A stretch of DNA of 64,000 nt. It comes from Thermanaerovibrio acidaminovorans DSM 6589. GTDB taxonomy: Bacteria; Synergistota; Synergistia; Synergistales; Synergistaceae. The notes under the pieces were generated by a model that saw nothing but the letters and a program-made list of their open reading frames with translations, had not been told where the DNA came from and ran no database searches. Position numbers and translations under genes: made by a program. Of this stretch, positions 1-64,000 are shown piece after piece. Where the stretch lies: the NCBI RefSeq assembly GCF_000024905.1, contig NC_013522.1, positions 992,001 through 1,056,000 of the forward strand. Reading direction: 5' to 3'. How positions within the stretch are numbered: position 1 is the first letter of the stretch; each line of letters begins with the position of its first letter.

Positions 1-2300
1 GCCTCGATCTCCGGGCTCCGGACCCTCAGGATGAACCGCTCGATCTCCTTCTGGGGCGGCACCGAGGCCTCGGCCCTCAGGTTCCTCATGCTCCGGATGA
101 TCTCCTGGATGGACTCCATGGCCTCCGCGTCCTTTTGGTCAAATCGGGGAGAGGTCCCATCGGGCCATCCGGCGTTCACTATGAACCCGCCACCGAAGGG
201 GAAGTGATGCCACAGCTCCTCGGTTACGAAGGGGATGAAGGGATGCATCATCCTGAGAAGGTCCCGGAAGACCTCCAGGAGGACCCTCTGGGTGGCCGAT
301 CGCCTAGGCTCCCCTTCGTCCCCCCGGAGGGCCGGCTTCGCCATCTCCAGGTACCAGTCGCACAGCTCGGACCAGGTGAAATCGTAGAGTAGCCTGGCGG
401 ACTCGCCGAAGAAGTACCCGTCCAGCAGGTCCGCCAACTGGGCCTTCACCTGGTCAAGCCTCCGCAGAATCCACCGGTCGTGGATGCGCAGGTTCTTGAG
501 GTCAATCGGCGAGCCCGGATCCACTCCATCCAGGTTCATGAGGGCGAAGCGGCTGGCGTTCCACAGCTTGTTGAGGAAGAAGCGGTAGGTCTCAACCCTG
601 GAGGCGGACAGGCATATGTCCCTCCCCTGAACGGTCAAGGCCGCCAAGGTCATCCTCAACGCATCCGCCCCGTACTTCTCTATCAGGTCCAGGGGATCGA
701 TCACGTTCCCCTTGGACTTGCTCATCTTCTGTCCCCTCTCATCCCTGACCAGGGCGTGGATGTACACGTGATGGAACGGCACATCCCCCATGAACTCCAG
801 CCCCATCATTATCATCCTGGCAACCCAGAAGAATATGATGTCGAAACCGGTTACCAGAAGCCCCGTGGGGTAGAAGCTCCTTAGCTCCTTGGTGTCCTCG
901 GGCCAGCCCATGGTGGAGAAGGGCCAGAGGGCGCTGGAGAACCAGGTGTCCAAAACGTCCTCATCCTGCACCAGGTTGGAGGAGCCGCACTCGGGGCAGT
1001 GGGTGGGGTCCACCTCGTCAACGATCACATGTCCACAGGAACAGTACCAGGCGGGTATCCGGTGTCCCCACCAGAGCTGCCGGGATATGCACCAGTCCCG
1101 GATGTTCTCCATCCACTGGTAGTAGACGTTAACCCAGCTCTCGGGGATCCACTTTATCTTCCCCTCCCGGACCGCCCTCACCCCCACCTCCGCCAGAGGC
1201 TTGGCCCGGACGAACCACTGCTCCGACAGGTAGGGTTCAACCACGGTCTGACACCGGTAGCAGTGTCCCACCGAGTGGCTGTGCTCCACCACCTCCACCA
1301 GGTTACCCCGCTCCCGAAGGGCCTCCACCGCCCTCTTGCGGGCCTCGAACCTGTCGAGCCCGGCGAACTCCAGGGCCTCCTGGGTCATGAGCCCCTGGTC
1401 GTCTATGACCTGTATGGCCTCAAGACCGTGTCTCTGTCCCACCAGGAAGTCGTTGTGGTCATGAGCGGGGGTTATCTTGACGCAACCGGTGCCGAAGTCC
1501 GGGTCCACCATGTTGTCCTCTATGACCGGGATGACCCGCCCAACCAGGGGAACCACCACCTTGCGGCCTATCAGGTGCCTGTTCCTCTCGTCCCTCGGGT
1601 GGACCGCTATGGCCACGTCCCCCAGGATGGTCTCCGGCCGGGTGGTCATCACGTGGAGCTCCCCGTCCCCATCGGCGAAGCGATAGGCCACCTTGTAGAG
1701 GTTGCCGTCCCTCTCCTGGTGCTCCACCTCCAGATCCGACAAGGCAGTCCTGCACCGGGGGCACCAGTTTATGAGGTACTTGCCCCGGTAGATGAGGTCC
1801 TTCTTGTACAGTTCCACGAAGACCTTCCTGACCGCCCGGGATAGCCCCTCGTCCATGGTGAACCTCTCCCTGGACCAGTCACAGGAGGCCCCCAGCTTCT
1901 TCAGCTGTCCTATTATCCGGCTACCGTACTGCTCCTTCCACTCCCAGACCTTCTCCACGAAGGCCTCCCTACCCAGGTCATGGCGGGATATGCCCTGGGA
2001 GGCCAGGTGACGCTCCACCACGTTCTGGGTGGCTATGCCCGCATGGTCCGTACCGGGAAGCCAAAGGACCTCATGGCCCCTCATCCGCTTGTAGCGGCAT
2101 ATTATGTCCTGAAGGGTGTTGTTGAGCGCGTGCCCCATATGGAGGGAACCGGTCACGTTGGGGGGAGGTATCACCACTCCGAACTTGGGCTTGGGGGACT
2201 CTGGGTCCGCCTTGAACAGGTCCGCCCCTATCCACCGCCCGTACCAGCCGTCCTCTATGGGGACCGGGTCGTAGCTCTTGCCTAAAGAGATGTCCTTCAT
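1..2300 (-). CDS. valS: Valyl-tRNA synthetase (3' end outside window)
   Basis: Class I aminoacyl-tRNA synthetase that charges tRNA-Val in the cytoplasm. The start is ATG at 2300 behind GGGGAGG with a 7-nt gap. About 766 codons are present and the frame stays open at the window edge, so the C-terminal anticodon-binding and coiled-coil part is missing. Visible signatures are PPPNVTGSLHMGH (the HIGH box) about 40 residues in and KMSKSKGN for the KMSKS loop. The editing domain between them is present, with GTDHAGIATQ on its N-terminal side. It lies 48 nt downstream of engB on the same strand and looks like the last gene of the clpX-lon-engB-valS run. No T-box leader is seen in the gap. Confidence 0.97.
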   Translation of the reverse strand, partial: MKDISLGKSYDPVPIEDGWYGRWIGADLFKADPESPKPKFGVVIPPPNVTGSLHMGHALNNTLQDIICRYKRMRGHEVLWLPGTDHAGIATQNVVERHLASQGISRHDLGREAFVEKVWEWKEQYGSRIIGQLKKLGASCDWSRERFTMDEGLSRAVRKVFVELYKKDLIYRGKYLINWCPRCRTALSDLEVEHQERDGNLYKVAYRFADGDGELHVMTTRPETILGDVAIAVHPRDERNRHLIGRKVVVPLVGRVIPVIEDNMVDPDFGTGCVKITPAHDHNDFLVGQRHGLEAIQVIDDQGLMTQEALEFAGLDRFEARKRAVEALRERGNLVEVVEHSHSVGHCYRCQTVVEPYLSEQWFVRAKPLAEVGVRAVREGKIKWIPESWVNVYYQWMENIRDWCISRQLWWGHRIPAWYCSCGHVIVDEVDPTHCPECGSSNLVQDEDVLDTWFSSALWPFSTMGWPEDTKELRSFYPTGLLVTGFDIIFFWVARMIMMGLEFMGDVPFHHVYIHALVRDERGQKMSKSKGNVIDPLDLIEKYGADALRMTLAALTVQGRDICLSASRVETYRFFLNKLWNASRFALMNLDGVDPGSPIDLKNLRIHDRWILRRLDQVKAQLADLLDGYFFGESARLLYDFTWSELCDWYLEMAKPALRGDEGEPRRSATQRVLLEVFRDLLRMMHPFIPFVTEELWHHFPFGGGFIVNAGWPDGTSPRFDQKDAEAMESIQEIIRSMRNLRAEASVPPQKEIERFILRVRSPEIE

Positions 2301-2348
2301 GAAACCGCCTCCCCTTGCAACGTTGTGTATCGATCTCTATAAAAGGGA

Positions 2349-2954
2349 TCAAAGCCCCTCACGGGGCACGGAACCTTCCTTGAGCCATAGGGACAGCCCG
2401 GACTTGAGGTCCCCCAGCCCCTCCTTGGTCTCCGACGATACCAGGAATGGCCCGATGGAACACCGGAAGCCCTCCTTGACGTAAGCATCCAGGGCGGACT
2501 TGCGTCGGGAACCACTCACCTTGTCCAGCTTTGTGAACACCACCCCCACCGGGATCTGGAGCCCCGCCAGGTACTCCTCCATCTGCCTGTCGTTCTTTAG
2601 AAAACCGTGCCTGAAGTCCACCAGCTGGAGGACCAGGCTGACCCGGGAGGATCTGAAATAGCGTTCGATCAGCCTCCGCCAGAGCTCCAGCTCTCCCCCA
2701 CTCCGGGCGGCGAAACCGTATCCCGGCAGGTCCACCAGGACGAAGGGAGGATCCCCTTGGACCTCAAAGAAGTTGACACTCCTGGTCTTGCCAGGGGTCT
2801 TGCTCACCTTGGCCAACCTCTGGCCTATCATGGCGTTTATAAGGCTCGACTTGCCCACGTTGGAGCGCCCCACCATCACCACCTCGGGCAGATGGTGAGG
2901 CGGCACCTGATCGTAACGGTAGGCGCAGGCGATCAGCTGGGCCCGCCAGAGCAT
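2349..2954 (-). CDS. engB: Ribosome biogenesis GTP-binding protein EngB/YsxC
   Basis: Small TRAFAC GTPase needed for 50S subunit assembly, about 201 residues, normal for EngB. The G1 loop reads GRSNVGKSSL near residue 30, G3 is DLPGYGFA with the family's typical Tyr-Gly-Phe, and G4 is TKLDK. ATG at 2954 shares bases with the lon stop codon and has GGGTG 8 nt upstream; TTG at 2957 is the alternative. The lon-engB order is also found in Firmicutes. Translational coupling to lon is likely from the overlap (inference). Confidence 0.95.
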   Translation of the reverse strand: MLWRAQLIACAYRYDQVPPHHLPEVVMVGRSNVGKSSLINAMIGQRLAKVSKTPGKTRSVNFFEVQGDPPFVLVDLPGYGFAARSGGELELWRRLIERYFRSSRVSLVLQLVDFRHGFLKNDRQMEEYLAGLQIPVGVVFTKLDKVSGSRRKSALDAYVKEGFRCSIGPFLVSSETKEGLGDLKSGLSLWLKEGSVPREGL

Positions 2955-5299
2955 CAACCGTCACCCTTTATGAGCAAGCGAAACGCCTCCTCCGCGGAGG
3001 ATATGAAATGGAACGTGAGCCCCTTTCGGGCCCAATCGGGCATGTCCTCCACATCCGCCCGGTTGGCGAAGGGCAGGATCATCTCCCGGATGCGGTTCCG
3101 CTTGGCTGCCAGACACTTCTCCCGGATGCCCCCCACGGGCAACACCGCTCCCCGGAGGGTTATCTCCCCGGTGACCGCCATGTCGGTCCTAACCGGGACC
3201 TTAAGGATGGCAGAACATATGGCCACCGCCAGCCCCACTCCAGCGGAGGGACCGTCCTTGGGGGTTGCCCCCTCTGGGACGTGGACGTGGAGGTCCATCT
3301 CGTCCCACTTGACGTGGTCCATGCGGAGTTCCTGGGCGTGGGACCTAAGGAAGCCCACCGCCGCCTGGACGGACTCCTGCATTATGTCACCCAGGTTGCC
3401 GGTGAAGGACACCTTCCCCTTGCCGGCCATGGCGGCCGCCTCCAGGAGCAGAACGTCCCCCCCAGTCTCGGTCCAAGCCAGGCCCACCACGGCCCCCACG
3501 GCGCTCCCCTGGGGGATAACCGTGTCGTACCCCTTGGGGGCTCCAAGGTACTTGACCAGCGAGGCGGTGGTTATCCTGGGGGCCTCAAAGCTGGCCCCCG
3601 ACTCCTCCGCCGCCACCCGGGCGCAGGCCACCTTGCGGGCTATCTTGGAAAGCTGCCGATCCAGGTTCCTGACCCCCGCCTCCCGGGTGTAGTCGGAGAT
3701 TATCCTCTCCAGGGTACCCTTGCTGAGCTTCAGGCCCATGTCCGATAGGCCGTTCTCCCGGACTATCCGGGGCCAAAGGTGCCGGGATGCGATGTGGACC
3801 TTCTCCTCCGCCACGTAGCCCGGGATGCTTATGAGCTCCATCCTGTCCAGCAAGGGTTTGGGGATCGTGTGGTGGCTGTTGGCGGTGGTTATGAACATGA
3901 CCCGGCTCAGGTCGAAGGGGACCTCGAGGAAGTGGTCCGAGAAGGCATGGTTCTGCTCCGGATCCAGCACCTCCAGCAACGCCGCGGAGGGATCCCCCCT
4001 GAAGTCGGCTCCTATCTTGTCTATCTCGTCCAGTAGCATCACCGGGTTCTTGACCCCCGCCACCCGCATCTTCTGTATGATCCTCCCCGGCAGGGCCCCC
4101 ACGTAGGTCCGCCTATGCCCTCGGATCTCCGCCTCGTCCCTGACCCCTCCGAGGGACATGTTGACGAACTTGCGGTTCAGGGCCCTGGCTATGGATCTGG
4201 CCAGGGAGGTCTTCCCAACCCCAGGGGGACCCACAAAGCAGAGCACCTGGGCCCTCACGTCGTTGCCCGCAAGCTTACGGACCGCCAGGAACTCCACTAT
4301 CCGGTCCTTCACTTCCTTGAGGCCATAGTGGTCCTCGTCCAGCACCTGCTGGGCAAGGCCTATCTCGAGCCTATCCTTGGTCTGATTGGCCCAAGGGAGG
4401 GATATGAGCCAGTCCAGGTAGGTCCTGCAGACCGCCGCCTCTGCCGATGTGGAGGGCATCTTGGAGAGCCTATCCAGCTCGTACCGGGCCTTCTCCTTGG
4501 CCTCCTTGGGCATCTTGGACTTTTCTATCCTGGCCCGGTACTCGTCTATCTCCCCCACGCCATCCGAGGATCCCAGCTCCTCCTGTATTGCCTTCAGCTG
4601 CTCCCTAAGGTAGTACTCCCGATGGCCCCGCTCCATCTCCCGGCGGACCCTCTCCTGGATGCTGTGCTCCATCTCCAGGAGGTCGTTCTCCCTTATGAGC
4701 AGCTTCAGCTCCTCCCGGAGGCGCTGGTTCAGTGACCTGGCCTCCAGGAGCTGCTGCTTCTCCGCAACCCCCACCACCAAATGGGAGGCCACCAGATCCG
4801 CCACCCGCTGGCTACTCTCCTCCGCCAGGGGGGCGAAAACCTCGGACGGCACCTTGGGGTGAAGCCCAACGTACCGCTCAAACTGCTCCAACACGGAGCG
4901 CCTCAGGGGCTCCGTCTCCTGGTCCTCATCCTCCAGGTAGTCCCGATCCCGGCAGACGGCGGATATGAGGTCCTTGGAGAACTCGAACTCCTCCACGTCC
5001 ACCGCCTCATCCCCCTGGATCAGCACCTTCAGGGTGCCGTCCGGAACCTTGAGCATCTGCAACACCGTGCACACAGTGCCGACCCGGAAGAGGTCCTCAT
5101 CCCCGGGGTCCTCCACCCGAAGGTCCCTCTGGGAGACCACCAGGATCTTGCGATCCTGGTCCATCGCCAAGTCTATGGCCTTAAGGGACTTGGGCCTCCC
5201 CACGAACAGGGGTACCACCACGCCGGGGAATATGACCATGTCCCGGACCGGGAGGACCGGAAGGGTGAGGCTAGGGATATCCCCCTCCATGTTCCCCAT
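2954..5299 (-). CDS. lon: ATP-dependent protease Lon (LonA type)
   Basis: Cytoplasmic AAA+ serine protease degrading damaged and regulatory proteins. The 781 residues hold, in order, the N-terminal substrate-binding domain (LPVLPVRDMVIFPG near the start), a coiled-coil region rich in Glu and Arg, the AAA+ module with Walker A GPPGVGKTS and Walker B MLLDEIDKIG, and the C-terminal protease domain. The catalytic Ser lies in KDGPSAGVG and the Lys in GGIREKCLAAKR. The start ATG at 5299 overlaps the clpX stop and follows GGAGGTGG. The length is typical. A second, LonB-type protease lies at 30104-32599. Confidence 0.98.
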   Translation of the reverse strand: MGNMEGDIPSLTLPVLPVRDMVIFPGVVVPLFVGRPKSLKAIDLAMDQDRKILVVSQRDLRVEDPGDEDLFRVGTVCTVLQMLKVPDGTLKVLIQGDEAVDVEEFEFSKDLISAVCRDRDYLEDEDQETEPLRRSVLEQFERYVGLHPKVPSEVFAPLAEESSQRVADLVASHLVVGVAEKQQLLEARSLNQRLREELKLLIRENDLLEMEHSIQERVRREMERGHREYYLREQLKAIQEELGSSDGVGEIDEYRARIEKSKMPKEAKEKARYELDRLSKMPSTSAEAAVCRTYLDWLISLPWANQTKDRLEIGLAQQVLDEDHYGLKEVKDRIVEFLAVRKLAGNDVRAQVLCFVGPPGVGKTSLARSIARALNRKFVNMSLGGVRDEAEIRGHRRTYVGALPGRIIQKMRVAGVKNPVMLLDEIDKIGADFRGDPSAALLEVLDPEQNHAFSDHFLEVPFDLSRVMFITTANSHHTIPKPLLDRMELISIPGYVAEEKVHIASRHLWPRIVRENGLSDMGLKLSKGTLERIISDYTREAGVRNLDRQLSKIARKVACARVAAEESGASFEAPRITTASLVKYLGAPKGYDTVIPQGSAVGAVVGLAWTETGGDVLLLEAAAMAGKGKVSFTGNLGDIMQESVQAAVGFLRSHAQELRMDHVKWDEMDLHVHVPEGATPKDGPSAGVGLAVAICSAILKVPVRTDMAVTGEITLRGAVLPVGGIREKCLAAKRNRIREMILPFANRADVEDMPDWARKGLTFHFISSAEEAFRLLIKGDG

Positions 5300-6588
5300 C
5301 AGGCCACCTCCTGATCGTCCCTGGGGTAGAAGACCGGGGCCCCCTGGCCGTTGACCACGTCCTCCCCGATCACCACCCTGCCCACCTGGGACGCCTTGGA
5401 GGGCATCTCATACATGAGGTCCAGCATTATGCCCTCCATTATGGACCTGAGGGCCCGAGCGCCGGTCTTGCGCTCCATGGCCTTCCGGGCGATGGCCCGG
5501 ATGGCCTCGGGGGTGAACTCCAGGTTGACCCGGTCCATCTCGAAGATCCTCTGGTACTGCCTCACCAGGGCGTTCTTGGGCTCTTGGAGTATCCGGACCA
5601 GCGCCTCCTCGTCCAGGGAGTCCAGGGGGACTATGACCGGGAGCCTGCCAACGAACTCAGGGATGAACCCGTAGGTTATGAAGTCATCCGCCACCAGCTC
5701 CCGATAGAGGGAGTTCCTCTTCTCAAGGTCCTTGGCGGAGGCTATGTCGCCCCCGAAGCCTATGACCTTCTTCCTGGTCCTCCGGGCTATTATGGGCTCC
5801 AAGCCGTCGAAGGCGCCGCCGCATATGAACAGGATGTTCTTGGTGTCCACCTGGATGAAGTCCTGGTTGGGATGCTTACGGCCCCCCTTGGGGGGCACGT
5901 TGGACACGGTCCCCTCAAGGATCCGGAGCAACGCCTGCTGGACCCCCTCGCCGGACACGTCCCGGGTTATCGAGGGGGACTCGGACTTGCGGGATATCTT
6001 GTCGATCTCGTCGATGTAGATTATCCCCCGCTCCGCCGCCTTGACGTCGTAGTCCGCCGCCTGCAACAGCCTCACCAGGATGTTCTCCACGTCCTCCCCC
6101 ACGTACCCCGCCTCGGTCAGGGTGGTGGCGTCCGCTATGGCGAAGGGCACCTTGAGCAGCCGGGCCAAGGTCTGGGCTAGAAGGGTCTTGCCGGACCCGG
6201 TGGGTCCCACCAACAGGACGTTGCTCTTCGGCAGCTCCACCTGGTCATCGCTGGGGCCAGCGGTTATCCGTCGGTAATGGTTGTAGACCGCCACGGACAG
6301 GACCTTCTTGGCCTGATCCTGGCCTATCACGTACTGGTCCAGGAAGGCCTTCATCTCATCGGGCCTTGGGACCTGGTCCAGCCCCGAAAGGCTGGGCTTA
6401 GCGCCTATCCCCTGCCCCGCAGACAGGCTCTCGTCGCTCAGGATGGTGTTGCAAAGGTTGACGCATTCGTTGCATATGTAAACCCCGGGGCCGGCTATGA
6501 GCTTCGCCACCTCATCCTGTCCCTTGCCACAGAAGGAGCAGCGAACCCTCCTCCTCTTGCCGCCCAGGTCGTCGTTGTCCTTGAACAT
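5299..6588 (-). CDS. clpX: ATP-dependent Clp protease ATP-binding subunit ClpX
   Basis: AAA+ unfoldase that feeds substrates to ClpP. It has an N-terminal zinc-binding domain with four Cys (residues 17, 20, 39, 42; CSFCGKG and CNECVNLC), Walker [11 protein letters not shown], the pore loop GYVGEDVE, and the IGF docking loop for ClpP (KKVIGFGG). At 429 residues the length is normal. ATG at 6588 follows AGAGGTG. A terminator-like hairpin separates it from clpP, so it may have its own promoter in the 160-nt gap, although I see no convincing -35/-10 pair there. It overlaps the lon start. Confidence 0.98.
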
Positions 6589-6683
6589 ATCTTCACCTCT
6601 ACGATCTTCGTCTAGAATCTACTGTTCGGCCACCCTGGATATACGCCAGGTGCGGTCGCCAAGGCTAAATCCTAACACATATT

Positions 6684-6716
6684 ACAACAAAAGGAGAGGG
6701 CCCGAGGACCCCCTCC
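6684..6716 (-). terminator. Intrinsic terminator after clpP
   Basis: On the minus strand a G-rich arm GGAGGGGG pairs with CCCTCTCC (one G-T pair) around an 8-nt loop, followed by TTTTGTTGT. It lies about 35 nt past the clpP stop and would end or attenuate tig-clpP transcription before clpX. The rest of the 160-nt gap to clpX shows no clear feature. Confidence 0.65.
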
Positions 6717-6750
6717 GAACGATCCGATCAGCCAGGCTGGGATCTGCGTT

Positions 6751-7350
6751 TCAGCGCCGGTCGATGACCTTGTCCACTATGCCGTACGCCATGGCCTCCT
6801 CGGCGGACATGAAGAAATCCCGATCGGTGTCCTTGGCGATCCTATCCATGGGCTGCCCGGTGTGATTGGACAGGATGGAGTTCAGGATCTCCTTCATCCT
6901 GAGGATCTCCTTGGCCTGGATCTCTATGTCGGACGCCTGACCCTGGGCCCCGCCAAGGGGCTGATGGATCATTATCCTGGAGTGGGGAAGGCAGATCCTT
7001 TTCCCCTTCTCCCCCGCGGACAGGAGCACCGCCGCCATGCTGGCCGCCTGACCCACGCATATGGTGGACACGGGGCACTTGACGTACTGCATGGTGTCGT
7101 AGATGGCCAGCCCAGCGGTCACCACCCCGCCGGGGCTGTTTATGTAGACGAACACGTCCTTATCCGGGTCCTCGCTCTCCAGGAACAGGAGCTGGGCTAC
7201 CACCAGATTGGACAGGTGATCGTCTATCTCCTGACCGATGAATATTATCCGGTCCTTGAGGAGCCGACTGTATATGTCGTAGGACCGCTCTCCCCGACCG
7301 GTCTGTTCGATGACGTAGGGGATCAGATACGACATGGTCCCGTGGCTCAT
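6751..7350 (-). CDS. clpP: ATP-dependent Clp protease proteolytic subunit ClpP
   Basis: Serine peptidase that forms the tetradecameric chamber partnering ClpX. The triad is visible: Ser in GQAASMAAV, His in MIHQPLGG, and Asp in DTDRDFFMS. The N-terminus [16 protein letters not shown] is typical; I take ATG at 7350 behind AGGTGG, while ATG at 7335 would give the shortest conventional start. About 199 residues, normal. It lies 15 nt downstream of tig, the classical tig-clpP-clpX-lon order. Confidence 0.97.
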
Positions 7351-7365
7351 CAATCCACCTCCCGC

Positions 7366-8709
7366 TTAGGCGTCCGCCTTGGCATCGGTGTCGAAGTTCT
7401 CCACCTTGACGGCGGACACGAGCCAATCCATGGTTTTGCGCTTCCTTATGGAGCTCACCATCTCGTCCAGCCTCTGCCGGTTGGACGCCAGAAAGGAGCG
7501 GAACTTGGACTCGTCGACCCCAACACTCATGGACATCTTCCTTATCTCCCCATCCAGGTCCTCGGGGGAGACATCTATGCCCTCCCTGTCCGCCAGGGTC
7601 CAGAGCACCAGCTCCCGCTTGATGATCTCCCGGGCCCTCTCCTCCATCTTAGCGGCGAAAGCGGCCTCATCGGTTTCCATCTCCTTCAGGTACTGGTCCC
7701 ACTCCTTCTTGAGCTGCTGGGTGACCCGCTGCTTCTCGTGGACCAGCATGTGATCCCTCTCCCGCTGGAGCATGTCCTCCGGTATGTCCACCTGGCAGGC
7801 GGCACAGAGCTCCTCCAGGGCGGACTCCCTCACCGCCTCCTGGGCCCGACGCTCAAAGCTCTTCTCCATGGCCTCCCTTATGGCGGAACGGAGCTCCTCG
7901 GCGGTCTTGCACTCCCCTTGGGAGACCTTCTCCGCCATCTGATCCGTCAGCTCCGGCACCACAACCTTGAGGATCCCCCGGACGGACATGGCGTAGCGAA
8001 CCATCTTGCCAGCCACCTTGGGGTTGTTGTAGGCAGGGTCCACCTGGATGTCAACCGACACGTCGTCCCCAACGGACTTGCCCACCAGGGCATCCACGAT
8101 GTCGGTCCTTATGGAGGGGTTGAAGAGCTCGATCTTGGAAACCTGGGAGTCCTCAAGCTTCTCCCCCAGGTCCTCCCCATCCAGGATCCAGGAGCTGTAG
8201 AGGACCTCCACCACGTCCTCGGAGGTGATGGGCCTATCCTCGGTGACCGGCTCGTGGGTGGCGTTGGCCTCCAGTATCCGACGGATCTCCTCCTCCACCA
8301 TCTCATCGGTAACCTTGAAGACCGGCCGCTTGGCGGTCACGGAGGAGAGCTCCGGGAACTTGACCTCGGGCCTAAGGGAGAAGGTGAACTCCACCTCCAG
8401 GGCAGACCCATCCTGCACCTGACCGAGCTTGACTTTCGGGTCTTCCATGAGGGTCAGATCGTACTCCTGGATTATATCCCCCATGAGCTTGGGGAGTAGC
8501 TTCTCCACCGCCTCATCGTATATGGCCCCCTTGCCGAGGAACATCTCCAGGGTCTTCCGGGGCACGTGCCCCTTCCGGAAGCCCTTAATGTTGACCTTGT
8601 TGGAAAGCTCCCTCACGGCGTTGGATACGGTCTTGGAGAAGGTCTCCGCGTCCACCACCGCCTTGATCACCAATGTGTTCTTCTCCTGCGAGACTATCTC
8701 GGATTTCAA
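7366..8709 (-). CDS. tig: Trigger factor (ribosome-associated chaperone, PPIase)
   Basis: Binds near the ribosomal exit tunnel and assists folding of nascent chains. It has 447 residues. The ribosome-docking signature GFRKGHVPR is at about residue 40, and the C-terminal chaperone arms are acidic and helical. The middle FKBP-like domain is weakly conserved: the stretch after EDRPITSEDVV runs at about the right length, so PPIase activity cannot be judged by eye. The start is TTG at 8709 with AAGGGG 10 nt upstream. It is first gene of the tig-clpP transcription unit, with an extended -10 promoter upstream. Confidence 0.95.
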   Translation of the reverse strand: MKSEIVSQEKNTLVIKAVVDAETFSKTVSNAVRELSNKVNIKGFRKGHVPRKTLEMFLGKGAIYDEAVEKLLPKLMGDIIQEYDLTLMEDPKVKLGQVQDGSALEVEFTFSLRPEVKFPELSSVTAKRPVFKVTDEMVEEEIRRILEANATHEPVTEDRPITSEDVVEVLYSSWILDGEDLGEKLEDSQVSKIELFNPSIRTDIVDALVGKSVGDDVSVDIQVDPAYNNPKVAGKMVRYAMSVRGILKVVVPELTDQMAEKVSQGECKTAEELRSAIREAMEKSFERRAQEAVRESALEELCAACQVDIPEDMLQRERDHMLVHEKQRVTQQLKKEWDQYLKEMETDEAAFAAKMEERAREIIKRELVLWTLADREGIDVSPEDLDGEIRKMSMSVGVDESKFRSFLASNRQRLDEMVSSIRKRKTMDWLVSAVKVENFDTDAKADA

Positions 8710-8763
8710 TCAACACAACCCCTTTCCAGCCCATCCCCAGTAATGATTGAAAGGACAACGGTC

Positions 8764-8772
8764 AGTATACCA
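8764..8772 (-). promoter_or_regulatory. Extended -10 promoter for tig
   Basis: The minus strand reads TGGTATACT, an extended -10 with TATACT, about 55 nt before the tig start. No good -35 is visible, as expected for an extended -10 site. Confidence 0.5.
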
Positions 8773-8815
8773 CAGCTGGGGCTCCTGGGCATCACAGTTC
8801 AGGGGCCCCATACGA

Positions 8816-8842
8816 CAGATGCCGCCCGTTGGGCGGCATCTG
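8816..8842. repeat. Perfect 12-bp inverted repeat between tRNA-Val and tig
   Basis: CAGATGCCGCCC and GGGCGGCATCTG form a perfect 12-bp stem with a 3-nt loop. It could end the leftward tRNA-Val transcript about 18 nt past the CCA end, but no T-run follows on either strand, so it is not a standard intrinsic terminator. A protein-binding site or a processing hairpin is also possible. Confidence 0.6.
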
Positions 8843-8859
8843 CTCGAAGGCTTTAAAAA

Positions 8860-8934
8860 TGGTGGGTGGTAGAGGATTCGAACCTCTGACCTCCTCCGCG
8901 TCAAGGAGGCGTTCTACCCCTGAACTAACCACCC
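8860..8934 (-). tRNA. tRNA-Val (anticodon GAC)
   Basis: The minus strand folds as a cloverleaf. The acceptor GGGTGGT pairs with ACCACCC, followed by A and an encoded CCA. The anticodon stem is CCTCC/GGAGG around TTGACGC, giving anticodon GAC. The T arm is AGAGG-TTCGAAT-CCTCT. The length is 75 nt including CCA. Confidence 0.97.
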
Positions 8935-8944
8935 AACGAGGGGC

Positions 8945-8973
8945 ATTCTACCGAGTTTAACGGAATCTGTCAA
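8945..8973 (-). promoter_or_regulatory. Sigma-70-type promoter of tRNA-Val
   Basis: Minus strand TTGACA, 17-nt spacer, TAGAAT. The -10 ends 11 nt before the mature 5' end of the tRNA. It is an almost consensus promoter, as expected for a stable RNA gene. Confidence 0.85.
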
Positions 8974-8991
8974 CAAGACAACGATTAAAGA

Positions 8992-9199
8992 TCAACGAAT
9001 CAGACGCCCCTCTCCCCCCATCATGTCGGTCAATTCCTCAATGTGCTCCAAAGGGAACGGAGGTTGCCCCAAAGGCCTCATGGCCAGGGACATGAGCTTC
9101 AGCGGATTGTCATCCGCCGCTATCCGGTTGGAGCTAAGCTTGCCGCACACCCTACAGCGGTGTATTATGGCCCACTCACCGTTCTTCCTGACCCAGACC
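8992..9199 (-). pseudogene. RNHCP-domain protein, 3' remnant only
   Basis: The surviving frame reads WVRKNGEWAIIHRC, then CGKLSSNRIAADDNPLKL and RPLGQPPFPLE. I recognise this as the C-terminal part of the RNHCP family, small Cys-rich proteins of unknown function. The N-terminal half, including the CxxC and RNHCPxC motifs that name the family, is absent: upstream of about 9199 the sequence turns abruptly AT-rich and belongs to the neighbouring island gene. A short open frame continues into that DNA (to 9237) but has no family similarity. The codon use of the remnant matches the GC-rich host. It is a host gene truncated by the island. Confidence 0.8.
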
Positions 9200-9769
9200 G
9201 AATATAGTGAAATGCTTTGTAAGCTGGATTTCCTCAACCTTAAGCCCCATTCTTTTCACTACTTCATCTACTGGAATGGGCATAGGAGTACTTAATGCTT
9301 CCGGGCAAAATTCACTTAGAAACTCAGTAGCAACATCGTCAAACTGTTCCTTTTCTATAATTGGCACTAAATACTCAGACAGTCGGCCTAATTTGTTCTC
9401 CCTGTACTTATTGTATATTGAAACTGACTTGATTTGAAAATTCTGAATTCCGTCATCAAGGTCAGCTCTGCAGGAGATACGGAACCATTGTTCTATACCG
9501 TCAGTCTCGCGATTCCTTCGCACTGTTTCTGCTATTTCAACTTCAGCGGAAACAATTACATCAAATAAAATACTGTTACCTGGTGAGTCGGTTATGTCTA
9601 TCATTATGATGTCAAAATCGGATAATGCTGCTTCATCTGGTGATTGCACATGGTATGAATTGGATTCAAGCTTATCCGGGTTGTCCTCAATATACTCGGA
9701 CAATTCGTCAAAGATTTCATTATAATACATGTTTGCAATAACATCTCTGAACGAGCTGACACTTGCCAT
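9176..9769 (-). pseudogene. ImmA/IrrE-type protein, N-terminal part only (truncated)
   Basis: ATG at 9769 follows GGAGGTG with a good gap. The last recognisable part, FLSEFCPEALSTPMPIPVDE, then VVKRMGLKVEE and TIFG, resembles the segment just before the metallopeptidase domain of restriction-associated ImmA/IrrE proteins. The HExxH zinc motif would follow but is missing. After TIFG the frame runs into host DNA, adding only LGQEER before a stop. The N-terminal 130 residues have no motif I recognise. It is probably non-functional as a protease. It is the last gene of the leftward island series; the 114-nt gap to the next island gene holds nothing obvious. Confidence 0.65.
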
Positions 9770-9883
9770 ACCGCACCTCCAAAACAACGACTAAATCAAG
9801 TAACAATTCACGTACTGCTGAGATATTTCATCATATTTGTAACACTGGCTGTTCTGTGTAAACATTTTTATAATACTAAATAC

Positions 9884-10261
9884 CTAATTTTCTTGCTTAA
9901 CTTCAAACTGTTGCATAATACCGGCTAATACTTGCTTTATCCCTTCTTCATAATTGTGCCAGTTTAACAAATAAACCTCCTCATTATCCTTACATGTATG
10001 GTGCAAAATACCATCCCAGCCTACAAGAACGCCAGAAATTGAAGTATGTTCTTTAATTACTCCGGAAAAGTCTTTTAAATATCCCAGCAATTTGTATGTA
10101 CCATCCACCAAATAACTTCTTCTTTGAGAGCGCTTAACTTCAATTATTATGAATTTCTTCTCAAGTCCACGAGTTAATTCTAGTATTATATCTGGTCTTC
10201 GAAGTTTTTCACTGAGTCCGTATTCCAACATAATTTTGCCATATTGACTGTTTTCAGACAT
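9884..10261 (-). CDS. McrC-like protein, C-terminal PD-(D/E)XK nuclease part (frameshifted)
   Basis: This is the C-terminal part of the protein begun at 11178. It carries a restriction-type nuclease core: Asp in RRPDIILE, then the E-x-K pair in IIIEVKRSQRR, followed by YLVDGTYKLLGYLKDF. ATG at 10261 opens this frame but has no good SD. The frame joins the upstream one exactly if the ribosome slips back one base at the T7 run (10280-10286), giving RIFFQKLPRAMSENSQYG. So it is either a pseudogene fragment or the product of -1 frameshifting. It would be the nuclease partner of the McrB-like ATPase (family inference). Confidence 0.7.
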   Translation of the reverse strand: MSENSQYGKIMLEYGLSEKLRRPDIILELTRGLEKKFIIIEVKRSQRRSYLVDGTYKLLGYLKDFSGVIKEHTSISGVLVGWDGILHHTCKDNEEVYLLNWHNYEEGIKQVLAGIMQQFEVKQEN

Positions 10262-11178
10262 TGCACGAGGTAATTTCTGAAAAAAATCCTTAACTCAATA
10301 TCTCCATTAGTAAGGATACTTGCAGTTGGATTGCTTCCGCCTATAAGGCCAATTGATTTTTCAGTCCATCCCAATTCAATTGATGCCAATATTGTTTTAA
10401 ATAGTACTGCAATTTCATATAAAGTATCCTTGTTCAATGGTTCAAGTATATTTCCGTCCAATTCTTTCTTAAGAAATTCAATAGGTTTTTTCTGAGAAAA
10501 GATGAATCTTTCAGCTATTTCTGCAAGCTCTCTATAATGGCTATGCCGAGAATGCTTTGTTGCTTCAATTATTCTATCATTAATCTCATACATAATCCCA
10601 ATTTTTGAGACAAATGGATTTCTAAGAATTCTTGAAGTTTGTGACGCAATAATAGCTACTTTCTTAATCCATCTGTCGTCAGTCCCCTCTTCGGCATACC
10701 ATGTTAAGTTTGATAATAGATCCCCTGCAAATAGACGTGCTTTATCAAAAACTTGTTTTATTAAAAATAAAAAAAGTCTATTTTCAGGAAGGTCATATAT
10801 TTGTGACATCTTTGTATACACAAACAAACTAATATCATTCCCAGCAACTGCTCTTACGCTGATTGTTTTCTGCCAGTCAATTTTACCTCTAACCTGGTTT
10901 CTATCACGTACAATAATATTAATTGAATCTTTAGACAATCTATTTATAATTTTGGGTGCAATATTTTCTATTAAATGCTTTATATCTTTAGATAATAATA
11001 AACGTATATCCGCAAGAAGCCTGATATCCTTCTTTGAAAGGCCAGTTAATTTTATCACAGTTTCTTCTGCTTCATTTTCTTTCGCATTATTTTGAATAAA
11101 ACGCCAAAGCATTTTACTGGTAAATTGTGATATTTGATTGTGTATACTTTTGTTCCAGCAGTCCGATTCATAAATCAT
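10186..11178 (-). CDS. McrC-like/DUF2357-like protein, N-terminal part (frameshifted)
   Basis: ATG at 11178 follows AGGAG and lies 11 nt after the McrB-like gene. The YDLPENRLFLFLI segment resembles the PENR motif of McrC/DUF2357 proteins, and LYEIAVLFKTIL resembles the helix that precedes their nuclease domain. After ELRIFF the frame departs from the family-like reading and ends 33 codons later with CLKTVN and onward. The nuclease core continues in the -1 frame (9884-10261). The break is at a T7 tract whose zero-frame reading is T TTT TTC, a slippery heptamer. This is either an inactivating homopolymer indel or recoding. Confidence 0.65.
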   Translation of the reverse strand: MIYESDCWNKSIHNQISQFTSKMLWRFIQNNAKENEAEETVIKLTGLSKKDIRLLADIRLLLSKDIKHLIENIAPKIINRLSKDSINIIVRDRNQVRGKIDWQKTISVRAVAGNDISLFVYTKMSQIYDLPENRLFLFLIKQVFDKARLFAGDLLSNLTWYAEEGTDDRWIKKVAIIASQTSRILRNPFVSKIGIMYEINDRIIEATKHSRHSHYRELAEIAERFIFSQKKPIEFLKKELDGNILEPLNKDTLYEIAVLFKTILASIELGWTEKSIGLIGGSNPTASILTNGDIELRIFFRNYLVQCLKTVNMAKLCWNTDSVKNFEDQI

Positions 11179-11189
11179 ATGAATTTCTC

Positions 11190-13145
11190 CTACTCTGCAT
11201 TATCTTCTTCATCAAAATCATCAAATTTCACTTTCATCAGATCATTCTTATTAATGTCAAAAAACTCACATATATAGTTTTCTAATGATTCTTTTTCTTC
11301 TGAGTTAAGAACTTTTGCAAACTCTTTATATAGCTTTTTTATTTCGGCAAATGATATGCCTTCATACTGCGGAATAATTAAGGAACAAATGCCATTCACA
11401 AGATTTTTGAAATCTGATGCTTGCAGATATGCAATTATATCCAAAATTACCGCCGCTCCCATTTTTTTAGGAGAAACTTTTACTATCGATAATAGCTTTG
11501 ATGCAAGTTCAGGATGCTCAGATAATCTATCATATATAAGCTGTTCAAATTCATTGTATGTTGGTGCTGGTATATGTACAAATGCAAAACGACGCATAAA
11601 TGCATACGAAAGCATGAACAAACTATTCTTGTCGTAAGTGTTCATGGTAGCAATTATTCGCCAATTCTGTCCAATAAAATAAGTGGCAGTACGAGCATCA
11701 TAGAAACTTTCTAGTGAATCAGAATGCCTTATTGAAATATTTTTCTCTTCTTTACTGCCGGCCAATGGCACCTTATACTGAAGTTCTATATCTCTTCCAG
11801 AAAGAACAGTAAAAAAATGTCCGAATGCTTTATCTACTTCTGCACGATTTATTTCATCAATTATTAGCCATTTGTTTTCGCGGATGCTTTTTAGAAAAAC
11901 ACCTTCAACAAACGATAATGAACCATTTTTATCAGGCATATAGCCTCCAATTGTATCAAAAGTACTCCAATCTGCTATAGCTGTGGTCATCATATAGCCG
12001 CTTATATAATTTATCCTTACAGCCTCTTGACAAAATCTTTCTGCAAGGGTTGTTTTACCAGTTCCCGGAGGGCCAGTCATTATGATGTGTTTATTTGCAT
12101 TTATAAAATTTTTTACGCTTATAATTGGCTTTGCGGGCAACGTAAACTCATTCAGAATAGTATCAATATTTGGTTCATAAAAATTGCAAAAAATAGTATC
12201 TGAAAAATTATTCTCATCCAACAAGGAATCAGGTTGCTCTATAGCTTCACCAAATTCGACTTCCCTGGGCACGAGTTTAACAATGGCTCCCTTTACGCGT
12301 GCCATCAATTTTGGATCAATTACTGAAGATAAATCCTCATCAATTTGTGGACATAATTCTAACATAGCACGCATTAATGCAATAGCTTTTCTCTCTGGAA
12401 TTTGGGAAATAGCTTGATTTGGTTCCCATTTAGTAATTGGTCCAATTCCAATGATATCATAAGTATCACCATAAGGTTTTAAATCTTCTCTTTTTATTGG
12501 TTTATCCAGCAAAACTTTAACATCAATCTTTATTTTATAGTTTCTTTCTTCATAGCCTTCATCATAGGGCGCCTGTACTATTTCTCCAATTCCTATCAAG
12601 CCTGTTTCCCATGTTACCTCTGCTCTTCCTTTATCTCCTCCCAACACAATGAAAACAAGCTGACCGATTGATAAATTATCTTTAAGTATGTTCAATCCAT
12701 CTATTTCTATAGCAGACTGTCTATTCAGAATAGCATTGACTTGCTGCGGATTTTTAGTTTTTATGCTATAAAAGGTATATAATTCATTGTTAACTTCTTC
12801 AAGAATCCTGTTGACCAACTTTTCATGTTCTTCTATTGGCATTGTAGAATATTTATCGTACACATCTTGAAAAAGCTTTCCTCTTTTTTCTAACGATTCA
12901 TATTGCCACCCCCTGCGCCCATTATCAAACATTTTGTCATATGTATCTTTATCATTTTTTAATAAAGTGAACTTAAATCCATACCTTTTAGCTACAGCAT
13001 CAAGAGTTTTTGACCATTTTCCTTTATATCTCTCATCGTTGCTATGCAATCTCGAAAAATACAAACAAACAATTTCTGCTTTTTCCCTATCATCAATAAT
13101 CGAAAGGTCAATCTCATCTGATTTTATGATATTATTACTTACCAT
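11190..13145 (-). CDS. McrB-like AAA+ NTPase with N-terminal EVE-like domain
   Basis: 651 residues. The AAA+ module has Walker A MTGPPGTGKTTLAERF near residue 355, Walker B WLIIDEINRAEVDKAFG, and MNTYDKNS, which matches the MNTxD GTP-recognition motif of McrB; MRRFAFVHI follows as the arginine-finger region. Before it, LVFIVLGGDKGRAEV, then GLIGIGEIV and PYDEGY look like an EVE/PUA-type domain, a fold used to read modified bases. ATG at 13145 follows AGGAGGAC. Paired with the McrC-like gene, it suggests a Type IV modification-dependent restriction complex (inference). Confidence 0.85.
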   Translation of the reverse strand: MVSNNIIKSDEIDLSIIDDREKAEIVCLYFSRLHSNDERYKGKWSKTLDAVAKRYGFKFTLLKNDKDTYDKMFDNGRRGWQYESLEKRGKLFQDVYDKYSTMPIEEHEKLVNRILEEVNNELYTFYSIKTKNPQQVNAILNRQSAIEIDGLNILKDNLSIGQLVFIVLGGDKGRAEVTWETGLIGIGEIVQAPYDEGYEERNYKIKIDVKVLLDKPIKREDLKPYGDTYDIIGIGPITKWEPNQAISQIPERKAIALMRAMLELCPQIDEDLSSVIDPKLMARVKGAIVKLVPREVEFGEAIEQPDSLLDENNFSDTIFCNFYEPNIDTILNEFTLPAKPIISVKNFINANKHIIMTGPPGTGKTTLAERFCQEAVRINYISGYMMTTAIADWSTFDTIGGYMPDKNGSLSFVEGVFLKSIRENKWLIIDEINRAEVDKAFGHFFTVLSGRDIELQYKVPLAGSKEEKNISIRHSDSLESFYDARTATYFIGQNWRIIATMNTYDKNSLFMLSYAFMRRFAFVHIPAPTYNEFEQLIYDRLSEHPELASKLLSIVKVSPKKMGAAVILDIIAYLQASDFKNLVNGICSLIIPQYEGISFAEIKKLYKEFAKVLNSEEKESLENYICEFFDINKNDLMKVKFDDFDEEDNAE

Positions 13146-13212
13146 AAATAGAAGTCCTCCTTTATTAAATACTACTCTAAATTAGCAACATCCACTTCGT
13201 ATTTACAATTAA

Positions 13213-13656
13213 TCAATTATCCACCTCAGGGGAGTGGACTGTAATATCTTTAATACGATTGCATAACATACGTAAACTTGAGTCTAATCTTTCTTTTTTT
13301 AATTCACACTCCCATACAATAATTACTTTCCATCCCATCTGCTTAAGCTTTTCTTGGTTTTCATAATCTCTTTCTTTGTTCCGTATTAACTTTTTTGTCC
13401 AATACTCTTCATTTGATTTTGGCCAGACAAAAAACGGGCAACCTTCATGCATATGCCAAAAGCACCCGTTAATAAAAATGACTGTTTTATACTTTGGCAA
13501 AACAATATCAGGACAACCCGGAAGAGCCTTAACGTTTTTTCTGTAACGAAACCCTTTACTGAATAAATATTTCCTTACGAGTTCTTCAGGCTTATTATTT
13601 TTACTTCTTATCCTCGACATATTGTAACTTCTTATTTCTTTTGTATGATTATCCAT
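13213..13656 (-). CDS. vsr: Very short patch repair endonuclease
   Basis: 147 residues, the normal Vsr size. It nicks next to T-G mismatches made by deamination of 5-methylcytosine. Family motifs seen are NMSRIRSKNNKPEELVRK at the N-terminus, the catalytic Asp in LPGCPDIVLPKYK, and zinc-binding and active-site residues in FINGCFWHMHEGCPFF, with the closing GWKVIIVWECEL. It belongs with the C5 methyltransferase two genes upstream. ATG at 13656; the SD is weak (GGTG). About 90 nt separate it from the nuclease gene upstream. Confidence 0.95.
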   Translation of the reverse strand: MDNHTKEIRSYNMSRIRSKNNKPEELVRKYLFSKGFRYRKNVKALPGCPDIVLPKYKTVIFINGCFWHMHEGCPFFVWPKSNEEYWTKKLIRNKERDYENQEKLKQMGWKVIIVWECELKKERLDSSLRMLCNRIKDITVHSPEVDN

Positions 13657-13745
13657 ATTTCTAACACCATCATTATTAAAATAGTTTTCTCCTTTACAGA
13701 TAAACTATCTTTTTTCATTAATACTAATTCTTGGCAGATATTTTT

Positions 13746-14702
13746 TTACACAGAAAAATCCATATAGAAATGTTCATCATCTAGTTTATAAAAATCAACA
13801 TCTGTTCTTCCATAACGCTCTAAGTCATGACTATGTACAAACGCACCATTCGCAACACCTATTCTGTTTCTGAAATATTCCCCCAAAAGGGAATTATTCA
13901 TTGGTGTTGTAATTGCTTTGTCATTTTGCTGTTCAACACGCAAAATCAAATGCTTATTGTCATCAGTAATAACTGAGAAATGTCGTTTCTGAAGCGGGAA
14001 AAAACCTGAACGTGCTATCTCTGCAGGCAAAGGAATATATGCTTGATTGGGTTCTCGCCCTTCACGCTGTCCCCAGTTCAATCCTGATCTTCTGCCAGTT
14101 TCACCGTCTCTGGCAAGAAGCGATAATTTTACATGTTCCACACCTTGTCCTTTCACAATCTGAACATGTCCGTTTTCAGCTTCAAGAACTGGATTAATTG
14201 GTTGTAATATAATGTTTTCCTCTACTTCCGAATGAGTACAATATATAGAATCCCGCTCTACTGAACAAAAATAAGAAAAAGCATCATATGCATTGCAGGG
14301 AACAATATATTCACGTCTTCCCAAACTGAATCCAGCCTGTGTATAATTCGCAGAACCTGTATAAGCTTCAACAGGCTCACCATTTTTCATCCAAATATAC
14401 AATTTGCTATGTACAGGAGGCCCTTGGCAAATATATTGGCATTGAAACTTAGATAAAGCAGTATTTGATTGAGTATATACCAACTGTTTAAAACCTTCAT
14501 GAACATCTTTAGTTAACCCGTCATAGTTGGTCATACCTACTATAAGCTTTATTCCGATTAATGGCATACTCAATTCTTTAATTCTTGTCATATGCCATGA
14601 AGCCATAGTAGGTGTTGCATATCCTGAAACAATCAACAGTTCCTCTGCTCCTCTTGATATTGGTTCAATTAACGTTTGATTTATTAATGGTATATTAAAC
14701 AT
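13746..14702 (-). CDS. NgoFVII-family Type II restriction endonuclease (PLD type)
   Basis: Restriction nuclease of the phospholipase-D fold. One HKD motif is clear: VHSKLYIWMKNGEP, then AYTGSANYTQAGF (His-x-Lys, then Gly-Ser-x-Asn). Such enzymes act as dimers sharing one active site. NgoFVII itself cuts GCSGC; whether this enzyme has the same site cannot be read from sequence. ATG at 14702 follows AGGTG; the longer open frame to 14768 overlaps the methyltransferase and is unlikely. It follows the C5 methyltransferase by 14 nt, consistent with a cognate pair. Confidence 0.88.
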   Translation of the reverse strand: MFNIPLINQTLIEPISRGAEELLIVSGYATPTMASWHMTRIKELSMPLIGIKLIVGMTNYDGLTKDVHEGFKQLVYTQSNTALSKFQCQYICQGPPVHSKLYIWMKNGEPVEAYTGSANYTQAGFSLGRREYIVPCNAYDAFSYFCSVERDSIYCTHSEVEENIILQPINPVLEAENGHVQIVKGQGVEHVKLSLLARDGETGRRSGLNWGQREGREPNQAYIPLPAEIARSGFFPLQKRHFSVITDDNKHLILRVEQQNDKAITTPMNNSLLGEYFRNRIGVANGAFVHSHDLERYGRTDVDFYKLDDEHFYMDFSV

Positions 14703-14716
14703 TAAAATACACCTTC

Positions 14717-15769
14717 TCATTCGTTGATATTCGGTTCTATACTTTCGTACTCTATACCAGCAAAGCAATTAAGAATAGCTTCAAAAATAATCTTTGCACC
14801 TTGACAAGGTACTGCCATTCCTATCTGTTTTCGGACACTCTCTTTTGATCCCATGAAAACAAACGTATCCGGGAAAGTTTGGAGTCGGGCTCTTTCTCTG
14901 TTTGTTAAAGCTCTTGGCTCTGACCAATGATATATATGCGTTCCTCCCCCTCCGCTTCCAGTAACAGTATAAGCTGGCTTGCCAGGATCCAATCTCTTAT
15001 AAATCTGGCTAATTTTTGCGCCTTTTACTTTTAGCTGAAGCTCAGGAGGCAAATCTGCAGTAAAAGCATTTTCACCCGGCTTAATATGAAGAAGCCTTTG
15101 TATCACCGTCTTAGATTGTTTTGTTCTCTCATTATTAGGAGCGTCCGCAGGTATTGGAGGCACTTCCAGTGCGGTACGGCATGTATTGTCTATATTTGCA
15201 TAAGGGGCCGGAGATGGTACTTTAAAAGTTACATTTATGTCATTTCGAATACCTACAATGATAATACGGTGCCGCGCCTGTGGTATACCATACTGCTCAA
15301 ATTTATATAAATGAGGCGTAATTACATATCCTGTCTCTTTCAATTCATCCAATATTTTTGCAAAAGCTTTTCCATCGTTTGCATTGCGAAGCCCCCCTAC
15401 ATTTTCCGCAAGAAACCACATAGGCTGAAATTTTTTCAAAGCTTTTACGCCATAAGAATATAACGGTCCGAAAACTCCGTTAATTCCTTTCTGCTCACCA
15501 ACTACGCTAAAATCATTGCATGGAAAGCCGAATGCCAAAGCATCAATCGGTGTTAATTTATCCATATTCAATTTGCGTATATCTTCATGGTAAACCGATT
15601 CTGGCCTGTCTGGGCAAATATTATAACGGTATGTTTCGCAGGTATCCTTATCATAGTCATTAGCCCATTCATGGACTATAAAATGTTTTCCGTCAGCACT
15701 GCGGGCATTTATTGCACCATAAGCGAGTCCTCCGGGGCCGCAGAACAGTTCACCTAATCTGTATTTCAT
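14717..15769 (-). CDS. DNA (cytosine-5)-methyltransferase
   Basis: Modifying half of the Type II system. Motif I is LFCGPGGLAYGA, motif IV carries the catalytic Cys in FGFPCNDFSVVGE, motif VI is AENVGG, motif VIII is QARHRIIIVG, and motif X is GMAVPCQGAKIIFEAIL. The target recognition domain between VIII and IX is short, and the total of 350 residues is at the small end for the family. ATG at 15769 follows GAGGTG by 6 nt; GTG at 15778 is possible. It follows the XRE regulator closely. Confidence 0.95.
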   Translation of the reverse strand: MKYRLGELFCGPGGLAYGAINARSADGKHFIVHEWANDYDKDTCETYRYNICPDRPESVYHEDIRKLNMDKLTPIDALAFGFPCNDFSVVGEQKGINGVFGPLYSYGVKALKKFQPMWFLAENVGGLRNANDGKAFAKILDELKETGYVITPHLYKFEQYGIPQARHRIIIVGIRNDINVTFKVPSPAPYANIDNTCRTALEVPPIPADAPNNERTKQSKTVIQRLLHIKPGENAFTADLPPELQLKVKGAKISQIYKRLDPGKPAYTVTGSGGGGTHIYHWSEPRALTNRERARLQTFPDTFVFMGSKESVRKQIGMAVPCQGAKIIFEAILNCFAGIEYESIEPNINE

Positions 15770-15784
15770 AGTGTACACCTCAAT

Positions 15785-16114
15785 CTACCTATGATTTTTT
15801 CTGATAAAAAAATCAATAGTATTCTGTATATATTCACATTCTTCGTTATCAAGAATCTCATAGTTGGAGAAGGGAACTACTCTCTCTCCAATGTCCTTAT
15901 CTTCCAGGTATCCTGCCATTTTATATAACTTTATCAGGTCAACCTGATAAAGTTCAGATAGTTTCTTAAGCACCAAAGGAGAAGGTTCGTTAACCTGCCC
16001 AAGTTCAATACGATTTAAACGGGTAGTTGTTATTCCTGTACTGTTAAACACATCATTTAAACTTAGATTTCGTTTCGTCCGCAACAATCTTAAATAATCA
16101 CCAATTGAACTCAT
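15785..16114 (-). CDS. XRE-family HTH regulator (controller-like)
   Basis: 109 residues with an N-terminal helix-turn-helix (LRLLRTKRNLSLNDVFNSTG, then TTRLNRIELGQ) and a C-terminal tail of unknown role. It is the first gene of the leftward island series, directly behind a strong promoter whose -35 is embedded in a dyad. By position it is a candidate controller of the restriction-modification genes or the partner of the ImmA-like protein; both pairings are known in such islands. ATG at 16114 follows GGAGGAG with a 5-nt gap. Confidence 0.85.
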   Translation of the reverse strand: MSSIGDYLRLLRTKRNLSLNDVFNSTGITTTRLNRIELGQVNEPSPLVLKKLSELYQVDLIKLYKMAGYLEDKDIGERVVPFSNYEILDNEECEYIQNTIDFFIRKNHR

Positions 16115-16134
16115 AAATACTCCTCCATGGTTTA

Positions 16135-16163
16135 ATTATAGCAAATTTATAACGATAATGCAA
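16135..16163 (-). promoter_or_regulatory. Sigma-70-type promoter of the island operon
   Basis: Minus strand TTGCAT, 17-nt spacer, TATAAT. The predicted start is about 14 nt before the regulator's ATG, so the leader is little more than the SD. This single strong promoter could drive the whole leftward series. Confidence 0.8.
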
Positions 16164-16183
16164 TATTATTTTATAATTATTGC
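16160..16183. promoter_or_regulatory. Dyad GCAATA-N12-TATTGC over the -35 (candidate operator)
   Basis: A perfect 6-bp dyad with a 12-nt AT spacer overlaps the -35 box of the island promoter. The inner bases extend the symmetry (ATTAT/ATAAT). It is a plausible binding site for the XRE protein encoded immediately downstream (autoregulation is inference). Confidence 0.5.
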
Positions 16184-16530
16184 TATTTCGCAGCGATAAT
16201 TATAGTTTCCGAGTGATTGATGCATCTATCTTGTTTCTGCTTAATATTAAAATAACTGAATAACTGTCATTAATTCAGCTATTTTTGTGATTTCACTTAT
16301 GCGCACTTTGAAAAATTATTAGGCGCAATATTTTTATCTATCCTGTTTACTCGACCCTCAAAAAAATGGCCGTTATCTAATCTGGTAACTCAACTATTAA
16401 TTTTCGGGACGGTTGATATGTTCCCTCAAGCAACAAAAATAAGGGTTTCCTGACATTGCCACATCCGGCAGAGTGGCCTGTAAAAAAGCTAAATGTTTGG
16501 AAACCCTTTATTTACAAGCTTTTTAGTTCT
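16184..16530. other. AT-rich non-coding island flank
   Basis: About 350 nt with no convincing gene on either strand. It contains the nested inverted repeat at 16435-16512 and otherwise AT-rich sequence with stops in all frames. It may be the remnant of a lost mobile element. The rlmD stop follows at once. Confidence 0.6.
16435..16512. repeat. Nested inverted repeat at the island's right edge
   Basis: The outer arms are AATAAGGGTTTCC-TGACATT and, inverted, AATAAAGGGTTTCC-AAACATT. Inside them GCCAC and GTGGC form a second stem. The whole could fold as a long hairpin. Its position at the host junction fits an IS or MITE end, or a bidirectional terminator; the evidence does not decide. Confidence 0.55.
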
Positions 16531-17910
16531 TTATTTCTTAACCCTTGACATCAATGTTACGCACTCAACATGACACGTCTGGGGGAACATGTCAAAGGGC
16601 CTCACCCGCCGGAGGACGTAGCCCCCCTGGCTCAGAAGCATAAGATCCCTGGCCAACGTAGCGGGGTTGCACGACACGTAGATCACGTGGGGCACCGCCG
16701 CATCCACCATGGCCCGGATAACCTCCGGATGACAACCTCCCCTGGGAGGATCCAACACCACCGCCTGGAAGTCACCCCCCAGGTCCCCCAACACATCCTC
16801 GGCGGCCCCCAAAAGGGGCGTAACCCCATGGATCCCATTGACCTGCAGGTTCTCCCTGAGCCCCTCAACGGCACTGGGCCACTCCTCCACCGCCACCACC
16901 CGACGCCCACCGGCGGCGATCATGCCGGTGAGGCTTCCCACCCCGGAGTAGAGCTCCAACACATCCCGGGCCCCAGTCTCATCCAAAAGGTCCACCACGT
17001 GCTGAAACATCCGCTCCGCCTGGTGGGTGTTCACCTGAAAGAAGGACGTCACGTCGTAGGAGAGACGCATACCCCCTAGGACCTCCCACATCCGGTCCCT
17101 TCCGATCCCCCAGGCGAAGTCCCCGTCCCAAACGAAGTTGGCGTCCCTTCGGTTGCGGAACACCGAAAGGCCCACCACGCCCAAGCCCTCCAGCAGGCGG
17201 AACAGCCCCTCCAGGTCCGAGAGGAGCCTACCCCTGGGATCCTGCCTCATCACCAGGCTAACCAACAGCTCCCCGGTTCGCATCCCGTGCCTCACCACCA
17301 CCTCCCTCAGCGACCCAGAGGGCCTATCCCCCTCTCGATAGGGGGATAGGAGGCCTCCCCTGATCCGGGGCTCCAGGAAATCCCTTATGAGCCCCATGAC
17401 CCGGTTGATCTCATCGGACATGACAGGACAGGATCGCAAGGGGACCACCTCATGGGAGAAAGGCCGGTAGAACCCCATGCCCCACCCCCTCCCTTGAGAG
17501 CGAACCGGGACTATGGCCTTGTTCCGGTAGCCCCACTGAAGGGGGGACATCTCGCAGGGCTCAACCGGCGGGTCCTCAAAGCCCCCGATGCGCCTCATAG
17601 CGTCCTGGACCACCCTCCGCTTCATGGATAGTTGAAGGGGATAGTCCGCGTGCTGAAGCTGGCATCCTCCGCAGCACCCGAATAGGGGACACGGGGGATC
17701 CCTGCGGTCCGGCGATGGAGACAGAACCTCCAGAAGCCTGGACCTGGCGTAGGTCCTCTTAACCGTCTCCAGCGAAACCCTCACCCTCTCGCCCGAAAGG
17801 GCCCCGGGAACGAAGGTCACGAAGTCCCCTATCCTGCCTACCCCCTCCCCGGAGCTCCCGGTGGAGGATATATCCAGGTCCAAAACGTCTCCAACCTTAA
17901 ACAAGGCCAA
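16531..17910 (-). CDS. rlmD: TrmA/RumA-type 23S rRNA (uracil-5-)-methyltransferase
   Basis: SAM-dependent RNA m5U methyltransferase of 459 residues. It has an N-terminal TRAM domain, a 4Fe-4S cluster signature (CPLFGCCGGCQ, matching CX5CGGC), the FFQVNTHQAERM motif, the SAM motif LELYSGVGSLTG, and DPPRGG, followed by the catalytic Cys in YVSCNPATLARD. The exact target uridine cannot be told from sequence; the rlmD name is for the closest well-known type. TTG at 17910 or TTG at 17904; the latter is better spaced from GGGGG. It borders the island: the stop lies exactly where the AT-rich DNA begins. Confidence 0.9.
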   Translation of the reverse strand: MALFKVGDVLDLDISSTGSSGEGVGRIGDFVTFVPGALSGERVRVSLETVKRTYARSRLLEVLSPSPDRRDPPCPLFGCCGGCQLQHADYPLQLSMKRRVVQDAMRRIGGFEDPPVEPCEMSPLQWGYRNKAIVPVRSQGRGWGMGFYRPFSHEVVPLRSCPVMSDEINRVMGLIRDFLEPRIRGGLLSPYREGDRPSGSLREVVVRHGMRTGELLVSLVMRQDPRGRLLSDLEGLFRLLEGLGVVGLSVFRNRRDANFVWDGDFAWGIGRDRMWEVLGGMRLSYDVTSFFQVNTHQAERMFQHVVDLLDETGARDVLELYSGVGSLTGMIAAGGRRVVAVEEWPSAVEGLRENLQVNGIHGVTPLLGAAEDVLGDLGGDFQAVVLDPPRGGCHPEVIRAMVDAAVPHVIYVSCNPATLARDLMLLSQGGYVLRRVRPFDMFPQTCHVECVTLMSRVKK

Positions 17911-17940
17911 ACCCCCAAGCGGATGATGTGCAAGCCTAAG

Positions 17941-17977
17941 ATAAAATAAAAGGCCCGTGGGCAGTTCCCACGGGCCT
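17941..17977 (-). terminator. Intrinsic terminator of the kor operon
   Basis: AGGCCCGTGGG and CCCACGGGCCT form a perfect 11-bp stem with a 5-nt loop, followed on the minus strand by TTTTATTTTAT. It lies about 25 nt past the gamma-subunit stop. Confidence 0.9.
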
Positions 17978-18003
17978 AGTATAACCCACGCTGAGGGGCT
18001 AAG

Positions 18004-18561
18004 TTACTTCTTCTCCTTCATCAGCCCATATCCTGCCTCGAAGGCCTTGGTGTTGAGCTCCTCGGTACCCTTGGGGACCCGGTTCAGGATGGCCTGCTTC
18101 ATGGATTCGGGCTTCATGAGCCCCTTTACCTCCAGGACCCGGGCCACAGCCCCCAGGGCCACCATGTTGGTGACTATCTCCCGGCCCAGCTCCTCTCGGG
18201 CGGTCCTGACTATGGGGAGGGGGTATATCTCCGCCTCCACCTTGGGGTGCTCGGTCACGAAGAAGTCGTCGATGATCACGATCCCCCCCGGCTTGGTGTC
18301 TGCCGAGTACTCATCGCAGGCCTTCTGGGTAAGGATAACCTGAAGATCCGGCGATGATGCCTTGGGGTAGTCGATCTCGGTCCTGGCTATGACCACCTCC
18401 GACTTGGATGCACCTCCCCTGGCCTCGGGACCGTACGCCTGGGTCTGGACCGCGTAGAGTCCCTCCTCTATGAGGGACGCCGCCTCCCCAACTATGACCG
18501 CTGCCAAAATTACCCCCTGGCCACCGGAACCCGCCAGACGGATCTCGAAACGATCGCTCAT
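18004..18561 (-). CDS. korC: 2-oxoacid:ferredoxin oxidoreductase, gamma subunit
   Basis: 185 residues. The N-terminus RLAGSGGQGVILAAVIVGEA is the glycine-rich motif of the PorC/KorC gamma domain, and YGPEARGGASKSEV is the second family signature. It works with the alpha, beta and ferredoxin subunits encoded upstream in oxidative decarboxylation of a 2-oxoacid to acyl-CoA with reduction of ferredoxin. It is the last gene of a D-A-B-C operon, 7 nt after the beta gene, and is followed by a strong terminator. In an amino-acid fermenter the substrate could be 2-oxoglutarate or branched 2-oxoacids; sequence alone does not decide. Confidence 0.93.
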   Translation of the reverse strand: MSDRFEIRLAGSGGQGVILAAVIVGEAASLIEEGLYAVQTQAYGPEARGGASKSEVVIARTEIDYPKASSPDLQVILTQKACDEYSADTKPGGIVIIDDFFVTEHPKVEAEIYPLPIVRTAREELGREIVTNMVALGAVARVLEVKGLMKPESMKQAILNRVPKGTEELNTKAFEAGYGLMKEKK

Positions 18562-18568
18562 GGTGTCG

Positions 18569-19384
18569 CTACCCCCTTACCCGCTCTATGAGCTGCTGAT
18601 ACCTGTGGGTGTACTCCTCACCCTTCACGTTGTGGAGCTCACCGATCACTATCTTTCCCTCCAGCTCCTCGGGGGACATGGTATCAGCCTTGGCCTTCAT
18701 CACACTGTGATCCTTGAAGAAGTTGAAGTTGTCCAGGGGACGGCTCCTCTTGTTCTTCCGGCCGAACTGGGTGTGGCAGTGGGTCACGATCTCCACCACC
18801 GAAAAGCCATCGTTCTGGATCGCCTTCTTGATGAGGGTCTCGCAGAGCTGGGGCTGGGCTATGGTGGCCCGGGCCACGTAGGTGGCACCCGCCCCGATGG
18901 CCAGCTTGCATAGATCGAAGGCGGGATCTATGGCCCCGTAGGGGGTGGTGGAGGCATAGGCCCCATGGGGGGTGGTGGGGGACGCCTGACCACCGGTCAT
19001 GCCGTAGATGTTGTTGTTCATGACGATGGCGGTTATGCCGATGTTCCTGCGGCAGGCGTGGATGAAGTGGTTACCCCCTATGGCGGAGCAGTCCCCGTCA
19101 CCCATCACGTCGACGACCGTGAGTTCCGGGTTGGCCAGCTTAACTCCGGTGGCGAAAGCCAGGGAACGGCCGTGGGTGGTGTGCAGGGTGCAGGCGTTCA
19201 CGTAACCGGGAAGGCGGCTGGAGCAGCCTATCCCGGAGGATATGACCGTCTTGGTGGGATCCTTCTGAAGATCGCTGAGGGCCCTAAGAAGGGCATGCAT
19301 CACTATACCGTGTCCACAGCCGGGGCACCAGATGTGGGGCATGAACTGGCTGCGGAGCCACTTCATAACGTCCTCGCGGGGCAT
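18569..19384 (-). CDS. korB: 2-oxoacid:ferredoxin oxidoreductase, beta subunit (TPP-binding)
   Basis: 271 residues. CPGCGHGIVMHALLRAL is the beta-subunit opening, with two Cys. The TPP-binding motif runs from GDGDCSAIGGNHFIHACRRN to NNNIYGMTGGQ. The length fits KorB/VorA-type subunits rather than the longer PorB. ATG at 19384 follows GAGGTGG. It lies 2 nt after the alpha gene, so the two are translationally coupled. Confidence 0.95.
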   Translation of the reverse strand: MPREDVMKWLRSQFMPHIWCPGCGHGIVMHALLRALSDLQKDPTKTVISSGIGCSSRLPGYVNACTLHTTHGRSLAFATGVKLANPELTVVDVMGDGDCSAIGGNHFIHACRRNIGITAIVMNNNIYGMTGGQASPTTPHGAYASTTPYGAIDPAFDLCKLAIGAGATYVARATIAQPQLCETLIKKAIQNDGFSVVEIVTHCHTQFGRKNKRSRPLDNFNFFKDHSVMKAKADTMSPEELEGKIVIGELHNVKGEEYTHRYQQLIERVRG

Positions 19385-19386
19385 GG

Positions 19387-20511
19387 TTACGCCACCTCCT
19401 CGACAGCGGCCGCTATCTGGGCCGGCTTGAAAAGCTCACCGTTTATGAGGGTCTTGGATATGACCTCCGCCACTCCGCCCATTACCCTCTCCACCTCCAG
19501 GACCATCTGTCCCGCGTTGAGCTCCGGCACGATGACCTTCTTTACGTTGGAGGCCAGGCTCCTAAGTTCCTTGTCAGGGAAGGGCCATAGGGTTATGGGC
19601 CGGAAGTGACCCACCTTGACCCCCTTGGCCCGGAGCTCCCGGACCGCCCTCAGGGCGGAACGGCTGACGCTTCCGTAGGAGACCACCAGGACCTCCGCGT
19701 CCTCCAGGGACTCGCAGGAGTACTCCACTATCTCATCCCGGAACCGGTCCACCTTGCGGATTATGCGGGTGGCCTTCTTGTCTATGTCGGAGGCGTTGTT
19801 GGTGGGGAAGCCCCAGTCGTTGCTGGTCAACCCCGTCACGTGCCAACGGTAACCATCGCCGAAGGCCGCCATGGGGGGCACGTCATCGTCATCCGCCTTG
19901 TAGGGGACGAACTGGTCCGCGGGGACGGAGGGGCGCTTGCGATCCACGGTCTCAACCGAGTCGGGGACTACGATCTTCTCCCTCATGTGCCCCACCACCT
20001 CGTCGGTCATTATGAGGACCGGCTGGCGGAAGCGCTCGGACATGTTGAAGGCCTTAACGGTCAGATCGAAGCTGTCCTGGACTGAGGAGGGAGCGTAGGC
20101 TATGGTGCCGTGGTCCCCGTGGGTGCCCCAACGGGCCTGCATCACGTCCGCCTGGGAGACCTTGGTGGGAAGCCCGGTGGAGGGGCCACCCCGCATGACG
20201 TCCACCACCACCAGGGGGATCTCCGCCATGTAGGCGTAACCCAGGTTCTCCTGCTTGAGGGAGAAGCCCGGGCCAGAGGTGGCGGTCATGGCCTTGACGC
20301 CAGTGAGCGCCGCCCCTATGGCGGCGGCTATTCCGGCGATCTCGTCCTCCATCTGGATGAACTTGCCGCCCACCAGGGGGAGCTCCTCCGCCATTACCTC
20401 CGCCACCTCGGTGGAGGGGGTGATGGGATAGCCACCGTAGAAACGGCAACCGGCGGCTATGCCGCCCATGGCGATGGCCTTGTTGCCCTGCCAAAACTCG
20501 ACCCTAGGCAT
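19387..20511 (-). CDS. korA: 2-oxoacid:ferredoxin oxidoreductase, alpha subunit
   Basis: About 374 residues. It has the pyrimidine-binding domain of the TPP enzyme (YPITPSTEVAE, SGPGFSLKQENLGYAYMAEIP) and the RGGPSTGLPTKVSQADV motif typical of Kor/Vor alpha subunits, then a C-terminal transketolase-C-like domain (LVVSYGSVSRSALRAV). ATG at 20511 has GGAG 10 nt upstream; GTG at 20520 is an alternative but lies too close to the SD. It overlaps the end of the ferredoxin gene by 8 nt. Confidence 0.95.
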   Translation of the reverse strand: MPRVEFWQGNKAIAMGGIAAGCRFYGGYPITPSTEVAEVMAEELPLVGGKFIQMEDEIAGIAAAIGAALTGVKAMTATSGPGFSLKQENLGYAYMAEIPLVVVDVMRGGPSTGLPTKVSQADVMQARWGTHGDHGTIAYAPSSVQDSFDLTVKAFNMSERFRQPVLIMTDEVVGHMREKIVVPDSVETVDRKRPSVPADQFVPYKADDDDVPPMAAFGDGYRWHVTGLTSNDWGFPTNNASDIDKKATRIIRKVDRFRDEIVEYSCESLEDAEVLVVSYGSVSRSALRAVRELRAKGVKVGHFRPITLWPFPDKELRSLASNVKKVIVPELNAGQMVLEVERVMGGVAEVISKTLINGELFKPAQIAAAVEEVA

Positions 20512-20803
20512 TGTCCTCACGCTCCTTCACGGTGATGGCGAAGTCCGGGCAGATGTTGTCGCACTGGTGACACCCTATGCAGTCGTCCTGACGGGCCGCC
20601 TCACACTTGACCCTGCTGTCCAGCTCCAAAACCTTCTTCGGGCATATGCCGATGCAAAGTCCGCACCCCTTGCACCATTTCTTGTTCACAAGGACGGAGA
20701 ACTTCTTGGCCAAATGCGCCACCTTCCTTCCCTCGAAATGTAAACCCTCGCCCAGTTCGCCCTCTGACAGCACAATTATGCCAGCCTCTCCCAGGTCTAG
20801 CAA
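20504..20803 (-). CDS. korD: Ferredoxin-type subunit of the 2-oxoacid oxidoreductase
   Basis: Two 4Fe-4S motifs, CKGCGLCIGICP and CIGCHQCDNICP, make it a bacterial-type 2[4Fe-4S] ferredoxin that takes electrons from the TPP subunits. The open frame begins at TTG 20803, almost at the predicted transcript start. GTG at 20722 with GAGGG 7 nt upstream gives a 72-residue protein, closer to usual KorD length, and may be the true start. First gene of the operon. Confidence 0.88.
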   Translation of the reverse strand: MLDLGEAGIIVLSEGELGEGLHFEGRKVAHLAKKFSVLVNKKWCKGCGLCIGICPKKVLELDSRVKCEAARQDDCIGCHQCDNICPDFAITVKEREDNA

Positions 20804-20826
20804 GCAAAAAATGCGTTTATATATTG

Positions 20827-20855
20827 AATATACTTACTCAAAACAGACAATTCAA
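20827..20855 (-). promoter_or_regulatory. Promoter of the kor operon with a palindrome on the -10
   Basis: Minus strand TTGAAT, 17 nt, TATATT. The -10 lies within the 13-nt palindrome TATATTCAATATA, a possible operator. The rest of the 130-nt gap holds only the terminator of the next operon. Confidence 0.65.
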
Positions 20856-20876
20856 AAAACATCGCTAGGGTTAAGC

Positions 20877-20912
20877 CAAATTAAAGGCGTGAGGGGTATG
20901 CCCCCTCACGCC
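20877..20912 (-). terminator. Intrinsic terminator of the amino-acid dehydrogenase cluster
   Basis: GGCGTGAGGGG pairs perfectly with CCCCTCACGCC around 5 nt, followed on the minus strand by TTTAATTT. It lies 24 nt past the last gene of the cluster. Confidence 0.88.
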
Positions 20913-20935
20913 CGACGGGTTTAACCAGTGATCCC

Positions 20936-22087
20936 CTAGACCACCGCCGGTTCCAGGATCAGCTCTCCCCGCTCGAAACGCTTGTAGTGGAGCATGGATA
21001 TATCGATGGACGTGGTGCCCTTGGTGTAGAGCTCCGCTATCAGCTGCCCGGAGATGGGGGCAAACATGAACCCGTGACCCGAGTAACCGGTGGACAGGTA
21101 GAAGCCCTTCACATCCGTCTCTCCCAGCTCCGGCTGCTTGTCGGGAGTCATGTTGTACATGCCAGACCACTGGCGGACAACCCGGATACCCTTGGTCCTG
21201 GGAAGTACCTTGACGAAGGTCCTGGACATGTGCTCTAGGAAGTCCGCGGTGCCCCGGTTCTCGAAGTCCTCCGGGTGCCCCTCGGGGCTGCAACCGCCTA
21301 TTATGGATCCGTGGGGACGCTGCTGGATGTAGTAGTTACCGGAGAAGCTCATCAGCATGGGAGGGCAGACACCGAACTCCACCGGCTCGGTTATTATGAT
21401 CTCGTGCCGCTCCGAGTAGTTGGGAATCTTGACTCCCGCCATGGCGGCGATGAACTGGGCGTAGGGACCAGCGCAGTTGACCACAGCCCGGGTGGATATG
21501 AACCCCTTGCTGGTCTCCACCCCCGCTATACGATCCCCCTGGACCCTTATCCCCGTCACCTCGGTGAACTTGTGGACCGTTACCCCAAGGCGCTTGGCCG
21601 CCTCCTGGTAGGCGAAGGTGGTGAGAAACGGATCCGCGTGACCGTCCCGCTCGTGGAAGGTGAACCCCACCGCGTCATCCGCCGAGAGGCCCGGGCATAT
21701 CTCCAGGGCCTCCTCCCTGCTGACCACTCGGGTCTTTATCCCCAAGCTGTTCTGGAGGGCCATGCTCTTCTTGAGGGTCTCGAACTCGCTCTCCTTGTAG
21801 GCCACCATGAGGTAGCCGCACTGGTTGAGCCCCACGTCCATCCCCAGCTCCTCCTCCAGCTGCTCGAAAAGGTTCAGGGACGCAAGCCCCAGACGGCAAT
21901 TCATCTCGGTGCCCCACTGGGCCCTTATGCCGGCACCGCAACGGCCGGTGGAGCCGGAGCAGATGGAGCCCTTTTCCAGGACCACCACGTCCTTGACGCC
22001 GAACTTGGCCAGGTTATAGGCCACCGACATCCCCTGGACCCCACCACCAACCACGACGACTTCAGCGGTATCCTTCCACTCCATCAT
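20936..22087 (-). CDS. FAD-dependent oxidoreductase, DAO family (beta subunit of amino-acid dehydrogenase)
   Basis: 383 residues. An N-terminal Rossmann dinucleotide motif (VVVGGGVQGMSVAYNLA) is followed by VLEKGSICSGSTGRCGAGIR, then a C-terminal STGYSGHGFMFAP motif, the pattern of sarcosine oxidase beta, glycine oxidase and dye-linked proline dehydrogenase beta subunits. It is the catalytic, substrate-oxidising subunit of the five-gene cluster. The substrate (proline, hydroxyproline, sarcosine or a D-amino acid) cannot be told from sequence. It overlaps the preceding gene by 4 nt and is the last gene before a terminator. Confidence 0.88.
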   Translation of the reverse strand: MMEWKDTAEVVVVGGGVQGMSVAYNLAKFGVKDVVVLEKGSICSGSTGRCGAGIRAQWGTEMNCRLGLASLNLFEQLEEELGMDVGLNQCGYLMVAYKESEFETLKKSMALQNSLGIKTRVVSREEALEICPGLSADDAVGFTFHERDGHADPFLTTFAYQEAAKRLGVTVHKFTEVTGIRVQGDRIAGVETSKGFISTRAVVNCAGPYAQFIAAMAGVKIPNYSERHEIIITEPVEFGVCPPMLMSFSGNYYIQQRPHGSIIGGCSPEGHPEDFENRGTADFLEHMSRTFVKVLPRTKGIRVVRQWSGMYNMTPDKQPELGETDVKGFYLSTGYSGHGFMFAPISGQLIAELYTKGTTSIDISMLHYKRFERGELILEPAVV

Positions 22088-22410
22088 TCCCGACCCCCCG
22101 AGGCTAGGATGCCAAGCTTTACGGGCTTAACCGGCGGACGGATGGTCCCCGCGGGGATCTCCGCCACCGGCCTGCCGGTCATCCTGGAGATCTCCCTCAG
22201 TATCATCTCCCTGCAGCCCCGCCCCTGACAGGGGCCCATGCCAACCCGGAGGAGACGCTTGAGCTCGTCAAAGGTGTCGTAACCCCGCTCGATCCAGTCC
22301 CTTATCTCCCCCAGGGTGACCTCCTCACAGCGGCATATCACTATGCCCCGCTCCCGGTTCTCCACTTCCTCGTTGTCGCACACGTTGCCGGCCCTGATGA
22401 CGTCGCTCAT
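22084..22410 (-). CDS. (2Fe-2S)-binding BFD-like protein of the dehydrogenase complex
   Basis: 108 residues. The four Cys of a BFD-like [2Fe-2S] domain are in VICRCEEVTLGEIRDWI and GMGPCQGRGCREMI. Such small subunits, or the equivalent C-terminal domain of larger alpha subunits, carry electrons in opine, proline and sarcosine dehydrogenases. The C-terminal tail RPPVKPVKLG is typical of the family. It sits between the ferredoxin-like and FAD subunits, 1 nt from the former. Confidence 0.85.
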   Translation of the reverse strand: MSDVIRAGNVCDNEEVENRERGIVICRCEEVTLGEIRDWIERGYDTFDELKRLLRVGMGPCQGRGCREMILREISRMTGRPVAEIPAGTIRPPVKPVKLGILASGGRE

Positions 22411-22411
22411 A

Positions 22412-22921
22412 TCACTTCACCACCCTCACGGCACGAACCTTATCGACCAGATCAACCGGTACCCCCACGTGAACCACCAGGGTGGAGTCCTTCCAGGGCT
22501 CGGTCACCGCCTCAACGGTGCTCTCGAAGACCACCTGACCCACCCGGTCAAGACACTGAACCCGGTCACCCTTCTCAGGACGGGGCAACATCTCATAGGG
22601 CAGCTTCATCAACGCCATGCCCTCATCCCCCCAGGTGAGGTCCACCACGAAGCAGGCCAACCCCGGGCACTTGGCCACACACATGGCACACCCGGTGCAC
22701 TTGGAGTAATCTATCTTGGGAACGTCGTTTATATCCTTGAACGGAATGACCGCACCGGTGGGACAGCTGGTGTTGCAAGGGTTGCAGGGTATCCGTTGGG
22801 GACACTCGATCACCACCAGCCCGTTCTTCTTCCCCTTCCAAAGGTCCATGGGGGGAAGCTCCGCCCCCTCCCGATGCTCCACCAGGATCCCGCTGTTGAA
22901 CAAAAGCTCCTTATCGGTCAT
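22412..22921 (-). CDS. 4Fe-4S ferredoxin-like subunit of the dehydrogenase complex
   Basis: 169 residues. Cys clusters are CPQRIPCNPCNTSCPTGAV and CTGCAMCVAKCPGLACFVV. The first is an irregular motif (CP-x4-C-x2-C-x3-CP) and the second a standard 4Fe-4S site. The C-terminal half is a beta-rich domain with no motif I recognise. It probably links the FAD subunits to an electron acceptor. It is encoded between the NAD/FAD subunit and the BFD-like subunit with gaps of 1-3 nt. Confidence 0.82.
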   Translation of the reverse strand: MTDKELLFNSGILVEHREGAELPPMDLWKGKKNGLVVIECPQRIPCNPCNTSCPTGAVIPFKDINDVPKIDYSKCTGCAMCVAKCPGLACFVVDLTWGDEGMALMKLPYEMLPRPEKGDRVQCLDRVGQVVFESTVEAVTEPWKDSTLVVHVGVPVDLVDKVRAVRVVK

Positions 22922-22924
22922 GGC

Positions 22925-24022
22925 CTACTCCTCCCAACCGTCCACCATAACCTGGCTTATGCCGGCCCGGATCTTCTCCCCCACCTCGCCGGCCCGCAGG
23001 TGACCAAGCCTGCTCCAGTACTCGTCCAGCTTGCCCGGGTCCCCCTTGAACCCCAGGCTCATGGCGGCGGACAGGCCCGCTATGCGCCCCTCCACCATGG
23101 CGGCGCTGGCCTCCTCAATGCCGGACGCGTCCCCCGCCACCCAGATGTCCTTGTGGCTGGTCCTCATGGTCCTGTCCCGCAGGGGCACGTAACCGCACAG
23201 ATGGGGCACGTACTTCATCTGGCACCCCGCCTGCCAGCACAGCTCCACGGTCGGGGATAGGCCAACCGCCATACAGATGATGTCGCAATCTATCTCCTTC
23301 TCGTTGCCGATGCCGGAGCAGCGATCGTCCACTTCCTGGATGATGGCCCCCTCAACCACCTGGCTGCCGAGGGCCTCCTTTATGCTGTACCTCAGGTATA
23401 TTGGGACCCCAAGCCGGCGGATCTTGGCGGCGTGCACCCAGTAGCCTCCCACCTTGGGCATGGCCTCCACAACCGCCGCCACTTGAACCCCCGCCTGCAT
23501 GAGCTGATAGCTGACGATCAGCCCTATGTTGCCCGCCCCAACCATGAGGACCCTCTTGCCAGGGACAACCCCGTAGACGTTCATGAGGGTCTGGACCGCC
23601 CCGGCCCCGTAGACGCCCGGCAGGTCATTGTTCGGGAAGGGGATCAGCCTCTCCTGGGCCCCGGTGGCCACTATCACCTTCTTGGCGGAGACCCGGAAGT
23701 ACTCCTCCTCACCCCTCATGGCGGTTATGGTGCCATTCTCGGGATAGTAGCCGGTAACCGTAACGTTGGTGTGGACCTCAACCCTGTCTCCGGCGGATCT
23801 GATCTCGTCGAGAAGGATATCGGCTATCTTGTAGCCCCTGGTGCCCGCGTACTCGTCCTTGCTCCCGAAGAACTTGTGGGTCTGCTTTATCAGCTGCCCA
23901 CCAAGCTGCAGGTCGCTCTCCAAGACCGTTACCCTGGCACCGCAAGAGGCGGCCTCCGCCGCGGCGGATAGCCCCGCCGCGCCACCACCGACGACCAAAA
24001 CGTCCGTGCTCATCATGCCCAT
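22925..24022 (-). CDS. NAD(P)/FAD-dependent oxidoreductase (alpha subunit, HcnB-like)
   Basis: 365 residues with two Rossmann motifs: VLVVGGGAAGLSAAAEAAS at the N-terminus for FAD and VLMVGAGNIGLIVSYQLMQ in the middle for NAD(P). ATGAQERLIPFPNNDLPGV is the linking motif. It matches the alpha subunit of heterotetrameric sarcosine, opine or proline dehydrogenases. In those enzymes it often carries fused 2Fe-2S and BFD parts, which here are separate genes. ATG at 24022 follows GGGGGCG. Confidence 0.88.
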   Translation of the reverse strand: MGMMSTDVLVVGGGAAGLSAAAEAASCGARVTVLESDLQLGGQLIKQTHKFFGSKDEYAGTRGYKIADILLDEIRSAGDRVEVHTNVTVTGYYPENGTITAMRGEEEYFRVSAKKVIVATGAQERLIPFPNNDLPGVYGAGAVQTLMNVYGVVPGKRVLMVGAGNIGLIVSYQLMQAGVQVAAVVEAMPKVGGYWVHAAKIRRLGVPIYLRYSIKEALGSQVVEGAIIQEVDDRCSGIGNEKEIDCDIICMAVGLSPTVELCWQAGCQMKYVPHLCGYVPLRDRTMRTSHKDIWVAGDASGIEEASAAMVEGRIAGLSAAMSLGFKGDPGKLDEYWSRLGHLRAGEVGEKIRAGISQVMVDGWEE

Positions 24023-24031
24023 CGCGCCCCC

Positions 24032-24343
24032 TTAAATGGACACCTTGCCCTTGCCAACCTGGGTCCTGACGTCCATGCCCTCCTCAAGGGGGGTGACGCA
24101 GGTCCTCACGTTGGGGACACCGTTAACCACCATGAAGCAACTGCTGCACTTGCCTATGGCGCAGAAGAAGCCTCGGGGACGCTTCATCTCAGGCGTTATA
24201 CGATATACACGAACCCCGTTCGCATGAAGGGCCACCGCTATCGGCTCCCCCTCATATCCCTCCATCTCCTTACCGTCGAAGGTGAACTTCACCCTTCTTC
24301 CATGTCGGTAATTCAGTATGGGATGCTGGTCAATCAGGTGCAT
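24032..24343 (-). CDS. (2Fe-2S) ferredoxin-like subunit (HcnA-like)
   Basis: 103 residues. FDGKEMEGYEGEPIAVALHANGV resembles the start of plant-type ferredoxin domains in HcnA and SoxA, and AIGKCSSCFMVVNGVPNVRTC holds three Cys of the 2Fe-2S site. First gene of the five-gene cluster. ATG at 24343 follows GGAGGG by 10 nt. The electron route would be substrate, FAD subunit, Fe-S subunits, then carrier (inference). Confidence 0.85.
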   Translation of the reverse strand: MHLIDQHPILNYRHGRRVKFTFDGKEMEGYEGEPIAVALHANGVRVYRITPEMKRPRGFFCAIGKCSSCFMVVNGVPNVRTCVTPLEEGMDVRTQVGKGKVSI

Positions 24344-24442
24344 GCCTCATATCCCTCCTCGAGCTGTTAGAACGGATATCGCCGAACACCCACCACAGCC
24401 AACGAACCTAGGTTACCCACCTCCCAATCGCGTATAATCTAA

Positions 24443-24458
24443 ATACAAAATGCTGTAT
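24443..24458. promoter_or_regulatory. Palindrome ATACA-N6-TGTAT upstream of the dehydrogenase cluster
   Basis: A perfect 5-6-5 dyad lies about 100 nt before the first gene, flanked by further GTATA and TATAC sequences (24432-24469). Its form resembles GntR/FCD-type operators (general knowledge). The region between it and the gene has no other feature apart from the SD. Confidence 0.5.
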
Positions 24459-24481
24459 AGAAGATATACTACTCCCACTTA

Positions 24482-25159
24482 TCAGCCATGACAAGACGGG
24501 GGACCGAAATCGGGCTCCCTCAGATACATCACCCGCACATCCACCGGGGACTCCAGGGAAGAGAGCCCCGCCTCCACGGACCGGATCATCCCCCTAATCG
24601 AGGGGGATCTAAGCTCCTCAAACCTGAAGGGGGTCCCCTCCAGCCGCAGCTCCTCACACCTTGGACCCCTCACTAACCGGACCCCACTGCCCGCCAGGCG
24701 CCCCATAAGATCCCCCGCCTCCACCATGTACGGCCCCCAACAGGGACCCGAGGACGGATCATCATAGATGGCGGCGTACAGGAAGCCCCGCTTGGCCCTC
24801 ACGAAGGCGCACGTGGGCCCATCCCATAGGGGAGGCTCGAAGGCCATGGCGTCCAAGGTGGACACCGGGTACACCTCCACCCCCAAGGCCTCCGCCAGGC
24901 CAGCGGCGTAACACACCCCCACCCGGAGCCCCGTGTAGACCCCGGGACCCACGACAACCCCTATCCCCTCCAGGGACTGAAGGCTGACGTCCAATAGCCT
25001 GAGGAGATCCTCCACCACGTTGGGCAAAAGGGAGGACTGTCGCCTACCTAAGTCCAACCTGACCTCCCCAAGGATACCCCCCGCGTCCACCACCCCCGCG
25101 GAGGTGAGCCCGCAGGAGGTGTCCAAAAGCAACAACCTAGTCAACCTTACGCCCCCCAT
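24482..25159 (-). CDS. tsaB: tRNA N6-adenosine threonylcarbamoyltransferase partner TsaB
   Basis: About 225 residues. LLLLDTSCGLTSAGVV is the N-terminal ASKHA motif, VGPGVYTGLRVGVCYAAGLAEAL is the TsaB signature, and VSTLDAMAF follows. It acts with TsaD and TsaE in making t6A37 of ANN-reading tRNAs. Its neighbour tsaE supports the assignment. ATG at 25159 overlaps tsaE by 23 nt; TTG at 25144 behind GGGGGG is also possible. The longer frame to 25396 is only an overlap with tsaE. Confidence 0.9.
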   Translation of the reverse strand: MGGVRLTRLLLLDTSCGLTSAGVVDAGGILGEVRLDLGRRQSSLLPNVVEDLLRLLDVSLQSLEGIGVVVGPGVYTGLRVGVCYAAGLAEALGVEVYPVSTLDAMAFEPPLWDGPTCAFVRAKRGFLYAAIYDDPSSGPCWGPYMVEAGDLMGRLAGSGVRLVRGPRCEELRLEGTPFRFEELRSPSIRGMIRSVEAGLSSLESPVDVRVMYLREPDFGPPSCHG

Positions 25160-25643
25160 CCAGATCGTTCCCCTCCCGGTAGGAGGCCAACGCCACCTCC
25201 AAGGAGGCCAAGGCATCCGGCGAGAGGGCGGACGCCTTGATCCACCGGCTCTCCGGGTGGTCCCCCATGGAGATCTCCATGTCCCACCTATCCCGGTAGG
25301 GCCCCCTGTCCATTCGGCTGGCCCACTCCACCAACACCACCCTTCCCTCGTCCAGGTACTCCCACAGGGCCAGGTGATCCACCTGGTGTCCCTCAAGCCT
25401 GTAGAGATCCACGTGAACCAGGGGAGGCTCTGAATCGTACTCCTTGACGATCAGGAAGCTCGGGCTGGACATGAAACCTATACCCAGGCCCCTGCCAATG
25501 GCCTGAACCAGGGTGGTCTTCCCCGCCCCAAGCTCCCCATCAAGACAGACCATTAGCCCCGGATAGAGTCCATGAGCCATGGCCCTCCCGAGGCGCTCCA
25601 TGTCCGCCAGGTCCCTTACCTCAAACCGATGCTCGATTCCCAT
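25137..25643 (-). CDS. tsaE: tRNA t6A ATPase TsaE
   Basis: About 168 residues. Walker A is GELGAGKTTLVQAIGRGLGI, preceded by CLD, and SSPSFLIVKEY and HVDLYRLEG are the family motifs. It is the ATPase of the TsaBDE complex. ATG at 25643 follows GCGGG with a 6-nt gap and starts 2 nt before the end of the upstream small membrane gene. Confidence 0.94.
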   Translation of the reverse strand: MGIEHRFEVRDLADMERLGRAMAHGLYPGLMVCLDGELGAGKTTLVQAIGRGLGIGFMSSPSFLIVKEYDSEPPLVHVDLYRLEGHQVDHLALWEYLDEGRVVLVEWASRMDRGPYRDRWDMEISMGDHPESRWIKASALSPDALASLEVALASYREGNDLDGGRKVD

Positions 25644-25644
25644 A

Positions 25645-25878
25645 TCAATCCCGCCTCGCCGCAATGGATATCATTATCAGTGTCCCCGCCACCAGGGCCC
25701 CCAACACCATCATGGGGGACCTGATGGAGATGACGGGGTGTTTAACCTTTATGGCCACCAGAACCACCAGGGCGGAAAGGAACCCCAGCAGGGTGAACTT
25801 GAGCCCCCTAACCCTGGCCCGCCTGGCCGACTCCCGGTCAGCGACCCTCCGATGGCGCCTGTCCCTCTCCCTATACAT
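25645..25878 (-). CDS. Small two-helix membrane protein, unknown
   Basis: 77 residues. A highly basic, Arg-rich N-terminus (RERDRRHRRVADRESARRAR) precedes two hydrophobic helices (LLGFLSALVVLVAIKV and MVLGALVAGTLIMISIAA) separated by a short loop. ATG at 25878 overlaps the nnrE/nnrD stop as ATGTATAG, and the gene abuts tsaE, so it is held in the operon by coupling. I do not recognise a family. The longer frame to 25974 lies inside nnrD and is rejected. Confidence 0.6.
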   Translation of the reverse strand: MYRERDRRHRRVADRESARRARVRGLKFTLLGFLSALVVLVAIKVKHPVISIRSPMMVLGALVAGTLIMISIAARRD

Positions 25879-27418
25879 CCCCAAGCCCCCCCAAAACCAG
25901 AGCGGCCTGATGGGCGATCTCCCGGGCCAATATCCCGTCCGCCCTTCCCGAGGAGGCCAGCCGCTCCCCGGCAACCCCGTGCAGGATCACCGCCAGACAA
26001 ACCGCCTCCTCCACGTCCCCCATCCTTGCGATGGAGGCTCCGATAATGCCCGCCAGCACGTCTCCAGAGCCCGGAACCGACAGGTTCGGGTGCCCGGCGC
26101 AGACCACCGACAAAGCCTCCCCCCTCATCACCACCGAGTTCCGGCCCTTGAGGACCACGCCGCCGAACCTAGAGGCCAGGGCCTCTGCTGCATCCCGTCG
26201 GTTCTCCACCACCCACCGGCTGGAGGTCCCAAGCAGGCACGCCGCCTCCCCCTCGTGGGGGGTTATCCAGAGGCTGCACCGGGCCTCCCGGGGGAGCCCC
26301 GTATCAGCCAGGATCCTGAGTCCGTCCGCATCCAACACCAGGGGCCCATCCCAAGAGGAAAGAACCCGGCGAACCAGGGAAGAGGCCCCCTCCCCCCGGC
26401 CCATGCCGGGCCCCAAGACGAGACACCGGATCCTATCCCCGTAGGAGGAGGCGATCACATCCCAGGCCTCGGACGTCAAATCCCCTCTCCCGTCCGACGG
26501 AAGGGGGAGCACCATGGACTCGGGCACCAGGTGCCCATAGGTGGGAGCCCACTGGGAGGGAACCCCGCAGACCACCCATCCGGCCCCCCCGCACAGGGCC
26601 CCCATGGCAGACAGAAAGGGGGCTCCGCCGAACATGCCGGATCCCCCCAAGACCGCCACCATACCCCGGTGGGACTTGTTCTGCCCCGGCCACATGGGGA
26701 GCCTCATGTGAGACAGGTCCTCGTAGCCTACACCCACCACGTCTGCTCGCTGGGGCAGGACCAACCGGGGGGGAACCCCTATGGGGGAGACCACCATCTC
26801 CCCCACGTGATCGAAGGCGGGGGTGAACATGGCCCCGCTCTTCGGGGCCAAGAAAGTGACCGTCAGATCCGCCCGGACACCCACTCCCAAGGACACCCCG
26901 GTCCTGCCGTGGAAGCCGGTCGGCATGTCCAGGGCGACCAGGGGCCCTGAGTAGGTTTCGAGGAGAAGCTCCACCAGCCTGGCCACCTGCCCCCGGATCT
27001 CCCCCCCTGATCCGGTGCCAAGAAGGGCATCCACCACGAGACATGCCCCCCCAAGGAGGTCCGACACCTCCGGATCCGAAACCTCCGACGAGGCCAGGAC
27101 CCTGCCACCACAGGCCAGGTACATGTCCTCCGCCGCCTTGGAGTCTCCCCTCCTGTCCACGGAGGTGGACAGGACCACCACCTCGGCCCCACGGATCATC
27201 AGATGCCTGGCCACCACAAACCCATCGCCCCCGTTGTTGCCAGGCCCGCAAAGGATCACCACCCTGCCGGTGGGGCGAAAACGATCCCAGATCACCGAAG
27301 CGGCGGCGGCCCCCGCGTTCTCCATCAGGATCCCCCCGGGGACCCCCATCCGCACGGCCGCCCTATCCGCCTCCCTCACCTTATCAGGGTCGTAAGCGAC
27401 GATAGGCAACCTAACCAT
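25871..27418 (-). CDS. nnr: Bifunctional NAD(P)H-hydrate repair enzyme (epimerase plus ADP-dependent dehydratase)
   Basis: 515 residues. The N-terminal YjeF epimerase domain has LCGPGNNGGDGFVVARHL and GTGSGGEIRG. The C-terminal dehydratase domain has GGSGMFGGAPFLSAMGAL, GPGMGRGEGASSLV, LDADGL, PHEGEAACLLG and GSGDVLAGIIG. It repairs R/S-NADHX back to NADH. ATG at 27418 overlaps the acpS end by 8 nt. The length is normal for the fused form (E. coli YjeF). Confidence 0.95.
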   Translation of the reverse strand: MVRLPIVAYDPDKVREADRAAVRMGVPGGILMENAGAAAASVIWDRFRPTGRVVILCGPGNNGGDGFVVARHLMIRGAEVVVLSTSVDRRGDSKAAEDMYLACGGRVLASSEVSDPEVSDLLGGACLVVDALLGTGSGGEIRGQVARLVELLLETYSGPLVALDMPTGFHGRTGVSLGVGVRADLTVTFLAPKSGAMFTPAFDHVGEMVVSPIGVPPRLVLPQRADVVGVGYEDLSHMRLPMWPGQNKSHRGMVAVLGGSGMFGGAPFLSAMGALCGGAGWVVCGVPSQWAPTYGHLVPESMVLPLPSDGRGDLTSEAWDVIASSYGDRIRCLVLGPGMGRGEGASSLVRRVLSSWDGPLVLDADGLRILADTGLPREARCSLWITPHEGEAACLLGTSSRWVVENRRDAAEALASRFGGVVLKGRNSVVMRGEALSVVCAGHPNLSVPGSGDVLAGIIGASIARMGDVEEAVCLAVILHGVAGERLASSGRADGILAREIAHQAALVLGGLGDV

Positions 27419-27797
27419 CCCCCTCCAAGACCACGAAGGCCAACGCCATCCCCCCCTCGTGGGTTATCGATAGATGGACGGACCTAAGCCCGATCCCCTC
27501 CCCATACTTCACCATTTTATCATCAAGGCAGACCACGGGCCCCGAGGAGGTCCGCCGGACCCAAGCCCCCTTGAATCCCATCCTGGCAAGTCCGATGCCG
27601 AAGGCCTTGGCCACCGCCTCCCGGGCGGCGAAGGAGGCCGCCAGGCTCTGGGCGGGATCGTGCCGCCCCATGGCGTACTCCAGCTCCTCCTCCACGAACA
27701 CCCTCTCGAGGAAGCCGGGGACCCCTATCTTGCCCCTCATCCTTGCTATGGAGCACATGTCAACCCCAACTCCGATTATCAAAGAAGACCCCCCCAT
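27411..27797 (-). CDS. acpS: Holo-[acyl-carrier-protein] synthase
   Basis: 128 residues. It transfers phosphopantetheine to apo-ACP. IIGVGVDMCSIARM carries the Mg-binding Asp, and FAAREAVAKAFG is the second signature with the Glu and Lys. The acpS-nnr order is common in Firmicutes. ATG at 27797; no strong SD. Its leader contains GGCGGG/CCCGCC, a weak hairpin followed by CTTTT, which I do not call. Confidence 0.94.
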   Translation of the reverse strand: MGGSSLIIGVGVDMCSIARMRGKIGVPGFLERVFVEEELEYAMGRHDPAQSLAASFAAREAVAKAFGIGLARMGFKGAWVRRTSSGPVVCLDDKMVKYGEGIGLRSVHLSITHEGGMALAFVVLEGDG

Positions 27798-27936
27798 CGA
27801 GATCCAAAAGGGCGGGGACCCTCCCGCCGCAGATGATTATATCCCCAGCTCCTTGACTTCCCACATAAACCATGATAGCCTTCTAGCCTAGAATGCTGCG
27901 TGATATTTCATCATGCTAAATAAAAAGGAGGAAGCC

Positions 27937-28995
27937 ATGAACACCACGACCTTCGATCGATTCACCAAGGGGGTAACCGCGGTAACCCGCCAGCTTCCAC
28001 CGTCCCTTCGGGAGGAGATCCGGCGGATGGTGCGGGACATCCAGTTCAACCTTCCATCAGCGGATAACAACGGACCCCTTAGGGAGGCCATCGCCAAAAT
28101 CCACCAGGTCCCAATAGATAGGGTCCTCATCTTCCGATCCCCCCGGGATCTCATGAAAGACCTGCGGCTATCCCTTGTGGAGGGTGAGGTGCTGATGCCC
28201 TGGACCGAAGGCGGGGCCCGGGAGGCCTTCCAGGACCTGGGCTTCAACGTAACCCAAATCCCATGGATCAAGGATCCTGAAGGGGAACTCTCCCTGGATA
28301 TCCAGGGCTTCCTGGACCGCTGGTCCTCCTTGAGGCCCAAGGTGGTCTACCTTGACCTTCCCAACGACCCAACTGGGGTGGCCCTGGGGGAGGAACGGGT
28401 CTCCGAGCTAACCGGTTTCACCGGAGGGTCCCTATGGGTGGTGGATCAGCGGTACGCGGACTTCTCCCCCCAGGTTCCATCCCCCTCGGACCTGCTGCCC
28501 CTGGCGGGCAGGGGGGGCATGGTGGTGCTCAGGTCCTTCTCCCTCTCCTGGGGGATGGGGGCCCTCGACGGGGCCTACGCCATCATCAGCTCCGAGGAGC
28601 TGGGGCGGCTCTTCCCCTCCGCCAACTCCATGGAACAGCCCCGGGGAGAGATCCTCAGGTACATGGTGGACCAGTGCGGCGGATGGATGGAGTCCAGGAC
28701 CTATTCCTGCCGATACCTGGCGGACGAGTTCAGGCGAGGCGCGGAGGCCATCCAGGGACTCAGGGCCTACCGGGGAGAGGGACCCTTCGTCCTCCTGGAG
28801 AGCCAGCGCCTCGGGGTGGTGGAAGCCCTCAGCGGGGCGGGAGAATGGGTGTTCAAGGTGGAGCTGCCAGGCACCTGGGGGGAACTAGTTCAGGTGTTCG
28901 CCTCGTCGGAGGACAGGCTAGCGTCCACCCTGGAGGAGCTTCGGACCATTCTCGAGAATGAGAGCGCTGGAGAGGGTGAGCTCTTCACCGCTTGA
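27937..28995 (+). CDS. Aminotransferase class I/II-like protein lacking the PLP lysine
   Basis: About 352 residues with the overall pattern of a HisC-type fold I aminotransferase. LPNDPTG at about residue 142 stands in for NNPTG, and VVDQRYADFS is the strand carrying the Asp that holds the pyridine N (Asp170). The position of the Schiff-base lysine reads RSFSLSWGMGALDGAY: residue 203 is Leu where the family has Lys (SFSKxxG). Catalysis as a normal transaminase is therefore unlikely; a regulatory or structural role is possible. ATG at 27937 follows AAGGAGG ideally; an upstream ATG at 27913 is in frame but poorer. It is followed by a YerC-type regulator. Confidence 0.75.
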   Translation: MNTTTFDRFTKGVTAVTRQLPPSLREEIRRMVRDIQFNLPSADNNGPLREAIAKIHQVPIDRVLIFRSPRDLMKDLRLSLVEGEVLMPWTEGGAREAFQDLGFNVTQIPWIKDPEGELSLDIQGFLDRWSSLRPKVVYLDLPNDPTGVALGEERVSELTGFTGGSLWVVDQRYADFSPQVPSPSDLLPLAGRGGMVVLRSFSLSWGMGALDGAYAIISSEELGRLFPSANSMEQPRGEILRYMVDQCGGWMESRTYSCRYLADEFRRGAEAIQGLRAYRGEGPFVLLESQRLGVVEALSGAGEWVFKVELPGTWGELVQVFASSEDRLASTLEELRTILENESAGEGELFTA

Positions 28996-29016
28996 TTGCT
29001 TGATTGAAATTTCTGC

Positions 29017-29045
29017 TTGCAACGGTTGGAGTTAGCATCTATCCT
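29017..29045 (+). promoter_or_regulatory. Candidate promoter before the YerC-type gene
   Basis: TTGCAA, 17 nt, TATCCT, in the 76-nt gap. It would give the regulator its own transcript start about 20 nt before the ATG. Confidence 0.45.
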
Positions 29046-29071
29046 TGGTTTAAAGCCCATAGTCAGGGGGG

Positions 29072-29383
29072 ATGACCAAGGTGGCCGACAGGTGGAAGGA
29101 CAGGTTGACCGATCAGCTGTGCAGGGCCTTTCTGGCCCTGGAGAGGGAGGAAGAGGTCTATAGCTTCCTGGAGGACGTAGCCACCATCGGGGAGATCCGG
29201 GCCTTCGCCCAGAGGCTGGAGGTGGCCAGGCTACTGTCCGAGGGCATGACCTACCCCCAGATAGCCCAAAGGACCGGGGCCAGCACAGCCACCATAAGCC
29301 GGGTGAGAAAGTTCCTGGAGTACGGGGCAGAGGGCTACAAGATGGTTTTAGAGAGGCTGAAAAGGGCCTCGGCAGACAAGTAG
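29072..29383 (+). CDS. YerC/YecD-family TrpR-like regulator
   Basis: 103 residues. The helix-turn-helix reads EGMTYPQIAQRTGASTATISRVRKFL, the TrpR-like signature of the YerC family, preceded by EVYSFLEDVATIGEIRAFAQRLEVARLL. The family is thought to bind DNA; its targets are not settled. ATG at 29072 touches its G-rich SD (AGGGGGG), so GTG at 29081, 9 nt from it, may be used. It lies 76 nt after the lysine-less aminotransferase gene on the same strand. Confidence 0.88.
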   Translation: MTKVADRWKDRLTDQLCRAFLALEREEEVYSFLEDVATIGEIRAFAQRLEVARLLSEGMTYPQIAQRTGASTATISRVRKFLEYGAEGYKMVLERLKRASADK

Positions 29384-29418
29384 GGAGAGGGGGGATCCCC
29401 CCTCTCCCTTCCTTTTAA
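29383..29418 (+). terminator. Strong intrinsic terminator after the YerC-type gene
   Basis: The palindrome GGGAGAGGGGG-GATC-CCCCCTCTCCC is followed by TTCCTTTTAA. It begins in the stop codon and separates this unit from the convergent nth gene. Confidence 0.9.
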
Positions 29419-29427
29419 CCCCCATCG

Positions 29428-30114
29428 CTACAACCCAACCTGGAGGCAGGTACCCAGCAGCGGACAATCCCCACATCTGGGCCTTTGGGCCTTGCAGATC
29501 CTCCGGCCATGGAAGATCAGGTTCACATGAGCCCCGAGATATCGTTCCGGATCTATCAGGCTCTCTAGCCTTAGCTGGATCTCCCAGGGCTTCATTCCCC
29601 CTGGAGCCAGCCCCATCCGCACGCTCAAGCGGCCCACGTGGGTGTCCACCGGGAAGGCGGGGATCCCCAGGTCGAACACAAGGACACACGCCACCGTCTT
29701 GGGGCCTACCCCCGGCAGGGTGGACAGGAAGGCCTCCACCTCATCCCGCCGCCAGGACCTCATGGCCCCCAGGGACAGGGTACCTAAGGTCTCCTTGACC
29801 TTATATAGGACCTCCTTTATCCGCCGGGCCTTGCTGGCCCCAAGGCCAGCCACCCTTATGGCCCCCTCCAGGTCCTCCACTGGGGCCTCCATCACGGACT
29901 CCCAGGAGGGGAAGAGGGCCCTCAGGTTCCCATAGGCCCGGTCCCGGTTAACGTCGTTGGTGTTCTGGGACAGGATGGTCAGGATCAGCCCATCCAAGGG
30001 TTCCCCGCTGGGCTCCAGGCTCAGTCGGGCCTCGTTGCCGTAGACGGACTCCAAAAGGTCGAAGATCCTTCGGGCCAGATCTGACAGCTCCTGCCCCACC
30101 CCATCACCGATCAT
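29428..30114 (-). CDS. nth: Endonuclease III (DNA glycosylase/AP lyase)
   Basis: About 228 residues. It removes oxidised pyrimidines. The helix-hairpin-helix is LPGVGPKTVACVL with the catalytic Lys, the catalytic Asp is in FPVDTHVGRLS, and the 4Fe-4S site is CKAQRPRCGDCPLLGTC (C-x6-C-x2-C-x5-C). SQNTNDVNRDRAY is the typical SQT-like loop with Asn in place of Thr. ATG at 30114 overlaps the LonB-type gene end by 11 nt. Confidence 0.94.
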   Translation of the reverse strand: MIGDGVGQELSDLARRIFDLLESVYGNEARLSLEPSGEPLDGLILTILSQNTNDVNRDRAYGNLRALFPSWESVMEAPVEDLEGAIRVAGLGASKARRIKEVLYKVKETLGTLSLGAMRSWRRDEVEAFLSTLPGVGPKTVACVLVFDLGIPAFPVDTHVGRLSVRMGLAPGGMKPWEIQLRLESLIDPERYLGAHVNLIFHGRRICKAQRPRCGDCPLLGTCLQVGL

Positions 30115-32599
30115 CGTCCGGATCATCCGGCTCCTGCGGATCCCCCTGGTCAGATGGGGCCTCCTCCTGGGGCTCCTTGATCCCTCGGTCATTGTCATCC
30201 ACCTTGTGAGCCTTGAACCTCTCCAGCCACTGCTTGAGCTTCTCCTTGGCCAACCGGTGCACGGTCCCCTCCGGATAGTTACCCTCCTCATCGGGCACCC
30301 CGGCGGGCATGCCGGTCAGTATCTCCAGCCCCTGGTCCACGTGATCCACAGCCCATATGTGGAACTTCCCATCCCTGACCGCCTCCAGAACCTCGTGGTG
30401 AAGCATCAGGTTCTTCACGTTCTGGACGGGGATAATGACTCCCTGGGTCCCCGTGAGCCCCATGGCCTTGCAGTACCTGAAGAAACCCTCCACCTTCTCG
30501 TTGACCCCCCCTATGGGCTGGATGTTGCCGAACTGGTCCACCGATCCGGTGACCGCCACGTCCTGGCGGAGCGGGACCCCGGCTATGGCGGAGATCAGAC
30601 AGTAGAGCTCCGTGGAGGAGGCGCTGTCCCCCTCTATGCCCGAGTAGGTCTGCTCGAAGGCTATCCTGGCGGACATGGATATGGGCATGTCCTGGGCATA
30701 TTTGCGCCCCAGGTAACTCTGGAGGGTGAGCAGCCCCTTGTTGTGGATGGGCCCCGTCATCCGGACCTCCCGCTCTATGTTGACCACGCCCTCCTGCCCC
30801 ATGAAGACGTTGGCGGTTATCCGGACCGGATGCCCGAAGGCGTGATCCACCATGTCAACCACGGTGAGACCGTTTATCTGCCCCACCGCGTAACCCTGGG
30901 TGTCTATCCTTACGAAACCCTCCTCGAAGGCCCGGCGTATCCGCTCCTCGATCAGGTTCGACCGGAAGTTCTTCTCCTCTATGGCCCGTCGGACGTGGGG
31001 TCGAGAGACCAGCTTGGCCCCATCCATCTTGGCCCAAGCGGTGGCCTCCACCAGCACCTCTGCTATCTTGTTGAACTGGGTGGACATCCTGTCCTGGCTG
31101 TCCGCCAGGCGGCATGACCACTCCACCACCTCCGCCACCGCCTCCGCGTCGAAGGGGAGCCCACCCTCCTTCTTCACGAAGTTGGCCACGAAACAGGCGA
31201 GCAGCCTCTCGGTCTCCAGGGTCCTGGGCATGTCCGAGTCGAAGTGGGCTTTTATCTTGAAGATCTTCTGGAACTCCGGGTCGTATATGTTAAGCAGATA
31301 GTAGATCCAGTAGGTGCCCACCACCACCACCTTGAGGTCCACCGGTATGGGGGAGGGCCTCAAGGACGATACGGGGACGAACCCCAACTGCTCCCCCAGG
31401 TTCTCGATGGTTAGCTCCTGGGTCCTCAGGACTCGCTTCAGTGCATCCCAGGACATGAAGTGCCTAAAGAGCTCCTCCGCCTCCAGGACCAGGAAGCCCC
31501 CGTTGGCCCGGTGTATGGCCCCCGCAACTATCTTCTTGAAGTCCGTATACAGGTACCCCTGGCGGCTCTCATACTCCACCTTGCCCACCAGGTTGTAGTA
31601 GGTTGGGTTCGTTTCCCTGATGACCGGAGCACCTTGAGCCGGATCGTTGGACACGAAGACGTTCACCGAGTACCGGGAGAAGTCCACCTCCGCGTTCTCA
31701 TCCCTGCCGGCAGCGATGAAGGCGCTGAAGTTGCCCACCACGTCCTCTGCCAGGTCGTCGAGCCACTGGGAACAGGATCCGTAAGCCCCGTAGGACTCCT
31801 TTAGCTCGTCGAAGTGGGGCTTTATGGCGTTCCTGCATATCTCCGACTCCAGGGACCTTATCCTGTCCTTAAGGGCCTTCTCCTTCTCCCTTATCTGCCT
31901 CAGGATCTCCAGGGTCCTCTGGGATATCTCCTCCGATACCCGCTGAAGACGCTGCTGCTCCTCCTCCCCCAGGGCCTCGAACTCATCCTGCTGCATCTCC
32001 CGCTGCACCGACTCCCCGGACTCGTTGACCTCCCTCACCATGGGGAGGTTCACGAACCCCTGAGGTGTCCTCTTTATGGTGAAGCCCCGCTCGGAAGCCC
32101 AATCCTTCAGCCCCTCCATCAGGTCGTTAACCTGCTCCTGGAACTCCCTGACCAACTGGGCCTTGCTGTCCTCGTACTGGCTGTTGTCGAAGGCCTTGCT
32201 CAAGGTCACCTTGAGATCCTCCAACAGCTCCTCCATGTCCCTGGCCAGATCCCGCCCCATACCGGCGGGCAGGCTTATGGCCATGGGCTCCTGGGGGTTC
32301 TTGAAGTTGTAAACATAGATCCAATCGTCTGGCGCGGGCATCTCCTTGGCCCGGTTGTTCAGCTCCTCCAAGACGTAGGTGGTCCGGCCGCTCCCCGGGT
32401 TCCCCACCACGAAGAGGTTGTAGCCCTTGCTGTTCACCGAAAGGCCAAAGGATATGGATCTAACCGCCCGCTCCTGACCTATCAATCCCTTTAGACACCC
32501 CATCTCATCGGTGTCCCGGAAGCCCAAAGCCGCCGGATCCGTGGACCTGCGAAGCCTATCTATCGGAACAAGATGCCTTGAAGCATCCACGCCGCTCAA
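30104..32599 (-). CDS. LonB-type ATP-dependent protease (YcbZ/AAA_32 family)
   Basis: About 831 residues. An AAA_32-type ATPase has Walker A VVGNPGSGRTTYV near the N-terminus, then a long Glu-rich coiled-coil region, PPALG-like FRDTDE at the start, and a C-terminal Lon S16 protease domain. The catalytic Ser is in IEGDSASSTELYCLI and the Lys in IGGVNEKVEGFF. TTG at 32599 has GGAGGG 7 nt upstream and is preferred to the longer frame from 32656. The C-terminal tail is very acidic (DDPDDDR). It probably degrades unfolded proteins alongside LonA (2954-5299). Confidence 0.9.
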   Translation of the reverse strand: MSGVDASRHLVPIDRLRRSTDPAALGFRDTDEMGCLKGLIGQERAVRSISFGLSVNSKGYNLFVVGNPGSGRTTYVLEELNNRAKEMPAPDDWIYVYNFKNPQEPMAISLPAGMGRDLARDMEELLEDLKVTLSKAFDNSQYEDSKAQLVREFQEQVNDLMEGLKDWASERGFTIKRTPQGFVNLPMVREVNESGESVQREMQQDEFEALGEEEQQRLQRVSEEISQRTLEILRQIREKEKALKDRIRSLESEICRNAIKPHFDELKESYGAYGSCSQWLDDLAEDVVGNFSAFIAAGRDENAEVDFSRYSVNVFVSNDPAQGAPVIRETNPTYYNLVGKVEYESRQGYLYTDFKKIVAGAIHRANGGFLVLEAEELFRHFMSWDALKRVLRTQELTIENLGEQLGFVPVSSLRPSPIPVDLKVVVVGTYWIYYLLNIYDPEFQKIFKIKAHFDSDMPRTLETERLLACFVANFVKKEGGLPFDAEAVAEVVEWSCRLADSQDRMSTQFNKIAEVLVEATAWAKMDGAKLVSRPHVRRAIEEKNFRSNLIEERIRRAFEEGFVRIDTQGYAVGQINGLTVVDMVDHAFGHPVRITANVFMGQEGVVNIEREVRMTGPIHNKGLLTLQSYLGRKYAQDMPISMSARIAFEQTYSGIEGDSASSTELYCLISAIAGVPLRQDVAVTGSVDQFGNIQPIGGVNEKVEGFFRYCKAMGLTGTQGVIIPVQNVKNLMLHHEVLEAVRDGKFHIWAVDHVDQGLEILTGMPAGVPDEEGNYPEGTVHRLAKEKLKQWLERFKAHKVDDNDRGIKEPQEEAPSDQGDPQEPDDPDDDR

Positions 32600-32683
32600 A
32601 TCGATCCCTCCAATCTGACAGGATGTGATCCATTCCTTCCAGTAAACCGGCCCCAATCCAAGAGCTCCACCCCATTATATAAA

Positions 32684-32718
32684 AACATAAAAAAAGGGGG
32701 GGAGGCTCGCCTCCCCCC
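32684..32718 (-). terminator. Intrinsic terminator of the cold-shock gene
   Basis: GGGGGGAGG and CCTCCCCCC pair around CTCG, followed on the minus strand by TTTTTTTATGTTTTTATA. It lies 20 nt past the cold-shock gene stop. TATAAT just beyond (32674-32679) may serve the LonB-type gene, although no -35 is visible. Confidence 0.9.
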
Positions 32719-32738
32719 TTCGCAAGATCAATTATGCC

Positions 32739-32948
32739 CTAGAGCTTCTCCACGTTGGCCGCCTGGGGACCCTTGGAACCCTCAACGACCTCGAAGGATA
32801 CCCTCTGCCCCTCCTCAAGGGTCTTGAAGCCCTCCTGCTGGATGGCGCTGAAGTGCACGAACACATCCTTGCCATCCTCGGCGGTGATGAAGCCGTAACC
32901 CTTGGTTGCGTTGAACCACTTGACTACTCCGTTGGTCTTCAAAAGCAT
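32739..32948 (-). CDS. csp: Cold-shock protein, CspA family
   Basis: 69 residues. [15 protein letters not shown] is RNP-1 and DVFVHFSAI is RNP-2; it binds single-stranded RNA and DNA as an RNA chaperone. ATG at 32948 follows GGGGGG; the longer frame to 32990 has no Csp similarity. Monocistronic: own promoter 50-75 nt upstream and own terminator. The 5' leader is about 40 nt. Confidence 0.96.
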
Positions 32949-32995
32949 TGCCCCCCGATACATGAAGTCGTCGATGGCGCCTATCGACATTACCT

Positions 32996-33024
32996 ACATT
33001 ACTCACATGTATGGACAGTGTCAA
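32996..33024 (-). promoter_or_regulatory. Promoter of the cold-shock gene
   Basis: Minus strand TTGACA, 17 nt, TAATGT. Perfect -35, weaker -10. Confidence 0.7.
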
Positions 33025-33080
33025 GCTATAGCGACAGTTTAATATCAGCCGCAATCGATTTCCTGCCCGAACATTCGCAC

Positions 33081-33110
33081 TTGCCCAGGGGAATCCTTCC
33101 GTGATACATT
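33081..33110 (+). promoter_or_regulatory. Promoter of the RqcH/FbpA gene
   Basis: TTGCCC, 18 nt, TACATT with TGA before the -10 (extended -10). The predicted start is about 18 nt before the TTG start codon. It is divergent from the cold-shock promoter. Confidence 0.5.
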
Positions 33111-33134
33111 CCCAAGTCCTTGGAGGTGGTCCAA

Positions 33135-34748
33135 TTGGCCCTTGGCGCTGAGGTGGTAAGGCTTCTGGAGACGACTATGGCGGACCTGGTGGGATCCGTG
33201 GTGGATGGGGTGGACGGATGCTCCCAGGGGGTGACGCTGGAGATCCGCTGCCGGGGAAGGCGCATGGGGCTCCTCCTCTCCTGGTGGCCCCAGATGCCCT
33301 GTGTGGGGACCCTGACCAGGGACCAACAGCGGGACCTGGTGACCCTGTACCCCAAAAAGCCCCCCATGGTGGACCTTCTAAGGGGGCACCTGTCTGGAGC
33401 TAGACTCTCGGAGGTTCGGCAGATCAACCGGGACCGGGTGTTGCTCCTGGGCTTCTCCCGGGCCATAAGCTCGTCGGTGAGGGAGGAGCTCCAGCTGATG
33501 GTGGAGATGATCCCCCACCAACCCAACCTATGTCTTGTCTCCAACGGCTCGGTGGTGGACTGCCTGAGACGGCTCTACCCGGACTCCGCGGATAGGATCC
33601 TCCTCCCCCACGTCTCATACTCCCCACCCCCAGCTCCGACGGGCTCAGCCTCTTCGGGGCTCAGCAGGGGCCTTTCCAATCTGATCCAAAATGCGACGGA
33701 TCCCAAGCTATCCCCCCAGGAGATGGAGGACCTACTCTACCGGCGGACCCCTAACCCGTCCGATTGGATGATACGCTTCACCGGGACCGATGCGGTGGCG
33801 GTCCCCGCCTCATTACCGCTGGAGGGGGCAGAGCCCGCCAGGGACCTGCTGGGCATGCTTGGGAGGTGGACGGTCCAGCAGCTGGTGGGGTCCCTTCTAG
33901 CCGCCAAGCGCAAGAGGCTCATCCAGATAGTGGACCGGAAATTGGAGGCGCTGCGATCCCAGCTTCCCGACGAGTCCCTGCTGGAGGAGGCCTCCAGGCT
34001 AAAGGCCATGGGGGAGGTTCTCATGAGCCTGCCACCTGGGGAGCCAGTGGAAGATCCCTTGGAGGTGGAGCAGTGGCCCGGCGTGGAGGGCCCATTGAAG
34101 ATACAGATCCCCCCGGGGGGGAATCCCATAGATGAGGCCCAGAGGCTCTTCAAGGACTACCGGCGGCTGGTGAGGAGGTACCAGGGATCCAAAGATAGGG
34201 AACCTTTGATTAAGGGGCAGATGGGCACCATCCTGGAGCAGCGGGCCATGCTCCATTGCCCCCTGGGAGCCCGAGAGCTGGCCGCCATTGAAGCGGAGGT
34301 GGACCTGAAGGGCCTTCGCCAGAGGACGACCCAGAACCCCCATTCAAAGGGAGGCAAGGGGCGGAAGGTGGAACACCAAGGGCTCCGACGAATGGAATGC
34401 CCCCAGGGGATGATACTGGTTGGGCTGAGCGCCCAGGGCAACCGGGAGGTGACCTTCCGGCTCGCCAAACCGAGCGACATCTGGTTCCACGTGAAGGACA
34501 TCCCGGGATCCCACGTGATCTTTCGCCCCCGGGACCCCAAGGCCCCGATGGGTGACGACCTGACCGCCCTATTGGCCTCCATCGCCGCCTGGTTCAGCCC
34601 CGCCCGGGGGGAGGGGAAGGTCTGGGTGGACTACACAGAGAGGAGGAACCTTCGCCCCCTCCCGGAGATGGGCATCGCGGGAGTCAGGTACCGGGTATTC
34701 AGGAGCATCCTGGTGGAGCCTATGAGCCCCGAAGAACTAGGCCTATGA
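33135..34748 (+). CDS. rqcH: NFACT-family Rqc2/RqcH (fibronectin-binding protein A homologue)
   Basis: About 537 residues. An NFACT-N domain with the RDRVLLLGF-type core is followed by a central coiled coil rich in Lys/Arg/Glu and the C-terminal NFACT-R domain (KPSDIWFHVKDIPGSHVIF). Bacterial RqcH adds alanine tails to chains stalled on 50S subunits. TTG at 33135 has GGAGGTGG 8 nt upstream; TTG at 33120 is the longest frame. At its 3' end it overlaps rluD convergently by 29 nt. Confidence 0.9.
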   Translation: MALGAEVVRLLETTMADLVGSVVDGVDGCSQGVTLEIRCRGRRMGLLLSWWPQMPCVGTLTRDQQRDLVTLYPKKPPMVDLLRGHLSGARLSEVRQINRDRVLLLGFSRAISSSVREELQLMVEMIPHQPNLCLVSNGSVVDCLRRLYPDSADRILLPHVSYSPPPAPTGSASSGLSRGLSNLIQNATDPKLSPQEMEDLLYRRTPNPSDWMIRFTGTDAVAVPASLPLEGAEPARDLLGMLGRWTVQQLVGSLLAAKRKRLIQIVDRKLEALRSQLPDESLLEEASRLKAMGEVLMSLPPGEPVEDPLEVEQWPGVEGPLKIQIPPGGNPIDEAQRLFKDYRRLVRRYQGSKDREPLIKGQMGTILEQRAMLHCPLGARELAAIEAEVDLKGLRQRTTQNPHSKGGKGRKVEHQGLRRMECPQGMILVGLSAQGNREVTFRLAKPSDIWFHVKDIPGSHVIFRPRDPKAPMGDDLTALLASIAAWFSPARGEGKVWVDYTERRNLRPLPEMGIAGVRYRVFRSILVEPMSPEELGL

Positions 34749-35691
34749 AGCGGACCAGGTCCGGGGGCAGGGGACAGATGAAGCTCATGGGGGCCCCGGT
34801 CCTGGGGTGATCGAACTCCAGCCGCCAGGAGTGAAGGAACACCCTGCCGAGGGGGAAGCCCTCCGGGCAGGGCCCTCCGTAGATCCGATCCCCCACCAGG
34901 GGGTGACCCAGGGATCTCATGTGAACCCTTATCTGGTGGGTCCGGCCGGTCTTTATCTGGCAGGCCACCAGGCTGTAGCCCCCCCGGCTCCAGATGACCC
35001 TGTAACGGGTCAAGGCCTCTCTGCCCCACGGGACGCAGGCCATCCTCTTCCGGTTATCCGGGTCCCTTCCTATGGGCAGGGATACGCTCCCCTCCCCTCT
35101 CAGGGTACCCGCCGCCATGGCCAGGTAGACCTTCCCCACCCGCCTGTCCTTGAAGGCCCTAACGAGCCCCTCCATGGCAAGCCCGTTCCGGGCCACCACC
35201 ATCAGCCCCGACGTGGTGGCGTCCAGCCGGTGGACTATGCCGGGCCTCTTGACCCCGTTCAGCTCCATCAGGTCCGGGTACCTGTAAAGGAGCCCGTGCA
35301 CCAGCGTCCCCCTCCAGTGTCCCGGGGCGGGATGGACCACCAGCCCCGCCGGCTTGTCCACCACCACCAGGTCCTGGTCCTGATAGACCACCCGGAAGGG
35401 GACGTCCTGGGGCTCAAGCTCCAGCTCCTCCGACGGGGGCAGTTGAGCCGTCACCGTCCCCCCAACCCGAACCTTCAGCGATGGCTTGACCCTGGGGGAC
35501 CAGGAGACCTGGACCATCCCCTCCTTTATGAGCTTCGACGCGTAGGACCTGCTCACGCCTATCTCCCTGGACAGGACAAAGTCCAGCCGGTGCCCCTCCC
35601 CGTCCTCCCCCACCGGGAAGGAGAGGGGGCCCTCGAAACCACCCTCGGGGCCCCCTTCGACTTGGCGGATGGTGTCTTCCAAGCTATCCAA
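34720..35691 (-). CDS. rluD: RluD-type 23S rRNA pseudouridine synthase
   Basis: About 323 residues. An S4-like domain (SRSYASKLIKEGMVQV) is followed by VVDKPAGLVVHPAPGH, the catalytic Asp motif GIVHRLDATTSGLMVVAR, and KTGRTHQIRVHM. No ATG is near; TTG at 35691 or TTG at 35682 just past the ileS stop are the best starts, while the longer frame to 35832 lies inside ileS. It overlaps ileS by 8 nt upstream and the convergent rqcH by 29 nt downstream. Confidence 0.9.
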   Translation of the reverse strand: MDSLEDTIRQVEGGPEGGFEGPLSFPVGEDGEGHRLDFVLSREIGVSRSYASKLIKEGMVQVSWSPRVKPSLKVRVGGTVTAQLPPSEELELEPQDVPFRVVYQDQDLVVVDKPAGLVVHPAPGHWRGTLVHGLLYRYPDLMELNGVKRPGIVHRLDATTSGLMVVARNGLAMEGLVRAFKDRRVGKVYLAMAAGTLRGEGSVSLPIGRDPDNRKRMACVPWGREALTRYRVIWSRGGYSLVACQIKTGRTHQIRVHMRSLGHPLVGDRIYGGPCPEGFPLGRVFLHSWRLEFDHPRTGAPMSFICPLPPDLVRFIGLVLRGS

Positions 35692-38467
35692 GCCGATCCA
35701 ACACCTCTTTACACCTTCCGCAGACCTCAAGCCGCTCCACTTCCTCCTTCCACTTCCAGCACCGGGGACACTTCTGATGGGGGCTGTGGGATACCTTGAC
35801 CGCCACCCCGGTCTCCTGGTCCTGGAACGCATCTTCTGAAAGGGGAGCCAGGATAAGGTCCGAGACCATGAACAGGTCCTCCATGAGCTCCCTGGGGAAG
35901 AGGTCCTTCAGATCCCCATATGTCTTAAGGTCCAGCTCCACCTGGGCCTCGAGGGAGTTGCCGATCATGTCCGCCAGACGGGCCTGCTCCAGCGCCCGGA
36001 GAACCGCCCCCCTGACGGAGAAGAGCCGGTCCCATGCCTTGCCGTCCACGCCCTCAAGGCCGGTCCGGTCCGCCACTGGCCAGTCGGAAAGGAAGACGCT
36101 CTCCTCCAGGGACCGATCGAGCCCCCGGGCGAACTGCCATATCTCCTCGCAGGTGAAGCTGAGGATCGGGGAGAGGATCTTGCAGAGGGAGATCAGGATC
36201 TCCCACATGGCGCTCTGGGCGCTCCGTCTGGAGATGCCGTCCTGATGATCCGCGTACAGCCTATCCTTGCAAACGTCCAGATACAGGGAGCTCATGTCGT
36301 TGTCGCAGAACTGGTGCACCGCGAAGTAGGGCACGTGGAACTCGTACTCCTCGTACCCCCTGGTGACCTTCTCTATCAGGTCCTGTAGCCGGGACACCGC
36401 CCACTTGTCGAAGGGGAGCATCTCCGTCCGGGGGATTCGGTGCTTGGCGGGGTCAAAGTCCGAGAGGTTACCCAGAATGAACCGAGCGGTGTTCCTTATC
36501 CTCCGGTAGGACTCCACCAGGTTCTTGAGGATCCTGTCGGATATGCGGACGTCCCCCCGGTAGTCGGTGGAGGCCACCCAGAGGCGAAGGATGTCCGCCC
36601 CGTACTTGTCTATCACCTCCTGGGGGCTGACCACGTTGCCCAGGGACTTGGACATCTTCCTCCCCTTGCCGTCCACGATGAACCCGTGGGTTAGGACCTG
36701 CTGGAAGGGGGCCTTGCCCCGGGTGGCGATGCCGGTCAGCAGGGAGGTCTGGAACCAGCCCCTGTGCTGATCGCTACCCTCCAGGTACATGTCCGCGGGC
36801 CACCCAAGCTCCTTTCGGGTCTCCAGCACCGCCAGATGACTGACCCCCGAATCGAACCACACGTCCATTATGTCGCTCTCCTTGGAGAGGTTGCTTGACC
36901 CGCAGTGGGGGCAGGAGCAGAGGTCCCCAAGGAGCTCCATGGGCGACCGGGCCCACCAGGCGTCGCTACCCTCGGAGCGTATCACCTGGGCCACCCGCCT
37001 CACCATGGCGGGCTCCGCCACCAGCTTTCCGCAGTCCTGACAGTAGAAGGCGGGGATCGGCACCCCCCAGACCCTTTGGCGACTTATGCACCAGTCGGAC
37101 CTGTCCCGCACCATGTTGCCTATCCGATCCTTGCCCCAGGAGGGAACCCACTGGACCGTGTCTATGGCGTCCATGGCCTGATCCCGGAAGGCCTGGACCG
37201 ACACGAACCACTGCTCCGTGGCCCGGAATATGACCGGTTGCTTGCACCGCCAGCAGTGGGGATAGGAGTGCTTTATCTCCCCGGAGGACAGTAGCCGGCG
37301 GGACTCGGTCAGGATCTCCAGGATCACCTTGGCCCCATCGGATATGGGGAGCCCCCCCACCAGGGGAACGTCCTTGAGGAAGACCCCCCGGTTGTCCACC
37401 GGGTTAAGGATCTCAAGGCCATAGCGGACGCCGGTCTCGAAGTCCTCCACCCCATGTCCCGGGGCGGTGTGGACGCAACCGGTACCGGAGTCCAGCACCA
37501 CGTAGTCCGCCAGCACCAGCGGGATCTTCCGATCCTGGTAGAAGGGATGCACCGCCATGGCCCCCTCCAGTTGCTCTCCGGTGAAGACCGCCTCCATCTC
37601 ACCCAGGCCGAGATGCACGTCACCCTCGAACTCCTCCCGCCGCTCCAGGGCAACGATGAAACGCCTGCCGTCCCGGGCCCGGAAGACCCCGTATTTATAC
37701 TGGGGATGTAGGGCCACCGCCATGCTGGCCGGGAGCGTCCAGGGGGTGGTGGTCCATATGACCACGTAAAGGTCCTGGAGCCCCCCCTCCAGGGACACCC
37801 CAGAGGGCAGGGACTCCATGGGGTACGCCACGTAGATGGAGGGGGAAGACTCGTCCTCGTACTCTATCTCCGCCGCCGCCAGGGCGGTCTGGCAGTCGGT
37901 GCACCAGAAGACCGGCTTCTTACCCTTGTAGACCAGGCCCCTCTCCAGCATGTCCGCGAAGGCCTCCACCTGGGCAGCCTCGTACTCGGGCTTGAGGGTC
38001 AGATACGGATCGTCCCAGTCGCCAAGCACCCCCAGGCGCTTGAACTCCTCCCGCTGGACGTCCACGAAGCCCAGGGCGTACTTGGCACAACGGGACCTCA
38101 GCTCCAGGGGGGAAACCTGCTCCCTGTCCACCTTGTCCTCCTTGAGAACCTTGAGTTCAATCGGGAGCCCATGGGTATCCCAGCCGGGAACGTAGGGGGC
38201 CCTGAATCCCCTCATGGACTTGAACTTAGGAATGAAGTCCTTGAGGATCTTGTTGAAAGCGGTCCCTATATGGATGTGACCGTTGGCGTAGGGTGGGCCA
38301 TCGTGAAGGATGAAGGTGGGGGACCCATCCCGGATCTCCTGCATCTTCTGGTATATGCCCCTCTCCTGCCAAAAGCTCAGAAACTCCTTCTCCCGCTGGG
38401 CCAGGTTGGCCTTCATGGGGAAGTCGGTCTTGGGAAGCCGCAACGTGTCCTTGTAGTCCCTGGTCAC
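35684..38467 (-). CDS. ileS: Isoleucyl-tRNA synthetase
   Basis: About 927 residues, bacterial type. The HIGH box is PYANGHIHIGTAFNK and the KMSKS loop is [10 protein letters not shown]. The C-terminal zinc finger has CPRCWKW and CGRCKEV, present in bacterial IleRS. GTG at 38467 follows GGAGG by 8 nt; the longer frame to 38542 crosses a hairpin and is rejected. Its leader contains the hairpin at 38496-38522. No T-box motif is seen. Confidence 0.97.
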   Translation of the reverse strand: MTRDYKDTLRLPKTDFPMKANLAQREKEFLSFWQERGIYQKMQEIRDGSPTFILHDGPPYANGHIHIGTAFNKILKDFIPKFKSMRGFRAPYVPGWDTHGLPIELKVLKEDKVDREQVSPLELRSRCAKYALGFVDVQREEFKRLGVLGDWDDPYLTLKPEYEAAQVEAFADMLERGLVYKGKKPVFWCTDCQTALAAAEIEYEDESSPSIYVAYPMESLPSGVSLEGGLQDLYVVIWTTTPWTLPASMAVALHPQYKYGVFRARDGRRFIVALERREEFEGDVHLGLGEMEAVFTGEQLEGAMAVHPFYQDRKIPLVLADYVVLDSGTGCVHTAPGHGVEDFETGVRYGLEILNPVDNRGVFLKDVPLVGGLPISDGAKVILEILTESRRLLSSGEIKHSYPHCWRCKQPVIFRATEQWFVSVQAFRDQAMDAIDTVQWVPSWGKDRIGNMVRDRSDWCISRQRVWGVPIPAFYCQDCGKLVAEPAMVRRVAQVIRSEGSDAWWARSPMELLGDLCSCPHCGSSNLSKESDIMDVWFDSGVSHLAVLETRKELGWPADMYLEGSDQHRGWFQTSLLTGIATRGKAPFQQVLTHGFIVDGKGRKMSKSLGNVVSPQEVIDKYGADILRLWVASTDYRGDVRISDRILKNLVESYRRIRNTARFILGNLSDFDPAKHRIPRTEMLPFDKWAVSRLQDLIEKVTRGYEEYEFHVPYFAVHQFCDNDMSSLYLDVCKDRLYADHQDGISRRSAQSAMWEILISLCKILSPILSFTCEEIWQFARGLDRSLEESVFLSDWPVADRTGLEGVDGKAWDRLFSVRGAVLRALEQARLADMIGNSLEAQVELDLKTYGDLKDLFPRELMEDLFMVSDLILAPLSEDAFQDQETGVAVKVSHSPHQKCPRCWKWKEEVERLEVCGRCKEVLDRLG

Positions 38468-38495
38468 CCGAAATACCTCCTTCTTCCTATGAGAA

Positions 38496-38522
38496 GCGCC
38501 CCTTGCTAAGCGCAAGGGGCGC
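38496..38522 (-). promoter_or_regulatory. Stem-loop in the ileS leader
   Basis: GCGCCCCTTG and CAAGGGGCGC form a perfect 10-bp stem with a 7-nt loop, ending about 28 nt before the start codon. It may instead end the TRAP transcript upstream, but only TTCTC follows. Confidence 0.55.
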
Positions 38523-38530
38523 TCGGGCAG

Positions 38531-38536
38531 ATTATA
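38531..38536 (-). promoter_or_regulatory. -10 box TATAAT before ileS
   Basis: A consensus TATAAT (minus strand) with only TTTAAA at the -35 distance. Transcription would start at the edge of the ileS leader hairpin. Moderate evidence. Confidence 0.45.
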
Positions 38537-38575
38537 CACCATCGGGACAAACTTTAAAGTTAGTTGCCCGTCTCC

Positions 38576-40546
38576 CTACTCTCCCGCCGTAGGCCTTGCC
38601 TTTTTGGCCTTGGCGGTCTGCCATAGATGGACCGTTATAAGCACCGCTAGGCCGAAAAGGTCCGACTTGGTGCCGGGGATCAGGAGCCCAAAGGCTCCGG
38701 CCATGGCCAGGGCCCGGAATGGAACGGACATCTCGGCCTTGTAGAACCCTATGGTAGACATCCCCAGGAGGAATATCCCCATGACCGCAGTGGCCACCGC
38801 CTGGGCGAAAGGCAGGGGATGGTAGTCTATGAGCAGCAGGATCGGGTTGTAGACGTAGATGTAGGGCACCAGGAATCCCGCCAGGGCCAGCTTGAAGGCG
38901 GTGAACCCGGTCTTCATGGGATCCGATCCGGCTATGCCGGCTCCCGCGTAGGCCGCAAGGGCCACAGGGGGGCTCAGGTCCGCCGCGATGCCGAAGTAGA
39001 AGACGAACATGTAGGCCGCAAGGGCGGGAACCCCCAGCTGGAGCAGCGACGGGGCCACCATCATGCTGGTGATTATGAAGTTGGCGGTAGTGGGCAATCC
39101 GGTCCCCAGAAGGATGCTGGAGCACATGGCAAGGATCAGGGTGCTGAGCAGCTTGCCCCCCGAGAGGGCTATTATGGTGCCCGCAACCCGCAGCGCCAGC
39201 CCGGTAAGGGTGGCCATGCCGACCACGATGCCCACCGTGGCACACGCACAGGCCACCCCTATGGCCCCCCTGGCCCCGGCCTCAAAGGCCTCCATGAGCC
39301 TCTTGGGGGTGAGCATGGTCTGCTTGTTAAGGAAGGACAGGACGTAGCTGACCACAATCCCGTTGAACGCCGCTTTCAGGGGCGTGTAGCCCGCCAGGAG
39401 GAAGTAGATGATCACCACCAGGGGGATCAGCAGGAACCCCTGGGACCTCAGAAGGGGCCATATGGGGGGAAGCTGATCCCTGGGAATGCCCTTCAGACCA
39501 AGCCGAGTGGCCTCCAGGTGCACCTGCACCAGGACCCCCCCGTAGTAAAGGAGGGCGGGCACTATGGCGGCTATGGCCACCTCGATGTAAGGGATCCCCA
39601 GCATCTGGGCCATTATGAAGGCCGCGGCCCCCATGACGGGAGGCATGATCTGCCCACCGGTGGATGCCACCGCCTCCACCGCCCCGGCGAAGTGAGGCCT
39701 GTAGCCCACGCTCTTCATGAGGGGAATGGTGAACATGCCGGTGGTGCACACGTTGGCCACCGAGGATCCAGATATGGTGCCCATGAGGCCGGAGCTCAGG
39801 ACCGCCACCTTGGCGGGGCCTCCGGTAGACCAGCCCGCCAGGGCCATGGAGAGGTCGATTATGAACCTACCCATCCCGGTCTTCTCCAATACCGAGCCGA
39901 AGAGGATGAACATGAACACGAAGGTGGACGAGACCCCCAGGGGAACCCCGAAGATGCCCTCGGTGCCCAGGTACATGTGGTTCACTATCCTTGGGATGGA
40001 GAAGCCCCGATGGGCCAGTATGGAGGGCATGCTCCTGCCGAAGTAACAGTAGAGCAGGGAGAGGACCGCCAGGGTTGGGAGCACCGGGTTGGATATCCTT
40101 CTGGTGGCCTCCAGCAGGAGCGCCATGGTCATGAAGCCCATGGTCAGGTCCATGGTGGTGGGTAACCCCGACCTAGCCCCCAGCGCTTCAAAGTTCAACA
40201 CGATGTACATGCAGCCGTAAGCGGCCCCTATGGCAAAGAGCACGTCGTACCAGGGGATCCTATCCTTTGACGACTTGCTTGAAACCGGGTAGAGCAGGAA
40301 GACCAGAACCAGGGTGAAGCTAAGGTGCACCGCCCCCTGCTTGGCCGCATCCAGGAGGCCAAACCCGGCGGTGTAGAAATGGAACACCGACATGGCCACC
40401 GCTATGGCGGAAACCAACATAGCCTGCCAACCCTTAAGACTCCGGTAGCGGGCCTCGGTGTCGTATTTCTTGACTATCTCGTCGATGTCTATGACGCCGC
40501 CCTCCGCCGTAGCGGCATCGGTCACAAGATCCTTGTCGCTCACCAT
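38576..40546 (-). CDS. TRAP transporter fused permease (TAXI type)
   Basis: About 656 residues, with the small (DctQ) and large (DctM) membrane subunits fused, as in TAXI-TRAP systems. There are at least 14 hydrophobic helices. GVSSTFVFMFILFGSVLEKTG and GSSVANVCTTGMFTIPLMK are conserved DctM-type segments, and GTGLPTTANFIITSMMVAP is the typical substrate-gate region. Na+-driven import of an organic acid such as glutamate or a 2-oxoacid is likely, but the substrate is unknown. The second ATG of the pair, 40546, is better spaced from GGGGGG. No solute receptor gene is in the window. Confidence 0.92.
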   Translation of the reverse strand: MVSDKDLVTDAATAEGGVIDIDEIVKKYDTEARYRSLKGWQAMLVSAIAVAMSVFHFYTAGFGLLDAAKQGAVHLSFTLVLVFLLYPVSSKSSKDRIPWYDVLFAIGAAYGCMYIVLNFEALGARSGLPTTMDLTMGFMTMALLLEATRRISNPVLPTLAVLSLLYCYFGRSMPSILAHRGFSIPRIVNHMYLGTEGIFGVPLGVSSTFVFMFILFGSVLEKTGMGRFIIDLSMALAGWSTGGPAKVAVLSSGLMGTISGSSVANVCTTGMFTIPLMKSVGYRPHFAGAVEAVASTGGQIMPPVMGAAAFIMAQMLGIPYIEVAIAAIVPALLYYGGVLVQVHLEATRLGLKGIPRDQLPPIWPLLRSQGFLLIPLVVIIYFLLAGYTPLKAAFNGIVVSYVLSFLNKQTMLTPKRLMEAFEAGARGAIGVACACATVGIVVGMATLTGLALRVAGTIIALSGGKLLSTLILAMCSSILLGTGLPTTANFIITSMMVAPSLLQLGVPALAAYMFVFYFGIAADLSPPVALAAYAGAGIAGSDPMKTGFTAFKLALAGFLVPYIYVYNPILLLIDYHPLPFAQAVATAVMGIFLLGMSTIGFYKAEMSVPFRALAMAGAFGLLIPGTKSDLFGLAVLITVHLWQTAKAKKARPTAGE

Positions 40547-40626
40547 CATACCCCCCTATTACCATGTGATTTGAGAAGACACCCCTTGACGACGCCCCAA
40601 ATACCACCCCCCACTTGAAGGAACGC

Positions 40627-41097
40627 CTAAAACCCCTGTCTGGGAACCACGCTAAAGCTTAACGTTCTTTTGGGAAAAATCTTGAAAAGACACACTCGTT
40701 TATTATATATCCATGCTTCGTTCTTACCAAGATCCCGATCCCCAACCCTATACACCAGTGGATCCGGAAGACGCCGCCTGCCCCCGATGAAGGCCGTGCC
40801 GGTATCGGTCACCCTCATTACTCCCCCCTTGGGGACCTCGGTTGGTATGCCCGCGTTGTAGGTCCTAACGAAGCTCCACCAGACCCACAGGGCCCCATCG
40901 CAGACCACCAGCCGGTCCTCCAAGATGGACCTCTCCAGAGAGTGCTCGGACCTAAGCAACAGCCCATGTCCCAGGAACAGCGGAGCACGAATCAGGATCG
41001 TCCCCGTCCTGTCCGCTACCACCAACCGATATCCCACGGGCAGGATCGGAACCAGAAACGACGCCACCAACAAAAGCCCCCACAACCGCCTCCCCAA
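40627..41097 (-). CDS. DUF1850 protein, partner of the TRAP permease
   Basis: 156 residues with an N-terminal signal or anchor helix (LWGLLLVASFLVPILPV) followed by a beta-rich domain; YRLVVADRTG, FLGHGLLLRSEHSLERS and the closing SFSVVPRQGF fit DUF1850. Such proteins are commonly encoded between TAXI receptors and fused permeases. TTG at 41097 has GGGGTG 5 nt upstream. The 78-nt gap to the permease gene holds nothing clear. The AT-rich 50 nt upstream (41098-41150) probably contain the promoter, but no good -35/-10 pair is seen. Confidence 0.75.
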   Translation of the reverse strand: MGRRLWGLLLVASFLVPILPVGYRLVVADRTGTILIRAPLFLGHGLLLRSEHSLERSILEDRLVVCDGALWVWWSFVRTYNAGIPTEVPKGGVMRVTDTGTAFIGGRRRLPDPLVYRVGDRDLGKNEAWIYNKRVCLFKIFPKRTLSFSVVPRQGF

Positions 41098-41153
41098 CGC
41101 ATCACCCCGACAGAAAGATCAAAAAATAAAAATTAATCAATCATTAGAGGGCA

Positions 41154-41190
41154 AACTAAAAGCCCCGACATGGGGTACCACGTCAGGGCT
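41154..41190 (-). terminator. Terminator of tRNA-Arg
   Basis: AGCCC/GGGCT, GAC/GTC and TGG/CCA pair with two mismatches around GGTA, followed by TTTTAGTTT on the minus strand, 9 nt past the tRNA 3' end. Confidence 0.75.
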
Positions 41191-41198
41191 TGCTATCA

Positions 41199-41275
41199 TG
41201 GCGGGCCCAGCCAGAGTCGAACTGGCGACCTACGGCTTAGGAGGCCGTCGCTCTATCCTGCTGAGCTATGGGCCC
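41199..41275 (-). tRNA. tRNA-Arg (anticodon CCT)
   Basis: The cloverleaf on the minus strand has acceptor GGGCCCA with TGGGCCC, then G and an encoded CCA. The anticodon stem ACGGC/GCCGT encloses CTCCTAA, giving anticodon CCT (AGG codon). The T arm is GCCAG-TTCGACT-CTGGC. Length 77 nt with CCA. Confidence 0.97.
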
Positions 41276-41291
41276 GCGCACCACGGCGAAA

Positions 41292-41319
41292 ATGATACCA
41301 CGACCTCCGCCCATGTCAA
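41292..41319 (-). promoter_or_regulatory. Promoter of tRNA-Arg
   Basis: TTGACA, 16 nt, TATCAT, with TGG just before the -10 (extended -10). It lies 17 nt before the mature 5' end. Confidence 0.85.
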
Positions 41320-41327
41320 GGAGAGGG

Positions 41328-42290
41328 TCAATTTACGGAATTTTTGGCTTCCACTTCAACGCAACCCAGGGCAGATCCCAGTGCCTTGCTCATTTTAGCC
41401 TTGAAATCCTCCGGATACCCCAGACAGATCCGTCGGGCCTCCTCCACGTCCATCTCCATCTGCCTCACCAGCTGCGCCACGGATGGGAACTTGTGCTCCT
41501 CCCGGATCATCTTCAAGGGAAAGACCGCCATCTCCCTGCCGTAAATATCCCCCTGGAAGCCCATCAGGTGGGCTTCCACCCGGATGCCCCTCACCCCCTC
41601 GAAGGTGGGATTGAAGCCCACGTTCAGCGCCGATGGGTGCCAACCACCGTCAACCCAGGCCAGGGCGCCGTAAACACCCCTGGCGGGGAGCAGCTTGCCA
41701 TGGGGTATCGATAGGTTTGCAGTGGGGAAACCGATGGCCCTCCCCCGCTGATCCCCACGGCAGACGCGCCCCAAGATCATGAATGGATACCCCAACATTG
41801 CAGACACGTCCTGCGCCCGGCCAGACACCAGGGTCTCCCTTATCCTGGTGCTGCTCACCGGCTCCCCCCCTAGCTCCAGGCACCTGACGGACTTAAAGAA
41901 CCAGCCTCTCCGATGACAGAAATCCCTGAGCAGGTCCACATCCCCGCTGCGCCCCTTGCCGAACCGGAAGTTACCCCCCACCACCACCCCGGTGGGGGAG
42001 AGCCTAGCCTCCATCATTTGGAGGAACTCCAGGGGGGACATGTCCGCCAACGCCCGATCGAAGGGGAGTTCCTTGAGGACCGGAACCCCCAGGAAGTCCA
42101 CCAAGACTCCCCTCTCCCTGGGGGTGAACAGGAGCTCCATGGGCCTGCCGGATATGACCCCCCGGGGATGAGGAGTGAAGGAAAGCACCCCCCAATCGAC
42201 GGACCTCTCCCGAGCGGCCCTCATGGCCTCCCGAAGCAGCGCCTGATGCCCCAGGTGAAAACCGTCAAAGTAACCTATGACCCATATCAT
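41328..42290 (-). CDS. ribF: Bifunctional riboflavin kinase/FAD synthetase
   Basis: About 320 residues. The N-terminal FAD synthetase half has IGYFDGFHLGHQALL (nucleotidyltransferase HxGH), RFGKGRSGDVDLL and SSTRIRETL. The C-terminal kinase half has GFPTANLSI and the Asn-containing GVRGIRVEAHLMGF segment. It makes FMN and FAD. ATG at 42290 follows GGGGGAGG. It is the last gene of the nusA-infB operon, 45 nt after truB. Confidence 0.95.
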   Translation of the reverse strand: MIWVIGYFDGFHLGHQALLREAMRAARERSVDWGVLSFTPHPRGVISGRPMELLFTPRERGVLVDFLGVPVLKELPFDRALADMSPLEFLQMMEARLSPTGVVVGGNFRFGKGRSGDVDLLRDFCHRRGWFFKSVRCLELGGEPVSSTRIRETLVSGRAQDVSAMLGYPFMILGRVCRGDQRGRAIGFPTANLSIPHGKLLPARGVYGALAWVDGGWHPSALNVGFNPTFEGVRGIRVEAHLMGFQGDIYGREMAVFPLKMIREEHKFPSVAQLVRQMEMDVEEARRICLGYPEDFKAKMSKALGSALGCVEVEAKNSVN

Positions 42291-42335
42291 GGGACGCCTC
42301 CCCCGCATCTCCCGCGGACCACAACCCAATGGGGA

Positions 42336-43241
42336 TCAATCGGGCAGGTTGACCCTACACTCCAGGCGCCCGTCCCCCACCAGCTGGTAGATACCCATGC
42401 CACGGGAGTATCTGACCAGCACCAACCCGCCGGAAACGTAAGGGGCCCGAACCGAGAAGGCCTCCAGGTCCCGGATCCGGATCGCCCCTCCGTTGCTGCA
42501 GAGGGCGTCCAGCTCCGCAGGGACCCGGCCACCGGGCAGGAACTCCCCGAGCCTCTCCAGGGGGATCAGCCTGCTCAACAGGTCCCGGGTGCCGAGCTCC
42601 CCCATCTGGCCGGACGGGAGCGCGTCCTCAACCCTGAAGGGGCCCACCGAGGTCCGCCGGAGCCGCTCTATCGTGCCCCAGGTTCCAAGCCTCTCCCCCA
42701 GGTCCCTGGCTATGGACCTGACGTAGGTGCCCTTACCGCAGGAAACCCGAATGGAGACCACATCAGGGCCCAACATCTCCCCCACTTCAATGCGCCGGAC
42801 GAAGACCTCCCGGGGGACTATGTTGGGCTCCTCTCCCGAGCGGGCCAGCTCGTGGGCCCTCCTGCCCCCCACGTGGACCGCCGAGACGGCGGGGGGGCGC
42901 TGAAGGCGGCAACCCAGGAAGGAGGCCAAGACCCTGCTTAAATCCCCTGCATCCCAGCGGGGGACCGGGCATCGGTCCAATATCCGTCCCGTTATGTCCT
43001 CCGTGTCGGTCCGGATGCCCAGCCGGACCAGGGCCCGGTACTCCTTTGAGAACGACATCACCAGGTTGGACAGCCTGGTGGCCCTGCCGACCAGGGCCAC
43101 CAACAGGCCGCTGGCGCCGGAGTCCAACGTCCCCGCGTGCCCAACCTTGAAATCCCTGCCGAGGGACCTCCTCACCGCCTCCACGCAGGCGGTGCTCCTC
43201 AGCCCCTCCTCCTTATCTATCAGAAGGAAGCCGGACCGCAT
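42336..43241 (-). CDS. truB: tRNA pseudouridine(55) synthase
   Basis: About 301 residues. The catalytic Asp is in KVGHAGTLDSGASGLL, and FLLIDKEEGLRST is the N-terminal family motif. SCGKGTYVRSIARDLGERLG is motif III. It modifies U55 in the T loop. ATG at 43241 overlaps nrnA by 29 nt; the upstream part of the open frame lies inside nrnA. Confidence 0.95.
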   Translation of the reverse strand: MRSGFLLIDKEEGLRSTACVEAVRRSLGRDFKVGHAGTLDSGASGLLVALVGRATRLSNLVMSFSKEYRALVRLGIRTDTEDITGRILDRCPVPRWDAGDLSRVLASFLGCRLQRPPAVSAVHVGGRRAHELARSGEEPNIVPREVFVRRIEVGEMLGPDVVSIRVSCGKGTYVRSIARDLGERLGTWGTIERLRRTSVGPFRVEDALPSGQMGELGTRDLLSRLIPLERLGEFLPGGRVPAELDALCSNGGAIRIRDLEAFSVRAPYVSGGLVLVRYSRGMGIYQLVGDGRLECRVNLPD

Positions 43242-44205
43242 CTCTGGCCAACTCCGCAAGCAACATCCTAGCCCCCTCCTCGGGGGATTCCTTGAGTCTG
43301 AACCCCGCGGCCCTCTCGTGCCCTCCCCCACCGAACCGGGCGGCTATGGCCCGGGCGCTGACCCCTCCCCGGGTCCTGAGGCTGACCCGGGACAGGTCCC
43401 CGCCGGACCGGGTCACCAGGGCGGCCATCAGCCCCTCGGGGGTGGAGAAGATCAGGTTCACCAGCCCCTCGGTGGCGGACGGATCGCACCCGCACTCGAC
43501 GAAGTCATCCTGGTCCAGCCAGGAGACCAGCACCGCCCCACCGGCGGCGCTCCTGACCCGGCAGAGCGCCTTCCCCCAAAGGTGCAGAATCCGCTCGTCC
43601 ATGGACCGGTTTATGGCATCGTCGACAAAGGAGTGGTCCACCCCCTTGGACAGGAGGAAGGCGGCGGTCTCCAGGGTCCTGGGGGTTACGGAGCTGAAAC
43701 GGAAGAATCCCGTGTCGGTCACCATGGCCACGTATAGATCCGTGGCCACCGGGCTAGAAACCCGGACCCCCTCCCGCTTGAACAGGTTGGCCAGCATCTC
43801 CCCCGTGGCGGCGAAGGAGGGATCCACCCAGTTGACGTCCCCAAATAGGCCGTTGTCCCCATGGTGGTCCACGTTTACCACCCGGTCCTCAGGCCCCCTG
43901 GGCAGGTGATCCATGGCCCGGGTGATATCGCTGGAGTCCACGAAGAACCACCCAACCGGACCATCCCCCAGGGAGGACCTGACCTCCCCAGGCTGAGCGG
44001 TGGAGTATATCCCGCTCTCGCTAAGGAAAGAGTAGAGCCTCGGCAACGGATCCCTGCCGATCCAGCAGACCCGCTTACCCATCGATCCAAGCACCGCGGA
44101 GATCGCGCTGCCACAGCCCAAGGTGTCCCCGTCGGGCTTCTCGTGGGACACCACTATCCAATCATCCAGCCCCCTGACGGCTTCCAGCAAGGAGAAGGGG
44201 ATCAA
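43213..44205 (-). CDS. nrnA: DHH-family phosphoesterase NrnA (nanoRNase/pAp phosphatase)
   Basis: 330 residues. DHH motifs are HEKPDGDTLGCGSA and VNVDHHGDN, and the C-terminal DHHA1 signature is FGGGGHERAAGF. It degrades 2-5-nt RNAs and dephosphorylates pAp. TTG at 44205 overlaps the rbfA stop as TTGA. The rbfA-nrnA-truB-ribF order is common in Firmicutes and relatives. Confidence 0.94.
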   Translation of the reverse strand: MIPFSLLEAVRGLDDWIVVSHEKPDGDTLGCGSAISAVLGSMGKRVCWIGRDPLPRLYSFLSESGIYSTAQPGEVRSSLGDGPVGWFFVDSSDITRAMDHLPRGPEDRVVNVDHHGDNGLFGDVNWVDPSFAATGEMLANLFKREGVRVSSPVATDLYVAMVTDTGFFRFSSVTPRTLETAAFLLSKGVDHSFVDDAINRSMDERILHLWGKALCRVRSAAGGAVLVSWLDQDDFVECGCDPSATEGLVNLIFSTPEGLMAALVTRSGGDLSRVSLRTRGGVSARAIAARFGGGGHERAAGFRLKESPEEGARMLLAELARDAVRLPSDR

Positions 44206-44615
44206 GACGGATCCCCCTCCTCTTCCTGCCAGTCCTCGTCAAGCTCCTCAATGTCGTCTTGGTTCCCCATGGCAGGGGTGGGGGCTATGCTGTCCAGGAT
44301 GGCATCCACCCGGCCCGCCCTATCCTCCGTATCGTCGTAGATGAAGCGGAACTCCGGGATCTTGCGGAGCCGCATCTCCCGGCCCAACATCCCCCTGATC
44401 AGCCCAGACGCCCCCTCGAGGCCCAAGCGTACCTCCTCAACCTTGGACCTGTCCAGGACGGTGAAGTAAACCTTGGCCACGCTGAGGTCCTTGGAGCAGG
44501 ACACCCCGGTGAGGATGGCCATCTTGGCCCTGTCGTCCTTCACCCGTCCCTGAAGGAGCAGGGATATCTCCCTAAGGAACTCCTTGTTCAGCCGCTCTAT
44601 CCTAAATGTCGTCAT
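44202..44615 (-). CDS. rbfA: Ribosome-binding factor A
   Basis: About 137 residues. KH-type fold: RIERLNKEFLREISLLLQGRVKD, then VAKVYFTVLD and LRKIPEFRFIYDDTEDRA are the family motifs. It helps mature the 16S 5' end in the 30S subunit. The C-terminus is acidic. ATG at 44615 overlaps the DUF503 gene by 14 nt. Confidence 0.95.
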   Translation of the reverse strand: MTTFRIERLNKEFLREISLLLQGRVKDDRAKMAILTGVSCSKDLSVAKVYFTVLDRSKVEEVRLGLEGASGLIRGMLGREMRLRKIPEFRFIYDDTEDRAGRVDAILDSIAPTPAMGNQDDIEELDEDWQEEEGDPS

Positions 44616-44919
44616 CGCACAAGACCTCTTCCCAAAAGTCCAGAACCTCCAGACCATGGTCCTCCGCCATACGGCTGACCAGGCTCCTCAACGACCCAAG
44701 ACGCCCCTCCACGTCGGATGAGGAGGAACCCGCCAGGGCGAAGCACAATGTCACCCTGGTGACGGCCCCATCGGGGCTCAGGTCCCCCACCGAGACGTTG
44801 AACTTCCCCCTGGCCTGGTCCAGGGTGGACCTTATCCAGCTCCTCCGGTCCTTCAGGGTCTGGAACGAGGAGCTCAGCAGGTCCACCTTGAGGTAGCCTA
44901 TCCAACCCCTGGCTGTCAC
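44602..44919 (-). CDS. ylxP: DUF503 (YlxP-like) protein
   Basis: 105 residues, unknown function. WIGYLKVDLLSSSFQTLKDRRSWIRSTLDQARGKFNVSV fits DUF503 of the infB-rbfA region in Gram-positives, and VTLCFALAGSSSSDVEGRL is the second conserved part. GTG at 44919. Encoded between infB and rbfA, 12 nt after infB, so a link to ribosome assembly is plausible by context. Confidence 0.9.
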   Translation of the reverse strand: MTARGWIGYLKVDLLSSSFQTLKDRRSWIRSTLDQARGKFNVSVGDLSPDGAVTRVTLCFALAGSSSSDVEGRLGSLRSLVSRMAEDHGLEVLDFWEEVLCDDDI

Positions 44920-44931
44920 CGGCCAGATCCC

Positions 44932-46944
44932 CTAGTCCAGATGCCGCTTCTCCTTAACCAGCTCGTAGGCCTCCACCAGGTCCCCCTCCTTGAAGTCCTG
45001 GAAGTTCTGGAAGCTCAAGCCGCACTCGTAACCGGCGCTGACCTCCCGCACGTCGTCCTTGAACCTCTTGAGGGTGGAGAGGGCTCCCTCCCAGATGACA
45101 ACCCCATCCCTGATGAGGCGCACCTTGGCGTTCCTCCTTATGAGACCCTCCTGTACGTAACAGCCCGCTATCTTGCCCACCTTGGGGACCTTGAAGACCG
45201 CCCTTATCTCCGCCTGACCCAGGGTGCTCTCCCGTATGGTGGGGGCCAGCATGCCCTCCAGGGCGGCCTTAACGTCGTCCAGCACGTCGTAGATTATGTT
45301 GTAGAGCCTTATCTGGACCCCCTCGGCCTCCGCCAGCTTCTTGGCGTTGGCGTCAGGCCTGACGTTGAAGCCTATTATTATGGCGTTAGAGGCGGAGGCC
45401 AGCATCACGTCGCTCTCGGATATCCGACCTACCCCCTCGTGGACGATGTTGATCCCCACCTCATCGGAGCTCATCTTCATTATGGAGGACCGGAAGGCCT
45501 CCACGGACCCCTGGACGTCGCACTTGAGCACCAGGTTAAGCTGAGGCAGCGCGCTCCCCTGCTGCATCCTCTCGTAGAGCTCCTCCAGGGTGAACCGGGA
45601 CTCGCGCCTCTGATCAAACCCCCGCCTGTCCTGGAGCTGCCTTTCGTGAAGCTCCCGGGCCTCCCGCTCGTCCGCCACCCGCTCGAAAACCTCGCCGGGC
45701 TGGGGGACCGACTCGAAGCCCAGGATCTCCACCGGGGTGCTGGGACCAGCCTCATCCACGAACTTACCCCGATGGTCCAGCATGGCCCTTATCTTGCCCC
45801 AGGTGGAGGCGGTCCTTATCACGTGCCCCCGCCGAAGGGTCCCATCCTGGACTATCACGGTGGCCACCGGCCCCTTGCCCTTGTCCAGGTTGGCCTCCAC
45901 CACGGTGCCCCGGGGCTCCGCGGACGGATCCGCCTTCAGCTCCTCCATGTCCGCCACCAGCAGCACCATCTCCAGAAGCTGATCGACCCCCAACCCGGAT
46001 TTGGCGGCCACCTCCACCATGACCGTGTCTCCCCCCCACTCCTCGGGCACCAGGCCATGGTCCGAGAGCTGCTGCCTCACCCGGTCCGGGCGGGCCTCGG
46101 GCTTGTCCACCTTGTTTATGGCCACTATTATGGGCACCCCCGCCGCCTTGGCATGGTTCAACGCCTCCAGCGTCTGGGGCATCACACCATCATCGGCGGC
46201 CACCACCAGGATGGCTATGTCGGTCACCTTGGCCCCCCGGGCCCTCATGGCGGTGAAGGCCTCATGCCCAGGGGTGTCCAGGAAGACTATTCGCCTGCCC
46301 TCGTAATCCACCACCGAGGCACCGATGTGCTGAGTTATGCCCCCCGCCTCCTTGTCCGCCACCCGGGTCTTCCTTATGAAGTCCAGCAGGGTGGTCTTGC
46401 CGTGGTCCACGTGCCCCATTACGGTGACTATGGGAGGACGAGAGACCGGACCGGTGGACTCCCGCTTGGCCCCCTTGTCCTTCTTGCCCTTGGCCTTGAC
46501 AGCTTTGGGCTGCTTGTCACGCCCATCCTGTCCATCCCCCCGAGACGGGACTCCCTCCGCCGGAGCCTCCTCCGCCACGAACTCCACCCCGAAGTGCCTG
46601 GAGAGGATGGACAGGATCTTATCGTCCGCCGGCGCCGATGCGGGGGCCATGAGCCCCGCCTCCACCAGCACCTTGACCACCCCGCCGGGGGTCTGCCCCA
46701 GCGCCTTGGCCACATCCCCCACGCTACAGCCGGTACGATAGGGCACCCGCTTGAGCCCCGTCTCGGCAACCCCATTGGATGATCCCCTCACCGCATCCTC
46801 CACCATCTGGGCCACGTCCGCATCTATGGAGCTCATGTGGGTCTTCACCTCAACCCCAAGGTCCTTCAGGACCTCCATCAGCTCTCCGTTCGACTTGCCT
46901 AGCATCTTGGCCAGCTCATATACCCTTATCTTGCTCAAGCCCAT
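44932..46944 (-). CDS. infB: Translation initiation factor IF-2
   Basis: About 670 residues, short for IF-2 because the Lys/Glu-rich N-terminal linker is compact. It has an IF2-N domain ([20 protein letters not shown]), G1 [13 protein letters not shown]3 DTPGHEAF, G4 NKVDK, then the C1/C2 domains. ATG at 46944 follows GGGGAG; GTG at 46947 is an alternative. The start lies inside the end of the L7Ae-like gene (29-nt overlap). Confidence 0.97.
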
Positions 46945-47257
46945 CACTCTCCCCTTTTAAAAGCCCCCAAATGGACCTCCCCATGGGATCCGAAGCGGGG
47001 AACGCCACCACGTTCACCGCCCGGGACCCAAGGGCCAAGCCCAGATCCGCACCGCTAACACCTGCGAGCCTATGGGTCACACAGCCCAAAGCGCTCATCT
47101 TTGCTGCCAGCCGCTCCGGGCAGTCCTGGGACAGCAGAACCACCCAGTCCCCCGGGGAGGACAAGACGTGACGCCTCACCCTATCCTGCCCGAAGACCAC
47201 GACCCCCCTCCTCCGCATCAGGCCCAGAAGCCCGGCTATACGACGAAGGTCAGCCAT
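46916..47257 (-). CDS. ylxQ: L7Ae-like RNA-binding protein (YlxQ)
   Basis: 113 residues. LLGLMRRRGVVVFGQDRV and the closing domain (LSQDCPERLAAKMSALG, LAGVSGADLGLALGSR) fit the L7Ae/L30e-like YlxQ family encoded between ylxR and infB. It probably binds kink-turn-type RNA. It overlaps ylxR by 8 nt and infB by 29 nt. Confidence 0.9.
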   Translation of the reverse strand: MADLRRIAGLLGLMRRRGVVVFGQDRVRRHVLSSPGDWVVLLSQDCPERLAAKMSALGCVTHRLAGVSGADLGLALGSRAVNVVAFPASDPMGRSIWGLLKGESDGLEQDKGI

Positions 47258-47537
47258 CCCCTTCCACTTCAGCCTCCCTCAAAAGAGCCCCTATCTCCTC
47301 CATTACCTCCGGGGGAACCTCCACCCGAAGGGCCCTGGACAGGGACCTCTTCTTGGCCGCCATGGCAAGGCACGAGGGGGAGGGACATATGTAGGCCCCC
47401 CGGCCGGGCATCTTGCCGGTCCTGTCCAACGAAACCCGCCCATCGGGGGTCCTCACCACCCTTATGAGCCCCCTCTTGGGCATCTCGGCGCCGCACCCCA
47501 CGCAACGCCGGGGACGGCGTCTACGCTCCTCCGGCAA
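47250..47537 (-). CDS. ylxR: YlxR (DUF448) protein
   Basis: 95 residues. RRCVGCGAEMPKRGLIRVVR and GRGAYICPSPSCLAMAAKK are YlxR signatures with conserved Cys and the GRGAY motif. It is a small RNA-binding-like protein of the nusA-infB operon. TTG at 47537 has GAGAGGGG 6 nt upstream. It starts 2 nt before the nusA stop region ends. Confidence 0.94.
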   Translation of the reverse strand: MPEERRRRPRRCVGCGAEMPKRGLIRVVRTPDGRVSLDRTGKMPGRGAYICPSPSCLAMAAKKRSLSRALRVEVPPEVMEEIGALLREAEVEGDG

Positions 47538-47539
47538 GC

Positions 47540-48649
47540 CTAGCCCCTCTCCCCGTCGGCCCCGGCTATTATGTCCTCAAACAGGTCCTTCAGGGTGGGA
47601 AGCCGCTCGGGCTCCAGGACCTTTATGTCTATCTTCCAGCCGGTGAGCCTGGCGGCCAACCGGACGTTCTGCCCCGCCTTGCCTATGGCAAGCGAGAGCT
47701 GATCGGGCCTCACGAAGACCCTCAAGGCCCTCTCCTGATCCAGCAGGGGCTCCACCTTCACCACCTTGGCGGGGGAGAGGGCGTTCTTCACGTAAGCTAT
47801 GGGGTCGCTGCTCCAAACTATGACATCAACCCGCTCCCCACCCAGCTCGTCCATCACGGACTTTATCCTGGTCCCCTTGGGACCCACACAGGCCCCAACG
47901 GGATCCACGTTGGAGTCCAGGGACTGGACCGCCACCTTCGACCTGCCGCCCGCCTCCCGGACCACGTTCTTTATCTCGATTATGCCGTCCCGGATCTCCG
48001 GCACCTCCAGCTCGAACAGCTTGCGCAACAGCCCCGGATGGGTCCTGGACACCACGATCCTGGGCCCCTTGGTGGTCTGCCGCACATCCAAAAGGAAGAA
48101 CTTGTAACGGTCCCCCACCCGATAGGCCTCCCCCAGCACCCGCTCCTCCCGGGGAAGGATGGCCTCGGTCCTGTCGTTGAGCCGCACCAGGATCTGGTCC
48201 CCCTCCACCTTGAAGATGGTGCCCTGGACCAGATCACCGGTCCTGTCCGCGAACTCCTCGAATATTATCTGCCGCTCCGCGTCCTTCAGACGCTGTATTA
48301 TCACCTGCCTGGCGGTCTGGGCAGCGATCCGGCCGAAGTTCTCGGGGAACACCTCTATCCGGATCACATCCCCCTCCTCCACGTCGCCGAAACCCATGCG
48401 ATGGGCCTCCTCCACCGATATCTCCGTGTCCGGACAGGTGACCTCCCTCACCACCTGCTTGACCTCCGACAAGAATATCTCACCGTTTTCGAAGTCGATG
48501 AAGACCTCGACGTTCTGATTACCCCCCTTGAACTTACGGTAGGCGGACACCAGCGCAGCCTCGAGGCTAGAGGATATGACGTCCAACGACAACCCCTTCT
48601 CCGCCTCGAGCTGCTTGAGGGCCTTACCGAACTCCCTTCCCAGTATCAT
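47540..48649 (-). CDS. nusA: Transcription termination/antitermination factor NusA
   Basis: 369 residues: N-terminal RNAP-binding domain, S1 domain (DLVQGTIFKVEGDQILVRL), KH1 and KH2 (GACVGPKGTRIKSVMDELGG, IGKAGQNVRLAARLTGWKIDI). It lacks the acidic C-terminal repeats of enterobacteria, as in most bacteria. ATG at 48649 follows GGGGG by 7 nt. Its operon leader contains a terminator (49171-49202), and autogenous control through it is a natural idea. Confidence 0.97.
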   Translation of the reverse strand: MILGREFGKALKQLEAEKGLSLDVISSSLEAALVSAYRKFKGGNQNVEVFIDFENGEIFLSEVKQVVREVTCPDTEISVEEAHRMGFGDVEEGDVIRIEVFPENFGRIAAQTARQVIIQRLKDAERQIIFEEFADRTGDLVQGTIFKVEGDQILVRLNDRTEAILPREERVLGEAYRVGDRYKFFLLDVRQTTKGPRIVVSRTHPGLLRKLFELEVPEIRDGIIEIKNVVREAGGRSKVAVQSLDSNVDPVGACVGPKGTRIKSVMDELGGERVDVIVWSSDPIAYVKNALSPAKVVKVEPLLDQERALRVFVRPDQLSLAIGKAGQNVRLAARLTGWKIDIKVLEPERLPTLKDLFEDIIAGADGERG

Positions 48650-48686
48650 CTAGAATCCCCCGTTTCTACTTAAACTTACCTAAGAA

Positions 48687-49139
48687 TCAACCACAAAGCC
48701 GCGGGTTCTTGAGATCACCCCAGGGGCAGACCAGTTCCTCCCCCTCATGGACCAGCCGAACCATGCCGTCATCGAAAACGTCATCTATGAAATAGGTCCT
48801 CTTCTTGCCCTTCCCGGTGGAGACCCTTATCTTGCTCCCCTTGAATCGCCTGAAGTCGTCCAGGCTCAGCAGGGGCCTGTTGGGGCCCGGCGAGGAGACC
48901 TCCAGGTAGTACCTGCCCTTGAGGAAACCCTCCCCCTCCCCGTCAAGCAGCTCCCCCACCTTGCGGGACACCGCCTCGCAGTCCCCATGACCTATGGGGG
49001 CATCGGGGGAATCTATGGTGACCCTCACCACCTGCCCACCCAGGTCCCTAACCAACTTGACCTCAACGCATATGTACCCAAGATCCTCCACCAGCCGGCG
49101 GATCCGATCCTTAAACGCGAAAGCCATCGATGCGGACAC
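48687..49139 (-). CDS. rimP: Ribosome maturation factor RimP
   Basis: About 150 residues. DRIRRLVEDLGYICVEVKLV, DCEAVSRKVGELL and YYLEVSSPGPNRPL are RimP motifs; it acts in 30S assembly. The start is uncertain: GTG at 49139 has GGAGGGG 8 nt upstream, ATG at 49127 is the first ATG close to the family start, and the longest frame (to 49229) runs through the leader terminator. Confidence 0.9.
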   Translation of the reverse strand: MSASMAFAFKDRIRRLVEDLGYICVEVKLVRDLGGQVVRVTIDSPDAPIGHGDCEAVSRKVGELLDGEGEGFLKGRYYLEVSSPGPNRPLLSLDDFRRFKGSKIRVSTGKGKKRTYFIDDVFDDGMVRLVHEGEELVCPWGDLKNPRLCG

Positions 49140-49170
49140 CCCAATCACCCCTCCGCACACCAAGTTCATA

Positions 49171-49202
49171 CAAAAAACGAAGAGTGGGAACGAAACCCAC
49201 TC
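49171..49202 (-). terminator. Terminator/attenuator in the rimP-nusA leader
   Basis: GAGTGGG and CCCACTC pair around a 7-nt loop, followed on the minus strand by TTCGTTTTTTG. It lies downstream of the likely promoter and about 30 nt before the rimP start, so readthrough would be needed for expression of the whole operon. Confidence 0.75.
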
Positions 49203-49252
49203 TCCACGAAGGCCTATCTCTCCAGCCACCCTAAGATTTCTCCCTTAGTCTA

Positions 49253-49258
49253 ATTATA
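49253..49258 (-). promoter_or_regulatory. -10 box TATAAT upstream of the rimP leader
   Basis: A consensus TATAAT lies about 50 nt before the leader hairpin. No clear -35 (TTTTCT at 17 nt). A small stem CTAAG/CTTAG follows it in the transcript. Confidence 0.5.
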
Positions 49259-49286
49259 TTACACCACCCCAACGGAGAAAAGACCC

Positions 49287-49466
49287 CTAGAGGTTCATGT
49301 CCGAGGTGAAGTCCGACCACCAATCATCCAGGCCCATGACGAAGTCGTCCTCCGGGAGGGACTCCAGCGCGTCCTCCCCGAACACGTCCAGTTCCAGATC
49401 CGGCAACATTAGAATGCCGTCCTTGTAGACGTCCTCGAAATCCTCCGGAACGTGGAAGACCCTCAC
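49287..49466 (-). CDS. Small acidic protein downstream of guaB, unknown
   Basis: 59 residues from GTG 49466, which follows GAGGTGG by 6 nt; GTG at 49481, overlapping the guaB stop, is an alternative. The protein is very acidic and ends LDDWWSDFTSDMNL; DFEDVYKDGILMLPDLELDVF suggests a short alpha-beta fold. I do not recognise a family. Its position, 11 nt after guaB on the same strand, indicates co-transcription. Confidence 0.6.
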   Translation of the reverse strand: MRVFHVPEDFEDVYKDGILMLPDLELDVFGEDALESLPEDDFVMGLDDWWSDFTSDMNL

Positions 49467-49477
49467 GGATAACCACC

Positions 49478-51749
<2,272 letters not shown>

Positions 51750-52866
51750 ACTATGCTCTCCCCTCTGCCCACGGATCCCACGTGTTCCCCGGATTTTACC
51801 TTAACATTGACCACTTTTAAACCCCCAAGTGCCCGGGAAATTGACGATCTTATCCGAGGAATCCAACTTGAAAGTTTGGGAACCTGCGCATTTATCGTCA
51901 CGTCCACCCACTGGATCTGGAAACCCCCTTGGACCACCCGACGATAGGCCTCCGCCAGGAGATCCAGACTGTAGGCCCCCTTGTAGCGGTCGTCCGAGGC
52001 GGGGAATAGGGTCCCTATGTCGGGCTCCCCTGCGGCCCCCAGGATGGCGTCCGCCACCGCGTGACAGACCGCGTCCGCATCTGAGTGCCCCTGCAGCCCC
52101 AGATTGGCCCCCTCTATCTCAAGTCCCCCCAGGATAAGGGGCCTGCCGGGCACCAAGGGGTGAACATCGTACCCGTGACCGCATCTGTACTCCACCGGCT
52201 CCACCAAGGCCCTGGCCACCTCCCAATCCAGCTGATCCGTCACCTTGAAGGCCCGCCTGTCTCCCTCCACCCAGCCGATCCTCCGTCCGGAGGCCAGCCA
52301 GGCCTCCGCCTCGTCGGTGAACTTCCCGCCCTGCGATAGGACCTCCATCAGCTGAAGACGGGGAAAGGCCTGGGGGGTCTGGGTCAGCATGAGCCCCGAC
52401 CGATCCAGCGACCCCACCACCTCTCCATCGGACATGGCTCGGACCGAGTCATGACACCCTATCAAGGGGACCGCGGAGCCCCTCTCCTCCGCCCGTCTGA
52501 TCAGCCGGAGGCAAAGGTCCAGGGAGACGAGGGGCCGGGCCGCATCGTGAACCAGGACCATCTCCCCCCGGGCCTGGGCGATACCCCTTATGACCGAGTC
52601 CTGCCTCCTCAAACCTCCGGCCACCACACTAAACCCCATGGGGGCAAGGGGCCCCTCCCACTCTTCAAGAATGGCCTCCAACGGATGGGAATGGGGAACC
52701 ACCAGGACGAAATCGCCCACCAGGCCCTCCCGCCAAAGCTGGCGGGCCACCTCCGCGCTCCAGGCCCACACGGGACGCCCCCCCAGTAACCTGAACTGCT
52801 TGGGCTCCCCCCCCAGGCGGCTTCCCGATCCGGCGGCGACGCAAACAAAGGACCAGCGCAAGGGCC

Positions 52867-54000
52867 CTACCTCCTCACCCGGGCAAAGATCATACGTCCC
52901 GCCGAGGTCTGGAGCATGGAGGTAACCACCACCTCCACCCGGCTCCCTATGTACCGCTGGCCGTCCTCCACCACGATCATGGTGCCGTCCTCCAGGTAGC
53001 CAACCCCCTGGTTGGGCTCCTTGCCCTCCCTTATAACGTCCACCCGGATGCTCTCCCCGGGCAACAACATGGGCTTCAAGGCGTTGGATAGGTCGTTCAC
53101 GTTGAGGACCCGAACCCCCTCTATCTGGGCTATCTTGTTCAGGTTGTAATCGGTGGTCAGGACCCACCCCCCCATCGACTTGGCCAGGGCCACGATGGCC
53201 TCGTCCACCACGTCCCTACCCAGGTCTTTCATGGGCACATCCAGTATCCTCATGTCCTCCCCCAGGTCCTTCTGCATCTGGTTCACCACGTCCAGCCCCC
53301 TACGACCCCGGGCCCTCTTTATTGGGTCCGAGCTGTCCGCCACCCCCTGAAGCTCCGATAACACGAACCTGGGCAGGATGAGGGGCCCCTCGATGAAGCC
53401 GGTGGAGACGATGTCCGATATCCTGCCATCTATCAGTATGCTGGTGTCCAGCACCTTCGGGACCCTGAACCCGAAACCATCCGCCTTGCCGGAGGTGGAT
53501 GCCTCCTGATGCGCCTTCCTGCCCTTAAAGGAGATCTTGCCCTTAAGGGAACCCGCGGCGGAGAACAGGGTCCAGACGTCATCCCTCCTCCTGAGCAATA
53601 GCCTAACCCCCAGATAACCCAACACCACGTTGAGGAGCACCGCCAGGTAGATCCCTATCACCGGGATCCTCGCCAGGGGAAGGGCGATCAGGTTCGCCAG
53701 GAGCAAGCCCAGGGTCAGCCCCACCAGGGCGATCAATATCTCGTGAAACCCTATCCCCTGAAGGTTGGACTCGAAGATCTGTCCAACCTTTCCAAGCCCC
53801 ATCCAGAAGAGGGGGGTCACCGCGAAACCCACCAGGGCGAAGGCGGATATCAAAACCACCGTCCACGCCACCGGATGGGCCGATAGATGAGCCCCCACCA
53901 CACCCCCCTCGTGCATGGCGAACAACCCAAGTTGATACCCAACTACCCCTCCGAGCATGGTAAGGAGGAGCCTTATTACCCCCCTCATCATCCTGAACAT
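52867..54000 (-). CDS. PIN-TRAM membrane protein (YacL-like)
   Basis: About 377 residues. Four hydrophobic helices at the N-terminus (LGGVVGYQLGLFAM, WTVVLISAFALVGFAV, ILIALVGLTLGLLLANLI, IYLAVLLNVVLGYLGV) precede a PIN nuclease-like domain (VLDTSILIDGRISDI, ILPRFVLSELQ, GWVLTTDYNLNKIAQ) and a C-terminal TRAM domain (KEPNQGVGYLEDGTMIVVE). The family usually lies next to ispD, as here. ATG at 54000 follows GGAGG. Confidence 0.92.
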   Translation of the reverse strand: MFRMMRGVIRLLLTMLGGVVGYQLGLFAMHEGGVVGAHLSAHPVAWTVVLISAFALVGFAVTPLFWMGLGKVGQIFESNLQGIGFHEILIALVGLTLGLLLANLIALPLARIPVIGIYLAVLLNVVLGYLGVRLLLRRRDDVWTLFSAAGSLKGKISFKGRKAHQEASTSGKADGFGFRVPKVLDTSILIDGRISDIVSTGFIEGPLILPRFVLSELQGVADSSDPIKRARGRRGLDVVNQMQKDLGEDMRILDVPMKDLGRDVVDEAIVALAKSMGGWVLTTDYNLNKIAQIEGVRVLNVNDLSNALKPMLLPGESIRVDVIREGKEPNQGVGYLEDGTMIVVEDGQRYIGSRVEVVVTSMLQTSAGRMIFARVRR

Positions 54001-54036
54001 CCCTAGACCCTCCAAAAATTAATAATTAAACTAAAG

Positions 54037-54069
54037 ATAAAACCGAGGCGGAGATCACATGCCCCGCCT
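54037..54069 (-). terminator. Possible terminator after recR
   Basis: AGGCGG and CCGCCT pair across 12 nt over the recR stop, followed by CGGTTTTATC on the minus strand. Weak. Confidence 0.4.
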
Positions 54070-54657
54070 GCCCTCCAACGCCAACTTCAGGGTGGCGCTG
54101 TCGGCGAAACCTATGCTGCCCCCAACGGGCAGACCGGAGGAGAGCCTGGAGACCTTGACCGGCAGGTCGTCCAGGGCCTCCTTCACCGCCAGGGCGGTCA
54201 GCTCCCCCTCAACGCTTGGGGCCAGGGCCAGGATAACCTCCTGAACCCCCCCTCTCTCCACCCTATCGCGCAGTGAGGCCAACGCCTCCGACGGTATATC
54301 CTCCCCGTCCAGGGGGGAGTACCTGCCCCCCAGGACGTGGTACCTTCCGTTGAAGATCCGGTGCCTCTCCATGGCCACGCAGTCCTCCTGGGACTCCACC
54401 ACGCAGATTACCTCCCGGTCACGAGCCGGATCTGAACATATGGGGCACAGGTCCCCCTCCGCCAGGCCCCCACACACGCTACAGGGCCTGACGGACCAAC
54501 GGGCCTCCCGGATGGCCCGGGACAGATCCTCCACCCAATCCTTGGGCTGCCCCAGGATGAAGAAGGCGAACCGCCGGGCCCCCTTCTCACCCACCCCGGG
54601 CAACCTCTTCAGCTTCTCGATCAGGCCATCTACCGACGGTATGCCTACCCCCGCCAA
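54055..54657 (-). CDS. recR: Recombination protein RecR
   Basis: 200 residues. An HhH (LKRLPGVGEKGARRFAFFIL) is followed by the zinc finger CSVCGGLAEGDLCPICSD and a Toprim domain (VICVVESQEDCVAMER, ILALAPSVEGELTA). It acts with RecF/RecO in gap repair. TTG at 54657 follows GGGGG by 6 nt, right after the ybaB stop. Confidence 0.96.
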   Translation of the reverse strand: MAGVGIPSVDGLIEKLKRLPGVGEKGARRFAFFILGQPKDWVEDLSRAIREARWSVRPCSVCGGLAEGDLCPICSDPARDREVICVVESQEDCVAMERHRIFNGRYHVLGGRYSPLDGEDIPSEALASLRDRVERGGVQEVILALAPSVEGELTALAVKEALDDLPVKVSRLSSGLPVGGSIGFADSATLKLALEGRRGM

Positions 54658-54963
54658 CTAGAACCCCCCAAGACCCAGGCCGCCGGTCAACATGCTCATC
54701 CGTTCGGAGGCGAAATCCCGGCTCCGACGCACAGCCTCGTTGACCGCCGAGGTAACCAGGTCCTCCAACATCTCCGGGTCCTCCGGGTCTATCACCTCCG
54801 GGGATATCTTTATGGACACCAGATCCCCCTGGCCGTTCACCCGGGCCACCACCATGCCCCCCCCGGAGGAGCCCTCGTGCTCCATCTTGGCCAGCTCCTC
54901 CTGCAGGGTGGCCATTTGGGCCTGCATCTTCTGGGCCTGCTTCAAAAGCTTGTCTATCTTCAC
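54658..54963 (-). CDS. ybaB: YbaB/EbfC nucleoid-associated protein
   Basis: 101 residues. A coiled-coil helix (LLKQAQKMQAQMATLQEELAKM) precedes VKVNGQGD-like VARVNGQGDLVSIKISPEVID and the closing GGLGLGGF. The ybaB-recR pair is typical. GTG at 54963 with GGAGGGGG upstream. It lies about 54 nt after the glycosyltransferase fusion gene; that gap holds only an AACCGG/CCGGTT repeat. Confidence 0.94.
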   Translation of the reverse strand: MKIDKLLKQAQKMQAQMATLQEELAKMEHEGSSGGGMVVARVNGQGDLVSIKISPEVIDPEDPEMLEDLVTSAVNEAVRRSRDFASERMSMLTGGLGLGGF

Positions 54964-55017
54964 GTCAAAGATCCCCCTCCGAAATCGAAATGTCCAACCG
55001 GATCACAACAACCGGTT

Positions 55018-56751
55018 CTAACCCTCCCGCCGCCTGCCGAACCGCTCGGCCATCACCAGAAGCACGAACAGCGGTAGCCTCATGACCCGCCGGATCCGCC
55101 AGGGCTCCTGGATGACCCGGTAGAGCCACTCGAGCCCCATCCTCTGCCACCCCTTGGGCGCCCTCTTGAGGCGACCGGATATCACATCCAGGCTTCCACC
55201 AACCCCTATACCGACCACCCCTCTCAAAGGAGGGGCATCCCCCTTCAAAAGGTCCTCTAGCCAGATCTCCTGCCTGGGAACCCCAAGGCCCACCACCAGA
55301 ACCCTGGCCCCGGAGGACTTTATTGCCTCCACCACCGACGGCTCCTCCTCCTTAGAAAAGTAGCCGTCCCGGGCGCCAACCACATTAAGCCCCCGGTGCC
55401 TTGCGCTCAGCTTGCGGGCCGCCTCCTCCGCCACCCCGGGGAGACCCCCTAGGAGGTAAACTCCCCACCCCTCGGCGGCGGCCAACCTGGAGAGGTGATC
55501 CACGAACTCCACCCCCGGAAGCCGCTCCACGATGGGGGTCCCCAGGAACCTCAGGCCCTCCATGAGCCCCTTCCCATCGGGTAGGACGAAGTCCGCCCGG
55601 TTCAGCGCCTTCCGGTAGGTCCCATCCTCCCTGGACCTCAAGGCACCTAGGGCGTCCAGGGTACAGATCAGGCAGTTCTCGCCCCCCGCCACCATGGCCC
55701 GTATCCGGCCCAACACGTAGTTGAGCGACACGTTGTCCACGAAGACATCGAAGATCCTTGGCCTGCGCTGATGTCTTACGCCCTCTCCCCCCTGGAAGAA
55801 GACCAGGAAGCAGGTGAAGACCAGCATGATCCCCGATGACATCAGCACCCCCAACTGAAGGTAGCTGGCGGACCGCTGGGCGGAGAAGCCCATCATGCCA
55901 AAGGCAAGGCAGACGGTGGTAACCAGATACACCGCCTTGGGGTGATCCATCCCCCGGTTCATCAACGCCCTGTAGAGGGTAACGTTCCCCAGCTCCCGCC
56001 GCATGAGTACCGCCCCGGTTATCCTTAGAGACGTCTCCGCCAGGGGCACCAGGAAGAGCCCCACTGGGGCCATGAAGAGCACCGAGAAGGCGAGCCCCTT
56101 GGAGACCCCGAGGACCGACAGGCCCCCGAACAGGACCCCCCATAGGGCCGCCATGTGCTCCCCCAGGCGACCGTAAACGTGAAGGTACCTGCTCCAGAAG
56201 GCCACAATGATCACCAGCCCCCCAAGGGACGCGTAGGTAACCTCGTTCCACCCGGAGGAAGCGGTGAGGACCCCCAGGGTCATCATCCCCCACCCCACCA
56301 ACAGGAGCTGCCCCCCCAGGCCCGGTATCTGGTCCACCTCCTGGAAGATGAGGGGGAACAGGGAGTACCACATGGCAGAAAGGAGCACCGCCACCCCCTC
56401 GGGCAGGAAGAGGAACACATCCCCCGGCATGCCAAGAAACCCGATCCTGGGCCCCCACAGAGCCAGGGCTAACCCAAGAAGCAGGAAGAGGGGCCTAAGA
56501 TCGAAGGACCTCTGCACCTTCTGGCAGAAACCGAGGAAGAACCCCCCCATGGCAGCCACGATCACCCACTTCAAGAGCCCGTTTCCAGACCAGAGCCCCA
56601 TCATGGCCCAGGACCCAAGGACCACTATGTCCTTCACATAGTAGTACTGGTCCCTGGCCAGGTGCCCCTTGAAGAACCGCTGGATCAGGACCCCAACCAT
56701 CCCCACGGCGGCTATGAGGAGCAGGCTCCAGAACGCGTCTTGGCCGGACAA
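55018..56751 (-). CDS. Degenerate WecA/MraY-like membrane domain fused to a WecG/TagA glycosyltransferase
   Basis: 577 residues. The C-terminal 240 or so are a full WecG/TagA/CpsF domain: FVDNVSLNYVLGRIRAMV, LICTLDALGALRS, FVLPDGKGLMEGLRFLG, GWGVYLLGG, VLVVGLGVPRQEIWL and GVGIGVGGSLDVISGRLKRAP. The first 330 residues are about ten membrane helices whose order resembles a WecA-type phosphoglycosyltransferase, for example VPLAETSLRITGAVLMRRELGN near the end. The catalytic Asp clusters (DDxxD, NxxxxDGLDGL) and the HxHH loop are not there. TTG at 56751 is a guess. It would act on a lipid-linked sugar at the membrane. Confidence 0.8.
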   Translation of the reverse strand: MSGQDAFWSLLLIAAVGMVGVLIQRFFKGHLARDQYYYVKDIVVLGSWAMMGLWSGNGLLKWVIVAAMGGFFLGFCQKVQRSFDLRPLFLLLGLALALWGPRIGFLGMPGDVFLFLPEGVAVLLSAMWYSLFPLIFQEVDQIPGLGGQLLLVGWGMMTLGVLTASSGWNEVTYASLGGLVIIVAFWSRYLHVYGRLGEHMAALWGVLFGGLSVLGVSKGLAFSVLFMAPVGLFLVPLAETSLRITGAVLMRRELGNVTLYRALMNRGMDHPKAVYLVTTVCLAFGMMGFSAQRSASYLQLGVLMSSGIMLVFTCFLVFFQGGEGVRHQRRPRIFDVFVDNVSLNYVLGRIRAMVAGGENCLICTLDALGALRSREDGTYRKALNRADFVLPDGKGLMEGLRFLGTPIVERLPGVEFVDHLSRLAAAEGWGVYLLGGLPGVAEEAARKLSARHRGLNVVGARDGYFSKEEEPSVVEAIKSSGARVLVVGLGVPRQEIWLEDLLKGDAPPLRGVVGIGVGGSLDVISGRLKRAPKGWQRMGLEWLYRVIQEPWRIRRVMRLPLFVLLVMAERFGRRREG

Positions 56752-56764
56752 ACCTAGCCCGCTC

Positions 56765-58048
56765 CTAGCGCTTAACCGGGGGGGTTATCTCCCTCACACC
56801 CCCCATGTAGGGGACCAGGGCCTCGGGGATCTCTATGGACCCGTCCTCCCGCTGGAAGTTCTCCACTATGGCCAAGAGGCAGCGCCCAACCGCTATGCCG
56901 GAACCGTTCAGGGTGTGAACGAATCGGGGTCTGCCCCCCTCCTTGGGGCGATACCGGGTGTTCATCCTCCTGGCCTGGAAATCCTCGCAGTTGCTGCAGG
57001 AGCTTATCTCCCGGTAGCAACCCTGGGAGGGCAGCCAGACCTCGATGTCGTAGGTCTTGCTGGAGGCGAAGCCCATGTCGCCGGTGCACAGGCACACCAC
57101 TCGGTACGGCAGGCCCAACCCCTTCAGAACCGACTCAGCAGAGGCGGTGAGGCTCTCCAGCTCATCGTAGCTCTCCTCCGGCCGGCATATCTTAACCAGC
57201 TCCACCTTGGGGAACTGATGAACCCGCAGCATCCCCTTCACATCCCTGCCGTAGCTTCCCGCCTCCCGCCTGAAGCAGGGGGTGTGGGCGGTGTAATGCA
57301 GGGGCAGGGAGTCCTCGTCCAGGATCTCCCCCGAGTGCAGGTTGGTCAGGGGCACCTCCGCGGTGGGGATGAGCCAAAGATCGTCGTTGGCGCACCGGTA
57401 GAGGTCTTCGGAGAACTTGGGAAGCTGTCCGGTGCCGGTCATGGTGGCGCTGCTGACCAGGAACGGGGGGGAGACCTCAATGAAGCCGTTGGAGGTGTGT
57501 AGGTCCAGCATGTACTGCACCAGGGCCCTCTCCAACCGGGCCCCAAGGCCCTTCAGCACCACGAAGCGGCTCTCCGCCAGCCTGACCGCCCGCTCGAAGT
57601 CCATGATCCCCAAGATCTCGCCGATCTCCCAGTGCGGCCTGGGCTCGAAATCGAACCGCCGGGGCTCACCCCAGGTGCGGACCACCGGGTTGGAGGTCTC
57701 GTCCTCCCCCACCGGAACGGTGGAGTGGGGCCTGTTGGGCATCCTAAGCATCAGGTCGTCCAGCTCCCCCTGGACAGAGCCCAGCTCCGCCTCCAGCTGG
57801 GAAACCCGGTCCCCCAGGGAGCGCATATCCTCCATGAGGGCGGAGGCGTCCTCCCCCCGGCGCTTCATCTCCCCCACCCGCTTGGACCCCTCGTTCCTCC
57901 GGGCCTTTATCTCCTCCACCTCGCCCAGGATCTGCCTCCGCCGCTCGTCCAGCTCCAGGAGCCTGTCCAGGGGAAAGTCGGACCTCCTATTCCGGAGGTA
58001 CTCCCTGGCGGCCTCCACGTTATCCCTCACCCACTTGATGTCCATCAT
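56765..58048 (-). CDS. serS: Seryl-tRNA synthetase
   Basis: 427 residues. An N-terminal coiled-coil arm (residues about 30-100) is followed by class II motifs: motif 2 [24 protein letters not shown] and motif 3 [21 protein letters not shown] at 58048 or 58045. It lies 7 nt downstream of ribH. Confidence 0.97.
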
Positions 58049-58054
58049 GGCTAG

Positions 58055-58543
58055 CTACTCCTCCCCTTCCCCACGATCCTTCCTTATCTGCTCCAAGAGC
58101 CTTGCCATCTCAAGGGCGGTGAGGGCCGCCTCGGCCCCCTTGTTGCCCGCCTTGCTGCCCGCCCGGATCAGGGCCTGCTCCAGGTTGTCGCAGGTGAGCA
58201 CCCCGAACGCCACCGGCACCCGGTGCTCCAACCCCACGGAGGCTATGCCCTTGCTGGTCTCGGCGGACACATAGTCGAAGTGGGGGGTGTCCCCCCGGAT
58301 CACCGCTCCAAGCGCCACGATGCCATCGTACTTGCCGGTGAGGGCTATCTCCTTGACCACCAAGGGGATCTCCCAGGCCCCGGGGACCCAGAAAACGTCC
58401 ACATCCTGATGCCTCACATCGTGCCTCAAGAGCGCATCCTTGGCCCCGTCTAGGAGCCGAGAGGAGATCAGCTCGTTGAACCGGGAGACCACGATGGCGA
58501 ACCTCAAACCGCTACCTACCAGCTTGCCTGAGTAAGTCCTCAA
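58055..58543 (-). CDS. ribH: 6,7-dimethyl-8-ribityllumazine synthase
   Basis: 162 residues. FAIVVSRFNELIS, VPGAWEIPLVVKE, ALGAVIRGDTPHFDYVSAETSKG (with the catalytic His nearby) and NKGAEAALTALEMARL are family motifs. It makes the riboflavin precursor from the RibB and RibD products. TTG at 58543 with GGAGGG 7 nt upstream shares a 19-nt start region with the LonB-type gene. Confidence 0.96.
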   Translation of the reverse strand: MRTYSGKLVGSGLRFAIVVSRFNELISSRLLDGAKDALLRHDVRHQDVDVFWVPGAWEIPLVVKEIALTGKYDGIVALGAVIRGDTPHFDYVSAETSKGIASVGLEHRVPVAFGVLTCDNLEQALIRAGSKAGNKGAEAALTALEMARLLEQIRKDRGEGEE

Positions 58544-58580
58544 ATCGATCCCTCCAAAGGGGTTAGTATCGACACAGAAG

Positions 58581-59807
58581 CTAAAGATGCAGATGGTGCC
58601 CCAACTTGCAGGACTTGGTCTTGAGATACCTCTCGTTGTACGGGTTTGGCGCCACCTCTATGGGGACCCTCTCCAGGATCTTGAGCCCGTAGCCCTCGAG
58701 GCCCACGATCTTACGGGGGTTGTTGGTGAGCAGCCGGATCTCCTTGAGCCCCAGGTCCGCCAGGATCTGGGCGCCAACCCCGTAGTCCCGTAGATCCGCC
58801 TCGTACCCTAAGGCCTCGTTGGCCTCCACGGTGTCAAGCCCCTTCTCCTGAAGCTCGTAGGCCTTCAGCTTCGGCAGGAGCCCTATCCCCCTGCCCTCCT
58901 GTCTCATGTAGAGGAGGACCCCCGTCCCCTCCCGCTCTATCATCTCCATGGCCCTATGAAGCTGGGGACCGCAATCGCAACGGAGAGATCCCAGGATGTC
59001 ACCGGTGAAACACTCGGAGTGAACCCGGACCAGAACCCCCGATCGACCCTGAACGTCCCCCTTGACCAGGGCTATGTGAAGCTTGTCCGGGTCCTCATCC
59101 AACACGAACCGGTACGCGATGGCCCTGAAGTCCCCGTAGGCGGTTGGGAGGTGCACCTCCGCCTCCCGCACAACCAGTTTCTCCCGGCGGCTCCGATAGG
59201 CTATCAGGTCCTCGATGGATATTATCTTCAACCCATGCTCCTTGGCGAACTCCACCAAGTCCGGGAGCCTGGCCATGGATCCATCGTCCTTCATGATCTC
59301 GCATATGACCCCTGCGGGGCGCAACCCCGCATACCTGGCCAGGTCCACCGCCGCCTCGGTGTGACCAGCCCTCTTCAGCACCCCACCCCGTCGGGCTATG
59401 AGGGGGAAGAGGTGCCCCGGCCGCCTGAAATCCTCGGGTCTGGACTCCGGATCCGCCAGCAGCCTGGCGGTCAGGGCCCTCTCCTCGGCGGATATGCCAG
59501 TGGTGGTCCCCTCCCGAGCGTCCACGCTCACCGTGAAGGCGGTCTCGTGAAGGTCCGTGTTGTGGCTGACCATGGGGTTCAGCTCCAGCCTCCTGGCGAT
59601 CTCCTGGTCCACCGGAGCGCATATCAGCCCCCGGCCGTACCGGGCCATGAAGTTTATGTGCTCCCCCTGACAGAACTGGGCGGCCATTAGAAGGTCCCCC
59701 TCGTTCTCCCGCTGGGCGTCGTCCACCACTATGACCATCCCGCCCCGGGATATAACCTCTATCGCGTCCTCTATGGAGCTGAGGACCTGCCTCATCTCAT
59801 CGGTCAT
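58581..59807 (-). CDS. ribBA: Bifunctional DHBP synthase/GTP cyclohydrolase II
   Basis: About 408 residues. The N-terminal RibB half has [19 protein letters not shown] and [23 protein letters not shown]. The C-terminal RibA half has [18 protein letters not shown] (zinc Cys) and [18 protein letters not shown] at 59807 overlaps the ribE stop and follows GGGGGG. Confidence 0.97.
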
Positions 59808-60493
59808 CAGTAACGCCCCCCAACGTCCCAACCATGTCTCGCCAACATCTCCAGGGTTATGCCCTCCCTTCCAAGGGATCCCTCCGACGAATCCCCATTG
59901 AAGACGGTGCCCAGGAGCCTCAAGACGTATTTGCCTATTATATCCCCCTCAAGGTTAACCGGATCCCCCACTCTAAGCCCCCCCAGGGAGGTGCGCATCA
60001 AGGTCTCGGGGATCAGCCCCACCGAGAAGGCCTCCTCAAGGGCGTCTATCACCGTGAGGCTCACCCCGTCGATGGCCACGGATCCCTTGGGGACCACCAG
60101 GGGGGCGAAGTCCCGGGGGATCGAGATCCACAGCTTTGGGGATTCCCCACCCATCTCCCAACGACTCACGGTGCCCACGCAGTCCACGTGCCCCTGGACC
60201 AGGTGCCCATCCAGCCGACCGTTGACCCTCATGGCGAGCTCCAGGTTGACCTTACTGCCCCCCCTCAGAGCCCCCAGCTTGGTTCGACCCACGGTCTCCT
60301 CCATCATCTGGGCGCTGAAGGCCCCGCCCCCCACCTTTACGGCGGTGAGACAAACGCCGCAGACCGCCACCGAGTCCCCAGGCCGGACCTCCGCCAGGAA
60401 ACCATGGGGGGCCCCGATGGAAATCTCCCACACCCCCCCGGTCCTCCTATTGGACAAGACTGTGCCAACCGCTCCTACAAGGCCGGTGAACAC
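59807..60493 (-). CDS. ribE: Riboflavin synthase, alpha chain
   Basis: About 228 residues with two lumazine-binding repeats: FTGLVGAVG at the start, [14 protein letters not shown] in repeat 1 and [13 protein letters not shown] in repeat 2. GTG at 60493 has GGAGGGG 8 nt upstream. It overlaps the end of ribD by 19 nt. Confidence 0.95.
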
Positions 60494-61608
60494 GCAAGAC
60501 ACCCCTCCAACCAAATGTCGTTCCCCGCCCGCCGGATGGAGTGATCCCGGATATGGACCCGGTTCTCCATTCCCTCTATCTCAAAGGATTCGCAGAGCTG
60601 CAAACCCCTACCCAGGATGGAGGGGGAGATGAAGAGGGACACCATGTCCCCAAGGCACCGGTCCACGAAGGCTCCCAGCACCCTAGGGCCCCCCTCCACC
60701 AGAAGGGAGTTGACCCCCATCCCCCCCAGGGCGGAAAGCACCGAGGCCAGGTCCAGAAGTCCTCCCTGGCTAGGGACAGGACAAACCTGGACACCCATAT
60801 CCCGGAGGGCTTCCACCCTGTCCTTAGGCGCATCGGTGGAGGTGAAGACGATCCGCTCACCGTCCTTGAGGGCCTTGGCATCCAGGGGCACCCTAAGCCC
60901 CCCGTCCAGGATCACCTTCTTTGGTGAGTCACCATCCACCGACCGTACGTTGAGCGCCGGATCATCGTTGATCACCGTGTTTATCCCCACCAGGATCGCG
61001 TCGTGCTCGGCCCTCAACAGATGGGCCTTCTGCCGGGCTAACGGGCCGGTTATCCACTTGCTCTTGCCGTTCTCCAGGCAGGTGGTGCCGTCCACCGACA
61101 GGGCCCCCTTCAGGGTCACCCAGGGACGCCCCAGGGTCATCCTCCTGATGAAACCCCGGTTCTCCCACCGGCATCGATCCTCCATCACCGGGCCAACCAC
61201 CTCCACACCCCCGGAGGCCAGGATCTCCAGACCACGACCGTTCACCTTCGGGTTGGGGTCCATCATGCCGTAGACCACCCGACGAATCCCCGCCTCCACC
61301 AACCTAGGGGCACAGGGGGGGGTCTTCCCGTGATGGGAGCAGGGCTCAAGGGTGACGTAGGCGGTGGCCCCCTGGGCCCGATCCCCCGCCATGGTCAGCG
61401 CCTCCACCTCCGCGTGAGGCCCCCCGTACCTCTTGTGGTAGCCCCACCCCACCACCTGACCGTCCTTCACGATCACGCACCCCACCTTAGGGTTGGGACT
61501 CACCGCGGTCCCCCCCCTAATTGCCAGGCTAAGGGCCATCCTCATGAAGTAGCCGTGAGCTCTCTCCTCTCCCCGGGTCATCTGGTTCCGTTCCTCCACC
61601 TTCGTCAA
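60475..61608 (-). CDS. ribD: Bifunctional riboflavin deaminase/reductase
   Basis: 377 residues. The N-terminal deaminase has the zinc site GPHAEVEAL and EPCSHHGKTPPC. The C-terminal reductase has KWITGPLARQKAHLLRAEHDAILVG and LVEGGPRVLGAFV. TTG at 61608 has AAGGAGG 7 nt upstream and overlaps the uvrC stop as TTGA. First gene of the rib group; no FMN riboswitch is seen upstream, since uvrC adjoins directly. Confidence 0.96.
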   Translation of the reverse strand: MTKVEERNQMTRGEERAHGYFMRMALSLAIRGGTAVSPNPKVGCVIVKDGQVVGWGYHKRYGGPHAEVEALTMAGDRAQGATAYVTLEPCSHHGKTPPCAPRLVEAGIRRVVYGMMDPNPKVNGRGLEILASGGVEVVGPVMEDRCRWENRGFIRRMTLGRPWVTLKGALSVDGTTCLENGKSKWITGPLARQKAHLLRAEHDAILVGINTVINDDPALNVRSVDGDSPKKVILDGGLRVPLDAKALKDGERIVFTSTDAPKDRVEALRDMGVQVCPVPSQGGLLDLASVLSALGGMGVNSLLVEGGPRVLGAFVDRCLGDMVSLFISPSILGRGLQLCESFEIEGMENRVHIRDHSIRRAGNDIWLEGCLACSPAL

Positions 61609-63044
61609 ATATCTTCCTCCTTAAGGTGATCCGATATCCTCTTGGCCAGCCTCTCCCCGATGCCCCGCATGGATGCCAGCTCATCCAAGCTAGCGGAAGC
61701 CACGTTCCTCACGCTCCCGAAGCGGGATAGCAGCTGGGAGGCCTTCGCCTTCCCAACCCCTGGGATATCCTCAAGCCTGGTCCGCCTCATCCTGCGGCCT
61801 CGCCGGTCCCGGTGGGAGGAGACCGCAAACCGGTGAGCCTCGTCCCTCACCATCTGAAGCATCCGGAGGGCCCCATCGGACCTGTCCAGCCGGAGAGGGT
61901 CAACCCGCCCCGGCAAATATATCTCCTCCTCTCCCTTGGCAAGGGACGCCATCGGCACGTTAACCCCCATATCATCCAAGGCCCTAAGGGCGAACTCCAA
62001 CTGGACCCTTCCTCCATCTATGAGGATCAGGTTGGGCATAAGATCCCCAGAGCCTGACCCGGTGAACCTTCGCCTCATAACCTGCTCCAGGGCCCTGAAG
62101 TCGTCCCCCAAGGTACCTTCGATGTTGTACCTCCTGTAGAGGGCCTTGTTGGGACGCCCCTGCTCGAAGACCACCCGGGAGCCAACCGTGTCGGATCCAA
62201 GGTGGTGGGAGATGTCGTACCCCTCGATCCTCCAGGGGAGCTGGGGCAATTTTAGCCTCTCCTGAAGGGCCCACAGCATGGGGAGCGGGTCCTCGTCCCC
62301 CACCTGGGCCATCGGGGCCTGCCTGCCCACCCTCCAGATGGCCCGGATCATGTCCCTTATATGGGCCGCCTCCTCGAAGGCAAGCCTATTATACGCCGCA
62401 TCCTCCATCCTACGCTTCAGCCGTTCCACCAGGTCTGCCCCCCTGCCCTGGAGGAGCATCACCGCCTCCGCCACCATCCGTCGGTAGGTCCCCTCATCGC
62501 AGAGCCCAGCGCAGGGGGCAAGACACTTGCCTATGGCGTGGTATATGCAGGGCCTCCTGTCGTAAGGGGGCTCTATGGGGAAGGAACACTTCCTCAAGGG
62601 GAAGAACCGGTCCAACAGCCTGAGCAGCTCCCGAAGCTCCCTCACCTTCACGTAGGGTCCGATGAAGAGCCCTTCCCCCTTCCTGACCCGGGTGACCATG
62701 ACCCGGGGGAACCGCTCCTGGGTGACCCTTATGTAGGGATACCGCTCGGACATCTTGAGCTCCACGTTGAAGAAGGGCTTCAGCTGCCTTATCAGCCTGG
62801 CCTCCAGGATCAGCGCCTCCGCCTCGGTGGCGGTCCTCATGACCGAGATGTCGTGGACCGTCTCCACCAGCTTCCTAAGCCTGGGGGAGGCGAAGTTCCC
62901 GTGCCTAAAGTAGGACATGACCCGGCGCCTCAAGGCCTTGGCCTTGCCCACGTATATCACGTTGCCGTCCCGATCCCTCATTATGTACACCCCGGGCCTC
63001 TCCGGCAGGGATCTGACATGCTTCATGAGGGCCTCATCCGCCAT
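61605..63044 (-). CDS. uvrC: UvrABC system protein C, short form
   Basis: About 479 residues against some 600 in most bacteria. GIY-YIG nuclease: RPGVYIMRD, VIYVGKAKALRRR. Cys-rich part: PCIYHAIGKCLAPCAGLC. UVR motif near residue 200; RNase H-like nuclease with EGYDISHHLGSDTVGS and LILIDGGRVQLEFAL; C-terminal HhH pair (DIPGVGKAKASQLLSRFG, SMRGIGERLAKRI). The missing length lies between UVR and the RNase H domain. ATG at 63044 follows GAGAGG. Confidence 0.93.
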   Translation of the reverse strand: MADEALMKHVRSLPERPGVYIMRDRDGNVIYVGKAKALRRRVMSYFRHGNFASPRLRKLVETVHDISVMRTATEAEALILEARLIRQLKPFFNVELKMSERYPYIRVTQERFPRVMVTRVRKGEGLFIGPYVKVRELRELLRLLDRFFPLRKCSFPIEPPYDRRPCIYHAIGKCLAPCAGLCDEGTYRRMVAEAVMLLQGRGADLVERLKRRMEDAAYNRLAFEEAAHIRDMIRAIWRVGRQAPMAQVGDEDPLPMLWALQERLKLPQLPWRIEGYDISHHLGSDTVGSRVVFEQGRPNKALYRRYNIEGTLGDDFRALEQVMRRRFTGSGSGDLMPNLILIDGGRVQLEFALRALDDMGVNVPMASLAKGEEEIYLPGRVDPLRLDRSDGALRMLQMVRDEAHRFAVSSHRDRRGRRMRRTRLEDIPGVGKAKASQLLSRFGSVRNVASASLDELASMRGIGERLAKRISDHLKEEDI

Positions 63045-63080
63045 TTGGACCTCTCCCCTAAGGATACCTTTGGATACCCT

Positions 63081-63109
63081 TTGCTTCTTTCCGTAACCTG
63101 ATATAGGAT
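63081..63109 (+). promoter_or_regulatory. Promoter of cysS
   Basis: TTGCTT, 17 nt, TAGGAT, about 35 nt before the cysS start, in the 100-nt divergent gap with uvrC. A tandem GGATACC repeat (63062-63078) adjoins. Confidence 0.5.
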
Positions 63110-63145
63110 AGCACAGCAGCCCCAGAGGCAAGGGAGGTATGGCTT

Positions 63146-64000
63146 TTGGCCTTTGAAGTGTATAACGATCTCACCAACCGGAAGGAACCCTTCGTCCCCC
63201 TCGAGGAGGGGAAGGTGAGGTTTTACGTCTGCGGCCCCACGGTCTACGACTACTTCCACATAGGGAACGCCAGGCCCTTCATCGTCTTCGACGTTATGAG
63301 GCGGTACCTGGAGCACCTGGGCTACCAGGTTACCTACGTCCAGAACTTCACCGACATCGACGACAAGATGATCAAGAGGGCCCAGGAGATGGGAATCACG
63401 GTCAAGGAGCTGGCGGACCGGTTCATCGAGGCCTACTACCAGGACGCGGACGCCCTTGGGATCCGGAGGGCAACGGTGAACCCCAAGGCCACGGAGGAGA
63501 TCCCCCACATAATAGAGCTCATAGAGCTCCTGATCCAGAAGGGGCACGCCTACCAGATCGATGGGGACGTCTATTTCGACGTGATGAGCTACCCCCCCTA
63601 CGGGAAGCTCATCAAGCAGGACCTGGAGGAGCTCCAGTCCGGCGCAAGGGTGGAGGTGGACCCCCGGAAGAGGCACCCCTTGGACTTCGCCCTCTGGAAG
63701 GCCCAGAAGCCCGGGGAGCCCGCCTGGGATAGCCCCTGGGGGCCCGGAAGGCCCGGATGGCACATCGAGTGCAGCGCCATGTGCCGGCACCACCTGGGGG
63801 ACACCATAGACTTCCACGGGGGGGGCTGCGACCTGGTCTTCCCCCACCACGAGAACGAGATAGCCCAGTCCGAGGCGGCCACCGGCAAGCCCTTCGTCCG
63901 CTACTGGGTCCACAATGGTTACCTCATGATCGACAAGGAGAAGATGTCCAAGTCCCTGGGCAACTTCATGACCGCCAGGGACCTGATGAAGAGGTTCCCC
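63146..64000 (+). CDS. cysS: Cysteinyl-tRNA synthetase (3' end outside window)
   Basis: 285 codons of the N-terminal part: [20 protein letters not shown] (HIGH box and a zinc Cys), [10 protein letters not shown], the zinc ligands in WHIECSAM and HHENE, and KMSKSLGN near the window end. TTG at 63146 has GGGAGG 8 nt upstream; GTG at 63158 would also fit. An ATG at 63139 is out of frame and stops after five codons. It charges tRNA-Cys. Confidence 0.95.

Follow-up and report, generated by a model that had tools for sequence, protein, structure and literature searches.

Stand-alone TagA, a glycosyltransferase of the GT26 family, requires membrane association and a C-terminal appendage, and is activated by contact with the membrane (PMC6493773). 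For WecG of Shigella, retention at the membrane through lipid I has been suggested (PMC12212991). Among the membrane enzymes that initiate such pathways, MraY is thought to hold its lipid in a groove around TM9b that leads to the DD site (PMC4790310), and affinity gradients have been proposed for the handover of lipid from MraY to MurG (PMC9046198).

We analyzed a stretch of 64,000 nucleotides (hereafter the window) from the genome of Thermanaerovibrio acidaminovorans DSM 6589, which consists of one contig of 1,848,474 bp. Strain Su883T of this species belongs to the Synergistetes and is Gram-negative (PMC3035242). In the window, a single gene joins a catalytically defective membrane domain of the PNPT (PF00953) fold to a complete WecG/TagA domain (Table 1).

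Table 1. Features of the fusion gene and its neighbors, in window coordinates
Feature	Position	Strand	Residues	Remarks
serS	56765..58048	-		Upstream neighbor kept in both classes
Pseudo-TagO/WecA - WecG fusion gene	55018..56751	-	577 aa	TTG start at 56751, stop at 55018
Membrane domain of PNPT fold (inactive; 11 helices) and linker	55756..56751	-	1-332	AlphaFold2, Foldseek, Pfam match of orthologues, hhalign
Gln-Lys in place of the catalytic DD pair	56518..56523	-	77-78	Alignments
Predicted periplasmic beta-hairpin as in MraY/TagO	56407..56439	-	105-115	Host's own WecA is without the hairpin
D140, single retained Asp of DGxDG	56332..56334	-	140	Invariant in 69/69 sequences and four GBS-1 orthologues
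Cytoplasmic loop in place of the GDxGS Mg site	56152..56199	-	185-200	Consensus FWSRxxxxYRRLG; R188 invariant
HxHH site, here TLYR	55969..55980	-	258-261	Y260 invariant
WecG/TagA GT26 domain	55042..55755	-	333-570	
D392, aligned with the TagA catalytic base Asp65	55576..55578	-	392	Alignment; PMC6493773
TagA-type C-terminal appendage	55066..55131	-	541-562	R545, R552 and R555 align with TagA R214, R221 and R224
ybaB-recR	54055..54963	-		Downstream in nearly all order-level loci sampled

A fusion gene across Synergistota

The fusion is an intact, continuous gene that starts 13 bases past the serS stop codon and ends just short of ybaB. The same neighbors, serS, ybaB and recR, flank it in most of the 29 order-level loci that we sampled. 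In the GBS-1 genomes (f11), serS and ribH sit beside the fusion at all four loci, within a neighborhood of serS, ribH and ribBA. These GBS-1 loci also carry a gene between serS and the fusion, convergent with serS (L108:2834-3598, and likewise in L109-L111), whose L108 copy scores 39.8 bits against PF11209, as an LmeA-like protein that binds phospholipid. Near the fusion gene, whose product is expected to use a polyprenyl carrier, positions 51716-53167 (-) of the window read as a fusion of IspD and IspF, enzymes of the MEP route to isoprenoids.

The membrane half was found in 143 of 151 Synergistota genomes, nearly always in single copy, a count that was made with the window's domain as query and leaves out GBS-1, to which this query gives no direct match. 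GBS-1 genomes nevertheless carry the same fusion, with WecG in frames of 585-593 aa in three of the four genomes and split over contigs in the fourth, so that the fusion is present in almost every Synergistota genome sampled. WecG itself occurs in 145 of the 151 genomes and nearly all of its matches sit in open frames of ~490-680 aa; judging from their coordinates, the shorter frames are mostly contig ends. In one draft genome (G102:C47:3777-5338), a TAA codon interrupts the frame within the N-terminal half, through either a sequencing error or a genuine splitting of the gene. Outside the phylum, none of 266 matching plasmid records, the only records searched, covers 80% of the fusion. A conserved-pattern scan built on GBS-1 rows matched GBS-1-type genomes alone. 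The original prediction knew of no described protein of this architecture, and we likewise found no description of the fusion in the literature searched.

For close pairs with measurable dS, dN/dS of the membrane half was 0.016-0.067, mostly at or below that of the WecG half, rough values given that dS is high. By this measure, the membrane half is under purifying selection with strong constraint, and its distribution indicates that, although catalytically dead, it has been conserved for the age of the phylum.

Fold and catalytic residues of the two halves

Residues 1-344 gave no significant match to Pfam or NCBIfam; matches to PF00612 (IQ) and Csx18 fell below cut-off and were taken as chance. 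The AlphaFold2 model has a pLDDT of 90.8 over its full length and 88.1 for residues 1-344, with helices spanning residues 1 to ~320 and the WecG/TagA domain following. When the model of residues 1-344 was compared with the PDB by Foldseek, all 32 matches at E<0.001 were MraY or DPAGT1 (TM-scores of ~0.5-0.7), and the next, unrelated match had an E-value of 0.08. The full-length model matches MraY as well as TagA/TarA, the latter with a TM-score of 0.95 over the C-terminal half. As in MraY, the ninth helix is broken and a hairpin lies between helices 4 and 5. The helix order of polyprenyl-phosphate sugar-phosphate transferases, originally read from the letters alone, is thus borne out by the model, and the N-terminal half does not adopt an unrelated fold. 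The pTM is lower for the full-length model than for the domain (0.75 versus 0.87), and the linker and TM11 are poorly conserved; how the two halves are arranged with respect to each other is therefore uncertain.

Sequence comparison reaches the same superfamily by way of GBS-1. The window protein has no match to PF00953, and the four GBS-1 orthologues score 37.2, 36.4, 32.2 and 21.9 bits against a cut-off of 27, three of them above it. The GBS-1 domain also matches Firmicute proteins annotated as MraY-family (TagO-type) glycosyltransferases, down to an E-value of 5e-12; used as a query against PDB sequences, it found no match. With hhalign, the Synergistales and GBS-1 domains align at a probability of 99.4 (E 4.6e-22, 264 columns) and the GBS-1 domain aligns with WecA (E 2.5e-7); the Synergistales domain alone gives weak alignments (E 0.006 with WecA, E 0.0015 with MraY). 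Because three of the four GBS-1 orthologues pass the PF00953 cut-off and the GBS-1 domain matches TagO-type proteins, the homology argument is closed: through GBS-1 and through structure, the membrane half is homologous to PNPT transferases. In a tree, the Synergistales and GBS-1 domains form one clade (UFBoot 99) apart from the WecA clade; with its long branches and few TagO rows, we take this tree to speak for a joint origin only. Since the beta-hairpin is common to TagO and the pseudo-domain and absent from the host WecA, the domain looks TagO-derived rather than recently copied from WecA.

We scored motif loss on 69 aligned sequences, together with an alignment to four Firmicute TagO-type proteins and intact WecAs. 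The DD pair has become mostly Gln/Glu-Lys/Arg, the second Asp of DGxDG is a Pro, the Mg-binding Asp of GDxGS (position 198) is replaced by Glu, Arg, Lys or Ser, and HxHH reads x-[LFI]-Y-R. The TPxxGG/RKxH substrate loop is also absent. Judged from these alignments, the PNPT catalytic apparatus is gone, save for one Asp. The original prediction that all catalytic Asp clusters and the HxHH loop had been lost therefore stands for these four sites but not for D140, which is invariant; the GDxGS Asp also persists in one GBS-1 copy (L111). Other positions of the membrane half are newly invariant (D41, G144, R188, W204, Y260 and H270) or nearly so (E239, 97%). Entropy is lowest in cytoplasmic loops 5-6 and 7-8, TM8 and the TM8-9 loop, and TM1, TM11, the loop preceding TM11 and the linker are most variable. 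Each protein carries ~15 Lys or Arg residues in predicted cytoplasmic loops versus ~3 in periplasmic ones; with 11 helices and positive charge on the predicted cytoplasmic side, the WecG half should be cytoplasmic.

The WecG half, by contrast with the membrane half, keeps its motifs, as had been originally proposed. It matches PF03808 (residues 386-556, 1.6e-57, 194 bits) and TIGR00696 (157 bits), both above cut-off, the WecG/TagA models of Pfam and NCBIfam starting at residues ~383-386, and it aligns with TagA of T. italicus (7mpk) at an E-value of 3e-44. In this alignment, T37, D65, R83, Q167, E168, R214, R221 and R224 of TagA, residues that belong to the C-terminal appendage or have a demonstrated or proposed part in catalysis (PMC6493773), correspond to T364, D392, R410, Q494, E495, R545, R552 and R555 of the fusion. 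The GT26 catalytic residues and the C-terminal appendage are, on this alignment, intact.

Predicted pathway and role of the membrane half

A single intact WecA, complete in its motifs, is encoded at another site of the host genome (C1:983015-983905), where wecB follows it; the genome also has MraY (C1:908399). WecA is present in 144 of 151 Synergistota genomes. At all 33 loci checked, 30 from Synergistales and 3 from GBS-1, wecB adjoins wecA, and the WecAs of the three GBS-1 loci carry all motifs. This linkage is consistent with transfer of ManNAc(A) onto Und-PP-GlcNAc. Upstream of wecA and outside the window lies a 370-aa ORF (L113:4916-6028, -) that reads as a fusion of ribose-5-phosphate isomerase B and uracil phosphoribosyltransferase; its homologues adjoin wecA in 33 of the 33 loci. 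The Gram-negative host encodes one LytR-CpsA-Psr family protein (G000:C1:935675-936118, -; L150), possibly the ligase for the glycan of this pathway. More speculatively, such a ligase would be compatible with a wall-linked glycopolymer of a GlcNAc-ManNAc unit.

We consider it probable that the GT26 enzyme adds ManNAc(A) to Und-PP-GlcNAc and that the pseudo-TagO half is a lipid cradle that anchors it and loads its substrate. The separate WecA would make Und-PP-GlcNAc, WecB would supply UDP-ManNAc and the fused GT26 domain would attach ManNAc or ManNAcA to yield a disaccharide lipid, the expected second-sugar step on a lipid-linked cell-envelope precursor across Synergistota. Less certainly, the pseudo-PNPT domain would still have the PNPT groove for lipid (TM5/TM8/TM9b), with a basic face toward the cytoplasm and no metal or nucleotide site; it would capture Und-PP-GlcNAc and present it to the GT26 active site. 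Such capture would take over from the transient contact that TagA and WecG, as stand-alone proteins, make with the membrane. That the dead half has been kept suggests a use in holding or passing on lipid, and the docking or lipid-handling platform first proposed fits the published dependence of TagA and WecG on membrane and lipid. Nevertheless, the groove elements may reflect nothing beyond fold conservation, and the uncertain arrangement of the two halves also counts against this reading. A fuller scenario, which we put forward tentatively and hold to be rather doubtful, is that a pseudoenzyme fixed in the ancestor of Synergistota binds Und-PP-GlcNAc metal-free, docks on WecA and hands the lipid to the fused GT26 domain, with basic residues standing in for the Asp cluster and the first two envelope-glycan steps channelled.

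The main rival is that the dead domain is chiefly a docking partner, forming a heterodimer with active WecA and channelling Und-PP-GlcNAc from the first step to the second. PNPTs such as MraY do dimerize, with lipid at the interface of the MraY homodimer (PMC4790310, PMC9046198), WecA and the fusion co-occur throughout the phylum, and the dead domain is strongly constrained. However, the host WecA is a short form without the beta-hairpin, WecA and the pseudo-domain are far diverged, and their genes are not adjacent, which leaves docking as the principal function unlikely. Docking and lipid handling are compatible and could both hold.

The requirement of stand-alone TagA and WecG for membrane association (PMC6493773, PMC12212991) could be satisfied by a mere membrane anchor, but anchoring needs neither the invariant D140, R188, W204, Y260 and H270 nor as many as 11 helices, and dN/dS is as low as in the enzyme half; we regard this as very unlikely. 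To an active membrane half, with a rebuilt site for other polyprenyl-phosphate chemistry or for translocating lipid across the membrane, we give scant credence: the new invariant polar residues D41, D140, R188, Y260 and H270, with the nearly invariant E239, would suit such a site, but the Mg-binding Asp, HxHH and the substrate loop are lost. We know of no precedent in the PNPT superfamily for a rebuilt active site or lipid translocation. Finally, a frameshift-joined gene pair or a decaying pseudogene, for which the TTG start and the in-frame TAA of one draft genome could be cited, has virtually no chance of being correct and was rejected, because a fusion of ~560-650 aa recurs across the phylum with a single origin and under purifying selection.

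Comparison with known systems

The lipid-cradle reading bears on how polyprenyl-linked intermediates travel from the membrane enzyme that starts a pathway to the peripheral glycosyltransferase that acts after it. Here, evolution appears to have fused a dead enzyme of the initiating type to the second enzyme of the pathway, giving a single chain in which mutations could uncouple lipid capture from catalysis. The dead domain is also a candidate pseudoenzyme within a superfamily that contains antibiotic targets.

The membrane half shares with TagO, WecA and MraY the fold, the helix order, the beta-hairpin, the broken ninth helix and the first Asp of DGxDG; unlike them, it is without the DD pair, the second Asp, the GDxGS Asp, HxHH and the TPxxGG/RKxH loop, and has a GT26 domain attached. 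With TagA/TarA (GT26; N-acetylglucosaminyldiphosphoundecaprenol N-acetyl-beta-D-mannosaminyltransferase), the fusion shares the whole catalytic domain, its key residues and the C-terminal appendage (TM 0.95), but stand-alone TagA is a peripheral dimer or monomer, whereas the GT26 domain of the fusion is held covalently on an 11-helix membrane domain. WecG of enterobacterial common antigen synthesis belongs to the same family and has the same expected acceptor, Und-PP-GlcNAc; it is a stand-alone, peripheral enzyme that uses UDP-ManNAcA, whereas the donor of the fusion would provide ManNAc or ManNAcA.
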